Shown piece by piece: positions 1 through 55,483 of a DNA stretch of 55,483 nt; positions within the stretch are counted from its first letter, which is position 1; each line of letters starts with the position of its first letter. Position numbers and translations under genes: made by a program. Source of the DNA: Bacteroidetes bacterium HGW-Bacteroidetes-1 (GTDB lineage Bacteria; Bacteroidota; Bacteroidia; Bacteroidales; F082); NCBI GenBank assembly GCA_002842755.1, contig PHDU01000032.1, positions 1 to 55,483 on the forward strand, read 5' to 3'. The notes below the pieces were generated by a model that saw nothing but the letters and a program-made list of their open reading frames with translations, was not told where the DNA came from and made no database searches.

Positions 1-633
1 AATGGATTTTCTTTTTGGTCACTTGCCTTAATGGTTGAAGATTATACTGACAATGAGATTTTGATAATGTCCGTTTCAAGTGGAGGGCCTATGAGCAATA
101 CACGTTTACTTATTACCCCCATTCCGCCCGGCACTCCAATGACTTTATTTAATGAAAATGATTGGCTCTGGGCAGGGTCTAGCCCAGACCAAGGAATTTC
201 TCACCCTCAAAATTTACGAGCAGATTATGTTTTCAATGATAGAATAAATGGATTAGGGCCATATTTAACAGATCCTCAATATGTTTACACATATTTATAT
301 CTTTTTTTTAAAAGTGCCTATTTAGGACCCGGTGTCGCGGAAAGTAGAATTTTCTGGGATTATGGTTTCTGCGGATATAGAAAGATTTATGGACCTGAAC
401 TCAATCAGTATTTGTTGAGTACAAAAGATTTAATTGATGAGAACAATCCTCAATACAACGGTAGTTTGAACGAGGATTTAATTATTGGGTTGTTTTCTAT
501 AAACTGTCAGGATTTTCGGTGTTTAAATCCTCCATGTCCTAGTCCAGGTCCTTACCTTACTTTGAGCTGGTTTCAGCATTCATATTATGCCCAAGTTTAC
601 TTGAGGACCTTTATTGGCCCCCAATTTGATTAA
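1..633 (+). CDS. Hypothetical protein, 5' end outside the window
   Basis: The frame is open from the first base of the window with no stop, so the ATG at 31 is probably internal and this is the C-terminal part of a longer protein. The visible 210 or so residues are rich in Tyr, Pro and Gly. A cysteine cluster (CxxxxCLNPPC) lies near residues 155-170 counted from the ATG. No signal peptide or membrane segment is visible, and I recognise no domain. The gene ends 41 bases before a T9SS-sorted protein in the same orientation. The -7 promoter motif between them suggests separate transcription of the second gene. Function unknown. Confidence 0.55.
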   Translation, partial: NGFSFWSLALMVEDYTDNEILIMSVSSGGPMSNTRLLITPIPPGTPMTLFNENDWLWAGSSPDQGISHPQNLRADYVFNDRINGLGPYLTDPQYVYTYLYLFFKSAYLGPGVAESRIFWDYGFCGYRKIYGPELNQYLLSTKDLIDENNPQYNGSLNEDLIIGLFSINCQDFRCLNPPCPSPGPYLTLSWFQHSYYAQVYLRTFIGPQFD

Positions 634-661
634 TAAACTTTTAATAAGCATCAATAATTCT

Positions 662-669
662 TACATTTG
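662..669 (+). promoter_or_regulatory. Promoter -7 element (TACATTTG) of the T9SS-sorted protein gene
   Basis: This matches the Bacteroidota -7 consensus TAnnTTTG, with a T-rich -33-like stretch (TTTT) about 19 bases upstream. Only five bases separate the box from the ATG at 675, so transcription would begin at or within a base or two of the start codon. That implies a leaderless or nearly leaderless mRNA. This is inference from the motif alone. Confidence 0.5.
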
Positions 670-674
670 TTATC

Positions 675-2162
675 ATGAACAGGTCAATTAAACTCATAGT
701 TTATCTCATCATTGTTGTTTTTTCACTAACAAAAGCTGGTGGACAACCTGTGTGGATCAGTACAGGTGATTATGTGACACCAAGCATTATGCATGATACA
801 GAAAGGGGTTATTTCTTTGTCGCGAGAAGTACAAGGCTATTACCAGACGGATCAATTGGACAGTCCATTGCTGATATTTCAAATATCATTGTGCAAACTG
901 ATAAAGACTTGAAAACCATGCACACGATAAACATTTCCATGATAGGGGAATGGAATGTGTTTCTTACAAAAGCCTTCAAGGTTGATCCTGAAAGAATATT
1001 GTTGACGGGTATTGCCTATCACAACAAACATGATGAATACCGAATCGGAATGATTTGGATGGATTCTGACTTGAATTTGTTGCGTGACACAATAATTGGA
1101 GTTGATAACTATTATTTGAACCCTCATGGTTGGATGATAGAAAATCAGGCAGGTAATCTTGTTACTTATGGAACATTATTTGTGAAAGACCAACCAACTA
1201 TCAATGTTACACCTTTCAACTATTTCTTTCTTGTGCTAGATCATGAGGGATCTGTATTAGAATTTTCCGAACAAGTATTAGAAGGCTCTCCTATTTATGT
1301 AATTCCGTTAGCGGATAACAAATATCATATGTTAGGTACCAACAAAACCAACATCCAACTGAATAGCGATTTCACCTATGACACCACCTTGGTACTCAAC
1401 TTACCAATGGATAATGTTATTATGCCAATAAGGTTGCAACCTTATAACGATAACAGCTATTTTGTGCTTGTTGAATATATTGTTGGTGCTGGACCAGATT
1501 ATTTCGACGTAGATCTGGCGGTATTCCGAGTAGATAGTGAGGCCCATATACTAAGCACCTTTGCTTATGGCTTTGCAGATACTACGGACTGGGGAACTGC
1601 TGTAAGTTACTTCCATCCTGACACCTTGTTTGTTGGTGGGGCAAGGAAAATTGAGCCGTTTCCGGCAGATTCAAATGATTTCAATCATCTTTTTGTGCAC
1701 AAAACAACTATTTCCGGTGAGATCGTTTCTACTGCTTTTTTTGGAGTCAGCGGCCAGGTTAACTTGGGCGGACTGTTAGCCACTTCCGATGGAGGTTGTA
1801 TTATGTCTGGAACATACAACGACTTTTTAACTTTTCCTGGTTCAAATATCACGGATGCATTTTTTGTAAAAATGGATGCCAATGGAACAATAACAAAGCT
1901 TGATGAATCAAAGCTTCAATTGCATCCTCAGAAGTATTTGGTTTACCCAATTCCCGCGAAGAACCATTTGATGATCCGGAGTAAAGATAACTTTAGAACA
2001 AAGGCCTCATTTTTTAACGCTAACGGAGTTTTGATTACAAGTCTGAATTTTATTTCCAACGCTGAGATTGATGTTTCAGGTTTTCAATCGGGGATATATT
2101 TTCTACAACTCATCCAACAGGATGGTTATAGTGAAACTAAAAAACTGCTGATCAAAAACTGA
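675..2162 (+). CDS. Secreted protein with T9SS type A C-terminal sorting domain
   Basis: This is a 495-residue protein with an N-terminal signal peptide (hydrophobic core about residues 6-20, cleavage probably after AGGQ). The large middle part looks like a beta-rich, possibly propeller-like fold with no motif I can name. The last 75 or so residues form a Por secretion (type IX) sorting domain: a YPIPAKNHLMI opening strand, a GVLI turn, SGIYFLQL, and a basic end in KKLLIKN. It should cross the inner membrane by Sec, leave through T9SS, and be released or anchored at the cell surface. ATG 675 is supported because the signal peptide starts directly at it. The gene ends at a shared bidirectional terminator. 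The role of the mature domain is unknown. Confidence 0.8.
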   Translation: MNRSIKLIVYLIIVVFSLTKAGGQPVWISTGDYVTPSIMHDTERGYFFVARSTRLLPDGSIGQSIADISNIIVQTDKDLKTMHTINISMIGEWNVFLTKAFKVDPERILLTGIAYHNKHDEYRIGMIWMDSDLNLLRDTIIGVDNYYLNPHGWMIENQAGNLVTYGTLFVKDQPTINVTPFNYFFLVLDHEGSVLEFSEQVLEGSPIYVIPLADNKYHMLGTNKTNIQLNSDFTYDTTLVLNLPMDNVIMPIRLQPYNDNSYFVLVEYIVGAGPDYFDVDLAVFRVDSEAHILSTFAYGFADTTDWGTAVSYFHPDTLFVGGARKIEPFPADSNDFNHLFVHKTTISGEIVSTAFFGVSGQVNLGGLLATSDGGCIMSGTYNDFLTFPGSNITDAFFVKMDANGTITKLDESKLQLHPQKYLVYPIPAKNHLMIRSKDNFRTKASFFNANGVLITSLNFISNAEIDVSGFQSGIYFLQLIQQDGYSETKKLLIKN

Positions 2163-2212
2163 AATTTCGCTTCATGCCGGGTTTAATAGTAGGAGCGAAT
2201 ACAATAAATAAT

Positions 2213-2243
2213 AAGAGGCTGTTTCAAAACGAAACAGCCTCTT
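2213..2243. terminator. Bidirectional rho-independent terminator
   Basis: A perfect 13-bp inverted repeat (arms 2213-2225 and 2231-2243, starting AAGAGGCTGTTTC) encloses a 5-base loop. It lies between two convergent genes ending at 2162 (plus) and 2271 (minus). T-rich sequence follows on either side, so it can serve both. Confidence 0.85.
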
Positions 2244-2270
2244 TAACTTTCCTTTAATCTGAATTAAAGA

Positions 2271-4775
2271 TTATCTGAGCACGAGTTTTTTAACTTCTTT
2301 TTTCTCTCCTGTCTGAATCATTAGCATATACATTCCCTTTGGATGTGACGAAAGATTCAGCTTTGCTGATTGTCCGTTCCACTCAAACTGATCCATGAGA
2401 TTGCCGGTTAAAGTGTATAATTTGATGGTAGAAGCGCTGTAAACTTCAGTGCCGCTAACAGATACTTCTATCAATCCTGTAGTAGGATTGGGATAAACCA
2501 CAAACTCCGAAGCATATATTTTTTCTCCAACGCCAACGATAGGATTGGTAGCAAAAACAACCAGATTGCAGGCCACATCAAGTACAGGATTGAAACCATC
2601 ATTGCAGTCGGAGCAAGTTACCCCTGTTACACAATCGGGATGATTCGGATGACATAGATCGACATATTGTTCGTAAAACTTATACTGAAGCGTGAAGTTG
2701 CCATTTGAAACATAAGGTGTCATATTAAAATCAAACCATTGGGCAATTGAGCCGGGACACCAACCTGCACGGTTGTGATACCATGTTCCGCTTTGGGGTT
2801 GACAACCATCCGGATTTGGATTGCAAACATTCCAGTTGTGTTGTGTGAATGTTTCTGCACCATTTACCCATAAATGGTGTGTAGCATTATAAAACTCAGC
2901 TGCATTACTTGTATTGAGATCGCCCCAGCCATGGCCTGACGAAACAAGCTTCAACTTTGATGCGATAGCATTATCAGGAAACTCAAACGACCAGTCTTCA
3001 ACTGGCTGAAGGTTGGCGTAATCACCAAAAGGATAAACATCTTTCCAAACTTCATAAACCGAACTATAGAGATAAGTTGGGGTTCCTTGCCGGTAATTGA
3101 GTGTTAATTTATATTCGTAACCGTTATCCAATGTTTCGCAATTGAACCGAAAACTTACTTTTCCCTGAAGTAAAGACATATAATCTGTCAGATCAATTGT
3201 GTGGGAACATGCTACACCATAAGGTGTTATATATCGTATAACCTCAAACCAGCGACCGTCAATACCTCTGGCATCAACGCTGGCTTTACGATCCCACTCG
3301 CCGCAACCTCCTGAAGGGCAGGATACTTCGAGTGTGGCTGTGATCTGGTCGAAAGCTCCAAGATAGGAAGGTAGTTCGGCTTCCACAGTCTGGGTGGCAT
3401 TGCTTGGACTTATCCAAACATCTTCAGCAGCAACAACTGTCATGTTAGTAGCATCTGCAACAACATTGATATTTACATTTTGTGTTGCTGAAGCACCAAA
3501 ATTATTGGTCGAAATGATTGTTAATACGTAGTTTCCATGTGAAGGAGGTGTCCACCAAGCTGTATAAAATCCTTTACTATACAAATCCTGAGCAGGAATA
3601 TTTTGTCCATTGACCTGAAACATCACATCCTGAACAGAGAACAATTCAGGATAATCTATACTCGTCTTGACAGAAAGTTGTACTGGCGATAGTGATGGCA
3701 TATACAAATTTCCTGGTAGAGGATGACGTGCATCAATTACCGGAACAAAGGTTGTGGGGTTCAGAACCATAAAGCAATTGTCGATTGGAACTGCCGGGTC
3801 ATATTGATCATTACCGGGTTGTGATGCTCTCACTGTTACCTGTCCGGCTTGTCCGGTAAGTGTAATTGTGTTTCCACTGATGGTAGCCGGACCGGAAATA
3901 ATTTCAAAAATAACAGGCAGACCTGAAGTTGCTGATGCTTCGATAGTAAATGGCTGATCTGTTGTAAGCCGGTTTGTAATCTGTGGAAAAGAAATGGCTT
4001 GGTAACCTGCATCGAGTGTTCCATTGAAATTAGAAGTTTCACCTGTCATAGCAAAATTCATCAGGTCGGCATCACGTTCTCCAGTGCCAATTTCGCAAAT
4101 TAGTTTTGTGATGCTTGTATTATCACCTCCAGGCTCACCTTGATTAAATTTGTAATACAAATGAAGATCGGGTTCATTTCCTGTGGGCTCTGTTTCCATC
4201 ATTGACTGAATTTCGGTTTGTGTGAGTGCTTTCTTCCAAACAGTGACTTCATCGATCCTGCCGCCATAAACAAAATTGAAACCGCCCAAAAGGCTTTTTC
4301 CAATTCCAAATGGCACATTTTCGCCAAGAAATATACCGGAAGCAGCTGCACTTCCTCTTAGAACGCCATTTACATAGAGTTTGACTGTGTTCACATCAAA
4401 AACCCATGCAATGTGCTGCCAAACCTGCGGAATTGCCGTATTGGCTGGAGAAACGTACTGGTGTAGTCCTGTGGTGGTAACCAAACGACATTCCATCACC
4501 CCATTGTTCAGCTGAATGAGGTAAAACTCCGCATTGCCCGAACCTACCCTGAAACCCATATACCCTTGCCCATAAACAAGAGCATCAGTGTAAAACCAAC
4601 CTGTCATAGTGAGTTGGGTTGTGTTGGAAAAGTATTGCGAAGCATTTTGCAAAATTGCAAAATCATCGACTCCATCGAAATGCAGATACTGATTTGACTG
4701 CGCATTCAGAAGTGCAGGCTGCATGAAGAACAAAACAACGAATAGCGCAAGCATTTTTGAGTAGATTTTTTTCAT
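2271..4775 (-). CDS. Secreted PNGase F-like peptide-N-glycosidase with LamG domain and T9SS sorting domain
   Basis: Likely cleaves N-glycans from glycoprotein asparagines outside the cell. An 834-residue precursor. Domains in order: signal peptide (1-25); LamG/concanavalin-like domain (about 28-215, opening LHFDGVDDFA); an Ig-like linker region (about 270-440); a PNGase F-like catalytic region (about 445-745); a T9SS sorting domain (about 755-834, opening VVYPNPTTG and ending KKLVLR). Remembered PNGase F landmarks align: CDEWDRYANV with CGEWDRKASV (491-500), FITPY with YITPY, and RAGWCPG identical (669-675). The three catalytic acids of PNGase F (Asp60, Glu118, Glu206) correspond to Asp495, Glu547 and Glu627. 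The usual N-terminal bowl domain of type II enzymes is absent; LamG may replace it as a glycan-binding module. It lies 63 bases after the SusD gene and so is probably the third gene of the SusC operon. Specificity, including tolerance of core fucose, cannot be read from sequence. Confidence 0.82.
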   Translation of the reverse strand: MKKIYSKMLALFVVLFFMQPALLNAQSNQYLHFDGVDDFAILQNASQYFSNTTQLTMTGWFYTDALVYGQGYMGFRVGSGNAEFYLIQLNNGVMECRLVTTTGLHQYVSPANTAIPQVWQHIAWVFDVNTVKLYVNGVLRGSAAASGIFLGENVPFGIGKSLLGGFNFVYGGRIDEVTVWKKALTQTEIQSMMETEPTGNEPDLHLYYKFNQGEPGGDNTSITKLICEIGTGERDADLMNFAMTGETSNFNGTLDAGYQAISFPQITNRLTTDQPFTIEASATSGLPVIFEIISGPATISGNTITLTGQAGQVTVRASQPGNDQYDPAVPIDNCFMVLNPTTFVPVIDARHPLPGNLYMPSLSPVQLSVKTSIDYPELFSVQDVMFQVNGQNIPAQDLYSKGFYTAWWTPPSHGNYVLTIISTNNFGASATQNVNINVVADATNMTVVAAEDVWISPSNATQTVEAELPSYLGAFDQITATLEVSCPSGGCGEWDRKASVDARGIDGRWFEVIRYITPYGVACSHTIDLTDYMSLLQGKVSFRFNCETLDNGYEYKLTLNYRQGTPTYLYSSVYEVWKDVYPFGDYANLQPVEDWSFEFPDNAIASKLKLVSSGHGWGDLNTSNAAEFYNATHHLWVNGAETFTQHNWNVCNPNPDGCQPQSGTWYHNRAGWCPGSIAQWFDFNMTPYVSNGNFTLQYKFYEQYVDLCHPNHPDCVTGVTCSDCNDGFNPVLDVACNLVVFATNPIVGVGEKIYASEFVVYPNPTTGLIEVSVSGTEVYSASTIKLYTLTGNLMDQFEWNGQSAKLNLSSHPKGMYMLMIQTGEKKEVKKLVLR

Positions 4776-4838
4776 AATGTTTTTGTTTTTGAGTTACTAT
4801 TTAATTCTTAACTAGAATTTCAATTGAATTATAAGTTT

Positions 4839-6476
4839 TCAAAAAATCCACCATAATTTCACCTGAGGAGCATCTCCGCCTTGCTGGGATATTGCAGCTG
4901 ACATGCTTTCGCTGTTGTATGCTGCCTCAGAAGGTGGATAAGGAAGACGAAAATGGTTTAAAGGGATTCCGTTGCTGGGTGTTAATGCGGTTCTGCGTGC
5001 TAATGCATATGCTTCCGCTGGTTGCCTGAAAGCATCAAGCCACCATTGTGTATAAATAAACTGAAGCTTTTGTTCATCAGATGTTGCATTCCAAAAGCCA
5101 AATTGCATTTGCACAGATACTGGAGTGATGTTGCTGGGGATAGGAATTGTTTCCGGAAAAGTCATTGAAGATGAGGGTAATTTCGAGTTTCGGGAAACTT
5201 GCATCCACCATTCCACCGAGGAGTTGATTCCATTTAAATATTCAATTTCAGCCTGAACCTTGTCCATGCCCACGCCAATACCACGAAAATATGCCTCTGC
5301 CAGAAGGAAATGAGTTTCTGCGCCGGTAATGAGTATTATGGGCATAAAGTCTTCATCACGCACAACGAAATAGTTGAAAGGAGAATAGATGCAGGTTTCG
5401 CCTTTTATTTGAAATGCTCCAAGCTGGTCGCGATGCGATCCATAAGGTATTCCTCCTGAAGATGGTGTATTTATATCAGGCAGCTGAGGGTAAGGTTTCC
5501 ACTTGTTCGCATTATTGGTTTCAAAAAATATATAGGCTCTGGGGTCAAAAATGCCGCTTCCATCGATACTGTCATGGCGTGAAAGTTGACGCCAAACATT
5601 AGACCCCATTCGGAGGTTGTTGTGTTCGCGGAACGACCAGTTAAGACTTTCGTTTTTGAAACCCATTGCCGATGGCCATAAACAAGCACTTTCAAGCAAA
5701 GGATTGATGAAATCATATCCCTGAATGACGGGGAGATTGTTATCAACGATTTCTTTGATGATACTACCAGCAAGCTCAGGTTCTATTTCTGACATCCGCA
5801 TGGCATGCCTTAAGCGCAGTGAATTGGCAAGTTTTCTCCATTTAAGCATATCACCGTTAAAAAGTTTATCGAAGCCGATAAAAGTTCCATAAGCTCCTGT
5901 AAGTGGTACTGCGAGAGTGATATTTTCTTCTGCCCATTGAAGGTCTTCCAGCAATTGGAGGTAGATTTCCCGCTGAGAGTCGTAACCCGGACGTAGCTGG
6001 TTCAAATCCTGAAAGCCATATCCAGCCTTACTGAAGGGTATGTCGCCAAACAAATCGGTTACTTTGAAGGTTTTCATCGCAAGGGTAATTTTGAGCATTG
6101 CTTGCATATTTATTACACCAGGTGATTCTTCATAAGATTCCATTCTTTTTTCGAGTTCCCTTATTTCAGGCAATGTGCCATAATAATTTGTCCAGATGCT
6201 TTCTGTGCCAATTGTATAATTGCCCCATGCTTCCTTTGTGAGGGCTGCAAGCTGGGTTTGCTTATAAAGTATCTCGTTGTTGATATAAAACTGTTCATCG
6301 CCTGTGGGTATCAAAGATTGAATCACAGTGTTGAAAAGTGATCCATCGCTGGCGGTAGTGAATCCGTGTGGGTTTGTGTTTATTTCATCAAAATTTTTGG
6401 TGCATGAAGTCAATGTAATCAGACTTATCGCAGAAATTCCAAAAATCAACATTATTGCTTTCATTACTTTTTTCAT
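4839..6476 (-). CDS. SusD/RagB-like glycan-binding outer-membrane lipoprotein (SusD-like_2 type)
   Basis: This is a 545-residue lipoprotein with a hydrophobic signal followed by lipobox TLTSC (Cys25) and then the NFDEINTNP motif that begins many SusD-like_2 proteins. SusD proteins sit over the SusC channel as a lid and hold the oligosaccharide before TonB-driven import. The helical TPR-like body is consistent with the LAEAYFRG and LKITLAMKTFKVTD segments. The gene starts 9 bases after the SusC stop and precedes the PNGase F-like gene, so the three are probably co-transcribed. The ligand is inferred from neighbours (N-glycan or glycopeptide), not from the protein. Confidence 0.9.
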   Translation of the reverse strand: MKKVMKAIMLIFGISAISLITLTSCTKNFDEINTNPHGFTTASDGSLFNTVIQSLIPTGDEQFYINNEILYKQTQLAALTKEAWGNYTIGTESIWTNYYGTLPEIRELEKRMESYEESPGVINMQAMLKITLAMKTFKVTDLFGDIPFSKAGYGFQDLNQLRPGYDSQREIYLQLLEDLQWAEENITLAVPLTGAYGTFIGFDKLFNGDMLKWRKLANSLRLRHAMRMSEIEPELAGSIIKEIVDNNLPVIQGYDFINPLLESACLWPSAMGFKNESLNWSFREHNNLRMGSNVWRQLSRHDSIDGSGIFDPRAYIFFETNNANKWKPYPQLPDINTPSSGGIPYGSHRDQLGAFQIKGETCIYSPFNYFVVRDEDFMPIILITGAETHFLLAEAYFRGIGVGMDKVQAEIEYLNGINSSVEWWMQVSRNSKLPSSSMTFPETIPIPSNITPVSVQMQFGFWNATSDEQKLQFIYTQWWLDAFRQPAEAYALARRTALTPSNGIPLNHFRLPYPPSEAAYNSESMSAAISQQGGDAPQVKLWWIF

Positions 6477-6485
6477 TTTCGTTGA

Positions 6486-9400
6486 TTAAAATCCGGCACT
6501 CAACCCAAGTACAAATGACCTTGTTCCGGGATAAGAGGCCCACTCAAAACCTTGTGCATTGCCGGCTCCCATAATTCCTTCAGGATTTATTTTATCGGGT
6601 AATGTTGTATAGATGTAAAATAAATCACGTCCTGTAACCGAAAGGGTGAGGCTTTGAAATATTTTAGTTTTATCAATAATTTTTGTGGGTAAGGTGTAGG
6701 ACATTGATATTTCACGCATTTTAACCCAGGTATTTTCCAAAATTCCGGGTGTTGAAACAAACTTTCCCCATCCGCCTGCATTGGGCAGGTATTTGTAAAA
6801 ATAATGAACTACAGTGGTGTTTGGTGTTCCATCTTCATGCACGCCAGGCAAAATGACTCCGATATTACTGGTGTTTCCGGCCGGATCGGTATAAGGCAAG
6901 CCACCGCCTTCGCGCTCAATCAGTGTTTCTGGGCTTTGACCTGTCTGAAGTGAAATCACATACGAACCACTGTAAATATCGCCACCCCATTTGGTGTCAA
7001 TAAGCATGCTTAATTTGAAGCCTTTATAGGTAAGCATTGCATTCCAGCCTGCGATAAAATCCGGTGAGGCATTACCGATGGGTACGCGGCTGTCGGTAAT
7101 AAGGTATTTTGTTCCTTCAGCATTTAAAACACGGTTGCCATTATCATCGTAAATATAGGCGTATCCGCTGATGGTTCCAAAGTCATCGCCGACTTCAAGT
7201 ACCATCGCCGGGCCATTCAATCCCCAGATATCAGCCAAAAGGTAAGTGTCTGCATCGCTACCAAGACTAACAACCTTATTTCTGTTTCTTGCAATATTAA
7301 ATCCACTTCTGATGGTGAGATGTTTTGTTCGGACAGGCACAGTATTCAAAATAATTTCAAAGCCTCTGTTGGTCAGCACGCCTTCATTGGTCATAATATT
7401 TGATGCACCGGAAGATGTAGGAATTGGAAGGTTGGGAATAATCTGATCAAAAGAATAGAGGTAATAATAAGTGAAGTCAAGATCGATTCTGTTATCAAAG
7501 AACCCAAAGTTTAAACCCGTTTCATAAGCATTTACACGTTGTGGCTTCAATAATTTCGGTGGAATTGTTAAAGGAAAATTTGAAGTTTGTTGTCCTCCAA
7601 ACCTAGCTGTATTGTAATAGAATGAAAGTAGATAGGGGTCTGTATCTGTTGCTGTTTGGGCCAAACCACCTCTGATTTTCATGAAATTTAACCAAGGAAT
7701 TATTTCTGCAAAATTGAATACCTCTGACGGGATAAAACTTAAAGAAAGGGAAGGGTAGAAGTAGGAGTTTGCGCCGGCAGGAAGCGTAGATGACCAGTCG
7801 TTTCGGCCTGTAAGTTCAAGGAAAAGATAATTGGCATATGACAAGTTGAGGAAAGAGTAAACAGAATTATTGCGTTTGCGCAGAATGCCTTCAACTGGTA
7901 TCATGGATTGTGCTGAATTACCGGGTTGCTCCACAATGGTAGTGTTATTGTCATCGGTTGTGAAAATGGTTTCAGTGTAATTGAAGAAGGTGTACATATT
8001 GGGATAATACCATGTGCCGGAATGCCCATTGATGAAGTAATAATCTTGATTCCATCGACTGGAACCAGCTGTAAATCTTATGTCAAATGAAGAGTTCAAT
8101 ACTTTATCTTTAAATGCAGTGACAGTAAAATCATAATTATCACCAATATTTCTTGAAAGGCCGTTGCTGTAATATCCATCCTGAAGTCCGATCACATCGA
8201 TGGGTTTGTTTCTTGTTTCAAACTGTTCGATGGTAAAATCACGTCCAACTCTTCCCTGTGCGCTAATTCCCGTAACGATGTCATAAGTTAAAGTTAGTGC
8301 GGCTGTATATTTGTCCCTGTTCAGCGTTGTATTATTGTTGTAATAACCCCACCATAGCGTTGGACTCACATAATAAAACGGATATCCTTCCTGCGGGTTT
8401 TGTGAGCCGTCAGCGTTTTGATAATTTTGTTTATCGATACCTTGATAACTTCTCGGCCATGAATAGAGCAATCCTTTATTGAATGAATTCGCATCTTCGC
8501 CGAGCATCGGGCTGTTTAATCTTTGAAAGTTGATAAAGGAAACGGTGACATCGGTTTTCAGTTTTTCACTGATGTTCAGATTGGCTCCAAGGTTTATCGT
8601 TGTTCGGTTGAAATTGCTGTTATCAACAATAGGTTTGTTGTCCTGTCGTGTTAAAGAAACCCTCATCGTACCCTTTTCGTTTCCTCCTGTGGCCGATATG
8701 TTGTGTGTCACTGTATATCCGTTTTGATAAGGAATTTTGAGATTATCGGGCTGTGGTGACCATGATCTCATTTTCCCATCCCACCATTTCACCAGCTGAC
8801 CCTCCATTTTCGGGCCCCAGGAAACGGCAGGGCCATAATATCCAAACTCAGCACTGGTGCTGGAGGTTTCACCCTGTTGATTGATGATAAGATTTTCGTT
8901 TCCATAAATGCCGGGATAAAGCAAAGTGTCGCCCGACATAGGAAATACAGCAGGGGTAAATGAAATCGGGCCTCCATGACCATAAATATTCTGCACTTCC
9001 CGGTAGCGGTATGGGTTAGTGGTTTTGTAATCAACATTATAAGTTATTCCAATCCCTTTTTGTTTGCTACCACGTTTTGTGGTGATAAATAATACGCCGT
9101 TTGCACCCCTTGATCCATAAAGTGCCGATGCCGCTCCACCTTTCATGAGTGTCATATTTTCAATGTCGAAGGCGTTCAGGTCGTTTATTACGCTTCCCCA
9201 ATCGACACCTCTGCCAATATTTGTAAGTCCTGGAATATTTTCCATGGGAATATTGTCAACTACTATCAATGGTTGATTGTCGGTGCCAATATTGTTATTT
9301 CCTCTTATAACAATTCTGGTTGAGCCTCCTTCAACACCATCCGACTGGGAAATCTGTACACCTGCCGAACGACCTGAAAGGGCATTTAAAACATTGGGTG

Positions 9401-9806
9401 CTTTTGAATCGACAATGACTGATGACTCAACTTTTTCGGTTGAATAACCGATTTCACGCTTTTGGCGTCTGATACCTAAAGCGGTTACGACGACTTCTTC
9501 AAGCTCTTTGGTGCTTTCTTTGAGCTTTATGTTAATTACTTTTTTTCCTTCAACGGGTATCTCAACAGTTTCGTACCCCACAAAACTGATTACAAGCACT
9601 GATTCTTCTTTGATTCCGGAAATAGTAAAATTACCATCAAAGTCTGTAACAGCGCCAATCAAAGTGCCCTTTATCTGCACTGTGACACCAATTAGCGGCA
9701 AGCCATCTTCAGCAGCGGTTATGGTGCCATTGATGGTTAAATCCTGCGCAACAAGTGCACGGATAAGTAGCAATAAGAAAGCAAACGTGAAAGTGATTTT
9801 TTTCAT
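6486..9806 (-). CDS. SusC/RagA-family TonB-linked outer-membrane transporter
   Basis: About 1,106 residues. Order: signal peptide; carboxypeptidase-D-like regulatory domain (about 20-105, TINGTITAAEDGLPLIG); TonB-box-like EEVVVTALG; plug domain (about 120-240, with GRSAGVQISQSDG and VIRGNNNIG); then a large 22-strand-type barrel ending in an aromatic strand (LGLSAGF). It imports oligosaccharides or glycopeptides bound by the adjacent SusD. The open frame extends 10 codons further up to 9836, but a TAnnTTTG box ends three bases before that ATG, and the signal peptide begins at the ATG at 9806 (MKKITF). I therefore place the start there. No sigma/anti-sigma pair or hybrid two-component sensor, common PUL regulators, lies beside it. 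Confidence 0.92.
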   Translation of the reverse strand: MKKITFTFAFLLLLIRALVAQDLTINGTITAAEDGLPLIGVTVQIKGTLIGAVTDFDGNFTISGIKEESVLVISFVGYETVEIPVEGKKVINIKLKESTKELEEVVVTALGIRRQKREIGYSTEKVESSVIVDSKAPNVLNALSGRSAGVQISQSDGVEGGSTRIVIRGNNNIGTDNQPLIVVDNIPMENIPGLTNIGRGVDWGSVINDLNAFDIENMTLMKGGAASALYGSRGANGVLFITTKRGSKQKGIGITYNVDYKTTNPYRYREVQNIYGHGGPISFTPAVFPMSGDTLLYPGIYGNENLIINQQGETSSTSAEFGYYGPAVSWGPKMEGQLVKWWDGKMRSWSPQPDNLKIPYQNGYTVTHNISATGGNEKGTMRVSLTRQDNKPIVDNSNFNRTTINLGANLNISEKLKTDVTVSFINFQRLNSPMLGEDANSFNKGLLYSWPRSYQGIDKQNYQNADGSQNPQEGYPFYYVSPTLWWGYYNNNTTLNRDKYTAALTLTYDIVTGISAQGRVGRDFTIEQFETRNKPIDVIGLQDGYYSNGLSRNIGDNYDFTVTAFKDKVLNSSFDIRFTAGSSRWNQDYYFINGHSGTWYYPNMYTFFNYTETIFTTDDNNTTIVEQPGNSAQSMIPVEGILRKRNNSVYSFLNLSYANYLFLELTGRNDWSSTLPAGANSYFYPSLSLSFIPSEVFNFAEIIPWLNFMKIRGGLAQTATDTDPYLLSFYYNTARFGGQQTSNFPLTIPPKLLKPQRVNAYETGLNFGFFDNRIDLDFTYYYLYSFDQIIPNLPIPTSSGASNIMTNEGVLTNRGFEIILNTVPVRTKHLTIRSGFNIARNRNKVVSLGSDADTYLLADIWGLNGPAMVLEVGDDFGTISGYAYIYDDNGNRVLNAEGTKYLITDSRVPIGNASPDFIAGWNAMLTYKGFKLSMLIDTKWGGDIYSGSYVISLQTGQSPETLIEREGGGLPYTDPAGNTSNIGVILPGVHEDGTPNTTVVHYFYKYLPNAGGWGKFVSTPGILENTWVKMREISMSYTLPTKIIDKTKIFQSLTLSVTGRDLFYIYTTLPDKINPEGIMGAGNAQGFEWASYPGTRSFVLGLSAGF

Positions 9807-9838
9807 ATACCTGCAATTTGGCAGTTGTTTATTCATTT

Positions 9839-9846
9839 CAAAATTA
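9839..9846 (-). promoter_or_regulatory. Promoter -7 element (TAATTTTG) of the SusC-SusD-PNGase operon
   Basis: An exact TAnnTTTG match on the minus strand (plus strand reads CAAAATTA). Transcription would start at about 9832-9835, leaving a leader of roughly 26-29 bases before the preferred SusC start at 9806. No clear TTTG -33 element is at the right distance. Confidence 0.45.
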
Positions 9847-9951
9847 CAAAAAGAATCAAATGTTTAACGATTTTGATTTCATGAATTAATTCAGTATAAA
9901 AAATAGACATTTTTAACCTGATTAATTCATAGTATAAACTTGAAAAAAGAC

Positions 9952-9977
9952 AAAAGAAAAAAGTAAAAAGACAAAAG
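9952..9977 (+). repeat. Purine-rich tract shared with the repeat at 46591
   Basis: A 26-base A/G tract (AAAAGAAAAAAGTAAAAAGA then one variable base then AAAAG) that recurs in the same orientation at 46591-46616 with a single C/T difference. Here it is separated from the 56-bp core by about 30 bases; at 46.6 kb it overlaps the core directly. Confidence 0.7.
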
Positions 9978-10009
9978 AATTATAACATTAGCAAGGAAAT
10001 CAAATAAAA

Positions 10010-10065
10010 TCATCTTTACAAAATAAATTATGAAAATAGATTGGTTGCAACTGCCTGACTTTTAT
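10010..10065 (+). repeat. 56-bp repeat, copy 1
   Basis: The sequence beginning TCATCTTTACAAAATAAATT and ending CTGCCTGACTTTTAT is found as an exact reverse complement at 46610-46665. A perfect 56-base match outside any gene here, and inside a broken gene there, points to a dispersed mobile repeat or a shared insertion fragment. It carries no obvious terminal inverted repeats or ORF. Confidence 0.85.
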
Positions 10066-10479
10066 TTCATACAAAAAGTAGATAATATTTCCGAATAAAA
10101 AAAGTTTTTCGTATTCCAATTTCCTTGGTGCGTAAAATCGGATATCCTCTTTTTTAAATCTGAAGATGTAAGGCATTATATCTTAACGAAGTGAATCATA
10201 ATGAAAATCTTTTACCAGTCCGCTGATTGGCATTTTATGAATCTCATTCGAAGAAGGATCGCCTTTAACAAATTTGTTTTCCAACTGCAGTGTTAATAAT
10301 TTTCAGATACCAAACTTAATAGAAATTGCAACAAATTGTTACGAGAGCACATTTCAAAATAATACTTTCTTCTTACTTAAGGGATTGCTTTTCAGGCGAT
10401 AAAAAACTCTGTTTAGAAAGGATAAGCTAAGTTTAAATAAATCTGCATGCTTTATTGTTTTTTACAAAGTAATGTTTTT

Positions 10480-10487
10480 TAAATTTG
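10480..10487 (+). promoter_or_regulatory. Promoter -7 element (TAAATTTG) of the fucosidase gene
   Basis: An exact TAnnTTTG with a TTG at 10455-10457, 22 bases upstream, as a possible -33 element. It lies downstream of the first ATG of the open frame (10472), which argues that translation begins later, at 10526 (or 10502). Confidence 0.5.
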
Positions 10488-10525
10488 AGCATGTAATTTC
10501 AATGGGTAAACGCAATATCAATCAT

Positions 10526-11983
10526 ATGAAAAATCAATGTATACCAATGCTGTTTTTTTTGTTTTTAACCCTAGCATGCAGCAGGCCTGCAGCTGAAGCC
10601 CTTGAAGACAATAATACATATCAGTTTCCAGAAGATCCCTTTGTAAGGGAAAAACTTGACAGCTGGAGCGACTGGAAGTTTGGAATTATCATACATTGGG
10701 GGCCATACAGCGAGTGGGGAATTGTCGAAAGCTGGAGTCTTTGCCCTGAAGATGAACCCTGGTGCGAACGTCGTGGGCCATATGCTGAAGATTATGCCAC
10801 CTATTTGAAAGCTTACAAGGACATTCAGAAACAGTTTTATCCTGAAACATTTAATCCCGAAGGGTGGGCAAAAGCAGCCAAAAAAGCAGGAATGAAATAT
10901 GTTGTTTTTACTACTAAGCACCATGACGGATTCAGCATGTTCGATACAAAATACTCTGATTATAAAATTACCGGTAGTGAAAGTCGATTTGCTGAACATC
11001 CAAAAAGCAATGTTGTCGAAGAAGTATTTTCAGCTTTTCGTAATCAGGGGCTTGGAATTGGCGCCTATTTCAGTAAGGCCGACTGGCACCATCATGATTA
11101 CTGGTGGCCCTATTTTCCTTCTCTCGATCGCAACGTGAACTACAATCCTGAGAAGTATCCTGAAAAGTGGCAGCGCTTTAAAGATTTCATTTTTAATCAG
11201 ATACAAGAGTTGATGAGCGATTATGGGAAAATTGATCTGCTTTGGCTCGATGGTGGATGGGTGCGGCCAGCCGCCTCACTAACAGAGGAAACCCGTTCTT
11301 GGTTGGGGAAAAACCAGTGGATACAGGATATTGATATGCCAGCAATTGCAAAAATGGCACGCCAGCACCAACCTGGTTTGCTTATTGTGGATCGCACTGT
11401 GCATGGTGAATTTGAAAACTATCGCACCCCTGAACAACAAATTCCTACTACAATACCTGACTATCCTTGGGAAAGCTGTATAACGCTGGGCGATAGCTGG
11501 TACAGTACCGGTCCGAATGAAGAATATAAATCGGTACATTGGGCAGTTCATACACTCGTTAAAATTGTCTCAAAAGGCGGAAACCTTCTCCTTGGTGTTG
11601 GTCCTGATAAAACCGGAGAGTTCGTTCCTGAAGTATATGAGCGCCTTGAAGAAATCGGAAAATGGATGGAAATTAATGATAAAGCCATTTACAATACCCG
11701 TCCTTTATATCCTTACGAAGAAGATAAATTGTATTTTACACAATCAAAAGATGGTCAGAAAAGCTATGCTTTTTATCTTTCTCAGGAAGAGGAAGAATTA
11801 CCGGAAACCATTGTGCTGTCTAAAGTATTCTTAAAAGATGCATTTGAAGTCAGACTACTTGGCTTTGATGATTTGCTTCCAGTTGTAACCCACAAAGACC
11901 ATAAATCGGTAAATCTGACTCATTCGATCCGTATGAAATTTAAAGACTGTCCGGCATTGGTTTTTGCAATTGAAAACCAATGA
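10526..11983 (+). CDS. GH29 alpha-L-fucosidase, lipoprotein
   Basis: It removes terminal alpha-L-fucose from glycans by a retaining mechanism. The chosen start (ATG 10526) gives 485 residues beginning with a lipoprotein-type signal (hydrophobic run then LTLAC, Cys18). The open frame reaches 18 codons further, but the upstream ATG lies before the promoter box. GH29 hallmarks in order: WKFGIIIHWGPYS; Trp/Cys-rich loop; KYVVFTTKHHDGFSMFDT (the His-His substrate-binding motif); GIGAYFSKADWHH; and LLWLDGGW, whose Asp (about 242) is the expected nucleophile. A small beta-sandwich C-terminal domain follows. It is divergent from the SusC-SusD-PNGase operon, consistent with trimming fucose from the released or captured N-glycan. 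The linkage acted on cannot be told. Confidence 0.93.
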   Translation: MKNQCIPMLFFLFLTLACSRPAAEALEDNNTYQFPEDPFVREKLDSWSDWKFGIIIHWGPYSEWGIVESWSLCPEDEPWCERRGPYAEDYATYLKAYKDIQKQFYPETFNPEGWAKAAKKAGMKYVVFTTKHHDGFSMFDTKYSDYKITGSESRFAEHPKSNVVEEVFSAFRNQGLGIGAYFSKADWHHHDYWWPYFPSLDRNVNYNPEKYPEKWQRFKDFIFNQIQELMSDYGKIDLLWLDGGWVRPAASLTEETRSWLGKNQWIQDIDMPAIAKMARQHQPGLLIVDRTVHGEFENYRTPEQQIPTTIPDYPWESCITLGDSWYSTGPNEEYKSVHWAVHTLVKIVSKGGNLLLGVGPDKTGEFVPEVYERLEEIGKWMEINDKAIYNTRPLYPYEEDKLYFTQSKDGQKSYAFYLSQEEEELPETIVLSKVFLKDAFEVRLLGFDDLLPVVTHKDHKSVNLTHSIRMKFKDCPALVFAIENQ

Positions 11984-12005
11984 TCTTGTTAATGAAAAAT
12001 TGAAG

Positions 12006-12258
12006 CTAAATCGTCTTTGGAGCCGTCTTTTTTTTGTTCTTCTTTTCTACCTTTTCAAGGTTTTCTCTCACCCTGAAAGATGCAATCCTTTGAATAATGT
12101 CAAGTGGGAGGGGCCCATTTAGCGGAAATTTTCGGAACATTCTGCATTACTCCACTAAGAAATTTCGGCTTCGGAGGCTGTAATTCCTGAAGGGTTTGGG
12201 TAATACCTGCACCATCAATATAGTCTTTCCAATCGCCATGAGGACGTCTTTGTCTCAT
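12006..12258 (-). pseudogene. Small basic hypothetical gene with a probable +1 frameshift
   Basis: Starting at ATG 12258 the minus strand reads MRQRRPHGDWKDYIDGAG and continues to a stop at 12100-12102. Near base 12120, moving one base in frame lets the reading continue through PLPLDIIQRIASFRVRENLE, then a Lys-rich tail, to a stop at 12006. Total length is 253 bases, one more than a multiple of three, which fits a single inserted base in an A or C run. The combined product would be about 83 residues, basic and probably helical at the end. It is convergent with the fucosidase gene. Either a decayed gene or a sequencing/assembly error. I do not recognise the family. Confidence 0.5.
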
Positions 12259-12383
12259 TGAACTATTTTCATTAGGATTGTTAATTCATTGAAAAAGTTG
12301 CCGGAGAATTGAAATAAAGAGGGAGTGACTAAACTCTTATTAAAATGTTTACTGAAAAATACGGGATTCTGATCTGGATATGC

Positions 12384-12391
12384 TAAATTTG
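12384..12391 (+). promoter_or_regulatory. Promoter -7 element (TAAATTTG) of folK
   Basis: An exact TAnnTTTG lying between the longest-frame ATG (12380) and the ATG at 12398. It excludes the upstream start and places transcription initiation within a few bases of the real start codon, a possible leaderless mRNA. No good -33 element is seen. Confidence 0.45.
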
Positions 12392-12397
12392 CAGCTT

Positions 12398-12910
12398 ATG
12401 ATTGTAAATGAAGCTTATATTTTACTTGGTTCAAATTTGGGTGACAGACAGGTTAATCTTTCCAATGCGATGGTTCAAATTGCATTGGAATGTGGCATTA
12501 TCACCAAAAGGTCATTGATTTATGAAACTGAGCCCTGGGGCTTTGAAGGGGTTCCTGATTTTCTAAATCAGATTATTATCGTTCAAACACGCTGGCAACC
12601 ACTTACTTTATTAATTCGTTTGCTCGAAATAGAGGCTCAGTTGGGTCGTGTCCGTAATCCTGAAGGGAATTATATTTCAAGGACGATAGATATTGATTTA
12701 TTGTATTTTGCAGATCAAATTATTGAATCGTCTGCCTTAACAATACCTCACCCTCGATTGCATTTACGTAATTTTGCGCTTAGACCACTTGCTGAAATTT
12801 CTCCTGATTTTGTGCATCCGGTTTTGAGACAATCCAGTAAAATGCTTTTGGAAAAATCCGTTGATCCTTCAAAGGTCAGGGTTTTTGAACCATTGAAATC
12901 AGTTGTTTAA
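12398..12910 (+). CDS. folK: 2-amino-4-hydroxy-6-hydroxymethyldihydropteridine diphosphokinase
   Basis: It transfers pyrophosphate from ATP to 6-hydroxymethyl-dihydropterin in folate synthesis. 170 residues from ATG 12398. Family landmarks: AYILLGSNLGDR at the N-terminus, ETEPWGF, FLNQ, the catalytic block SRTIDIDLLYF, and IPHPRLHLRNFALRPLAEI. The length is typical. The six extra N-terminal codons of the open frame precede the promoter box and are not conserved in FolK proteins. It ends 18 bases before a deoxynucleoside kinase gene in the same orientation, a FolK-dNK pairing that fits nucleotide/folate metabolism, so the two are probably co-transcribed. Confidence 0.95.
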   Translation: MIVNEAYILLGSNLGDRQVNLSNAMVQIALECGIITKRSLIYETEPWGFEGVPDFLNQIIIVQTRWQPLTLLIRLLEIEAQLGRVRNPEGNYISRTIDIDLLYFADQIIESSALTIPHPRLHLRNFALRPLAEISPDFVHPVLRQSSKMLLEKSVDPSKVRVFEPLKSVV

Positions 12911-12928
12911 ATCAGTTGAGTTTTAGAA

Positions 12929-13564
12929 ATGATACCCTATAATTTCATCGCCATCGAAGGTACAATTGGTGCAGGAAAAACGTCTTTGTCCAGAAGAATC
13001 GCTGAAGATTTCAATGCCAGGCTTATTCTTGAGCAGTTTGAAGACAATGCCTTTTTACCTAAGTTTTATGAGGATCAGGAGAAATATGCTTTTCCACTTG
13101 AAATGTCATTTATGGCTTCCCGATTTCAGCAACTAAAGGAGCAATTGGGCAATTATGATCTCTTTAGTAAGTTTACTATCTCTGATTATTACATTATGAA
13201 GTCGATTATTTTTGCTCGTAAAACTTTACCTGCTGATGAATTGGCGCTTTTTACACGTTTTTTTAATTTCATAAGTTCAACTTTGCCGAAACCTGATTTA
13301 CTGGTATACCTTTATCTGGAAGTTGATAAATTACAAGAAAACATACGCCGACGCGGAAGAAGCTATGAACAGCAAATTAAGGATGAATATCTGACGCAAA
13401 TACAGGCTGGTTATTTTGAATATATGCGTCAGCAGCAAGAGATGCGGATTTTGCTTCTCGACATGAATAACATGGACTTTGTTAATCGTGTGTCAGATTA
13501 TGAAAGAATCATTGATGTGATTTCGAAAAACTATCCTATTGGAGTGCATCGTATTACTTTCTGA
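12929..13564 (+). CDS. Deoxynucleoside kinase (deoxyadenosine/deoxyguanosine kinase family)
   Basis: It phosphorylates deoxynucleosides for salvage using ATP. 211 residues. The P-loop GTIGAGKTS lies at residues 11-19; EQFEDNAFLPKFY and FMASRFQQL match the substrate-binding region; SDYY follows; and RRRGRSYEQ near residue 143 is the lid motif. The family covers deoxyadenosine, deoxyguanosine and deoxycytidine kinases, and specificity cannot be assigned from motifs. It follows folK by 18 bases and ends before a strong terminator. Confidence 0.9.
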   Translation: MIPYNFIAIEGTIGAGKTSLSRRIAEDFNARLILEQFEDNAFLPKFYEDQEKYAFPLEMSFMASRFQQLKEQLGNYDLFSKFTISDYYIMKSIIFARKTLPADELALFTRFFNFISSTLPKPDLLVYLYLEVDKLQENIRRRGRSYEQQIKDEYLTQIQAGYFEYMRQQQEMRILLLDMNNMDFVNRVSDYERIIDVISKNYPIGVHRITF

Positions 13565-13647
13565 GGGCTGTTTCAAAAAATGGCATTTATTGTTTTGTAT
13601 TGATTTTGAAATCCTGATTCGATTTATAAATAAGGATATCATGGCAT

Positions 13648-13685
13648 AAAAAAAGGGCTGGTCAAAAATGGCCAGCCCTTTTTTT
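13648..13685. terminator. Strong bidirectional rho-independent terminator
   Basis: A 17-base inverted repeat (13648-13664 with 13669-13685; GGGCTGGTCA paired to TGGCCAGCCC with one G-T pair) has a 4-base loop and is flanked by A7 and T7 runs. It sits between the deoxynucleoside kinase gene (plus, ends 13564) and the OmpA/TPR gene (minus, ends 13700) and should terminate both. Confidence 0.9.
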
Positions 13686-13699
13686 AGAATAAGGTAATG

Positions 13700-16204
13700 C
13701 TATTTAACAATACTCTGGAAATCAGGTTCGCCAAATAATTTAACGAATTCACGATCCCATTTTGCTGTATTCTTATAGTTTTCATCTTTCTGAATAGCTT
13801 TCATAAGATTGCTGTAAACGTCAGCATTATTATTGGTGCGGGCACCAATAACTGCCATGAGGTAATCAGCTTTAGCAGAAGCAGGAGCACATTCTAGTGT
13901 GGCTTTGGCTGCATCATATTCTTTGTTGAGAAGTTGTGCCAAACCAAGATTGTAATCACATTTTTCTGATCTCATTAAGCTTACAGCTTTAGGATAATCA
14001 CCTTTGTAAATATTAACTATTCCCATATTGTAATCCACATCTCCACCGAGTTGTTTGGCTTTTATAAGGTTTTGTTCAGCCTTTACAAAGTCACGTTCCG
14101 TAACTGCAACAGCAGCGATACTGTTATAAACGATTGGTGATTTATCTGTCATGGTAACTCCTTTATCGAGTAACCTTTTTGCTTCAGCCATATTGCCCAA
14201 TTGAATTTCAACTTCTGCAGCATTGGCAACAGCCCTGAAACAAGTTGGATGTAATTCCATTGCGCTGGCATAAATCATTTTTTTCGTTCTCAAATCTTCA
14301 GTTAAGGTTGCAGCATAAAGAAGTTCATTAAGTTGCAATTTTGAAGGATCTGAGGTAGATAAAGCTGCAATTTCTTCATCTGTCTTTTTAGGCTCAAAAT
14401 TATTAACAGTAATCATTGCACGACGAAGTGGAGGAAGAATGTCATTTTCAAGTTCAGGATAAATCAGAATCATATTTCTTATTTCCTGTTCTCTTTGCGT
14501 TACATTTGAAGAACGAACAACATTAAGGATTGCATTTTTATCTTTAATATTGGAAGCTTCAACAGCATTGATGAATCCGTTCCAGTCAGGGCCATTGGCA
14601 CTGCGTTCAAATTTCACATCAGCTACATTTGTGTATGAAACGGTCGTTTTCTTATCCTTCAACATTTTACCAAGTTCAGTTTCTATATATTTAATGGCTG
14701 TACCGGCTCTTCTATCTGAAAGTCCATCGTTGAAAGTTTCTTCTCCTTCAGGTGAAGCCCATCCAGCAATGTTGATGTCTTTTAATTCCCATCCCTTTGC
14801 AATGTTTTGGGTAACTGCCTTCAACATATCAATGTTTTCCTGCTTTTTGTTGAGTGGCAGGTTCATATTAAGGTTGTGCAGGTTAACCTGATAGAAAATT
14901 GTTGCGTTTTGAGATGCAACAGTAACTTTTTCATATCCATGTGCGGCAACAGAAGTTTTAAGGTTATCATCGATACGTTTTGATGTATAAACAACACCAT
15001 CAGCAAGTTTGCGCTGATCTGCCTGAAAGTAGCTTTCGTTTTCTATGATGCTTTCACGGGTTGTATTGGTGATGGTCTTTGCTGGATAGATAAGTGGAGC
15101 AACAACCAGTTCACTTGCATTCATGTTTGGATGATAAGGAATCTTATCAGTATAAGTGAATGAGCCTCCTTTGGCATAGTTGATAAGCGTGCCATCACCT
15201 GTTACGGCTTCACCTTTAAAGGTCATTGGTTTCAAAGCTACTGATCCACCGTCATAGGTAAGAACTGGAGTGAAATTCATCACAGCATTTTTCTTAAAAT
15301 ACTTTGGAGGGAAGGTGCCTTTGATAGTAACCAGAACTGAATCACCCTTTTCTTCAAGTGGGTCAGGAATAGCCTGTAATGTGACATTGCCAAAATTATC
15401 AGCCATGCTCTTTACACTATTGCTGATAAATTTATATCTTAAACCAATATTAAAATGAGAGTACATATCATTTCTCACTGTACCTTCCGGCCAATAGCGC
15501 GGCGTTGTACCGTTATCTTCAAAAGCGTCAATATTATCACTATCAGCAAAATTAAAAGTGTAATCAGCATAAATATCTACCTTTTCACTCATTCTGAAAT
15601 TAAAGTCAGCTCCAAAAGGAAATGTCCAGGCACTGGCTCTGTCACCCATCCAGCCTTTTTCAGTATCATTGGTTCCATAACCAATCTCATGCAGTAAAGT
15701 GCCATCCAGTAAATCAACAGATCTTGCCTTCCAGTTTATCTGGCCAAATCCAATATGTGGTGCAAATGTGAACATTCTGTCTGGATTATAACCAAAGATG
15801 AGATTTACAAGGTTAAGAGACAGGTTGATATTGCCATCAAGGAAGCTGTTTTCGTCAATTTCTGCATTTCTAAGCATGCCATTTTGAATGGCTTCTTTTT
15901 CGCCACCAAGCTTTCCTCCGCCAATTTTACCGTAAGCTCCAAAGAAGGGTGTAATTTGGTATCCGATACCAACGTTTCCATTTAATTTGAAGTGTTTTGG
16001 GTCTGGTGCAAAGCCAAATTGGTTCAAGTCACCATGAAACATACTTAATCCTGCTTCACCTAATATAAACCAGTGACGGTCAAATGATGAGGTTTTCTTT
16101 TCTGTTTTTGGTTGTGCATCATCCGATTGTCCATAAAAATTAAGTGGAACAAAGGCTAGCATCATGATCATGGAAAATCCTAAGAGTAGATGTTTTTTTT
16201 TCAT
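13700..16204 (-). CDS. Outer-membrane protein with beta-barrel, OmpA-like and TPR regions
   Basis: An 834-residue protein with a signal peptide (hydrophobic core residues 7-22, then FYGQ). Residues 40-270 look like an outer-membrane beta-barrel (alternating aromatic strands such as HWFILGEAGLSMFHGDL and FNIGLRYKF). A middle beta-domain follows. At about residues 430-570 comes an OmpA-like region (WELKDINIAGWASPEGEE, then LSDRRAGTAIKYIE), which normally binds peptidoglycan. The last 200 or so residues are TPR-like helices (YNSIAAVAVTERDF, YNMGIVNIYKGDYPKAV). Probably a major envelope-anchoring protein. Monocistronic, between a promoter motif at 16257-16264 and the terminator at 13648-13685. 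Confidence 0.8.
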   Translation of the reverse strand: MKKKHLLLGFSMIMMLAFVPLNFYGQSDDAQPKTEKKTSSFDRHWFILGEAGLSMFHGDLNQFGFAPDPKHFKLNGNVGIGYQITPFFGAYGKIGGGKLGGEKEAIQNGMLRNAEIDENSFLDGNINLSLNLVNLIFGYNPDRMFTFAPHIGFGQINWKARSVDLLDGTLLHEIGYGTNDTEKGWMGDRASAWTFPFGADFNFRMSEKVDIYADYTFNFADSDNIDAFEDNGTTPRYWPEGTVRNDMYSHFNIGLRYKFISNSVKSMADNFGNVTLQAIPDPLEEKGDSVLVTIKGTFPPKYFKKNAVMNFTPVLTYDGGSVALKPMTFKGEAVTGDGTLINYAKGGSFTYTDKIPYHPNMNASELVVAPLIYPAKTITNTTRESIIENESYFQADQRKLADGVVYTSKRIDDNLKTSVAAHGYEKVTVASQNATIFYQVNLHNLNMNLPLNKKQENIDMLKAVTQNIAKGWELKDINIAGWASPEGEETFNDGLSDRRAGTAIKYIETELGKMLKDKKTTVSYTNVADVKFERSANGPDWNGFINAVEASNIKDKNAILNVVRSSNVTQREQEIRNMILIYPELENDILPPLRRAMITVNNFEPKKTDEEIAALSTSDPSKLQLNELLYAATLTEDLRTKKMIYASAMELHPTCFRAVANAAEVEIQLGNMAEAKRLLDKGVTMTDKSPIVYNSIAAVAVTERDFVKAEQNLIKAKQLGGDVDYNMGIVNIYKGDYPKAVSLMRSEKCDYNLGLAQLLNKEYDAAKATLECAPASAKADYLMAVIGARTNNNADVYSNLMKAIQKDENYKNTAKWDREFVKLFGEPDFQSIVK

Positions 16205-16256
16205 AACAATTTGATTAGGTACATTTTTAATAATATTCTACTTGTTAAATCAATTT

Positions 16257-16264
16257 CAAAATTA
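16257..16264 (-). promoter_or_regulatory. Promoter -7 element (TAATTTTG) of the OmpA/TPR gene
   Basis: An exact TAnnTTTG on the minus strand (plus strand CAAAATTA), about 50 bases upstream of the ATG at 16204. A leader of roughly 45-50 bases is predicted. No clear -33 element. Confidence 0.4.
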
Positions 16265-16444
16265 CTTACAATAGTAGTTTTATAATAACATAGTTAATGC
16301 AAAAGTATTAAAATAAAAGTGAATTGCAAATAGATGGACTGTTAAAAATGAATAATTTTCAAAGAGGTGCTAAAATATTAATTCATAAATACTTAAAGCA
16401 AATTGTGTAGGGTCTAATTAGAATCGTTTATTTTATCTAAATAC

Positions 16445-16642
16445 ATGAATATCAAATTAATAGATTCAGTATGCATCAACGCTAAATAGGTAAAGTCTAT
16501 TTTAAAAGATTTTAAAGTTGAATCAATTGAAGAGTTTTTCAATAAACACCATTTTGATAAACATAAAAAATAGTTCTTTGGAATTAGTTTGGAGTATCTT
16601 GAATTTCTTGTAGATACAAATTTTATTACTGAGGATTATTGA
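16445..16642 (+). pseudogene. Small degenerate gene with two in-frame TAG stops
   Basis: One frame reads MNIKLIDSVCINAK, TAG, VKSILKDFKVESIEEFFNKH and on through FDKHKK, TAG, FFGISLEYLEFLVDTNF, ITEDY, then TGA at 16640. It is 198 bases, a whole number of codons, and the three segments have protein-like composition (Lys/Glu-rich helices, aromatic residues). Most likely a small gene inactivated by two stop mutations. Its end overlaps the end of the convergent methyltransferase gene by 7 bases. The rest of the surrounding 430-base gap (16205-16635) is AT-rich and unremarkable apart from the OmpA/TPR promoter. Chance cannot be excluded for a frame this short. Confidence 0.35.
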
Positions 16643-17169
16643 TGAGTATTCATCAATTTGCTAAATACATGCCACATAACAATACCACCACAAACTGATA
16701 CATTGAGCGAGTGCTTTGTCCCTGCCTGAGGTATCTCAACGGCAGCAGCGCATCTGGAAAGTGCCTCAACAGAAACGCCATCTACTTCGTTTCCGAAAAT
16801 AAATGCCATATTTTCTGAAGGTTCAAAATCCCATAGGATTGAGCTTTGGGTTGTTTGTTCCACACAAAAAGTCTTGTACCCTTTTTTTTCAAGCGCTTCA
16901 ATGGCTTGCACCGAGCTTTCAAAATATTTCCATTCAACCGTATCCGTTGCACCTAAAGCAGTTTTATTTATCTCACGATGTGGGGGTTGTGCTGTAATTC
17001 CACATAAATACAACCCTTCTATCTTAAATGCATCAGCCGTGCGAAAAAATGATCCTACGTTGCTTAAAGAGCGGATATTTTCTAAAACAATTATTACAGG
17101 AAGCTTTAAGATGTTTTTGAATTCTTCAGAACTTACACGGTTTAGTTCGTTCATGCTTAATTTTCGCAT
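16636..17169 (-). CDS. SpoU/TrmH-family RNA 2'-O-methyltransferase
   Basis: It methylates a ribose 2'-OH in tRNA or rRNA using S-adenosylmethionine through a trefoil-knot (SPOUT) fold. 177 residues from ATG 17169. Motif 1: VLENIRSLSNVGSFFRTADA. Motif 2: MAFIFGNEVDGVS. Motif 3: IPQAGTKHSLNVSVCGGI. Together these are the complete SpoU signature. The longest frame begins at a TTG (17184) that is itself the end of the promoter -7 box, so it cannot be the start; ATG 17169 or ATG 17154 (MNELNRVS) are the candidates. Divergent from mutS. The exact RNA target is not determinable. Confidence 0.9.
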   Translation of the reverse strand: MRKLSMNELNRVSSEEFKNILKLPVIIVLENIRSLSNVGSFFRTADAFKIEGLYLCGITAQPPHREINKTALGATDTVEWKYFESSVQAIEALEKKGYKTFCVEQTTQSSILWDFEPSENMAFIFGNEVDGVSVEALSRCAAAVEIPQAGTKHSLNVSVCGGIVMWHVFSKLMNTHQ

Positions 17170-17181
17170 CACTTTTTGTTG

Positions 17182-17189
17182 CAAAGTTA
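17182..17189 (-). promoter_or_regulatory. Promoter -7 element (TAACTTTG) of the SpoU methyltransferase gene
   Basis: An exact TAnnTTTG on the minus strand (plus strand CAAAGTTA). Transcription would start at about 17176-17178, giving a very short leader before ATG 17169 or about 22 bases before ATG 17154. It overlaps the TTG of the longest frame and decides the start. Confidence 0.5.
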
Positions 17190-17239
17190 AAAAATGTAAT
17201 GCTTTAGGCGAATGTTGGTTTAGTTTTATGCAGTCTGTG

Positions 17240-17247
17240 TATATTTG
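17240..17247 (+). promoter_or_regulatory. Promoter -7 element (TATATTTG) of mutS
   Basis: An exact TAnnTTTG with TTG at 17215-17217, 22 bases upstream, as a weak -33 element. The predicted leader is about 33 bases to ATG 17284. Confidence 0.55.
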
Positions 17248-17283
17248 CTAAAATAAAGTCCAGGTTCTAATCATAAAAATCTT

Positions 17284-19899
17284 ATGTCAAAAGTTCAAAA
17301 TGGTGTCGAAACACCTCTTATGAAACAGTATAACAGTATCAAGGCCAAATATCCCGATGCTTTACTGCTGTTTCGTGTGGGCGATTTTTATGAGACATTT
17401 GGCGAAGATGCGATCAAAGCGTCGGCGATTTTGGGAATTGTACTTACACGAAGAGCCAATGGAGCAGCGGCGTATATGGAGCTTGCCGGCTTTCCTCATC
17501 ATTCACTTGATACTTATTTGCCAAAATTGGTAAAAGCCGGACACAGGGTTGCTATCTGCGATCAGCTTGAAGACCCCAAGCTTACAAAAACCATTGTAAA
17601 AAGAGGTGTTACGGAGTTGGTTACTCCAGGAGTATCATACAATGACAATGTACTTAACCAAAAGGAGAACAATTTTTTAGCGGCTATTCATCTTCAGGAA
17701 GGTCACTCGGGAATTTCATTTCTGGATATTTCAACAGGTGAGTTTTTTATTGCAGAGGGAAATATTGAATATATTGATAAGCTTTTGCAAAGTTTTAACC
17801 CAAGCGAAATTATCCTTCAACGCAATAAACGGAAAATGTTTCTTGAGACATTTGGCGACCGGTTTTACTTGAATGTTTTTGATGACTGGGTTTTTACCTG
17901 GGATTTTGCAAATGAAGCGTTATGCAATCATTTTAAAACAACATCATTAAAAGGCTTTGGAGTTGAAGATTTTAAGGTTGGTGTTATCGCTGCTGGTGCT
18001 GCATTACATTATTTAATGGAAACACACCATGATCGTATTGAACATCTTTCAAGCCTTGCCCGCATCGATGAAGGGCAATATGTTTGGCTGGATAAATTTA
18101 CGATTCGAAATCTTGAATTGCTATCATCACCGCATCCGGATGGAAAAACATTGGTTGACACACTTGATCATACGGTAACCCCAATGGGAAGCAGGCTGTT
18201 AAAGCGATGGATAGCATTGCCTTTAAAAGTGCAAAAGGTTATTGAAGAGCGGCACGAAATTGTTCAAAGCCTGACGCTAAAAAGGGAATTGCTCCATCAG
18301 ATGTGTGAGTGCATGCGCCAAACAGGTGATCTGGAGCGTCTTATTTCTAAAGTCTCTTTGGGAAAGGTGAACCCCAGAGAACTTCTCCAAATAGCGCGTG
18401 CCCTCGAACAAGTAGCAGCAATCAAGCAGATTTGTGAGATTTCTAAACAAGAGGGTTTGATGAAGATTGCTGAACAACTTAACCCTTGCAAATCGGTAAA
18501 GGAGCAAATTCAGCGTACAATCCAACCAGAACCACCTGCTGTAGCAGCTAAGGGAAACCTTATATGCAATGGAATTTCTCCCGAATTGGATGAGTTAAGA
18601 CAATTATCGAAATCGGGCAAGAATTTTCTGATGGCAATGCAGAAGAGAGAGGCAGAAAGCACAGGTATAAGTAGTTTGAAAATAGGTTTCAACAATGTTT
18701 TTGGCTATTATCTTGAGGTTACCAATGCCCATAAAAACAAAGTTCCTTCCGAATGGAATCGCAAACAAACACTCACTGGATCAGAGCGTTATATAACCGA
18801 GGAGTTAAAAGAATACGAGCAAAAAATAGTTGGAGCTGAGGAACGGATGCTCACTTTGGAACTGCAATTGTTTGGCGAACTCATTGTAAGTGTAAGTGCT
18901 TTTGTAGGTCCGGTTCAATTGAACGCCTCATTGCTGGCCCGACTTGATTGCCTTGCTTCTTTTGCGGAAGTGGCAATGAAAAACAAGTATGTAAGGCCTG
19001 AATTGAATGATTCATTTGTGATCGATATTAAAAATGGCAGACATCCGGTTATAGAACAACAGCTTCCTGCCGACGAATCATATGTGTCAAACGACGTTTA
19101 CCTCGATTCAGAACAACAACAGATACTTATTATTACAGGACCCAATATGTCCGGTAAATCAGCTTTATTGCGACAAACAGCACTTATTGTTCTCATGGCT
19201 CAAATGGGTAGTTTCGTTCCTGCTGAGTCGGCAAACATTGGATTGGTAGATAAAGTTTTTACCAGGGTCGGAGCAAGCGATAATATTTCTTCGGGTGAAT
19301 CAACATTTATGGTTGAGATGAATGAAACTGCCAGTATTTTAAATAATATTTCGTCACGCAGCTTAATTCTTCTGGATGAAATTGGAAGGGGAACAAGCAC
19401 TTATGATGGTATAAGTATTGCCTGGGCTATTACCGAATATTTGCACGATCATCCTGCCTACCGCTCGAAAGTAATGTTTGCAACCCATTATCATGAACTT
19501 ATTGAAATGGCTGCATCATTTCCACGTATCCGGAATTATCATGTGGCAGTGAAAGAAGCTGGAAATAAGGTTATTTTTTTACGAAAACTTAAAAAGGGGG
19601 GAAGTGCACATAGTTTTGGAATTCATGTTGCCACCATGGCAGGGATGCCGCGAAAGGTGATTGACAGGGCAAATAAATTGCTTACAATGCTTGAGAAAAC
19701 CCATTCAGATGAATCGTTTAAAAAAGCAGGCGGAGCTAAAAGTGAAGGTGATGGATACCAGTTGAGTTTTATAAAACTTGATGATCCATTGCTTTTGCAA
19801 ATAAAAGATGACATTCTTAGCACCAACATAGATACGTTAACCCCTGTTGAGGCATTGATAAAACTTCACGAAATAAAAAAACTGTTGGGTAAGTACTGA
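17284..19899 (+). CDS. mutS: DNA mismatch repair protein MutS
   Basis: It recognises mismatches and small loops and recruits MutL in post-replicative repair. 871 residues, typical for full-length MutS. Domain I carries the mismatch-wedging Phe-X-Glu motif (FRVGDFYETFGEDA, near residue 38). Connector, core and clamp domains follow. The ATPase has Walker A GPNMSGKSA (about 619-627), Walker B LILLDEIGRGTSTYDG and FATHYHEL. The C-terminal tail ends with an HTH-like LTPVEALIKLHEIKKL segment. The gene has its own promoter, divergent from the methyltransferase. Confidence 0.98.
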   Translation: MSKVQNGVETPLMKQYNSIKAKYPDALLLFRVGDFYETFGEDAIKASAILGIVLTRRANGAAAYMELAGFPHHSLDTYLPKLVKAGHRVAICDQLEDPKLTKTIVKRGVTELVTPGVSYNDNVLNQKENNFLAAIHLQEGHSGISFLDISTGEFFIAEGNIEYIDKLLQSFNPSEIILQRNKRKMFLETFGDRFYLNVFDDWVFTWDFANEALCNHFKTTSLKGFGVEDFKVGVIAAGAALHYLMETHHDRIEHLSSLARIDEGQYVWLDKFTIRNLELLSSPHPDGKTLVDTLDHTVTPMGSRLLKRWIALPLKVQKVIEERHEIVQSLTLKRELLHQMCECMRQTGDLERLISKVSLGKVNPRELLQIARALEQVAAIKQICEISKQEGLMKIAEQLNPCKSVKEQIQRTIQPEPPAVAAKGNLICNGISPELDELRQLSKSGKNFLMAMQKREAESTGISSLKIGFNNVFGYYLEVTNAHKNKVPSEWNRKQTLTGSERYITEELKEYEQKIVGAEERMLTLELQLFGELIVSVSAFVGPVQLNASLLARLDCLASFAEVAMKNKYVRPELNDSFVIDIKNGRHPVIEQQLPADESYVSNDVYLDSEQQQILIITGPNMSGKSALLRQTALIVLMAQMGSFVPAESANIGLVDKVFTRVGASDNISSGESTFMVEMNETASILNNISSRSLILLDEIGRGTSTYDGISIAWAITEYLHDHPAYRSKVMFATHYHELIEMAASFPRIRNYHVAVKEAGNKVIFLRKLKKGGSAHSFGIHVATMAGMPRKVIDRANKLLTMLEKTHSDESFKKAGGAKSEGDGYQLSFIKLDDPLLLQIKDDILSTNIDTLTPVEALIKLHEIKKLLGKY

Positions 19900-19948
19900 T
19901 CTGATTTAAAGAGAAGTAAGACAATCAATATTTTTTTTGAAAAAAAAC

Positions 19949-19980
19949 TTGTATGATATTTCAAAACTTGTGTACATTTG
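19949..19980 (+). promoter_or_regulatory. tRNA operon promoter (TTG / 21 bp / TACATTTG)
   Basis: The -33-like TTG at 19949-19951 and the exact -7 box TACATTTG at 19973-19980 are 21 bases apart, matching the Bacteroidota consensus well. They lie 61 bases before tRNA-Gly. This is one of the two best complete promoters in the window. Confidence 0.65.
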
Positions 19981-20041
19981 CAGCCTCAAAACGGGTCATA
20001 GAACGTTGTGGCATACATGTGAAAGTGTATCTTGAAATAAT

Positions 20042-20114
<73 letters not shown>

Positions 20115-20162
20115 CAACAGGCAATCCCGGTGAAATCCGGGATTTTTTGTAAAGTCCATTTT

Positions 20163-20247
20163 GCCCGAGTGGTGGAATTGGTAGACACGAAGGACTTAAA
20201 ATCCTTTGACCATTGCGGTCGTGCCGGTTCGAGTCCGGCCTCGGGTA
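20163..20247 (+). tRNA. tRNA-Leu (anticodon TAA)
   Basis: An 85-base class II tRNA with a long variable arm. The acceptor GCCCGAG pairs with CTCGGGT (one G-T pair). The anticodon loop CTTAAAA gives TAA. The T-loop is GTTCGAGTC. CCA is not encoded. A terminator follows at once, and beyond it lies the accessory island. tRNA-Leu genes are common integration targets. Confidence 0.97.
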
Positions 20248-20262
20248 CTGATTGATAGTGAA

Positions 20263-20297
20263 GGCCTTGGTAATCAATAACTTACCAAGGTCTTTTT
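20263..20297 (+). terminator. Rho-independent terminator of the tRNA-Gly/tRNA-Leu unit
   Basis: The arms CCTTGGTAA (20265-20273) and TTACCAAGG (20282-20290) are perfect inverted repeats with an 8-base loop. They are followed by TCTTTTT on the plus strand, 16 bases after the tRNA-Leu end. Confidence 0.85.
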
Positions 20298-20300
20298 CAT

Positions 20301-20324
20301 TAACGGGACGAATAACGGGACGAA
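20301..20324 (+). repeat. Tandem 12-bp direct repeat next to tRNA-Leu
   Basis: Two perfect copies of TAACGGGACGAA in tandem begin four bases after the tRNA operon terminator. They lie at the left edge of a region with phage- and element-like genes, so they could be part of an attachment site or a recombinase-binding arm. The rest of the gap up to 20883 holds only a doubtful 46-codon ORF, AT-rich sequence and a promoter motif. Confidence 0.6.
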
Positions 20325-20418
20325 TTTTATACCTTTTTGATATCTGTAATTAACTTGCATTTTCTTTTTATCCAGAAGATTTTAGTTTTATTTGGAGAGT
20401 AAATGGTTTTGACAACAG

Positions 20419-20559
20419 TTAAAACATTACCTGAAACATTTTTTCTGCAATTTTTTCAAGATTAGCCTTGCGCTGATCGAACTCTTTTTTCAATCCAGAT
20501 GATATATCCTTGATATGATTGGTTGGTAAGTGGAAGGAATTTTGCCTGTCAAGATTCAT
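20419..20559 (-). CDS. Very short ORF, possible gene remnant
   Basis: Minus-strand ATG at 20559 encodes 46 residues beginning MNLDRQNSFHLPTNHIKDIS and ending in a Lys/Glu-rich helix (FDQRKANLEKIAEKMF). The frame stays open a few codons upstream to a TAG. The composition is protein-like, but I recognise no family. Its place at the edge of the island suggests a leftover of a deleted gene. It may be chance. Confidence 0.2.
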   Translation of the reverse strand: MNLDRQNSFHLPTNHIKDISSGLKKEFDQRKANLEKIAEKMFQVMF

Positions 20560-20855
20560 TGCTTTTGATGACTTGCCAAAAGTCTATTAATTTGATGGCT
20601 GGTATTGCCCCACTAAATGCAATTATTTGGCCTCATGAGATTTATAACAGTTTTGGCTCTCAAGAAAATCGTCTTAAGGACTGATTTGAGCTTCTCCAAT
20701 TAATTTGTTAGTCTTTTTTTGATGTCCCGACAAATTACTTTCAATATCTATGATCCAGTTATGAAAAGGAAATATACATAAAGTAATACTTTATATAAAA
20801 TATATATATAACAGTATAATAGTTAGTTAAATAATTATTATTTAAATATTTTGAC

Positions 20856-20863
20856 TATCTTTG
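20856..20863 (+). promoter_or_regulatory. Promoter -7 element (TATCTTTG) of the HTH/terminase pair
   Basis: An exact TAnnTTTG 20 bases before ATG 20884. The longest frame starts at a TTG (20851) upstream of the box, so ATG 20884 is the better start. Confidence 0.5.
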
Positions 20864-20883
20864 GGAAATTAAAAAACACCCAT

Positions 20884-21123
20884 ATGGAACTGGAAATGAT
20901 TGCATCTGAGATTCAAACAGCCATTGGCATTGAGACCAAACAGCTGTTCAAAATAGGTTTATTGAAGCCACGAGAGGCTAAAAAATGGCTTGTTAAGCAC
21001 TATTATTATCAGTGGGCAAAGTCTGGCCGAACCTATGCAGACATCAAATATGAGTTGAGTCTTCGCTATAACATCAGCGTAAGTAGCATAGAAAAAATTA
21101 TCTACCGAGACAACAAAATCTAA
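20884..21123 (+). CDS. Small helix-turn-helix-like protein, phage type
   Basis: 79 residues from ATG 20884 (MELEMIASEI). The central part REAKKWLVKHYYYQWAKSGR reads as a helix pair. The end TYADIKYELSLRYNISVSSI resembles an HTH in which the second helix reads a DNA site, as in small phage and plasmid proteins of Bacteroidota. It ends 4 bases before the terminase-like gene, so the two form one operon. Its role could be DNA-packaging recognition or regulation. Family assignment is by general look only. Confidence 0.5.
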   Translation: MELEMIASEIQTAIGIETKQLFKIGLLKPREAKKWLVKHYYYQWAKSGRTYADIKYELSLRYNISVSSIEKIIYRDNKI

Positions 21124-21127
21124 GACA

Positions 21128-21508
21128 ATGACAAAAATCGGAGCACCAAAAAAGACCATCTGTTTGCTGCCATCTCATTGGCAGGAGGCACTGTTGGAAC
21201 TCTACAGGCAGGGAGGTTCAGATAATGAGGTCAAAGCATTGATATACAGTTGGATTGGAACGTTTTCCAACAACTTATGGGATAGATGGATGAAAGAGGA
21301 GGAGGACTTTTGGGAAACCATAAAAAGGGGAAGAATGCTGAGTGAAGCCTGGTGGGAAAAACAAGGCAGAAGTAACCTGATGACTCCAAATTTTAACGCG
21401 ACTTTGTGGTATATGAATATGAAGAACAGGTTCGGTTGGGCCGACAGTCAGAAGATCGATCACACCAGCAGCGGAGAGAAAATAAACATCAATCTAGTGC
21501 GTGGATAA
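21128..21508 (+). CDS. Phage terminase small subunit-like DNA-packaging protein
   Basis: 126 residues. The pattern LYRQGGSDNEVKALIYSWIG, then LWDRWMKEEEDFWETIKRGR, then AWWEKQGRSNL and TLWYMNMKNRFGWAD with a DHTSSGEKI tail, is what I know from small terminase subunits of Bacteroidota phages (repeated short HTH units that bind the pac/cos site). No large subunit, portal or capsid gene follows; instead there is a gap with a small-RNA-like unit. It is therefore an orphan, probably the remnant of a prophage or satellite integrated near tRNA-Leu. Confidence 0.6.
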   Translation: MTKIGAPKKTICLLPSHWQEALLELYRQGGSDNEVKALIYSWIGTFSNNLWDRWMKEEEDFWETIKRGRMLSEAWWEKQGRSNLMTPNFNATLWYMNMKNRFGWADSQKIDHTSSGEKININLVRG

Positions 21509-21598
21509 GACACTTTAGTTCGGATATGTTTTTGGGTATATGAATCTATACAATACTTGATTCTGAAAAAAGGTTAACAAAATTGGGTCAATTGTGCC

Positions 21599-21606
21599 TA
21601 TATTTG
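21599..21606 (+). promoter_or_regulatory. Promoter -7 element (TATATTTG) of a candidate small RNA
   Basis: An exact TAnnTTTG in a gap without a gene, with a rho-independent terminator 65-100 bases downstream. A TTAA at about 21 bases upstream is a poor -33 match. Confidence 0.45.
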
Positions 21607-21610
21607 TAAT

Positions 21611-21706
21611 GCATTTTAGGGATAAATCACCCGAGCCCTCGGGAAGATCCTAATTGGTTGGTTGTTTTAGGAGGCACTTCTGGGCAAGGAGTGTCTCTTT
21701 TTTTTT
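21611..21706 (+). ncRNA. Candidate small RNA of about 95 nt
   Basis: A promoter-like box (21599-21606) and an intrinsic terminator (21671-21706) define a unit of about 95 bases with no credible protein (only a 14-codon frame from ATG 21610). Internal structure includes the hairpin CCCGAGCCCTCGGG (21632-21646 region) and then a single-stranded TTGGTTGGTTG tract. It lies between the orphan terminase gene and a T9SS-sorted protein and may regulate either. No known RNA family is recognised. The terminator alone could instead end the terminase transcript. The remainder of the 330-base gap (21509-21835) shows nothing else. Confidence 0.4.
21671..21706 (+). terminator. Rho-independent terminator
   Basis: GAGGCACT (21671-21678) pairs with AGTGTCTC (21690-21697), with one G-T pair, around an 11-base loop. 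A run of nine T residues follows (21698-21706). It ends the candidate small RNA and/or the HTH/terminase operon. Confidence 0.8.
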
Positions 21707-21835
21707 AGGTTTAGGTTGAGGAGAAAAAAAGATTGGGTTTTTTGGATCTTTGGAATTTTAGTAAATTTATCCCGAAAAATTAGATTTTCCAGAGAATAAG
21801 CAGAATCAGAGATTATACTTTAATACAACAGAAAA

Positions 21836-22492
21836 ATGAAAAGATTGCTTTTAGCTGGTTTTAGTTTAATAGTCATGCTTCATATTGCCAAAAGTCAAGT
21901 TACAGAACGACAAGTACGACCAATCGATTCGGCATATGTAATTAACTATCTGCAATTTGGAAATTTTCATACGGTAAATTCACATCCAGTAGTTGGTGGG
22001 GATAATATTATTACCTGGGATCATGGGAGTGGTTTATACCAGAATATCACAGGGTACTATGTTGGCTGGAGCAATACAGATAGGGTTGATGAATCAACTG
22101 CAAGCCAGATTAATGAAACAAACGGTCAGTCTTATAAAACATTTAATTTAAATGGAATGCAAGATGTTCAAAGTTATGAAGATTCTTTGTCAGCTTGGTT
22201 TTCAAGTATAGGGATTCCTGTGAATGTGCGAGAGCAAAATACTTTTGAATATTCATTATTTCCAAATCCAGTTGAAAAAAATACAATCCTTTCAGTCAAT
22301 GTCGAACCATCTAAAGAATATACTTTATCGATTTATGATGTTTCAGGACGATTCATTAAAAAAATTCAAGGTGTAAGTGATATTGGTGGTGTAAATGTAA
22401 GTTTAGGATTTTCATCTTATACAAACGGAGTTTATATTGTTGAATTTCAATCAGAAACAACAAGTTTTTGTACCAAGGTTTTGAAAAAGTGA
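21836..22492 (+). CDS. Small secreted protein with T9SS sorting domain
   Basis: 218 residues. The signal peptide spans residues 1-20 (LLLAGFSLIVMLHIAKSQ). A short unique region of about 120 residues follows (TWDHGSGLYQNITGYYVGWS, then a Ser/Asn-rich stretch). The sorting domain is about residues 140-218 (YSLFPNPVEKNTILSV, GRFIKKIQG, NGVYIVEFQ, ending KVLKK). More than a third of the mature protein is sorting signal, so the functional part is unusually small. Its function is unknown. It lies inside the accessory island, after the candidate small RNA. Confidence 0.75.
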   Translation: MKRLLLAGFSLIVMLHIAKSQVTERQVRPIDSAYVINYLQFGNFHTVNSHPVVGGDNIITWDHGSGLYQNITGYYVGWSNTDRVDESTASQINETNGQSYKTFNLNGMQDVQSYEDSLSAWFSSIGIPVNVREQNTFEYSLFPNPVEKNTILSVNVEPSKEYTLSIYDVSGRFIKKIQGVSDIGGVNVSLGFSSYTNGVYIVEFQSETTSFCTKVLKK

Positions 22493-22612
22493 ATTGCAAG
22501 GTACTAATATTTAGATTTTTTGTAATGCAAAGTTTGCAAGGGCATAAATTAATTGGTGAGAAGACTTGGGTTTTGGTGTCATTCAAAGATTCAATCCGGC
22601 TGGGCGGACAAG

Positions 22613-22665
22613 CGCTGACGCGGAGGGCACGGTTTGCAAAACCGCGCCAGCGTTGGCTGACGCGG
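22613..22665. repeat. GC-rich palindromic repeat
   Basis: CGCTGACGCGG (22613-22623) is the inverse of CCGCGCCAGCG (22642-22652) with one mismatch, enclosing a smaller palindrome GGTTT-GCA-AAACC (22631-22643). GCTGACGCGG is repeated directly at 22656-22665. The segment is far more GC-rich than the surrounding sequence and lies between the end of the T9SS protein gene and a convergent element-type gene. It looks like a REP-type element or a structured foreign fragment. Confidence 0.65.
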
Positions 22666-22693
22666 TTGGAATTGGTTGGAAATTTGCGGGACG

Positions 22694-23122
22694 TTAGATG
22701 TTTTGTTGATCCTGGATGTTTTTGAGCCAGATGTTGGCGAAATAGATGAGGTCGTTGAGGCGCGATGGGATGTATTGCCATTTGCCTTCTTTTTGAAAAA
22801 TGGCTTCATCGTACATGAGGGCGTTTTGGAATGACATGGGGTAGATTTGCGGGAGAGGATTGGGTTGTTGGGGATCAGGAACAGGTGTATAGATTGCAAA
22901 AGTCATTTCAGGATCCGGGACTAAATCGCCGTTCTGGAGGTAGTAATGGGCTAAGCTGAATACTTTCATAGTGCGGCCTACGATGTCGGTGGTGAAGAGG
23001 TATTCGACTGAAAGGGGCATAAAAGCTTCGTGGGCGTTGTTGATACGGACGTGCTGGGCTTTGTCGAGCCGGGCAATGAGTTTGTTGAAAATGTGGGTTG
23101 ATTTTTGATTCAGGGTTTTCAT
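22694..23122 (-). CDS. Element-type protein, probably DUF6908 family
   Basis: 142 residues, soluble. Motifs FMPLSVEYLF, SLAHYYLQNGDLVPDPEMTF and a C-terminal PSRLNDLIYFANIWLKNI resemble the DUF6908 proteins I know from Bacteroidota conjugative elements. The family has no known activity. Upstream (to the right) are a GC-rich hairpin and a fragment of a zinc-ribbon gene in the same orientation, so the three are leftovers of one element operon. Base composition is more GC-rich than neighbours. Family assignment is from memory of the NGDL/DPEM pattern. Confidence 0.55.
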   Translation of the reverse strand: MKTLNQKSTHIFNKLIARLDKAQHVRINNAHEAFMPLSVEYLFTTDIVGRTMKVFSLAHYYLQNGDLVPDPEMTFAIYTPVPDPQQPNPLPQIYPMSFQNALMYDEAIFQKEGKWQYIPSRLNDLIYFANIWLKNIQDQQNI

Positions 23123-23161
23123 AGAATGCTTATTTAGAATGCTTATAAATAGGAAGGATAA

Positions 23162-23187
23162 GCGCCCTAGCTGCTAAGCCAGGGCGC
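23162..23187 (-). terminator. GC-rich hairpin between element-type genes
   Basis: GCGCCCT (23162-23168) pairs perfectly with AGGGCGC (23181-23187) around a 12-base loop. On the minus strand it is followed by TTATCCTTCC, a weak T-tract, so it may be a partial terminator or attenuator downstream of the zinc-ribbon fragment. Confidence 0.5.
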
Positions 23188-23196
23188 GAGGTTAAT

Positions 23197-23335
23197 TTAA
23201 CGGTATTGACTTTGGTAGAACTCTTCGTCGATGGCAGAAGAGATGAAAGCATTAAAGCTTACTTCACCGCAGCGCAGGCAAAAAACTTTACGCGTTGATG
23301 GGAAATAGTAAGCCTGGGCACATACAATGTGATTG
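23197..23335 (-). pseudogene. 3' fragment of a zinc-ribbon-type gene
   Basis: A minus-strand frame with no start codon reads HIVCAQAYYFPSTRKVFCLR, then CGEVSFNAFISSAIDEEFYQ, then SQYR and a stop at 23197-23199. CLRCGE is a zinc-ribbon knuckle. The residues look like a genuine C-terminus of a small element-encoded protein. Its 5' part is missing: beyond about 23335 the sequence belongs to the plus-strand epimerase fragment. It marks one side of a recombination junction. Confidence 0.45.
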
Positions 23336-23904
23336 AAGCAGCTGTAAAGCTTGGGATTAAGAAGATAGTTATTGCTTCGTCAGAGACCACCTACGGCATC
23401 TGTTTTTCAGATGGTAAAACTAATCCTCACGCGCTACCTTTGGAGGAGGACTATGATGTTGATCCCATGGATAGCTATGGATTATCGAAGGTTGTGAATG
23501 AGAAAACGGCACGCAGCTTCCAGCGACGGTCAGGCTTTGATATTTATGCCCTACGTATCGGAAATGTGATTGAGCCTCACGAATACGCTGAACTGTTCCC
23601 GTATTATTTCAAAAATCCTGAGGTACGTTGCAGGAATACTTTCTGTTATATTGATGCGCGTGATCTGGGACAGATCGTGGATTTATGTTTGAAAAAAGAT
23701 GACCTTGGTTTTCAGATCTTCAATGCCGGAAACGATCATAACGGCGCCATTATCCCCAGCAAAGAATTGGCTGAACAGTTTTTCTCTGGTGTGCCAATTA
23801 CGCGTGTTTTAGGAGAACATGAAGCATTGTTTTCAAATCGCAAAATCCGCGAAGTTCTGGGGTTCAGAGAACTACATAACTGGCAGAAATACGTGAAAAT
23901 GTAG
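23314..23904 (+). pseudogene. NAD-dependent epimerase/dehydratase lacking its N-terminus
   Basis: Extended SDR family resembling sugar-nucleotide epimerases. Homology begins at LGTYNVIEAAVKLG and continues through IASSETTYG (catalytic Ser), YGLSKVVNEK (catalytic Tyr-x-x-x-Lys), LRIGNVIEP and FCYIDARDLGQIVDL to the C-terminus. The first 70-80 residues, including the GxxGxxG NAD-binding motif, are missing. The only available start is GTG 23329, giving 191 residues that could not bind NAD normally. Just upstream lies a fragment of an unrelated gene on the other strand, so a deletion or insertion removed the 5' end. Nonfunctional unless it acts as part of something else. Confidence 0.75.
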
Positions 23905-24096
23905 TAATTGTTGGGTTAAGATTCAAGGATTTGAGAGACTTGAGCGTGGGGGCGAATGAGGTTGATTTAGAAAGTATATATGAAGTGTGGGGTTTCAGAT
24001 TACCTGACATACACTAATATCAATAGAAATAATTTAGTGAAAATAAGTGAAAAAAAAAAGCATAAGCAAAGTCTAATATGCCTGATTTTATAATTT

Positions 24097-24636
24097 TCAG
24101 ATATCTGCGATAGGTTCAATATCCGGATCATGCCAGCTTGCATAGGTTGTATAAGATCTGGATATGCGCATCACTTCACCTTCCAGAAGTTGTTTGTCGA
24201 TGGTTTTGATTCTTTTTGCGGGTACACCTGCATAAACACTGCCTGATTCGACGATAGTATCTTTTGAAACAAGGGCTCCGGCAGCTACTATTGAATTGCT
24301 TTCAACAATTGCCCCATCCATAATGATAGCCCCCATTCCGATGAGTACGTTGTCGTTAATTGTGCATCCATGAATAATGGCGTTGTGGGCTATGGATACA
24401 TTATCTCCAATGTTTACAGGAGCTTTTTTATAGGTGCAATGAATTACGACACCATCCTGAATGTTAACATTGTTGCCAATTCTTATATAATGAACGTCGC
24501 CACGTACCACCGTATTGTACCAGATACTGCAATTGTCACCCATCTCTACATCACCTATGATGGTTGCATTTTCAGCTTTAAAACAATTTTTTCCAAATTT
24601 CGGATGCTTTCCTTTTATACTTCTAATAAGAGCCAT
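24097..24636 (-). CDS. Gamma-class carbonic anhydrase-like hexapeptide protein
   Basis: 179 residues forming a left-handed beta-helix of hexapeptide repeats (GDVEMGDNCSIWYNTVVRGD, IGNNVNIQDGVVIH and so on). The three metal-binding His of gamma carbonic anhydrases are present: His66, His84 and His89, with the expected five-residue spacing of the last pair. The family includes CamH/YrdA/PaaY-like proteins; many lack strong anhydrase activity. It lies 121 bases after nadB on the same strand and may be read from the sucA-sucB-nadB unit. Confidence 0.88.
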   Translation of the reverse strand: MALIRSIKGKHPKFGKNCFKAENATIIGDVEMGDNCSIWYNTVVRGDVHYIRIGNNVNIQDGVVIHCTYKKAPVNIGDNVSIAHNAIIHGCTINDNVLIGMGAIIMDGAIVESNSIVAAGALVSKDTIVESGSVYAGVPAKRIKTIDKQLLEGEVMRISRSYTTYASWHDPDIEPIADI

Positions 24637-24757
24637 AGGTGGTGTTTTTTGATTAGGTTGATGAAACTCAATTTAACAGAAAATCAGAACAATAATTATG
24701 GAAATAATTCCATCTTTGTTGAATAAAAAGCTTGATCAGCTAATTTTCCAGAGGGTG

Positions 24758-26323
24758 CTAGGGTGTATTCGGATAATCACTTGAATAATGTAATCCAATG
24801 CTTTCTTTACGCTGCGAAGCGAATTTAATAATAAGATAAGCAACAGTAATCATATTGCGTAACTCGCATAGTCCTTCAGAAACAACAGATTTCTCATATA
24901 AATCTTCCGTTTCTCTGAAAATAATTTCAAGACGATCACTTGCTCTTCTCAAACGTAGTCCTGATCTTACAATACCAACATAGTTACTCATAATAGCCTG
25001 TAACTCTTTTTTTGATTGTGTAACCAGAATCATTTCTTCGTTGAGCACAGTTCCTTCTGCGTTCCATGTTGGTATATTTTCCTGAAACTGGACATCTTTT
25101 ATAATTTCAATAGCGTGAGTACTCGCCCGGTGGGAAAAAACAAGTGCTTCAAGTAATGAATTGGAGGCGAGCCTGTTTGCTCCGTGCAAACCAGTTGAGG
25201 CTACTTCTCCGGAAGCATAAAGGTTTTGAATACTGGTACGTCCAAATTCATCGGTTTTGATTCCTCCGCAAATGTAATGGGCCGCAGGAACAACAGGAAT
25301 TAAATCCTTCATGATATTAATACCGATACTCAGACATTTTGCGTGTATACCAGGAAAATGTTCAAGAATTTCTTTTTCGGCTAAATGACGGGCATCCAGA
25401 AATACGTGATCAAAACCTGAGATTTTCATCTCATTGTCTATTGCCCTTGCAACAATATCGCGCGGAGCAAGAGAGCCTCTTTCGTCATATTTTTTCATGA
25501 ATTCTATCCCATTGACATCTTTTAATACTGCGCCTGCACCACGCAATGCCTCTGTAATCAAAAAAGATGGCTTTTCCTTTGGATTGTACAAAGAGGTTGG
25601 ATGAAACTGAATGAATTCCATATTATCGACAACTCCCTTAGCACGGTATAGCATTGCAATCCCATCTCCGGTAGCAAATGTTGGATTGGTGGTGGTTTGA
25701 TACACATTGCCGGCGCCACCAGTTGAAATCATGGTTGTTTTTGCCAGAATACTGTCTATTGTCCCTGTTGCTGGATCCAGAACATAAGCACCATAACACT
25801 TCACATCCTTATGTGACCTTCTAACGATGCGCCCCAGATGGTGCTGTGTGATTAGGTCAATCGTAAAATGGTTTTCTAAAATACTTATATTGGGATGTTT
25901 CTGAACTTTCTCTGTCAGAGCCCTTTGAATTTCCGATCCTGTTCTGTCCTGATGATGTAAAACCCTGAATTCAGAATGCCCACCCTCGCGGGCAAGAGAA
26001 TAGCGGCCTGAAGATTCTTTATCAAAATGAGTTCCCCATTCAATAAGTTCTTTAACGCGCTCTGTCGACTCGGTGATGGTCATTCGAACCGCTTTTTCAT
26101 CATTTATAAAACATCCTGCAACCATGGTATCATGAATATGCTTTTCATAATTGTCGGGATTATACATCACTGCTGCAATTCCTCCCTGAGCATACCATGT
26201 GGCTGTTTCGTTGACTGTTGTTTTGCTAATGATAAGAACACTGCCGAAATCGGCAACTTTAAGTGCATAGCTTAGACCAGCTATACCTGTACCAATAACT
26301 AAGAAATCAACTTTCTTTTCCAT
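24758..26323 (-). CDS. nadB: L-aspartate oxidase
   Basis: It oxidises L-aspartate to iminoaspartate, the first step of de novo NAD synthesis, using FAD; fumarate or oxygen reoxidises the flavin. 521 residues. FAD-binding GTGIAGLSYALKVADFG is at the N-terminus. EGGHSEFRVLHHQDRTG, GDGIAMLYRAKG, EFIQFHPTSLY and YASGEVASTGLHGANRLASN match the fumarate reductase/NadB family. ATG 26323 is three bases from the end of sucB, so translation is likely coupled. nadA and nadC are not in the window. Confidence 0.95.
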   Translation of the reverse strand: MEKKVDFLVIGTGIAGLSYALKVADFGSVLIISKTTVNETATWYAQGGIAAVMYNPDNYEKHIHDTMVAGCFINDEKAVRMTITESTERVKELIEWGTHFDKESSGRYSLAREGGHSEFRVLHHQDRTGSEIQRALTEKVQKHPNISILENHFTIDLITQHHLGRIVRRSHKDVKCYGAYVLDPATGTIDSILAKTTMISTGGAGNVYQTTTNPTFATGDGIAMLYRAKGVVDNMEFIQFHPTSLYNPKEKPSFLITEALRGAGAVLKDVNGIEFMKKYDERGSLAPRDIVARAIDNEMKISGFDHVFLDARHLAEKEILEHFPGIHAKCLSIGINIMKDLIPVVPAAHYICGGIKTDEFGRTSIQNLYASGEVASTGLHGANRLASNSLLEALVFSHRASTHAIEIIKDVQFQENIPTWNAEGTVLNEEMILVTQSKKELQAIMSNYVGIVRSGLRLRRASDRLEIIFRETEDLYEKSVVSEGLCELRNMITVAYLIIKFASQRKESIGLHYSSDYPNTP

Positions 26324-26326
26324 GAA

Positions 26327-27634
26327 TTATAAGTCTAAAAGAACTTCTATAGGGTCTTTTGCTCCAAAGAGCATTTTAGTTGGGTTTTCAAGCATCTCTT
26401 TCACATGAACCAGAAAACCAACAGATTCACGCCCGTCAATAATTCGATGGTCATAGCTGAGTGCAACATACATCATTGGATGAATCTCAACTTTTCCATT
26501 TACTGCAATAGGTCTTTCAATAATGTTGTGCATGCCTAGGATTGCAGATTGAGGAGGATTGATGATTGGTGTTGAAAGCATTGAGCCAAAAACTCCTCCG
26601 TTGGTGATTGTGAAAGTACCTCCACTCATTTCTTCGAGTGTTAGTTTGTTGTCGCGGGCTTTGGTTGCCAATTCCTTAATAGTTTTTTCTATCTGGGCTA
26701 ATGAAAGAGTTTCTGCATTGCGAACAACAGGCACAACCAACCCTTTTGGTCCGGAAACGGCAATACTAATATCGGCATAGTTATATAGAATAATTTCATC
26801 TCCATTAATTTGTGCATTAACCTGCGGGAAAAGATGAAGTGCTTCCGACACGGCTTTTGTAAAGAAGGACATAAAGCCCAGTCCAATATTATGTCTTGTT
26901 TTGAATATTTCTTTGTATTTATTTCTGATCTCAATGATTGGGGTCATGTTCACCTCGTTGAAGGTTGTGAGCATGGCTGTTTCATTTTTCACCGCTACTA
27001 ATCTTTCAGACAGTTTTTTGCGCAGCATGGTCATTTTTTTCCACTCTTCTTTACGACCTCCTCCCCATGCATCTGTACCAATGCTTTTTTGATCTTTGGA
27101 AGGTGTGGCAACCGAAGGAACTTGAAAACCTTGTTTGTTTTCCTGAAAGAAAGTGACATCTTTTCGACTCAACCGGTAATGTTTGAAAAAATCAAGCATC
27201 TCAGCTTCACTTAAGTTGTCGTTTTCCATTATTTTTCTTGCCAATGGAGAAAGATTTAATAAACCATCTGTCTCCGGTTTTGGAATGGAAGACTTAGCTT
27301 CTGTTTCAGCATTTGACTTTTGCTTTGATTCAGGTTTTTTTTGAACTGCCTTGTCAGAAGCATCCTCTTCTTTATTTTGATCCGTTACTTTAACTCCTTC
27401 ACCAACTACAATGGTAGCAACTACGGAGCCAACAGCAACTGTATCACCTGCAGCAACTTTGAAGGTAATTGTTCCCGACATTTCAGCTGAAATGCTTAAA
27501 GTAGCTTTGTCAGAATCTATCTCTGCAATTTCCTGGTCTTTTTCAACAAAAGAACCATCATCAACTAGCCAATTGGATAGTTGAACTTCATTAATAGATT
27601 CTCCCGGACTTGGAACTTTTATTTCTATGGTCAT
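26327..27634 (-). CDS. sucB: 2-oxoglutarate dehydrogenase E2, dihydrolipoyl succinyltransferase
   Basis: It transfers the succinyl group from E1 to CoA in the 2-oxoglutarate dehydrogenase complex of the TCA cycle. 435 residues. The lipoyl domain spans 1-75 ([13 protein letters not shown], lipoyl Lys43). A charged linker follows (about 85-120). The peripheral-subunit-binding domain ([19 protein letters not shown]) is at about 125-160. The catalytic domain ends with [11 protein letters not shown] (His active site) and LLDL. It begins 12 bases after sucA ends. E3 (lpd) is not adjacent. Confidence 0.95.
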
Positions 27635-27646
27635 TTTTCAATTTTT

Positions 27647-30499
27647 TTATTCCAGTTTTTTATTTGCTGAATGGAATTTGCTATCAACCATATCAACATC
27701 CAACTCTTTAAGTTCATTTTCAAATGAGCGCCATTTATTTCCAATGCAGATCATGCCACATTCTTTTGTTACAAAAGGACAATCGCAAGTTTCGAAGGCT
27801 TTATCAATAACTTTCTGTTGTCTGATAACATGGAACTTTGCTGATCCTGTGGCTGGACTTCCGCTTTCAGGACGAGCAACAAGCCTCAATTTAACATTTC
27901 TGTATTCATGTTGTATAAAACGCCATGCCCCCATGTTCAATGGTTCTTCCTGAACCCAAAGATGTGTTTTAGCAAGGTGATATTTCTCAACGATTTCATT
28001 CATCTGTTTGTGGGGTAAAGGATAAAGTTGCTCAATGCGTATCAGTGCAACAGTTTGATCCTTAAGCTTTTCTTTTTCTTCAAGGAGGTCATAATAAACT
28101 TTTCCTGAGCAGAAGATGATTTTTTTCACCTTTTCAGGGTTGGCGGTTGTATCATCAATAACTTCTTTAAATCGTCCACTGCTTAATTCATCAACAGAAG
28201 ATATGCATCGTGGGTGTCGAAGTAAGCTTTTTGGGGTAAAAATGACAAGTGGCTTGCGAAAAGGTCTTTTTAACTGGCGTCGAAGAATATGATAGAAATT
28301 AGCCGGAGTTGTGCAATTGGCTACCTGTATATTATTTTCAGCGCATAATGTCAGAAATCTCTCGATGCGTGCACTGGAATGTTCTGGTCCCTGACCTTCA
28401 TATCCATGAGGAAGAAGGACAACAAGATCGTTCATTACATTCCACTTTTCTTCTGCGCTGCTTATAAACTGATCAAAGATAATTTGAGCTCCATTGTTGA
28501 AATCGCCAAACTGTGCTTCCCAAATAGTAAGTGTGTTTGGAGATGCCAAAGCATACCCATATTCAAAGCCAAGCACACCATATTCTGATAACAGGGAGTT
28601 ATAAATTTCAAAACCTGCCTGATTTTCGAATAAATGATTCAATGGAGTATATTCCTGCTCTGAGTCCTCAACCCTTAAAACAGCATGACGGTGTGAAAAG
28701 GTACCTCTTTTTACATCCTGACCGCTTAATCTAACAGGGTGTCCTTCTAAAAGTAAGGTTCCGTAAGCTAAAAGCTCAGCCATTGCCCAATCAACCTGAC
28801 CTTGAGTCAGAGCCATTTCGTGCCGTTGTTCCTGAAGCCTGATGGTTTTGCGGAAGAAGTTGATCGAATCCGGAAGTTGGGTCAGCTTTGTGATGATAAG
28901 TTTCAGTGTCTTGTGATTAAAACCAGTATCAGGAGAATGATCAAAATCATCTTTGTTTGATTTTCTTATACCTTCCCAGGTATCCTGTAAAAAGTTTCTA
29001 ATATGCGCTTTAAGTTTATTTTTTGCGCCAGATAAGCTATCTTCAAGTGTTTTTAGATGACGTTGTTCCAGTGCGTCAATTTCGTCTGATGTTACTACAC
29101 TTTCGCTTAAAAGCCGTTGTGCATATATATCTTTTGGATTGGGGTGTTTCTCAATTGCCTTATAAAGAATAGGTTGTGTAAAACGTGGCTCATCTCCTTC
29201 GTTATGACCGTATTTGCGATAACAAAGTAAATCGACATACACATCTTTTTGAAACTTCTCTCTGAACTCAAGGGCTGTTTGAACTGCATAAACAACTGCC
29301 TCCGGATCATCACCATTCACATGAAAAACTGGCGAATGCGTTACTTTAGCAACATCGGTGCAATAAATACTTGATCTGCCATCAAGATAATCTGTTGTAA
29401 AACCGATTTGATTGTTGATAACAAGATGTATTGTCCCCCCTGTTTTGTAGCCATTAAGTTCCGACATCTGTGCGATTTCATACACTACGCCCTGACCAGC
29501 AATTGAGGCATCGCCATGAATTATAACCGGTGTTACTTTTTTGTAGTCGCCTTTATATATCAGATCAACTTTAGCCCGTGAAATTCCTTCAACTACCGGA
29601 CCAACGGCTTCAAGATGAGAAGGATTTGGTGAAAGTGTCAGTTTGACTATTTTTCCATTGGTAGCTTTTCGTTCAGCAGTATATCCAAGGTGGTATTTAA
29701 CATCTCCCAGAAGACTCTCATCATCGTATTCTTTCCCTTCGAACTCACTAAAAATATCGAGGTAAGGTTTACGTAAAATATTCGAAAGCACATTCAACCT
29801 GCCTCGGTGTGCCATGCCTATTACAATTTCTTCCGTTCCAATCTCTGCCCCTTTTTCCATGATAGCATCTAATGCAGGGATGAGAGATTCAGCTCCTTCA
29901 AGTGAAAAGCGTTTTTGCCCAGGAAATTTTTTGTGCAAAAACTTTTCGAAATTTACGGCGCGATCCAACTTTTGAAGGATATATTTTTTATCGGAAATGG
30001 TGTAGTTTGGCTCGTTTCGGATGGATTCCATCTTATGTAACATCCATTTTGTAATTTCAATATCACGGATATACATAAATTCTGCACCAAAAGACTTGCA
30101 ATAAGTCTCTTTCAGAGCTTCAATTATTTTACGTAACGGCGCTACTCCGAGACCAATCTCATTACCGGCCTCAAAAAGAACATCCAAATCCTGTTTCGAA
30201 AGCCCGAAATTTTCGATATCAAGAGTCGGAGAATAACTCCTTCGTTTGCGAACCGGATTTGTTTCAGTAAATAAATGCCCTCTTTTACGATAGTCGTCGA
30301 TTAAATTCATTACTTTGAATTCATTCGATGTTTTAATATTCGTTTTGGGAGAGGGAGCATAGTTTGAAGCTGCAAAATCAAAACCTTCAAAAAAACTACG
30401 CCATCCGGCATCCACTTCTTCTGGGTTTGCTTTAAACCTCTTATATAATTCTTCGATCGCAGCTGGATCGTTGCTATTCAAAAAGACATAGTTGTCCAT
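27647..30499 (-). CDS. sucA: 2-oxoglutarate dehydrogenase E1 component
   Basis: Thiamine-diphosphate-dependent decarboxylation of 2-oxoglutarate and transfer to the E2 lipoyl arm. 950 residues, normal for bacterial OdhA. The N-terminus (MDNYVFLNSNDPAAIEELYK) matches the E2-binding arm. Internal landmarks: EFMYIRDIEITKWM, GMAHRGRLNVLSN, HGDASIAGQGVVYEIAQMSE (TPP binding), LVINNQIGFTTD, YRKYGHNEGDEPRFTQP and ARIERFL near the end. First gene of sucA-sucB-nadB, with a promoter motif 27 bases upstream. Confidence 0.97.
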   Translation of the reverse strand: MDNYVFLNSNDPAAIEELYKRFKANPEEVDAGWRSFFEGFDFAASNYAPSPKTNIKTSNEFKVMNLIDDYRKRGHLFTETNPVRKRRSYSPTLDIENFGLSKQDLDVLFEAGNEIGLGVAPLRKIIEALKETYCKSFGAEFMYIRDIEITKWMLHKMESIRNEPNYTISDKKYILQKLDRAVNFEKFLHKKFPGQKRFSLEGAESLIPALDAIMEKGAEIGTEEIVIGMAHRGRLNVLSNILRKPYLDIFSEFEGKEYDDESLLGDVKYHLGYTAERKATNGKIVKLTLSPNPSHLEAVGPVVEGISRAKVDLIYKGDYKKVTPVIIHGDASIAGQGVVYEIAQMSELNGYKTGGTIHLVINNQIGFTTDYLDGRSSIYCTDVAKVTHSPVFHVNGDDPEAVVYAVQTALEFREKFQKDVYVDLLCYRKYGHNEGDEPRFTQPILYKAIEKHPNPKDIYAQRLLSESVVTSDEIDALEQRHLKTLEDSLSGAKNKLKAHIRNFLQDTWEGIRKSNKDDFDHSPDTGFNHKTLKLIITKLTQLPDSINFFRKTIRLQEQRHEMALTQGQVDWAMAELLAYGTLLLEGHPVRLSGQDVKRGTFSHRHAVLRVEDSEQEYTPLNHLFENQAGFEIYNSLLSEYGVLGFEYGYALASPNTLTIWEAQFGDFNNGAQIIFDQFISSAEEKWNVMNDLVVLLPHGYEGQGPEHSSARIERFLTLCAENNIQVANCTTPANFYHILRRQLKRPFRKPLVIFTPKSLLRHPRCISSVDELSSGRFKEVIDDTTANPEKVKKIIFCSGKVYYDLLEEKEKLKDQTVALIRIEQLYPLPHKQMNEIVEKYHLAKTHLWVQEEPLNMGAWRFIQHEYRNVKLRLVARPESGSPATGSAKFHVIRQQKVIDKAFETCDCPFVTKECGMICIGNKWRSFENELKELDVDMVDSKFHSANKKLE

Positions 30500-30525
30500 G
30501 GAAAGTTGCGCTAGTGTATCAGCTG

Positions 30526-30533
30526 CAAAAGTA
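30526..30533 (-). promoter_or_regulatory. Promoter -7 element (TACTTTTG) of sucA-sucB-nadB
   Basis: An exact TAnnTTTG on the minus strand (plus strand CAAAAGTA). The predicted leader is about 20 bases to ATG 30499. No clear -33 element. Confidence 0.5.
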
Positions 30534-30591
30534 TGAAATTATTCAGGATATGGAATGCCTGAAATAGCAAATGAAATGCTAAGGAATACGA

Positions 30592-30628
30592 AAAAAAAGA
30601 GGCTACCTTCTAAAGATAACCTCTTTTC
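30592..30628 (-). terminator. Rho-independent terminator of the ferredoxin gene
   Basis: On the minus strand AGAGGTTATC pairs with GGTAGCCTCT (positions 30624-30615 and 30607-30598), 10 bp including two G-U pairs, followed by a run of eight T residues. On the plus strand the two wobble positions become mismatches, so the structure is directional. It lies 18 bases after the ferredoxin stop codon. Confidence 0.85.
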
Positions 30629-30645
30629 TATTTAAAGACAATGTT

Positions 30646-30813
30646 TTATTCAGGGAAAATCGCCTCAACTGGACAAACATCTGCACATGAACCGCAATCT
30701 GTGCATAAATCAGGATCAATTACATAAATATCACCCTCAGAGATAGCGTCAACAGGACACTCGTCGATGCATGTACCGCAAGCAGTGCAATCATCATTAA
30801 TTTTGTATGCCAT
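30646..30813 (-). CDS. 8Fe ferredoxin (two [4Fe-4S] clusters)
   Basis: A 55-residue protein from ATG 30813. Two complete CxxCxxCxxxCP cluster motifs: Cys9, 12, 15, 19 (CTACGTCIDECP) and Cys37, 40, 43, 47 (CTDCGSCADVCP), the classic clostridial-type pair. It is a low-potential electron carrier. It lies between sucA and the divergent korA-korB ferredoxin oxidoreductase genes, so it is the natural electron acceptor for 2-oxoglutarate oxidation by KorAB. It has its own promoter motif (30851-30858) and terminator. Confidence 0.97.
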   Translation of the reverse strand: MAYKINDDCTACGTCIDECPVDAISEGDIYVIDPDLCTDCGSCADVCPVEAIFPE

Positions 30814-30850
30814 AACATGTAATTTTTAAAATTGTACAATAATTTCGATG

Positions 30851-30858
30851 CAAATATA
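30851..30858 (-). promoter_or_regulatory. Promoter -7 element (TATATTTG) of the ferredoxin gene
   Basis: An exact TAnnTTTG on the minus strand (plus strand CAAATATA), 37 bases upstream of ATG 30813. A TTG about 16-17 bases further upstream is closer than the usual 19-21. Confidence 0.5.
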
Positions 30859-31113
30859 TACAAGTTGAATAAACCAATACATTTTACTGACTAATTTATA
30901 GATAATCTAAATTATTTGGCTTAAGACTGCTTTTTTAAGTCCAAATAATTGTTGTTTTATGGTTTGGAATTTAGATTGATTATAATTTAGCATCAAATCG
31001 CGGTTTGAATGCAAATGAAAAATATAGGTATAAATATAAGATAATTAGATATATAAAGGGTGATTAAGTGTTTTTTTGCAATCGTTTTCTGACATTGCGG
31101 GACGATACCTTAA

Positions 31114-31143
31114 TTTGTAGCATCTTTAATTATTTTAACTTTG
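31114..31143 (+). promoter_or_regulatory. korA-korB promoter (TTTG / 18 bp / TAACTTTG)
   Basis: An exact -33 TTTG (31114-31117) and an exact -7 box TAACTTTG (31136-31143) are 18 bases apart, one short of the usual spacing. The predicted leader is about 18 bases to ATG 31166. Confidence 0.65.
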
Positions 31144-31165
31144 CAGCAAAATTAAAATTAACCTT

Positions 31166-33013
31166 ATGACAAGTAAGAATAGCAAGGTTGTTGAGCTTGA
31201 ACAAGTGGTAATTCGTTTTGCAGGTGACTCAGGCGACGGTATGCAGTTGACCGGCTCTCTCTTTTCCGATTCAACGGCGTTTGCTGGGAATGATTTTGCC
31301 ACGTTTCCTGATTATCCATCCGAAATCAGAGCTCCTCAGGGAACTGTATCCGGCGTTTCTGGATTTCAGATTCATTTCGGGCAAAAAACCGTACACACTC
31401 CAGGTGATCTCGCTGATGTGCTGGTAGCAATGAATCCAGCTTCCCTCAAGGCAAATATGCGTTGGATTAAGGAGGGAGCCATCATCATTCTTGATGCTGA
31501 TGCCTTCATTGAGAAAGGTGTTATAAAAGCAGGTTACCTTGAAGACCCAACACTTGATGGTAGTTTGAGTGGTTTTAAACTTATCAAATCTCCTATTTCA
31601 ACACTTACCAAAGAGGCTGTTAAGCACCTTGATCTCGATATGAAGTCAACGCTTAAAAGCAAAAATATGTTTGCATTGGGCATCATCATGTATCTCTTTA
31701 ACAGAGAACTGGACATGACCAATTTGTATTTTGAGAGAAAGTTTAAAGCTAATCCATTGGTAGTTGAAGCAAACAAAGCTGTGTTAGCCGCAGGCTTTAA
31801 TTATGCTGATACCATGGAGTTTTTTGGGACGACTTACAAAGTGGAGCCTGCTTTTTTGAAAAAAGGAAAATATAGAAATATTACCGGTAATATTGCTACT
31901 GCATGGGGTTTTATGGCAGCATCAGAGCGTTCCGGAAGACCTTTGTTTTTGGGATCATATCCTATCACCCCAGCAACTGAAATTTTGCAGGAATTGACCA
32001 ATCATAAAAGTCTTTCCGTAAAAGCTTTTCAGGCTGAAGATGAAATTGCTGGTATTGTTTCTTCGATAGGAGCAAGTTATACCGGGGCATTGGCCATCAC
32101 AACTACCAGTGGGCCTGGTCTCTCACTAAAGTCGGAAGCTATTGGTCTTGCTGTTATGACAGAATTACCACTTGTGATTGTTGATGTTCAGCGTGGAGGT
32201 CCTTCAACAGGTTTGCCAACCAAATCGGAGCAAAGCGACCTTTTGCAGGCCTTGTTTGGTCGCAATGGCGAAGCACCTGTAATCATCATTGCTGCAAAAA
32301 GTTCTTCCGACTGTTTTTATAGTGCTTATGAAGCTTCTAAACTCAGCCTCGAACATATGACTCCAGTAATTTTATTGACCGATGGAATGCTGGCAAATGG
32401 CTCTGAGGTTTTCAAAATTCCTAAAGTTGCTGATTTATCGCCTATTACACCTCCATTAGCTGAAGCTAATGACCCTCTTTATAAACCATATAGACGCGAT
32501 CCTGAAAAACTTAACCGTCAATGGGCCATTCCGGGTACACATGGTTTACGCCACCGGATAGGTGGACTTGAAAAAGAGGATGTTAGTGGCAATGTGTCTC
32601 ATGATCCTTTGAATCATCAGAAGATGACTTTCTTACGAGAAGAAAAAGTGCAAAGAGTTGCCAATTATATTCCTGAACAGGAAGTGTTTGGAAATCCTAA
32701 TGCCGATTTACTTGTTGTAAGCTGGGGTGGTACTTTTGGTGTCATGATTACTGTTGTTGAAAAAATGCAGCAGCAAGGACAATCAATAGCATTGGCCCAT
32801 TTCAAACATATCATGCCTCTTCCGAAAAATACGGAAGATGTTTTTGATCGTTATAAAAAGATTGTAGTTTGTGAAATCAACAATGGTCAGTTTGTTAAAT
32901 ACCTTAGAATGAGTTATCCACAATTTAAGTATTACCAGCATAATAAAATTCAGGGATTGCCATTCATGATTGCTGAACTCGAAGCTAAGTTTAATGAACT
33001 TCTAAATCAATAA
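31166..33013 (+). CDS. korA: 2-oxoglutarate:ferredoxin oxidoreductase, fused gamma/alpha subunit
   Basis: It oxidises 2-oxoglutarate to succinyl-CoA with ferredoxin as acceptor, and the reaction is reversible. 615 residues. The gamma domain is about 10-200 (VIRFAGDSGDGMQLTGSLF, FPDYPSEIRAPQGT). The alpha domain begins at about 230 (SYPITPATEILQEL, FQAEDEIAGIVSSIGASYTG, GGPSTGLPTKSEQSDLLQAL). The C-terminal domain is about 500-615. The fused layout and pairing with a separate beta subunit are typical of KorAB in Bacteroidota and others. Substrate is inferred from family architecture; a branched-chain 2-oxoacid is the main alternative. korB starts 3 bases after its stop. Confidence 0.92.
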   Translation: MTSKNSKVVELEQVVIRFAGDSGDGMQLTGSLFSDSTAFAGNDFATFPDYPSEIRAPQGTVSGVSGFQIHFGQKTVHTPGDLADVLVAMNPASLKANMRWIKEGAIIILDADAFIEKGVIKAGYLEDPTLDGSLSGFKLIKSPISTLTKEAVKHLDLDMKSTLKSKNMFALGIIMYLFNRELDMTNLYFERKFKANPLVVEANKAVLAAGFNYADTMEFFGTTYKVEPAFLKKGKYRNITGNIATAWGFMAASERSGRPLFLGSYPITPATEILQELTNHKSLSVKAFQAEDEIAGIVSSIGASYTGALAITTTSGPGLSLKSEAIGLAVMTELPLVIVDVQRGGPSTGLPTKSEQSDLLQALFGRNGEAPVIIIAAKSSSDCFYSAYEASKLSLEHMTPVILLTDGMLANGSEVFKIPKVADLSPITPPLAEANDPLYKPYRRDPEKLNRQWAIPGTHGLRHRIGGLEKEDVSGNVSHDPLNHQKMTFLREEKVQRVANYIPEQEVFGNPNADLLVVSWGGTFGVMITVVEKMQQQGQSIALAHFKHIMPLPKNTEDVFDRYKKIVVCEINNGQFVKYLRMSYPQFKYYQHNKIQGLPFMIAELEAKFNELLNQ

Positions 33014-33016
33014 ACA

Positions 33017-34051
33017 ATGGAGAATCAAATCATAGATACAGAGAGAATCCAACTCACCAAAGAAGACTTTAGCAGTGACCAGATGGTGAAATGGTGCCCG
33101 GGCTGCGGAGATCATGCCATTTTACATGCAATAGAAAATGTGTTTCCAAATTTGGGAGTGGCAAAAGAAGATTTTGTCGTTGTTTCCGGGATTGGATGTT
33201 CCTCAAGATTTCCTTATTATATGAATACTTATGGTATCCACAGTATTCACGGCAGAGCTGCCGCCATAGCAACCGGGGTCAAACTCGCCAATCCTAATCT
33301 AAGCGTATGGATGATAAGTGGTGATGGTGATAGCATGGCAATTGGAGGAAACCATTTTATTCATGTCATAAGACGAAACCTTGATATAAACCTTTTGCTT
33401 TTTAATAACAAAATTTACGGTTTGACCAAAGGACAGTTTTCGCCCACCACACCAAAAGGAACCAAAACAAAAACAAGTCCTCAAGGAACTTTTGAACGTC
33501 CTTTCAATCCCGGCGAACTTGTGATTGGCGCTCAGGGCAATTTCTTTGCCAGAACAATTGATACTAATCCAAAAGCAATGACAGTAGTTTTTATGGAAGC
33601 GGCAAAACACAAAGGAACTTCTGTTGTTGAAATTCTTCAAAATTGTGTCATTTTTTCAAATAAAGCCCACGAGTTAATAACGAGCCGCGAAACAAGAGAC
33701 GAATATCAACTTTTTGTTGAGCACGGAAAACCAATGATTTTTGGTGCCAAGAAAGATAAAGGAATCGTGCTGAAAGGGACAAAACTGGAAATCGTAACTA
33801 TTGGGGAAAATGGAATAACTGAGAGTGATATTTTAGTTCATGACCAATACGAAAAAGATTCGGGAGTTCATGCCATGATTTCTTCAATGATGCCACCTGA
33901 ATTTCCTGTAGCTCTTGGAGTAATTCGGTCGGTTAAGGCTGAAACATTTGATCAGGCAATGATGAATTCAATTGAATTTGCCAAAGAACACTCTCCAATC
34001 AAAACGATGGATGATCTTTTAAATAGCGGCTCAACCTGGACCATAGACTAA
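33017..34051 (+). CDS. korB: 2-oxoglutarate:ferredoxin oxidoreductase beta subunit
   Basis: The TPP- and [4Fe-4S]-carrying catalytic subunit. 344 residues. Cluster cysteines lie in WCPGCGDH (Cys27, Cys30) and GIGCSSR. The TPP motif runs from GDGDSMAIGGNHFIHVIRRN to LFNNKIYGLTKGQ, followed by SPTTPKGTKTKTSPQG. Translationally coupled to korA and followed by a terminator. Electrons would pass to the ferredoxin encoded at 30646-30813. Confidence 0.95.
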   Translation: MENQIIDTERIQLTKEDFSSDQMVKWCPGCGDHAILHAIENVFPNLGVAKEDFVVVSGIGCSSRFPYYMNTYGIHSIHGRAAAIATGVKLANPNLSVWMISGDGDSMAIGGNHFIHVIRRNLDINLLLFNNKIYGLTKGQFSPTTPKGTKTKTSPQGTFERPFNPGELVIGAQGNFFARTIDTNPKAMTVVFMEAAKHKGTSVVEILQNCVIFSNKAHELITSRETRDEYQLFVEHGKPMIFGAKKDKGIVLKGTKLEIVTIGENGITESDILVHDQYEKDSGVHAMISSMMPPEFPVALGVIRSVKAETFDQAMMNSIEFAKEHSPIKTMDDLLNSGSTWTID

Positions 34052-34076
34052 CGTGTCGCTTATTATGACTAAAATC

Positions 34077-34107
34077 CCGTTTTTTGAATTGGAAACGGTT
34101 TTTTTTT
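34077..34107 (+). terminator. Rho-independent terminator of korA-korB
   Basis: CCGTTT (34077-34082) pairs with AAACGG (34093-34098) around a 10-base loop and is followed by nine T residues. It lies 26 bases after the korB stop. The remaining 190 bases up to ackA show no gene. Confidence 0.75.
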
Positions 34108-34295
34108 ATTTATGACAATTGTGTAGGTAAATTGAAGTTCTTAAAGTATTTACATTCAACGCATTATTGAAATAAATCTTTTGATTCTTTTAAATGTTCT
34201 ACATAAAAAAGGTAAAAAGCACGAATCTTTATTTGCGTTTTGTCCTTAATTAACGCTTAATTTCCGTGTTTTAAGTAAACAATTTATAATGTAAA

Positions 34296-35516
34296 TCAAA
34301 TATTAGCCTTTTCGGCAATTTCCTCGTAGATTTCAAAAGTGTCTGTTGCAATCATCAGCTCTTCGTCCGTTGGAACAACAATTACTTTGACTTTTGAATC
34401 AGGGGCGCTTATTATTTCTTCTTTGCCACGTGATTTGAGAGATTTTTCAACATCAATTGAAACGCCAAGAAACTCAAGTCCATCAAGGGATCTTGTACGT
34501 GTAATTGTGTCGTTTTCTCCAATTCCACCTGTGAAAATGATCAGGTCAATTCCTCCCATCGCAGCGGCATAAGCGCCAATATATTTTCGTACACGGTACT
34601 GATACATTTCCATTGCAACTTTAGCCCGTTCGTTGCCATTTTCAGCAGCAGTTTCAATGTCGCGCATATCTGATGAAACACCAGAAACACCCAACATGCC
34701 TGAAAACTTATTAACAAGGGTACTGGTATATTGAATACTGGTTTCTTCTTTTCCGGCAATAAAAAGCAGAGCGCCTACATCAAGGTCACCACACCGTGTG
34801 CCCATAATAAGACCCTCAATGGGTGTCATGCCCATGCTTGTATCTACTGATTTTCCACCGCTAATGGCTGCCATTGATGCACCATTGCCCAAATGGCAGG
34901 TAATGATTTTCACGGCGCTAAAATCAAGGCCAAGGATTTCACAAGCACGTTTTGACACATACTTATGACTTGTTCCGTGAAAGCCGTAGCGACGGATTTT
35001 ATATTTTTCATAAAGGGCATAAGGAATGCCATAAAGATATGCTTTTGGAGGCATTGTTTGATGAAAGGCTGTATCGAAAACACCTACCTGTGGAACTTCT
35101 GGCAAAAGCTCTTTCATGGCATAGATGCCTTTAAGATTTGGGGGGTTGTGAAGGGGTGCAAGTTCAACACATTCTTCCAAAGCATCAATTACCTCGTCAG
35201 TAATATAAACACTTCCACTGAATTTTTCGCCTGCATGCACTACGCGATGTCCAACTGCATCAATCTCGTCTAATGATCGAATACTACCATACTTTGCACT
35301 TGTAAGAATTCCAAGCAGATATTCAATTCCGGCCTGATGGTCAAGGATTTCTCCTTCAAGCTTTGCTTCGGTTCCATCATCTCTTTTATGTTTTATTACT
35401 GCTCCTTTTAGTCCAATTTTATCAACCAATCCTTTTGCAAGCACATTTTTTGATGGCATTTCAAAAAGTTGATATTTAATGGAAGAGCTTCCGCAATTCA
35501 ATACTATAATTTTCAT
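34296..35516 (-). CDS. ackA: Acetate kinase
   Basis: Interconverts acetyl phosphate + ADP and acetate + ATP. 406 residues from ATG 35516 (MKIIVLNCGSSSIKYQLFE, the ASKHA phosphate-binding motif). Other motifs: GHRVVHAG, FDTAFHQTMPP, RRYGFHGTSHKYVS, CHLGNGASM, DTSMGMTPIEGLIMGTRCGD and FTGGIGEND. The open frame runs two codons further to a TTG at 35522, which is less likely. Third gene of pta-hbd-ackA; the gap to the dehydrogenase is 23 bases. Substrate-level ATP formation from acetyl-CoA is its expected job with Pta. Confidence 0.97.
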   Translation of the reverse strand: MKIIVLNCGSSSIKYQLFEMPSKNVLAKGLVDKIGLKGAVIKHKRDDGTEAKLEGEILDHQAGIEYLLGILTSAKYGSIRSLDEIDAVGHRVVHAGEKFSGSVYITDEVIDALEECVELAPLHNPPNLKGIYAMKELLPEVPQVGVFDTAFHQTMPPKAYLYGIPYALYEKYKIRRYGFHGTSHKYVSKRACEILGLDFSAVKIITCHLGNGASMAAISGGKSVDTSMGMTPIEGLIMGTRCGDLDVGALLFIAGKEETSIQYTSTLVNKFSGMLGVSGVSSDMRDIETAAENGNERAKVAMEMYQYRVRKYIGAYAAAMGGIDLIIFTGGIGENDTITRTRSLDGLEFLGVSIDVEKSLKSRGKEEIISAPDSKVKVIVVPTDEELMIATDTFEIYEEIAEKANI

Positions 35517-35539
35517 TGTCAATATTTCTATAATTTTTA

Positions 35540-36499
35540 TTATTTGATGACAGCACAGGTGACAGTTTGATCAACAGGTTTACCGGATTGGTAATTGTAG
35601 AATCCACGTCCTGTTATGCGGCCAAAGTAATTGGCTCTAACAAGGCGTTTGATGATAGGGGATGATTTGTATTTTTTGTCGCCAAATTCCTGATATAGGT
35701 TATCCATATATTTCATTACCTTATCTAATCCTATACGGTCGGCCATTTCAAATGGACCAAAGAGATATCCTGATTCGCGCATTGCCCTATCGATATCGGA
35801 AACAGAAGCGACTCCTTCCATCAATATCTCGCAAGCCTCGTTGATGGTTGTTACCAGCATTCTGGTGACGATATTTCCTGGAGATTCATTCAATTTGACG
35901 ATCTTTTTATTGATCATTCCGGCAAATTTCACTACTTGCGCAATAGCTTCTTCAGAAGATTTGATACCCTGAACAACCTCTATAATATTTGTTTTGCTGA
36001 TAGGTAGGATAAAGTGCATGCCAATGCATCTTTCAGGATGTTTAAGCGATGAAGAGAGATCGGAAATCATAAGTGTTGCAATATTTGACGAAATAATAGC
36101 ATCAGGTTTAACCACTGATTCAATGTTGCTGAAGATTTCTTTTCTGATTTCGATACTTGTTCCTTTTTTACGGGAGCTTATAGACTCAATAACAATATCG
36201 CAATCTGCTAAATCTGCATATTCGGTGGTGCCTTTAATGCGACTAAGGATAGCACGTTTTTCTCCTGTAGTGAGACCCCAATGATTGATGATATCATCGA
36301 GTTGATGTCCGATTTGAAGAAACGCTTCTTTGAGGCGATCTTCACTTAAATCCAGAAATACTACGTCAATCCCATATTCGGAGATGGTACGACAAATTTC
36401 CTGTCCAACAGCTCCGCAACCAACAATACCCACTTTTTGAATCATTCCCTTTGTTTGGGGGCGTTTTCCTAAACTAAAATCTGCAAGAGTTTCGCTCAT
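35540..36499 (-). CDS. 3-hydroxyacyl-CoA (3-hydroxybutyryl-CoA) dehydrogenase
   Basis: NAD(H)-dependent interconversion of 3-hydroxyacyl-CoA and 3-oxoacyl-CoA. 319 residues from ATG 36499 (MSETLADFS); the open frame reaches back into pta but that extension is not protein-like for this family. The NAD fold opens with VGIVGCGAVGQEICRTISEY. DIVIESI and ISSNIATLMISDLSS follow. The catalytic His motif reads GMHFILPISKTNIIEVV, where family members usually have GMHFFNPV, a notable change. NESPGNIVTRML and the C-terminal helical domain ending in GRGFYNY are typical. It sits between pta and ackA, which may link beta-oxidation or butyrate-type chemistry to acetate energy metabolism. Confidence 0.88.
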   Translation of the reverse strand: MSETLADFSLGKRPQTKGMIQKVGIVGCGAVGQEICRTISEYGIDVVFLDLSEDRLKEAFLQIGHQLDDIINHWGLTTGEKRAILSRIKGTTEYADLADCDIVIESISSRKKGTSIEIRKEIFSNIESVVKPDAIISSNIATLMISDLSSSLKHPERCIGMHFILPISKTNIIEVVQGIKSSEEAIAQVVKFAGMINKKIVKLNESPGNIVTRMLVTTINEACEILMEGVASVSDIDRAMRESGYLFGPFEMADRIGLDKVMKYMDNLYQEFGDKKYKSSPIIKRLVRANYFGRITGRGFYNYQSGKPVDQTVTCAVIK

Positions 36500-36521
36500 A
36501 AAAAATATATTAGTTTGCTTT

Positions 36522-37535
36522 TTAAACTTTATTTTGAATTGTATTGGCCTGATTGACAGTAATGGCAACAAGGTTAACGATATCTTCAACTGAACAACCC
36601 CTCGAAAGATCGTTAATCGGAGCGGCCATCCCTTGAAGCACAGGGCCTATAGCTTCAGCACCTGCAAGACGCTGAACGAGCTTATAGGCGATATTTCCTG
36701 ATTCAAGAGATGGAAAAACAAGCACATTTGCTTTGCCTGCTATTGCTGAGCCAGGAGCTTTCTTTTGGCCAATGGCTTCAATAATCGCTGCGTCAGCTTG
36801 TAGTTCTCCATCAATCAATAACTCCGGATTCAATAATCGGGCTAGTGCAGTAGCTTCAATCACTTTTTCGGTTTTTTCATGTTTGGCGCTTCCTTTTGTT
36901 GAGAAGCTCAGCATAGCAACGCGCGGTTCTATACCGGCAATAGCGCGTGCGGTTTGTGCTGATGCAATGGCAATTTCTGCAAGTTCTTTCACTGTTGGAT
37001 CAGGGTTCACGGCGCAATCAGCAAAAACCAAAATACCATCATCCCCATAAGTTTTATTGGGAAGGATCATAATAAAAGCGCCCGAAACAGCTGTAAATCC
37101 GGGTTGTGTTTTAATGATCTGAAATGCCGGGCGTAATACATCTCCGGTTGAGTTGTTAGCTCCTGCAACTTCTCCATCGGCATCCCCATTTTTAATGAGT
37201 AACACGCCAAGATACAATGGGTCTTCTACCAGTTTTGTAGCCTGATCAATTGTAATTCCTTTACTTTTACGTATTTCTGCAAGCATTTCAGCAAAATATT
37301 GCTTTCTATCATGATGTATTGGATCTATGATTGTTGCTTTACTGATATTTTTTAAGTCCCAATGGGAAGCATTATCTAGAATGACGGCTTTATTTCCTAA
37401 AAGTATAATATGAGCTATGTTATCTTCCAGAATGATATCTGCTGCACGCATCGTCCGTTCTTCAGTCCCTTCAGGCAAAACAATTCTTTTTTTTGTGCCT
37501 TTTGCTCTTTCTCTTATGACGTGTATTAGATCCAT
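36522..37535 (-). CDS. pta: Phosphate acetyltransferase (short form)
   Basis: Acetyl-CoA + Pi to acetyl phosphate + CoA. 337 residues from ATG 37535 (MDLIHVIRERAKG), the length of the single-domain Pta. Motifs: IVLPEGTEERTMRAA, VAGANNSTGDVLRPAFQIIK, FADCAVNPDPT, SFSTKGSAKHEK, GELQADAAI and NVLVFPSLESGNIAYKLVQR, followed by INDLSRGC. The longer frame starts at a TTG (37574) inside the promoter box. First gene of pta-hbd-ackA. Confidence 0.95.
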   Translation of the reverse strand: MDLIHVIRERAKGTKKRIVLPEGTEERTMRAADIILEDNIAHIILLGNKAVILDNASHWDLKNISKATIIDPIHHDRKQYFAEMLAEIRKSKGITIDQATKLVEDPLYLGVLLIKNGDADGEVAGANNSTGDVLRPAFQIIKTQPGFTAVSGAFIMILPNKTYGDDGILVFADCAVNPDPTVKELAEIAIASAQTARAIAGIEPRVAMLSFSTKGSAKHEKTEKVIEATALARLLNPELLIDGELQADAAIIEAIGQKKAPGSAIAGKANVLVFPSLESGNIAYKLVQRLAGAEAIGPVLQGMAAPINDLSRGCSVEDIVNLVAITVNQANTIQNKV

Positions 37536-37571
37536 TATGTTAATTATGAGGATGATATTTTTTTCAGGATG

Positions 37572-37579
37572 CAAAATTA
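37572..37579 (-). promoter_or_regulatory. Promoter -7 element (TAATTTTG) of pta-hbd-ackA
   Basis: An exact TAnnTTTG on the minus strand (plus strand CAAAATTA). The predicted leader is about 33 bases to ATG 37535, and the box overlaps and rules out the TTG start. No clear -33 element. Confidence 0.5.
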
Positions 37580-37698
37580 CCGTTTTTTTTTGATTTTAAT
37601 AGGCTTTCTGTTATTTGCTTAACAGCATGAATTAATTATAAATTATTTATAATCAATAAAATACAACATTTCTATTCTTTAAAATGATTATAAATTAC

Positions 37699-37706
37699 TA
37701 CTTTTG
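37699..37706 (+). promoter_or_regulatory. Promoter -7 element (TACTTTTG) of the DUF4271 gene
   Basis: An exact TAnnTTTG 30 bases before ATG 37737. A TTTA about 20 bases upstream is a weak -33 match. Confidence 0.5.
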
Positions 37707-37736
37707 CCACATCAATTTACATGAAAGTGTTTTTTT

Positions 37737-38612
37737 ATGATTCTGAGTGATTCGATTAAATCTAAAACTGTTCTTTACAGGCTGGATGATCTCACTGTTG
37801 TATCATCGTTCCGGCCTGAAGCATATGCTATTACTACGGATCAGGACAGTACTCATGCTTATTACTTTCCGCAAGCAATGCAGGTTAAAACGTTTGTTAC
37901 ACATGGTTTAAAAAAATCTCATATGATGATTTTTGAGAAAAAGATCAATGAAACATTAAATCCATGGTATGGCTTGCTTGTATTGCTAATGTTTATGATC
38001 ATCGTTTTAAGCAAAGTAATATATCCTAGGCGATTTCAACAGTTTTTAAAGGCATCACTTACCAATAATGGTTTATCGCAATTGTTGCGTGAATGGCATC
38101 CTTTAAGTAATTCGTTAAGTTACATTTATAGTTTCGTTTATTTTCTGGGGTTGTCGATCATGATCGTCTCTATAATAGACTACCTTGGGGGTGGCCTTGA
38201 CCTGAGTGGAAATGCAATAGTGGACTTTGGTATTCTCTTTGGAGGAATAAGTGTGTATGTGATCGGTAAATATCAGACCATAATAGGCCTATCTGTTCTA
38301 TTCAATGTAAAGGATAGTGGTGTTAGATATCTTGCAAACCAGATAGTATTTAGTCTTATTTCTTCATTGATTATGATCCCAATACTTTTGATGTTGATCT
38401 ACAACGCAGCTCCTTCAGTTATATATTTTGGTCTCGCATTAATTACAATAATACAGTTTTGGCGTATTTTAAGAAGTTTTGCAGTTGGCTTATCTGAGAA
38501 TGACTTCGGTTTGCTTTATTTATTTTTGTATCTTTGTGCCCTTGAAATCGTGCCCATTTTGTTATTGGTAAAAGCGTTAATTGTTGTTTCAGGTGATGGT
38601 TTATTTGGTTGA
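37737..38612 (+). CDS. DUF4271 multi-pass membrane protein
   Basis: 291 residues. The N-terminal 75 residues are probably periplasmic or cytoplasmic. About six hydrophobic segments follow, the first near residues 77-95 (WYGLLVLLMFMIIVLSKVIY), others near 125-150, 165-180, 200-225, 227-245 and 262-285. YPRRFQQFLKA after the first segment is typical of DUF4271. The family is confined to Bacteroidota and often lies upstream of a uroporphyrinogen-III synthase gene, as here (113 bases apart). Function unknown. Confidence 0.85.
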   Translation: MILSDSIKSKTVLYRLDDLTVVSSFRPEAYAITTDQDSTHAYYFPQAMQVKTFVTHGLKKSHMMIFEKKINETLNPWYGLLVLLMFMIIVLSKVIYPRRFQQFLKASLTNNGLSQLLREWHPLSNSLSYIYSFVYFLGLSIMIVSIIDYLGGGLDLSGNAIVDFGILFGGISVYVIGKYQTIIGLSVLFNVKDSGVRYLANQIVFSLISSLIMIPILLMLIYNAAPSVIYFGLALITIIQFWRILRSFAVGLSENDFGLLYLFLYLCALEIVPILLLVKALIVVSGDGLFG

Positions 38613-38725
38613 TAATTAGCTAAATATAACATGATAATTTTCAAACAAGCAAAATTTGTTTGAAAAAAATTATTCTATATTTTGAATACGGGCGATAAAT
38701 TGGAGTTGGAAAGTTAAATGTTTAA

Positions 38726-39490
38726 GTGATGAAGATAAAATCTATTCTGGTTTCGCAGCCTCAGCCGGCAGATATTGAAAAGTCACCTTATGGTGAATTG
38801 ATGAAGAAATTCAATATCAATATCGATTTCTTTAAATTTATTTCAATTGAAGGGGTTCCAGCGCGTGAATTTCGACAGGGTCGTATTCCCCTTGCTGATC
38901 AGACGGCAGTAATTATGACGAGCCGCAATTCTGTTGATCATTTTTTTCGTATTGCAAAAGAAATGCGCTACGAAGTACCTGAAACTTTGAAATATTTCTG
39001 TATTTCGGAATCAACAGCCTATTACCTTCAGAAATACGTTCAGTTTAGAAAGCGCAAAATTTTTCATGGCAGGCAAAGCTTTAATGATTTGCTTGATATT
39101 ATTCGTAAGCATAAAGAAGAAAAATTCTTGCTGCCTTGTTCTGATATTCATAAGGAAAGCATGGTTGATTTATTGGAAGCGAATAATATTGAATTCACGA
39201 AAGCAGTTTTCTATCGCACAGTGGCCAGTAATCTGAATGGATTAAAGCTTGATAATTATGATATGATTGTTTTTTTCAGCCCTGCAGGTATCAAATCGCT
39301 TCAAAAGAATTTCCCAAAATTCAAACAGACAGAGAAGATTTTTGCTGGTTTTGGAGAATCAACCTGTGATGCAATAAAAGAAGCGGGATTTAAACTTCAT
39401 ATTGAAGCACCTACTAAGTCGAGCCCTTCCATGACAATGGCTATTGAAGAGTACATTGAATCCGAAGCCAAGAAAGCCAGAAAGAAGTAG
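38726..39490 (+). CDS. hemD: Uroporphyrinogen-III synthase
   Basis: Closes hydroxymethylbilane into uroporphyrinogen III in tetrapyrrole synthesis. 254 residues with the two-domain HemD pattern: ILVSQPQP at the start, TAVIMTSRNSVDHFF, KYFCISESTAYYLQKY, FLLPCSDIHKESMVDLLEAN, FYRTVASNL, DMIVFFSPAGIKSL, and AGFGESTCDAIKEAGF at the second domain. HemD is poorly conserved, but these anchors agree. Other heme genes are not nearby. Followed by a shared terminator. Confidence 0.9.
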   Translation: MMKIKSILVSQPQPADIEKSPYGELMKKFNINIDFFKFISIEGVPAREFRQGRIPLADQTAVIMTSRNSVDHFFRIAKEMRYEVPETLKYFCISESTAYYLQKYVQFRKRKIFHGRQSFNDLLDIIRKHKEEKFLLPCSDIHKESMVDLLEANNIEFTKAVFYRTVASNLNGLKLDNYDMIVFFSPAGIKSLQKNFPKFKQTEKIFAGFGESTCDAIKEAGFKLHIEAPTKSSPSMTMAIEEYIESEAKKARKK

Positions 39491-39561
39491 TGTTTTCAAA
39501 AGCTATTTTTCAAAAGGTTTTATTTGATGGCCAGTTTGTATTGCTAAACTCAATAAAAGAA

Positions 39562-39594
39562 AATTCCTGCCAGTATAAATAACGGGCAGGAATT
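39562..39594. terminator. Bidirectional terminator between hemD and tRNA-Arg
   Basis: A perfect 10-bp inverted repeat AATTCCTGCC (39562-39571) / GGCAGGAATT (39585-39594) with a 13-base loop. T-rich on both sides (ACTTTTT on plus, TTCTTTTATT on minus), it lies between convergent hemD and tRNA-Arg. Confidence 0.8.
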
Positions 39595-39603
39595 ACTTTT
39601 TAG

Positions 39604-39676
39604 TGACCTCGGAGGGATTCGAACCCTCAACCCCCAGAACCGGAATCTGATATTCTATCCATTGAACTACGAGGCC
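39604..39676 (-). tRNA. tRNA-Arg (anticodon CCG)
   Basis: A 73-base cloverleaf on the minus strand. The acceptor GGCCTCG pairs with CGAGGTC. The D-arm is GTTCAATGGATAGAAT. The anticodon stem TCAGA/TCTGG encloses loop TTCCGGT (CCG). The T-arm contains GGTTCGAATCC. CCA is not encoded. Confidence 0.95.
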
Positions 39677-39792
39677 TTTTATGGTGGCAAAAGTAATGCG
39701 TTTTCTCCAATATTAGAAATGTAATTTCGTTGTCTTAAGGTAAATCTAAAATGAATTTTGCCTTGATTAGTGCCTGTAAATGCTCCTTTCTT

Positions 39793-41613
39793 TCAGGTAA
39801 ATGATTGCAGATCAAAGAGCCTTTTATAAATACCTCCCTTGGCAAGGAGTTCTTCGTGCCGGCCTCTTTCAGCAATCTGTCCTTTTTGCATTACAATGAT
39901 TTCGTCAGCATGTTGAATGGTTGAGAGCCGGTGGGCAATTACGATGGAGGTGCGACTACTCATTACCTTGGCCAGAGCATCCTGCACAAGACGTTCCGAC
40001 TCTGTATCAAGTGATGATGTGGCCTCGTCCAGAATGAGAATAGGTGGATTTTTCAATACTGCACGAGCAATACTCACACGTTGACGCTGACCACCAGAGA
40101 GGTTAGACCCTCTGTCACCTATAGTTGTATCATATCCTTCTTTCATTTGCATGATGAAGTTGTGGGCATTGGCAATACGCGCCGCCTCAATCACCTGATC
40201 TTTGGTTGCCTTGGTGCTTCCAAAAGCAATGTTGTTGTATAGGCTGTCGTTAAATAAAATACTTTCCTGTGTCACAATGCCCATCAAACCCCTCAATGAG
40301 TCAATGCGATAATCGCGTAAATCAACACCATCAATAAGGATACTGCCACCAATTACATCATAGAAACGAGGAAGCAAGTCAACCATCGTTGATTTTCCTC
40401 CTCCTGATTCGCCAACAAGAGCTATAATTTTACCTTTCTCTATGGTAAGATTTACATCTTGTAGCACAATCTCTCTGTCGTATCGAAATAAAATATTGCG
40501 GTATTCAATCTTGTCTTTGAAATCTTCGATATGCAATGCGTTGGGCTTTTCGACAATTACTTCCTCGGCATCGAGAATTTCAAAGATCCTTTCTGCAGAA
40601 GCAATTCCTTTCTGTATATTATAAAATCCTTGTGAAAAAGTCTTTGCAGGCGGAATAATTTGCGAAAAAACAATAATATAGGTTATGAAGTCGGCTGCTC
40701 CGATAGGGGAGGTGTCGGAAAGTACCATGCTGCCTCCAAACCAAAGCACAATAATAATGACTATCGATGAAAGAAATTCACTCATTGGGGAACTAAGGTC
40801 ACGACGACGATAAATTTTTATCATTAAATTTGAAAGCAATGAGTTCTGCTCCTGAAACTTGCGATCAGAGTATTGAATTGCGTTGAAGGCTTTGATGATT
40901 CGTAAACCAGATATGGACTCTTCAACTGTAGAAAGCATTCCAGACATTCGCTCCTGACCGATCTTTGAAGATTTTCGCAAGCTTCGGCCAATACGACCAA
41001 TAATATATCCAGTAAAAGGCAAGAGTACCAACACAAAAAGAGTGAGTTGAGGGCTCATCGAAAACATGAAGATGACGAATGCAAGAATGGTTATGGGATC
41101 CCGCACCAGCATTTCAAGGTAATTCATGATTGAAAATTCTACTTCCTGAACGTCATTGGTGATGCGTGCTATGATATCGCCTTTCTTGTTTTTGTTGTAA
41201 TAGGAAATCGGAAGGATAAGAATCTTGTTATAAATGGCGTTTCGCATATCCTTTACAGCTCCAACGCGTACGTTGGCCATGAAATAACTTGCCATGAAGC
41301 GGGAAATATTGCGCAATAAAAACGCTGTTGCCAGAATTATACAAATAAAAACCAGTGCTTTAACCTGACCTTGTTCTGCAATTATCGTACTGATTTGATA
41401 GTTCAGGGACGCCAGCAGAGCATCCGTACTCAAACTAAATTCCGGTTGTGTTGTGACAAGTTCTTCAGAACCAAAGAGCAGGTTTAGAAAAGGCACAAGG
41501 AGCGCGAATGAAAAAAGAGAAAATACAATGACCAGTAAATTGAAAAAAACATTTAAAAGTGCAAAGCCCCAATAAGGTTTAGCGAAAGAAATAGTTCTAT
41601 AAAACTTATTCAT
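39793..41613 (-). CDS. ABC exporter with fused membrane and ATPase domains (MsbA-like)
   Basis: 606 residues. The N-terminal transmembrane domain (about 15-330) has six segments. The ATPase domain starts near 365, with Walker A GESGGGKST (about 399), signature LSGGQRQRVSIARA (about 500), Walker B ILILDEATSSLD and the switch His in IVIAHRLS. Half-transporters of this kind work as dimers; MsbA flips lipid A, but drug or lipid-linked substrates are equally possible. It starts 2 bases after purB and is probably co-transcribed with it. Confidence 0.9.
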   Translation of the reverse strand: MNKFYRTISFAKPYWGFALLNVFFNLLVIVFSLFSFALLVPFLNLLFGSEELVTTQPEFSLSTDALLASLNYQISTIIAEQGQVKALVFICIILATAFLLRNISRFMASYFMANVRVGAVKDMRNAIYNKILILPISYYNKNKKGDIIARITNDVQEVEFSIMNYLEMLVRDPITILAFVIFMFSMSPQLTLFVLVLLPFTGYIIGRIGRSLRKSSKIGQERMSGMLSTVEESISGLRIIKAFNAIQYSDRKFQEQNSLLSNLMIKIYRRRDLSSPMSEFLSSIVIIIVLWFGGSMVLSDTSPIGAADFITYIIVFSQIIPPAKTFSQGFYNIQKGIASAERIFEILDAEEVIVEKPNALHIEDFKDKIEYRNILFRYDREIVLQDVNLTIEKGKIIALVGESGGGKSTMVDLLPRFYDVIGGSILIDGVDLRDYRIDSLRGLMGIVTQESILFNDSLYNNIAFGSTKATKDQVIEAARIANAHNFIMQMKEGYDTTIGDRGSNLSGGQRQRVSIARAVLKNPPILILDEATSSLDTESERLVQDALAKVMSSRTSIVIAHRLSTIQHADEIIVMQKGQIAERGRHEELLAKGGIYKRLFDLQSFT

Positions 41614-41615
41614 TA

Positions 41616-42974
41616 TTAATCATTTAACAAATCGATGCCTGTATAGCTTTCCGGTGTGATAAGACGTAATTCAGATTTTATCGTTTCAGAAACATCCAGC
41701 TCATCAATAAAGTTTGAAATAGACGTTGCGTTGATGCCTTGATTGGTTCTGGTGAGTTGTTTCAGTAATTCATATCCTCCGTCTATCTGTTCACGCCGAA
41801 GTATCGTTTGAATGCCTTCTGCAACAACAGCCCAGTTGGCCTGAAGATCTGCCTTTAGTTTATCTTCATTAAGTAAAAGTTTATCCAATCCTTTCCCGAT
41901 GGAAAAGATGGAAAGAAGACTGTGGGCAAGAGGAACACCAATATTGCGGGTAACTGTTGAATCAGTCAGATCGCGTTGAAGTCTGCTCACAGGCAGTTTA
42001 TTACTGAAGTGTTCAAAAATGGCATTAGCAATTCCAAGATTGCCTTCAGCATTCTCAAAATCAATAGGATTAACTTTGTGTGGCATAGCGGATGAACCTA
42101 TTTCGCCCTCTTTAATCTTTTGCTTGAAATAGTCAAGCATAATATACATCCAAAGGTCGCGGCACAAGTCGAGAAGAATAGTATTGAGGCGTTTGATTCC
42201 GTCAAAATACGCGGCTAAATAATCGTAATGCTCAATTTGGGTTGTTGTTTGCTGACGGTGAAGATCAAGTTTATTCATGACCAGATTGTTGGCAAAAGCC
42301 ACCCAGTCGATGGCCGGATAAGCTATTTTGTGAGCATTGAAATTGCCTGTTGCTCCTCCAAACTTAGAGGAAAAAGGTATAGTTGATAGCAAATGAAGCT
42401 GATCATTTATTCTTTCAGCAAAAACCTGAATTTCTTTTCCCAATCGGGTTGGGCTGGCTGGTTGTCCGTGCGTTCGGGCCAACATGGGAATGTCTTTCCA
42501 TTGCAAAGCCAATTGTGTAATATGATCACAAAGTTGACGGTACGCCGGCTCAATTATTTGATGATGCGCGCCTTTTAAAGCAAGAGGAAGTGCAACATTG
42601 TTGATATCCTGTGAAGTAAGTCCGAAATGAATAAATTCTTTAAAAGATTCCAGATTTATTGCATCAAAGCGCTTTTTAAGGAAATACTCTACAGCTTTAA
42701 CATCATGGTTTGTTACCTTTTCAATCTCTTTAATTTGATAGGCATCTTCAGGGGTAAAATTTTGGTAAATGTACCTTAGGGCATCAAAATGATCAGAATC
42801 AAAATGGTTTAACTGTGGTAGGGGTATCTCACACAGTGCGATGAAATACTCCATCTCAACCATGACCCGATATCGCATCAGTGCAAATTCAGAGAAAAAT
42901 GCATCCAGTTGCGAGACCTTGCTTCTGTAGCGCCCGTCAATGGGAGAAATTGCGGTAAGTGCAGAAAGTTCCAT
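41616..42974 (-). CDS. purB: Adenylosuccinate lyase
   Basis: Cleaves SAICAR and adenylosuccinate in purine synthesis. 452 residues from ATG 42974 (MELSALTAISPIDGRYRSK). Motifs: EKVTNHDVKAVEYFLKKR, HFGLTSQDINN, RTHGQPASPTRLGKE, FGGATGNFNAH and the family signature SSAMPHKVNPIDFENAEGN. This is the longer E. coli-type PurB. The open frame extends to a TTG at 42995 that lies inside the promoter -7 box and so is not the start. Confidence 0.96.
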   Translation of the reverse strand: MELSALTAISPIDGRYRSKVSQLDAFFSEFALMRYRVMVEMEYFIALCEIPLPQLNHFDSDHFDALRYIYQNFTPEDAYQIKEIEKVTNHDVKAVEYFLKKRFDAINLESFKEFIHFGLTSQDINNVALPLALKGAHHQIIEPAYRQLCDHITQLALQWKDIPMLARTHGQPASPTRLGKEIQVFAERINDQLHLLSTIPFSSKFGGATGNFNAHKIAYPAIDWVAFANNLVMNKLDLHRQQTTTQIEHYDYLAAYFDGIKRLNTILLDLCRDLWMYIMLDYFKQKIKEGEIGSSAMPHKVNPIDFENAEGNLGIANAIFEHFSNKLPVSRLQRDLTDSTVTRNIGVPLAHSLLSIFSIGKGLDKLLLNEDKLKADLQANWAVVAEGIQTILRREQIDGGYELLKQLTRTNQGINATSISNFIDELDVSETIKSELRLITPESYTGIDLLND

Positions 42975-42992
42975 TGCTTTAAATTTGAAGGC

Positions 42993-43000
42993 CAAAGGTA
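42993..43000 (-). promoter_or_regulatory. Promoter -7 element (TACCTTTG) of purB
   Basis: An exact TAnnTTTG on the minus strand (plus strand CAAAGGTA), with TTTG 15 bases upstream (plus CAAA 43016-43019), closer than usual. The predicted leader is about 15 bases. Confidence 0.5.
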
Positions 43001-43058
43001 CATATTCTTGGCTTTCAAAAATGTCACATGATTGAGCCGAAGGAAATTAATGGGTGTT

Positions 43059-43910
43059 TCAGTTATCCTTTGGATTATTTGGAACAATAATAGAGGCTTT
43101 TTTGGTAATGTTTGCAGCAAAATAACCCAGGCCACCTTCAAGAATATTAGATCGGATATTAGCAGGTGGGCCTGAAAAAAGCGGATTTCCCTGGCCTGCC
43201 TCAGTGCGTAACTCAACAAAAAAATCGTAATAATCGCTGCTGATGGCCGACATTAATAAGGTGATGGTGTCGCCTGTGTTTACTTCAGTTGAACGTAAAA
43301 ACATTACACCCAGTCCATTGGTGTTGTTTCCGTTAAAAAAACGGTCATCCACAATCAGTGAACGGGAGGCGGTGTCGGTAAGAATAATTCCATTAATAAG
43401 TGCATCAAACTTGTAGAAATCGGTCGTAGGTGGATCAAAAGCATATAGCTTAATGAGGTAAAAATCAAATGCTTGTTGATATTCCAGAACAATCGAATCC
43501 ATCGTAAAATAAGTTGTTGGCATTTGTGTATATGCAACATAACGATCGGAGTTGCCAATTTTTTCTTTAAGATTGATATCAAGCTCATAAGAACTGCCAG
43601 GGATGCCGTATATTTCAGTGGGTGTGTAGTAATAACCTGCGTTTTTCGGGTCCTCTTTAAGCAGGATTTTTTCAGTTCCATTGTCAAGATATAAGGTTGC
43701 CCCCAAAACGGCGGGAGGTTCCAGATTTGAAAAATAACTGGTTGAGGTAGTAATACGGACCAATTGATGAGTTGTGTCAGTTGTTACTATTCCATCCACC
43801 ACCAAACGGATAAAAGACTCGTCAAGCTTAATGTCATAGCGCTCGGAACAACTTGATGCTGAGAAAACAATCACGGTAATTAACAGGATGTATTTTTGTA
43901 TGTTCTTCAT
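43059..43910 (-). CDS. DUF4249 outer-membrane lipoprotein
   Basis: 283 residues. The lipoprotein signal ends in SASSC (Cys21). The body matches DUF4249: RLVVDGIVTTDTTHQLVRIT near the start, YTPTEIYGIPGSSYELDI, and YYDFFVELRTEAGQGNPLFSGPPANIRSNI near the end. It follows the TonB-dependent receptor by 14 bases; this receptor-DUF4249 pairing is common in Bacteroidota, where the lipoprotein may act as a surface partner much as SusD does for SusC. Substrate unknown. Confidence 0.88.
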   Translation of the reverse strand: MKNIQKYILLITVIVFSASSCSERYDIKLDESFIRLVVDGIVTTDTTHQLVRITTSTSYFSNLEPPAVLGATLYLDNGTEKILLKEDPKNAGYYYTPTEIYGIPGSSYELDINLKEKIGNSDRYVAYTQMPTTYFTMDSIVLEYQQAFDFYLIKLYAFDPPTTDFYKFDALINGIILTDTASRSLIVDDRFFNGNNTNGLGVMFLRSTEVNTGDTITLLMSAISSDYYDFFVELRTEAGQGNPLFSGPPANIRSNILEGGLGYFAANITKKASIIVPNNPKDN

Positions 43911-43924
43911 GAATCTGATGATGT

Positions 43925-46282
43925 TTAAAATTTGAAATTGTAAGTGATAGCTGGTACTATACCAAACAAATAGGTCATTTCAGCAAATGTTGCATTTGGG
44001 ACATTTGGATCGGGCACAAAATTTATTACCCATGGGTTTTTCCTGTAGTAGGCATTATAAACAGAAAGATTCCATTCACCATGCCATTTTCTTTCAGGAT
44101 TTTTTTTGCGGCTGTAAGTAACTGAAAGATCGAGGCGATGATAATCGGGTAATCGATAAGCATTACGGTCTGAATAGACCGGTGCGATGGTGTTGCCAAT
44201 TACAAAGCGACCGGTAGGAAAAGTTACCGGTGATCCGGTAGCATAAACCCAGTTGGCCCCGAAACTTAGTTCATTGGTTAGTTCATAGGTCAATACAAGC
44301 GAAATGTCGTGAGGCCTGTCGTATGAAGCAGGATATTGAATTCCATTGTTGATGTCAGGTATTTCACGGAAAGTGCGCGACCAGGTGTAGCTGAGCCAGC
44401 CGTTTAATCTGCCCTCGTTAAGACGAATCAACGCTTCAAGACCATAGGACCATGCTTTTCCAGAGCGCAGTTCGCCTTCAAGTAATTCATTGAGAAGTAG
44501 TTCAGCATGATTTTTAAAATCAATTGCATTGTGGTTAAGTTTATAAAAACCTTCGAGGGAAGTTTCAAGCCTTGTTCGTGTAAAATTCTTAAAATACCCC
44601 AATGAAAATTGATCACCCCGCTGTGGTTTTACGTTTGGACTCGATGGAAACCAAATATCTAGAGGTGTTCCACCTGTTGAGTTCTGGGCAAGATGAACAT
44701 ATTGTGTATTTCTTGTGTAAGCTGCTTTGATGGATGATGTTTCGCTGAGGCTATAAGCAAGACTCAGGCGAGGTTCAATAGCGGAATAGGTGTTATAAAA
44801 ATCCCCTTTTGAGTAATTTGTTGAATCAATTTTTTGATAATTTTCGTTAAAAGCATAAACGGTATTTTCTCCAAAATTGCTAAAAGAACTAAACCTGAGC
44901 CCATATTTAAGGGTAAGTACAGCTCCGATTTTTTGTTCGTTACTTACATAAATTCCGCCTTCAAACGCTCGGTTTTTTTGCATTTCAACACGGTTGAAAG
45001 GGGTCTCACTTCCTTTTCCTTCGGCAGTTCCGGGCATGAATAGGTGTCGAATGCCTGTAAATCCAAATTGAATGGTATTGCTGCTAGCATACCAGGTAAA
45101 GTCGCCCTTTGCATTTAAATCTTCCATTGAGGCTGTCCAGTCGAATGCGTTGGCCTGACCTTCCGGAACGCCAATCTGATAGTTAAATCGGCTGTATATA
45201 AAGGAAAAATTTGAGAATAATTCATTGCTGAATAGGTGATTCCAGCGCAGAGTTGCAGTTTGGTTCCCCCAACCTATTCCAAAGTTATCATTTTTGAAAA
45301 CATCCTGACCGAAATATCCGGATAAGAATACCCTGTTTTTATCATTGATGGTATAGTTGGCTTTTCCATTGAAGTCGTAGAAAAAGAGGGTGTTGTTGCG
45401 AATTTGTTCATCTTTCGATAAGGCAAGAAAGATGTCAGCGTAAGTACGTCTTCCGGCGATCATAAAACTTGAACGATTATTTTGAATAGGTCCTTCAAGC
45501 ATTAGGCGACTTGAAATAGTGCCAACACCACCCTGTCCAGAAAATTTTTGCACGTTGCCGTCATTCATGCGAACATCCACTACTGAAGATAATCTTCCAC
45601 CAAAAGCCGGAGGAATATCTCCTTTGTAAAGCTCAAGGTTCTTTACAGCATCATTGTTGAAAACGGAAAAAAAGCCCAATAAATGGGAAGGATTGTAAAC
45701 AAGCGCTTCATCCAAAAGGACAAGATTCTGATCAGGGCTGCCTCCGCGAACACTAAATCCTGAACCTCCTTCAGAAGTGGCCTGAACGCCGGGGAGCAAT
45801 TGAATGGCTTTTAAAACATCAATTTCACCCATAAGGGCCGGAATCTGCCGAATACTTTTAATGTCGAGTTTATTCACGCTCATTTGTGCCTTGTTGATCA
45901 GGTCGTTAAAACGTTCGCCTTTCACAATGACCTCTTTAAGTTCGAACTTTGAAGGTTGCAGCGCTACATGAATGGTTGTGTCCTTAGCTATTTTGATTTG
46001 AATCGAGTATGAATCATATCCAATATAGGAATAAGACAGGTTATAGGAACCCGGATCAAGACGCAATGAATAAAAACCATATACATTTGAGACCGAACCC
46101 GTTCCCAGAGGCTCAACATAAATGGTTGAACCGATTAGCATCTCTCCATTGGATGCATCACTGATATATCCGCTTATGGCGATAAATCGCTTATCCGGAG
46201 TATTTTCAGCTTTCACTTCAATTGTTTGCAGAAGAAGTGTTAGGATCAAAGTTGATAGATAGAATGAAAGATTAATCTTCAT
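43925..46282 (-). CDS. TonB-dependent outer-membrane receptor with carboxypeptidase-like domain
   Basis: 785 residues. Signal peptide 1-25. CarboxypepD regulatory-like domain about 33-112 (ISGYISDASNGEMLIGSTIY). Plug domain about 130-240 (LLPGVQATSEGGSGFSVRGG, SPDQNLVLLDEALVYNPSH). Barrel to the C-terminus (ending ITYNFKF). It belongs to the receptors that pair with DUF4249 rather than to SusC, whose barrels are longer. The substrate is not evident; siderophore, peptide or metal complexes are all possible. Divergent features upstream are the disrupted outer-membrane gene on the same strand. Confidence 0.9.
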   Translation of the reverse strand: MKINLSFYLSTLILTLLLQTIEVKAENTPDKRFIAISGYISDASNGEMLIGSTIYVEPLGTGSVSNVYGFYSLRLDPGSYNLSYSYIGYDSYSIQIKIAKDTTIHVALQPSKFELKEVIVKGERFNDLINKAQMSVNKLDIKSIRQIPALMGEIDVLKAIQLLPGVQATSEGGSGFSVRGGSPDQNLVLLDEALVYNPSHLLGFFSVFNNDAVKNLELYKGDIPPAFGGRLSSVVDVRMNDGNVQKFSGQGGVGTISSRLMLEGPIQNNRSSFMIAGRRTYADIFLALSKDEQIRNNTLFFYDFNGKANYTINDKNRVFLSGYFGQDVFKNDNFGIGWGNQTATLRWNHLFSNELFSNFSFIYSRFNYQIGVPEGQANAFDWTASMEDLNAKGDFTWYASSNTIQFGFTGIRHLFMPGTAEGKGSETPFNRVEMQKNRAFEGGIYVSNEQKIGAVLTLKYGLRFSSFSNFGENTVYAFNENYQKIDSTNYSKGDFYNTYSAIEPRLSLAYSLSETSSIKAAYTRNTQYVHLAQNSTGGTPLDIWFPSSPNVKPQRGDQFSLGYFKNFTRTRLETSLEGFYKLNHNAIDFKNHAELLLNELLEGELRSGKAWSYGLEALIRLNEGRLNGWLSYTWSRTFREIPDINNGIQYPASYDRPHDISLVLTYELTNELSFGANWVYATGSPVTFPTGRFVIGNTIAPVYSDRNAYRLPDYHRLDLSVTYSRKKNPERKWHGEWNLSVYNAYYRKNPWVINFVPDPNVPNATFAEMTYLFGIVPAITYNFKF

Positions 46283-46590
46283 ACAATTAAAGTGAAATAG
46301 TTTTGCATTAATAACAATATCAGCATGATATTGTTTGATCAGAAGCCTCCGAATAGAAAAGAAATTGTCCCGGTAAGACTGTTAAAGTCTTTTTGATTAA
46401 AAAACGTTGTTTTTTCAATGAATATTCCTGAACAACTGGTGCCTGAATAAATTTCGTTTATGCCAGTTACAATTCTGTAGCCAATACCCAAATTAATTTT
46501 GAACCAACGGGATAAATTCATTTCAAGTTCCGCCTGAGGCAGCAAAACAAATACATTATCGTTTACACCTGTATTATTCATGTAGAAGAT

Positions 46591-46616
46591 AAAAGAAAAA
46601 AGTAAAAAGATAAAAG
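46591..46616 (+). repeat. Purine-rich tract of the inserted repeat
   Basis: Same 26-base A/G tract as at 9952-9977, same orientation, one C/T difference. It directly abuts and overlaps the 56-bp core, so here the two parts form one unit of about 75 bases (46591-46665). Confidence 0.7.
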
Positions 46617-46665
46617 TCAGGCAGTTGCAACCAATCTATTTTCATAATTTATTTTGTAAAGATGA
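46610..46665 (-). repeat. 56-bp repeat, copy 2, inside a broken gene
   Basis: The exact reverse complement of 10010-10065. On the coding strand of the host gene it adds HLYKINYENRLVATA and a TGA. The copy interrupts an outer-membrane protein gene, so its arrival is likely recent relative to that gene. Confidence 0.85.
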
Positions 46666-47286
46666 ACAATGTATAAGTTTTGGTTTTGTACATTATTATC
46701 ATAAAAACTAATATTTCCCCATCCCAATTTTGAACTTAGCGACAAATGCAATGCCTCCTGAGGTTTAAATGACCCGCCAATCCAGAATCCGCCATGACCA
46801 AAGTTGATGCGGTCGTTGCTGTAATTATAAGGTATGGAAGAAGAGGAGGCAGGATGGACGTAGCAGACATCAGAATAATGATTTGTGGAAAGGCCAATTC
46901 CATATGCTCCAATGAAAATATTATTGACAATTACACCGCCTCCGCCGCCACTGGAAACAGCAAAATCATTTGCAATGGTTGAAAACTCTACAATCGGACC
47001 ACCAAATCCACTAATGTGTAGCTGTTTTGTATGGTCAAAAATAGTTTTAAATGATTGTTGTTCTTTTTCCTGCGCAGATAAGTCGCATATAAAACTGCCA
47101 AATATGAAAAGCGCTAAAAAAAAGGGTGTATTCAAAATGGATTGGTTCATAATGTTAAATATTTTGATTTTCTTTAATGACAGCGGGGATTTCAGTTGGT
47201 TGCAAGCATATTTTGATTTAAGAATTATTTCATATAGTCAGGTTTGTCGACGGGTTTTGCATGAAGTTTGATACCTTGGTTTCAGT

Positions 47287-47294
47287 TATCTTTG
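47287..47294 (+). promoter_or_regulatory. Promoter -7 element (TATCTTTG) of the rhomboid gene
   Basis: An exact TAnnTTTG with TTTG at 47267-47270, 16 bases upstream. ATG 47318 lies 24 bases downstream. Confidence 0.5.
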
Positions 47295-47317
47295 TCAGTA
47301 TAGTTTAAAAACAATGT

Positions 47318-48061
47318 ATGCGCTTGGAAGAAAAGGAAATGTTGAAAAGTTTTTTTGTGCCTGCTATTTTCCTGGCACTGATGTGGTTGGTCAAGATTGC
47401 TGAGTTGGTTTTTAACATCAGGTTTGGGTTTTTAGGAATACATCCACTTCATTTGGATGGACTTCTGGGTATTATTTTGTCACCATTCATTCATGGCGAT
47501 TGGCAGCATCTAACCGCAAATTCGTTGCCAATATTGGTTCTTGGAGCTGCCTTATTCTATTTCTATCGTCCTGTTGCTATAAAAGTATTATTTCTTACAA
47601 CGCTTATAACCGGAATGTGGGTTTGGGTAGGTGCAAGAGAAAGCTATCATATTGGTGCAAGTGGTGTCATTTACGGCTTGTCAGCTTTTTTGCTTTTGAG
47701 TGGCTTCATACGTCGCGACTCCCGGTTGATGGCTATTTCCCTGATTGTAGTTTTTCTATACGGGAGCATGATCTGGGGAATTTTCCCCGAACTTTTTCCC
47801 GAGAAGAATATCTCGTGGGAGTCGCACCTTAGTGGATTGATAGCAGGTTTGATATTGGCAGTCTTTTTTCGCAATGAAGGACCACAGCGCCGAAAATATT
47901 CCTGGGAGTTGGAGGTTGAGGATGTTACAACAAAAGAAGAGGATTTGATTGAGCAACAAGCTGACAGTGAGGAAATCCCACCAAGTCAAAAACCGTATTG
48001 GGATATACCTGAACCAAATCGTGACGATTTGACAGTAGTTTATCACTTCAAAAAAAAATAA
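47318..48061 (+). CDS. Rhomboid-family intramembrane serine protease
   Basis: 247 residues with about six membrane segments. HLTANSLPILVLGAALFYF carries the structural HxxxN motif; the active Ser lies in GASGVIYGLSAFLL; the catalytic His is in SHLSGLIAGLILAVFF. The soluble tail (about 190-247) is acidic and ends with DLTVVYHFKKK. Rhomboids cleave membrane proteins within the bilayer; the substrate here is unknown. It stands alone between the disrupted barrel gene (divergent) and a convergent lipoprotein gene. Confidence 0.92.
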   Translation: MRLEEKEMLKSFFVPAIFLALMWLVKIAELVFNIRFGFLGIHPLHLDGLLGIILSPFIHGDWQHLTANSLPILVLGAALFYFYRPVAIKVLFLTTLITGMWVWVGARESYHIGASGVIYGLSAFLLLSGFIRRDSRLMAISLIVVFLYGSMIWGIFPELFPEKNISWESHLSGLIAGLILAVFFRNEGPQRRKYSWELEVEDVTTKEEDLIEQQADSEEIPPSQKPYWDIPEPNRDDLTVVYHFKKK

Positions 48062-48090
48062 TTAGTCAGTAAAACTGCGTAAACGAACCC

Positions 48091-48525
48091 TTAGAAACGA
48101 TACCTTTTTACGTAATAAGCGCAGTCGCCTAAACCTGGCTCAGTTGTTTCAATAAAACCAAGATTCATAAGTTCTGTATCGCTTTTATCCAAACGTATCA
48201 ACAGGGAAGGATCAACCATTACGGTCATTCCCATATTGCTTCCTGGCGGCACACACATACTTGCACCACTTTTATACCAGATATCCTTCACATCGCTGCC
48301 AGTGGTAAGTATTTTGCTAATCAAAGCTTTTTCATCAAACCCAAAGTTTGCGCCCTCTTCGAAAACATACGTGTAATAAATGCCTTTATCAAAGTTGTAG
48401 TCGGCTGAAGCGTGATCTTCTGTCAATGGCTCTGGAATAGTTTTTACCGTATTTTGACTGGTGTGACATCCAAATGAAAAGGCGAGAAATATGCAGGCTA
48501 AAGTTCCATTGATTGTTTTATTCAT
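48091..48525 (-). CDS. Hypothetical lipoprotein
   Basis: 144 residues. The lipoprotein signal ends AFSFGC (Cys20). The mature part has two more Cys (in SMCVPPGSN and GDCAYY) that may form a disulfide, and no recognised domain. It follows the M14 peptidase gene by 47 bases in the same orientation. Function unknown. Confidence 0.7.
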   Translation of the reverse strand: MNKTINGTLACIFLAFSFGCHTSQNTVKTIPEPLTEDHASADYNFDKGIYYTYVFEEGANFGFDEKALISKILTTGSDVKDIWYKSGASMCVPPGSNMGMTVMVDPSLLIRLDKSDTELMNLGFIETTEPGLGDCAYYVKRYRF

Positions 48526-48572
48526 ATCTGATCTGTTAAATGCAGGTAATTTTATTTATTTGATACCTATTG

Positions 48573-51194
48573 TTATTCTGTTTTGTTTAAAAGTAAAGCG
48601 TTGAATAACAGTTTATAAGTGCCATGCGTGTTTGATCTGAACTGTGGGTTAAAACCATAAAGAACCAATTGTCCTTTTCCTTTTTTCAACCAGATCATCA
48701 CTGCTTTTTCAGCAAGAAGCTCTGACTTCTGGGCAAAACCACTTACAACTGTTGGATCTTTGGAATAGCTGCCGATGATTCTTCTGTCCATATCAAAAGA
48801 GGGAAGACTGGTGCTGTAAACAGGGGTTCCTCTCGAAAAAACATTGGCTTTTGTTGACATTCCCCAGGTAAGGGGATGGTCTTGCAATAAGTCAATGGTC
48901 ATCAATGTTCCGGGTACGTAAAGTCCTTTTTTTACCAATTCAGCGCCTACATTGCGAAAAGGTAACCGGAATTGTTCGGTTTCTTTTTTACCCGTCTCGA
49001 TGGTTTGTAAGCCTTCAAACAAATCAGTTGAGCTTCCCCAGCTAACAACGATACCACCTTCGTCAATCCATTTCATGAGATTTTTAAGGCCATCCTTACC
49101 CATTCCTTTTGTGAACTCAGGTGGATAATTACTGATATAATAATCGGTTGTTTCGCCAAATTTTCCTTCCAATAAAACAGATTTGGAAGAGGAAGGCAAA
49201 ACCAAAACATTAATTCCGGCAGGAATTCCTTTCGCCAGCTCTTCGGGCCTTATTGTTTGATAGTCGATGCCATACTGATCGAAAATATACCTTGTCCAGC
49301 CTGCATCCATGTCATGAAACCATGTTTCAACCAATCCTATTTTGGGCATTTGAATCTTCTCCATTTTCATGGCTGGCTTTTCAGAAAGCTCAAGAGGATT
49401 AACGGTGAGTCCCTTCAGAATTTCACCTATACCATCTGACTTTTGAATAACAAAGCTGCCTTTTTCAATTTTTTGTCCATATAAATTGAAAGATTCAGTT
49501 AAACGAAAAACATCGAGTCCTTTGCTCATTGCCTTGAAGGCAGCAAGATAACTCTCATTCGATTTGCTTTCAAATACCAGACCCCAGTAACTTATTTGAT
49601 GAGATAATCTAACTTCCGGGATCAAAGTTATTTCGGAAAGTAAGCCTTCGATGAAGATATTTTTAGTATTGATCTCATTACTTTCAAGGCCAAGATGCAA
49701 TGGCAAAGACCAGGAAGTAATGTCGTAAGGTTTAATCATTTCGCCTTCAACTGTGTAGTGTCGCAATGGAAAATCCTGTTTTTCCATCACTTCTTTGATG
49801 AATGCCCTGAATGGTTGAGCGAGTGGAACGACGATATCTCCGGCATTAAAGGGTTTTTGATCAAGATTTAAATCCTCTGCGAGTCTGTAAACTTTCACAC
49901 CATGATCGTTCAAAAGCTTAATCAGATAATTCAACTCACCCTGATCGTCCTGTTTGAAAGGTAAGACATAATAATAGGGTGCGCTTGTTTGTCCAAGCCT
50001 GACCATTTTTTGGGTGAGGCTGTTGCGGAAACGTAAAATCTGTTCCCTGTTTTCAGTTGCAGTTTCTAACATGCCCCAGAGGGAGCTTATTTCGTATTGT
50101 ACAATATCGCCAAGATGCCACCAGCCACCCGGCCATGGATCGGGCATGTTGATGCTTTTTTTGTATTCACTCAATCCTTTTCCACTGACACTTATTTCTT
50201 GTTTTTCGATGAATACAGGACTGGCATGAGAGGCAGAAGCGGCCTCGGTGAGCATACCAATGGTATTTTTCCAGATACAGGTTTCAGTGTGGCCGGGCCA
50301 ATAATCATCAAAAAGATAACGCTGTGTGACTCCTTTCAAGCTGTCGGCGGTCATGCGTTGCATCATTCGAGCGCCAAATATTCCCATCCAGTTAAGGATG
50401 CCTGCATCTATATTCTCTGAGATTGGATCGTGTGGAGGCGGAACAAAATAACGAACCCCGGAAGCGCCCATCTGGTGTTTTTCAACCATCACCTGAGGAA
50501 ACCAATCATGGCTGAAAAGCTGGCTTATGGCTTTATTGTCTGATTGTGTCAATGTAATAAAATCGCGGTTGTTGTCGTGCCCCACATATTTGTGATAAAC
50601 TCCAGGCATTGATGTTTTCTCGTATTTTGTTCCAAGGTATTTGCGATAATGTTCAACAATCATATCCATGCCATCAGGATTATGATTTGGAACAAGCATT
50701 AACACTGTTTCGTCAAGCCAGTGCAACTTCTTTGGATCTTGGGTTGTTGCCAGTTCATAGGCTATCAAGGGAACAGCTTGCGAAGGTGCGACTTCATTTG
50801 AATGCATCGACATGGTTGCAATTACAAATACTTTTCCTTCTGCAACAATCGCATTAATTTTGCTCTCAGTAAGCATGACTTCCATACTGAGCAATCGGTT
50901 AATTTCCTTTAACCGATCCTTGTTACGTATGTTTTCAGCTGAAGATACAAGGAAAACATACATAGGCTTATCCATAGGCGAACGGCCAATTTCAACCATT
51001 TCACACCGCTCACTCTGGCTTTCCAGTAGCTTTAGGTATGAAATGAGCTGTTCGTAATCGAAAAGCTTAAAATCATCGCCAGGCTTAAAACCAAAAAAGG
51101 CTTCAGGGCTTTTGATTTCCTGTGCCAACAGTCCATTCGATAAGTTACCGAAGAGTAGCAGGATTACCAAAAAATATTTTGCTGATCGTTGCAT
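48573..51194 (-). CDS. M14-family zinc metallocarboxypeptidase-like protein, secreted
   Basis: 873 residues. Signal peptide 1-24 (ending LLAQ). An M14 domain starts near residue 40: GRSPMDKPMYVFLVSS, then the zinc-binding HSNE (His131, Glu134), LVPNHNPDGMDMIVEHYRKY and GHDNNRDF. Residues after about 400 form additional domains, including a glutamine amidotransferase-like fold (INVLVLPSSSKSVLLEG, GGIVVSWGSS). The protein is about twice the length of a simple carboxypeptidase. It starts 6 bases after the haem-binding-domain gene, so they are co-transcribed. Substrate unknown; periplasmic or surface peptide processing is likely. Confidence 0.85.
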   Translation of the reverse strand: MQRSAKYFLVILLLFGNLSNGLLAQEIKSPEAFFGFKPGDDFKLFDYEQLISYLKLLESQSERCEMVEIGRSPMDKPMYVFLVSSAENIRNKDRLKEINRLLSMEVMLTESKINAIVAEGKVFVIATMSMHSNEVAPSQAVPLIAYELATTQDPKKLHWLDETVLMLVPNHNPDGMDMIVEHYRKYLGTKYEKTSMPGVYHKYVGHDNNRDFITLTQSDNKAISQLFSHDWFPQVMVEKHQMGASGVRYFVPPPHDPISENIDAGILNWMGIFGARMMQRMTADSLKGVTQRYLFDDYWPGHTETCIWKNTIGMLTEAASASHASPVFIEKQEISVSGKGLSEYKKSINMPDPWPGGWWHLGDIVQYEISSLWGMLETATENREQILRFRNSLTQKMVRLGQTSAPYYYVLPFKQDDQGELNYLIKLLNDHGVKVYRLAEDLNLDQKPFNAGDIVVPLAQPFRAFIKEVMEKQDFPLRHYTVEGEMIKPYDITSWSLPLHLGLESNEINTKNIFIEGLLSEITLIPEVRLSHQISYWGLVFESKSNESYLAAFKAMSKGLDVFRLTESFNLYGQKIEKGSFVIQKSDGIGEILKGLTVNPLELSEKPAMKMEKIQMPKIGLVETWFHDMDAGWTRYIFDQYGIDYQTIRPEELAKGIPAGINVLVLPSSSKSVLLEGKFGETTDYYISNYPPEFTKGMGKDGLKNLMKWIDEGGIVVSWGSSTDLFEGLQTIETGKKETEQFRLPFRNVGAELVKKGLYVPGTLMTIDLLQDHPLTWGMSTKANVFSRGTPVYSTSLPSFDMDRRIIGSYSKDPTVVSGFAQKSELLAEKAVMIWLKKGKGQLVLYGFNPQFRSNTHGTYKLLFNALLLNKTE

Positions 51195-51200
51195 AAAAAG

Positions 51201-51671
51201 TTAGTTGAGCGAGTAACGAACCTGTTCTTTTTTCTCTTCTACCCATTTAAGAAGAAGTTGCCTGTCAGCGTCTGAAATTTTAGCTTCATCATGCAGCCAG
51301 AGATAGGGCTTTGGAGGCATTTCATGCTCCTGGAGTACTTCAGCAATATCCATTAACTTTTTAATTTGTTTCTCTTTGTCGTATAAAATCCAGTCGGAAA
51401 AATTGAGATGCTCCTTCCCTTCATTTACGTGATTATTGATTATCCATGAAACAGGTGCAACACTTGCGTACCACGGATAAACAGTGCGGTTGGAGTGACA
51501 GTTGTAACAAGAAGTTTGAAAAGTAGTTACAATGGTCACTTCAGTTTCAGTTTTATGAAAAATATCATAACGACTGGGGTTGGTCTGCTGATTTCGCTCA
51601 GGTCGTATAAACTGGATGAGCCCTAATAAAATCACAAATGCGATCAGAACGACAAATTTCTTTTTATTCAT
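51201..51671 (-). CDS. Haem-binding domain protein (single CxxCH), membrane-anchored
   Basis: 156 residues. An N-terminal membrane anchor or signal (about 6-22, VVLIAFVILLGLIQFI), then the haem-attachment motif CYNCH (Cys55, Cys58, His59) with NRTVYPWYASVAPVSWIINN and EMPPKPYLWLHDEAKISDAD, the pattern of the haem-binding domain family. The Met in EMPPKPY is a likely axial ligand. An electron-transfer or sensing role outside the inner membrane is possible. First gene of a unit with the M14 peptidase. Confidence 0.88.
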   Translation of the reverse strand: MNKKKFVVLIAFVILLGLIQFIRPERNQQTNPSRYDIFHKTETEVTIVTTFQTSCYNCHSNRTVYPWYASVAPVSWIINNHVNEGKEHLNFSDWILYDKEKQIKKLMDIAEVLQEHEMPPKPYLWLHDEAKISDADRQLLLKWVEEKKEQVRYSLN

Positions 51672-51705
51672 GAGTTATGGTTTTATTAATTGATTTTTTC
51701 TTTTC

Positions 51706-51713
51706 CAAAAGTA
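51706..51713 (-). promoter_or_regulatory. Promoter -7 element (TACTTTTG) of the haem-binding/M14 operon
   Basis: An exact TAnnTTTG on the minus strand (plus strand CAAAAGTA), about 35 bases upstream of ATG 51671. No clear -33 element. Confidence 0.45.
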
Positions 51714-51837
51714 AAAGTTTTTTAATATGGATCAAGTATAAAAGTGTCGTATTGACAGAAAAGAATAATGTCTGTTTGAATTGTTATATGATAATCTTGA
51801 AAACTACAGGTGCAATTATTAATGCTTCGCAACCACA

Positions 51838-52788
51838 TTATTTCAAAAAAGCAAAATAAGCTACTACTGCAGTTCCAAAAAGGGTTGCAATTGAGTACAA
51901 TAATATGGCAGAAAGCATTCGTAATAAAACACTGTTCCAGCGTCTTTTATACAACTGTCGGGCACCTATTAAGGCATACACAGGTAGCAAAAGCATTAAG
52001 AAGTTTTCGATTGTAACATTCTTGTCTGGCAAAGCAATATTGAGCAGCATAATAAGAATAAGCAGCATGAATAAAATAGTATGCTGATTGATGGCAAAAA
52101 GAAAATGTGTCACATAGTATCTCTCTGTTTTACGGAAGAAAATCCACAAAAAGAAACCATAAAGTGGCATCAGAATAAAGACAGACCAGGAAAGATATTT
52201 TAAGAACTTTGCAACAAAGAGACCCGGATTTTCTGTAATCTCCTTCAACCTCTTCCTAAAACCCGGATCGTCTGATTGTACTTTTACTTTGTCAATTGAG
52301 TCTTGCATGGATTGTTGATTTATCGTCTCCGTTTTTTCAGAAACGATTGGAAGTCCGACATTAATTTCAACTGTATCACTTGATGAGGCATTCGGTTTTA
52401 TTGCATTGGAATACATTAAAAGGTTGTTTTTGTTCTTTTGCAACGATTTATTGGTGGTATAACTCAGCAGCAGAAAAAAAACAAAACTGACAAAAACGTA
52501 CATTCTGAAGGGCGGCATGTATCTTATCCTTTTTCCGGTAACATAATCAGAGACCATTGAGCCAGGCTTGAGAACAACAGCTGAGATACTGCGCCAGAAT
52601 CGTGTATCGAAAGCAAACAGGTTTCCAGTGAAGTCAATAATAAAAAGCCTTAATGGTTTTTCAAACGATTTGACGGATTGGCCACATTGAGGGCAAAAAT
52701 TACCTGTAAAACTTGTTTCGCAGTTCTTACAACATTGAGCTGAAGGCTCTGTATGTTCATGATTGATGTGATAGTCTTCTGATTCCAT
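51838..52788 (-). CDS. DUF3667 membrane protein with zinc ribbon
   Basis: 316 residues from ATG 52788 (MESEDYH); the open frame extends 20 codons to ATG 52848, but that extra part is not typical. A zinc ribbon lies at the N-terminus (Cys20-x2-Cys23 and Cys32-x2-Cys35, CKNCETSF / FCPQCGQ). The conserved DUF3667 block follows: FIIDFTGNLFAFDTRFWRSI, LKPGSMVSDYVTGKRIRYMP, PFRMYVFVSFVFFLLLS. After a charged loop come three to four more membrane segments. Common in Bacteroidota; function unknown. Confidence 0.88.
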   Translation of the reverse strand: MESEDYHINHEHTEPSAQCCKNCETSFTGNFCPQCGQSVKSFEKPLRLFIIDFTGNLFAFDTRFWRSISAVVLKPGSMVSDYVTGKRIRYMPPFRMYVFVSFVFFLLLSYTTNKSLQKNKNNLLMYSNAIKPNASSSDTVEINVGLPIVSEKTETINQQSMQDSIDKVKVQSDDPGFRKRLKEITENPGLFVAKFLKYLSWSVFILMPLYGFFLWIFFRKTERYYVTHFLFAINQHTILFMLLILIMLLNIALPDKNVTIENFLMLLLPVYALIGARQLYKRRWNSVLLRMLSAILLYSIATLFGTAVVAYFAFLK

Positions 52789-53035
52789 AAAATTTCTCCC
52801 CAGATTGTTTAAATGTAGCAAACAAAGAAAATAAAAAAACTCCCTCATTCATAATTAATCTCTTTGTTAGTTTTTTTAAGGGCATTCCTTTTCGAAAGTT
52901 TTTATCGCACAGCATATGAACCACGACTTTTTAGGCATATATTTTTTGTGATCATTCCTTACTTTCGCAAAAAATATGTAAACTTGTAGAAGGATTCAAA
53001 ATATATAGTGTCGTTATTTTTTCATGACGATTTAA

Positions 53036-55246
<2,211 letters not shown>

Positions 55247-55308
55247 TTATCGGCAGATCAAATTAACACGGCAATCAGCAAAAATTCGAATTAGCGAGTA
55301 TATCTAAA

Positions 55309-55345
55309 AAAGAACCATTATTCAGCAAATCAATAATGGTTCTTT
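55309..55345 (+). terminator. Rho-independent terminator of katG
   Basis: A perfect 14-bp inverted repeat (AAAGAACCATTATT 55309-55322 and its reverse complement 55332-55345) with a 9-base loop, 62 bases after the katG stop. The remaining bases to the window end show no gene. Confidence 0.85.
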
Positions 55346-55483
55346 AGTTTATTTGTTGTTTGCGGTCATTGTGACAAACCTTATCCCATTTTGCAGCTAG
55401 CCAGACAAAAATAATTGTATATCAATTGATTGGCAATTTTCGAGTTCAGATTTGTGTACTACAGATTTTTTCTTTACAAAGGG

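Follow-up and report, generated by a model that had tools for sequence, protein, structure and literature searches.

Our principal finding is that the SusC-SusD-PNGase trio forms a widely conserved unit in relatives of the DNA studied here, and that what is conserved is the trio rather than the trio together with a fucosidase. The stretch analyzed, hereafter the window, comprises 55,483 nucleotides. The recognition of the trio as such a unit is what is new here; a description of it was not found in the open-licence literature among the matches listed. We conclude that the three-gene set probably clips whole sugar chains off glycoproteins at the cell surface ahead of the uptake of these chains, a well-supported, not revolutionary, variation on known sugar foraging systems.

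All three genes lie on the minus strand. A SusC/RagA TonB-dependent transporter (6486..9836) is followed after 9 bases by a 545-aa SusD-like lipoprotein (4839..6476) and, after a further 63 bases, by the third gene, which encodes a putative PNGase F-like glycoamidase of 834 aa (2271..4775). The open reading frame coordinates thus agree with the gene order and spacing given in a preliminary description of this DNA, which had also presented the locus as a polysaccharide utilization locus (PUL) opening with a glycoamidase; as the sequence reads, that gene is third, not first. The transporter scores 566.7 bits against TIGR04056 (cut-off 368.25), and its true start is most likely the 11th codon, a Met at 9806, which would give a protein of 1106 aa, a length that recurs in several relatives. 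The SusD assignment comes from PF12741 (154.3 bits) and PF12771 (152.6 bits), with a lipobox-like stretch recognized by eye. An adjacent SusC-SusD pair accompanied by a putative degrading enzyme, in an arrangement that is conserved, gives the locus the core layout of a PUL. A profile search limited to LacI-type regulators gave no match within the window. On the plus strand, divergent from SusC as previously described and separated from its open reading frame by 635 bases (9837..10471), is a GH29 alpha-L-fucosidase (10472..11983; PF01120, E 1.9e-92; solved homologue 6gn6, E 6.3e-49), judged by eye to be a probable lipoprotein.

The linkage of the three genes was followed in 80 named loci drawn from 430 relatives found in one scan, with the window's own SusC and SusD serving as queries. 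SusC and SusD lie immediately upstream of the PNGase in 59 of the 80, in some cases with SusC cut by a contig end. The remaining 21 loci comprise five with one gene between, five with SusC downstream of the PNGase, two in which SusD is followed by the contig end, two that are undecidable and seven scored without SusC/SusD neighbors. One of these seven, L142, in fact has both genes upstream, beyond an open reading frame on the opposite strand, and was scored as lacking them because the neighbor script stops at the first such frame; the enzyme stands without a recognized SusC or SusD beside it in 6/80 loci, among them those of Mangrovimonas aestuarii (L151) and Neptunitalea chrysea (L146). Elsewhere in the relatives' genomes the class has 22 further copies, and the trio is found at 17 of them. 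In addition, the SusC and PNGase distances co-vary (r 0.80, 50 trios, 0/2000 permutations).

Sequence and a structural model identify the third protein as homologous to PNGase F, with predicted glycoamidase activity. Its architecture consists of a signal peptide (by eye), a LamG/concanavalin-like domain (aa 38-190, 4206..4664; PF13385, Laminin_G_3, E 6.3e-22), two beta-sandwich modules predicted from the secondary structure of the model and lacking a Pfam match (aa about 260-440, 3456..3998), a catalytic part of two jelly rolls (aa about 445-742, 2550..3443; placed by phmmer with 1pnf/3pms, a class profile and Foldseek), and a type A C-terminal sorting tail of the type IX secretion system (T9SS; aa 760-833, 2277..2498; PF18962, E 6.5e-13; TIGR04183, 46.3 bits), all encoded on the minus strand. 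Of the checks that the preliminary description had proposed for its PNGase F-like enzyme, the PF09113 profile and the overall fold of the model sustain that identification. PF09113 (N-glycanase_C) matches with E 8.2e-13 and 48.8 bits (cut-off 25). PF09112, the N-terminal half, has no match in the window protein at E 0.1, and scores 21.8 bits in the relative L063, slightly under its cut-off of 22.4. Parts of both halves are nevertheless covered when the protein is compared with solved PNGase F (1pnf) by phmmer (E 1e-24, aa 476-701), and also when a profile built from 19 class members is matched to PNGase F (E 2e-46, profile positions 457-702). A Foldseek search with the predicted model (pLDDT 84.7) places 1pnf, 1png, 1pgs and 3pms at ranks 1-4, with TM scores of 0.80-0.83 over the target, and the catalytic fold is also common to the type II enzymes PNGF-II (4R4X) and B035DRAFT_03341 (7ZGN). 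To 7zgn the sequence match is weak (E 5e-6), and the N-terminus of the window enzyme is a LamG domain by Pfam.

Taken together, we consider it likely that the trio is a minimal N-glycan foraging operon that couples glycan release at the surface to SusCD uptake. The signal peptide and tail, together with a SprA_N match in a 2448-aa frame of the genome, are those of a T9SS substrate, and the enzyme would leave through that system to be displayed or released outside. There, by its homology and retained residues, the PNGase F-like domain is predicted to cut glycoproteins or glycopeptides at the Asn-GlcNAc bond and to free the whole glycan, both core GlcNAc residues included. The LamG domain may bind the glycoprotein and so stand in for the surface glycan-binding protein that is absent from the operon, and the co-encoded SusC-SusD pair would import the freed glycan. 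Inside, GH92 alpha-mannosidases, a GH20 hexosaminidase and the GH29 fucosidase, all encoded outside the trio, could complete the degradation, and a glycosylasparaginase may handle Asn-GlcNAc stubs arriving by another route.

The content of the genome fits such N-glycan use. It encodes two GH92, one GH20 and one glycosylasparaginase, located elsewhere, and the searched assembly has no GH18 or GH85 match, so that the earlier point about a glycoamidase rather than an endo-glucosaminidase extends from the locus to the whole genome searched. Over 61 genomes, GH92 and GH20 are each present in 19/19 with the class (counting the fragments in G002 and G041 and a 731-aa variant in G029) vs 30/42 without it (p 0.012). 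Within the family, GH92 occurs in 16/16 with the class vs 20/21 without, and GH20 in 16/16 vs 16/21 (p 0.057); since GH92 is nearly universal and GH20 common there, neither singles out PNGase users. GH18 presence is no different, at 5/19 genomes with the class and 13/42 without. The within-family and GH18 counts weigh against the foraging reading, as do the operon without a glycosidase, a SusC nearest to BT2264 among solved structures, the loss of the PNGase F Glu118 counterpart in 58/70 class members, the 6/80 loci in which the enzyme has no recognized SusC/SusD, and the mostly orphan PNGase genes of PMC12381499.

The first alternative concerns the cargo of the transporter. The closest solved match of SusC is BT2264, whose crystals reportedly contained peptides, at 275 bits, with the next at 150 bits. 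This, together with the operon encoding no glycosidase, the peptidase genes that follow the trio at certain loci (S9 in L096; S41/tricorn in L148 and L152) and a genomic glycosylasparaginase that would fit uptake of Asn-linked stubs, speaks for a SusCD pair that imports peptides or glycopeptides, with the PNGase removing glycans to open the protein to digestion and uptake, and the glycan a by-product. The SusD evidence points the other way: BT2263, the partner of BT2264, is matched with an E of only 0.002, whereas E values of 1e-22 to 1e-26 are reached against SGBPs and SusDs annotated as binding glycans, one of these for chitin. Moreover, in 8/56 of the relatives' loci the gene directly upstream of SusC encodes a LacI-type regulator, which fits a sugar inducer, as regulators of this type are usually sugar sensors. 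We regard peptide or glycopeptide import as unlikely; the window SusCD would instead import glycans.

The preliminary description had gone further and proposed an N-glycan locus for probably fucosylated glycans. Its PNGase identity stands, as does the SusCD linkage, whose absence from related genomes it had named as grounds for refutation; the fucosidase as a member of the conserved locus is not supported. One could view GH29 and the trio as one PUL, co-regulated from the divergent region, because they are divergent neighbors in the window and this GH29 is the sole PF01120 match in its genome. The two nearest relatives, G006 and G003, have PNGases 92% identical to that of the window, yet their GH29 homologues (80.0% and 78.5% identical, respectively) are on other contigs, with neighbors that match no window gene. 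Among 42 stretches, relatives of the window GH29 appear only in L069 and L072, neither with the trio, and the relatives' trio stretches in this set, several of which end at or near SusC, contain no match to it. The intergenic region is likewise poorly conserved, with clear likeness to L043, the nearest relative tested, limited to the SusC-proximal end. No LacI-type operator common to the trio and a GH29-GH20-GH92 cluster emerged when six upstream stretches were scanned in a simple way for palindromes. The fucosidase is thus a local neighbor whose linkage to the trio is not conserved, and a single PUL of this kind is improbable. A weaker fucose link remains: GH29 is present in 17 of the same 19 genomes with the class vs 14/42 without it (kinship ignored), in 6/8 vs 4/20 when the window's own genus is removed (p 0.011), and other GH29 genes lie downstream of the PNGase in 3/80 loci (L096, L097 and L132).

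The foraging reading also depends on an enzyme that cuts. In keeping with the PNGase F motifs noted in the preliminary description, sequence alignment, the basis of all residue comparisons here, finds counterparts of D60, E118, E206 and R248 in the window enzyme: Asp495 for Asp60 (3291..3293), Glu547 for Glu118 (3135..3137) and Glu627 for Glu206 (2895..2897), all minus strand. The class alignment (n=70) holds the window and 69 of the 80 loci, 11 having been dropped because they fell outside 825-870 aa or lacked an initial Met. In it, Asp60, Glu206, Arg248 and Trp251 are kept in 70/70, Trp59 in 67/70 and Arg61 in 64/70, and the Pro-Asn-Pro motif of the T9SS tail is invariant. Glu118 is kept in 12/70; the other 58 have Gly (14/70), Ala, Ser, Met or others. 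By the criterion of Gly for Glu118, the window enzyme was considered as a type II PNGase acting on core alpha-1,3-fucose and rejected, Glu being present instead. No alignment position clearly qualifies as a compensating acidic residue in the 58; the best, column 630, is acidic in 31/58. With Glu118 missing in so many members, class-wide activity is not to be assumed; in PNGase F this residue blocks core alpha-1,3-fucose, and its frequent replacement suggests that the core fucosylation tolerated probably varies from member to member. That the third protein is instead a non-cutting surface glycan-binding protein for SusCD, made of LamG and a degenerate PNGase domain, would accommodate the loss of Glu118 and the diverged tandem copies (e.g., L103, L138) but is very unlikely given the near-invariant residues above, the Glu118 kept by the window's own member, and active type II enzymes that also lack this residue (PMC9522356).

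Compared with PNGase F of Elizabethkingia meningoseptica (1PNF/1PGS/3PMS), the window enzyme shares the catalytic fold and the Asp60/Glu118/Glu206/Arg248 counterparts at 24-25% identity, and adds the LamG, beta-sandwich and T9SS modules. In the alignment, Asp57 becomes Gly, Trp191 His and Trp207 Phe, and Trp120 falls in a gap. Type II PNGases and most class members are without Glu118, whereas the window enzyme keeps it.

N-Glycan foraging in Bacteroidota is known mainly from gut and oral species, and core release is often by GH18. The Gpd complex of Capnocytophaga canimorsus is said to work with an endo-beta-N-acetylglucosaminidase, not a glycoamidase. That complex deglycosylates N-glycoproteins at the surface for growth (PMC3128124). 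N-glycans are known to be released by GH18, GH85 and PNGase enzymes (PMC10154615), and among these three families the window enzyme is the only match in its own genome. Both a susC/D-adjacent PNGase and PNGases with a T9SS tail have been published before. Gut Bacteroides such as B. sartorii, B. vulgatus and B. helcogenes have a PNGase adjoining susC/D as here, in B. sartorii as a PNGase and a SusC/D pair without further genes; the two Bacteroides PNGases studied there carry type I signals and are thought to be periplasmic (PMC9522356), in contrast to the LamG domain and T9SS tail of the window enzyme. Unlike these cases, the window-type trio recurs across many Bacteroidota. A T9SS tail like that of the window enzyme is found in PNGaseDo and PNGaseL. 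In PNGaseDo it is accompanied by three accessory beta-sheet modules, and the six PNGase genes of that study are mostly orphans, PNGaseDo not being the exception named (PMC12381499).

The trio would represent a compact alternative for N-glycan release in mostly uncultured lineages. Enzymes that vary naturally at a residue deciding whether core fucose is accepted could be of use in glycan analysis, and so simple a SusCD system makes glycan versus peptide cargo directly testable. Only tentatively, we can imagine LamG-PNGase-T9SS proteins with SusCD as a large Bacteroidota family of surface glycoamidases, varied through tandem duplication and changes at the Glu118 gate, that might attack Asn-linked glycans of environmental organisms whose cores lie beyond the reach of PNGase F, such as those of algae, of invertebrates and perhaps of archaeal surface proteins. 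In two other PNGase classes, of ~560 aa (0/9) and ~1150 aa (0/11), SusC/SusD were not found directly upstream in a survey that used the window SusC/SusD as queries, may miss divergent pairs and included a few short contigs. In that survey, the window SusC matched L068 weakly, at 50 bits and on the opposite strand.

The ORF calls and family matches place SusC (9836-6486), SusD (6476-4839), and an 834-aa PNGase F-like protein (4775-2271) in a row on the minus strand, with 9 bases between the first two and 63 between SusD and the PNGase gene; a GH29 gene (10472-11983, plus strand) diverges from this trio 635 bases upstream of the SusC ORF. The order and spacing in the preliminary description thus agree with the ORF coordinates, and family searches confirm each of its gene names (SusC, SusD, GH29). 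The annotated SusC ORF start probably lies 10 codons too early (9806-9865), and the intergenic region, aligned with one relative (locus L043), is best conserved just upstream of the SusC start. A gene at 675-2162, convergent with the PNGase gene and 108 bases from it end to end, encodes a T9SS-tailed secreted protein with no further family match.

The 834-aa protein begins with a signal peptide, as judged by eye, followed by LamG (aa 38-190, family search), β-sandwich modules that are seen in the model and carry no Pfam name, the PNGase F-like part (aa about 445-742, sequence and model), and a type IX secretion tail (aa 760-833, family search). Its assignment as PNGase F-like stands: PF09113 matches at 48.8 bits (cut-off 25), phmmer aligns solved PNGase F to aa 476-701 (E 1e-24), and a profile of 19 members of its LamG-PNGase-T9SS class finds PNGase F at E 2e-46. 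For an AlphaFold model built from a 70-row alignment (pLDDT 84.7), the top four PDB hits are all PNGase F entries (TM 0.80-0.83 across the full length of PNGase F); type II PNGases and a zebrafish lysosomal PNGase come next. Of the two profiles proposed in advance, PF09112 had no match in the family search of this protein. Class profile A1 matches the zebrafish ovum lysosomal peptide:N-glycanase (9lwg) at E 7e-15 and the Bacteroides PNGases 3ks7, 7zgn, and 4qhb more weakly (4e-6 to 7e-6).

Linkage to SusCD in related genomes, which had been put forward as a check, is borne out. A genome-contig scan yielded 430 relatives, of which the best 80 were examined, so that counts describe the nearest fifth; neighbors were classed by searching with the window's SusC and SusD. 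Both genes lie immediately upstream of the PNGase in 59/80 loci (some SusC cut by a contig end), with median gaps of 15 and 68 bases, and one gene intervenes in a further 5/80. SusC is downstream in five, with SusD after it in L140, L141, L143, and L149 and upstream of the PNGase in L129; two loci show SusD and then a contig end, and two could not be judged. Seven were scored as lacking these neighbors, one of them (L142) wrongly, since there an ORF on the opposite strand separates the PNGase from an upstream SusD and SusC; in L098, L128, L136, L146, L150, and L151 the window queries recognized neither. Other class copies in the relatives' whole genomes have SusD and SusC upstream in 17/22 cases, including L063, where one LamG protein intervenes; the remaining five comprise one SusD at a contig start, two contig-end fragments, and two with neither gene. 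For 50 of the 59 trios (SusC >1050 aa, SusD >500 aa), distance matrices correlate at r 0.92 (SusC-SusD), 0.80 (SusC-PNGase), and 0.75 (SusD-PNGase), each matched in 0/2000 permutations, as expected for genes inherited together, the matrices compared being those of the three linked genes alone.

Extra PNGase copies stand head-to-tail in L093, L094, L103, L128, L138, L140, L143, and L149, with runs of as many as three in L103 and L138; in L083 and L095 they lie beyond SusC. Such copies are often diverged, which suggests a division of specificity. A third PNGase class of roughly 1150 aa occurs in L051-L056 and L058-L062, where SusC/SusD were not recognized upstream; its sole scanned member (L053) has LamG and a T9SS tail.

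In the sequence alignment, D495, E547, E627, and R669 correspond to PNGase F D60, E118, E206, and R248. D495, E627, and R669 are invariant in all 70 aligned class members. W494 is kept in 67/70 and R496 in 64/70, and most members therefore carry the aromatic-Asp-positive motif that a passage of PMC12381499 describes as broadly conserved among PNGases. E547 is retained in just 12/70, the replacements being Gly (14), Ala (13), Ser (8), Met (6), Pro (5), Tyr (4), Val (3), Gln (2), Thr (2), and Leu (1). As outlined in PMC9522356, Glu118 in PNGase F blocks core α-1,3-fucose, and type II PNGases have Gly at this position. Because it keeps Glu there, the window enzyme looks type I-like by this residue, but most of its class does not.

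The proposal that the GH29 fucosidase belongs to the locus is not supported as a conserved linkage. No other gene in the window's genome matches PF01120. In the two nearest relatives, the homologues of the window gene (80.0% and 78.5% identity) are on contigs other than the trio's, with no neighbors matching any window gene, and the relatives' trio stretches contain nothing that matches it; the pairing therefore seems peculiar to this genome. GH29 and the PNGase class do show a looser link. GH29 occurs in 17/19 genomes with the PNGase class vs 14/42 without (p 6e-5), and within the family, own genus left out, in 6/8 vs 4/20 (p 0.011), both p values ignoring kinship; other GH29 genes follow the PNGase in the same orientation in 3/80 loci (L096, L097, and L132, the last from a dolphin mouth to go by its record title, the sole source for habitats). 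In L160, L161, and L164 (relatives G003, G006, and G015), GH29, GH20, and GH92 cluster with a LacI-type gene, which follows GH92 in the first two and stands between GH20 and GH92 in L164; no such cluster was seen next to the trio. Having only one GH29, the window's genome lacks the cluster in that form.

We favor glycans as the cargo that the SusCD pair would import, since the pair is of the PUL type and comes with a glycan-releasing enzyme, and since 8/56 loci have a LacI-type regulator directly upstream of SusC. For peptide import, the less favored reading, speak BT2264, by far the closest solved structure to the trio SusC, and peptidases near a few loci.

The arrangement has precedents: passages of PMC9522356 place a PNGase beside susC/D in gut Bacteroides, as in the window trio; in B. 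sartorii the locus is described there with PNGase, susC/D, and nothing else. T9SS-tailed PNGases with accessory modules, like the window protein, appear in PMC12381499, as does a PNGase operon that also encodes fucosidases, mannosidase, GH18, and asparaginase. A whole-word literature search for PNGase together with SusC and SusD found no paper, which proves little because it missed PMC9522356, where the names are written differently; a search combining PNGase and T9SS turned up one paper. The present analysis adds that the trio is conserved, carries a secretion tail, and extends across mostly uncultured Bacteroidota, and that the Glu118 gate varies.

Of the families that PMC10154615 mentions as freeing N-glycans from protein (GH18, GH85, PNGase), neither GH18 nor GH85 was found in the window's genome assembly, and the trio PNGase is its only PF09113 match. 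The genome also encodes two GH92, one GH20, and one glycosylasparaginase, which adjoins GH20 and one GH92 on another contig (L159, contig C195, 10628-18116). This protein matches solved N4-(β-N-acetylglucosaminyl)-L-asparaginase at 364.6 bits, compared with at most 133.5 bits for chains bearing other names (aspartylglucosaminidase excepted), and would provide a second, probably internal, route for the Asn-GlcNAc bond. In 15 of the 28 genomes that have an asparaginase of this type, it is no more than 10 kb away from GH20 or GH92, the window genome's copy alone having been compared with solved structures. GH92 and GH20 show capacity and not specific coupling to the PNGase, since most genomes of the family that lack the class have them too (20/21 and 16/21). 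One DUF4838 protein is present, a family that we take to be GH163; GH163 is described in a passage of PMC10154615 as cutting antennae. BNR matches are weak only, SprA is present, and 12 SusC proteins exceed the cut-off, the trio's scoring lowest.
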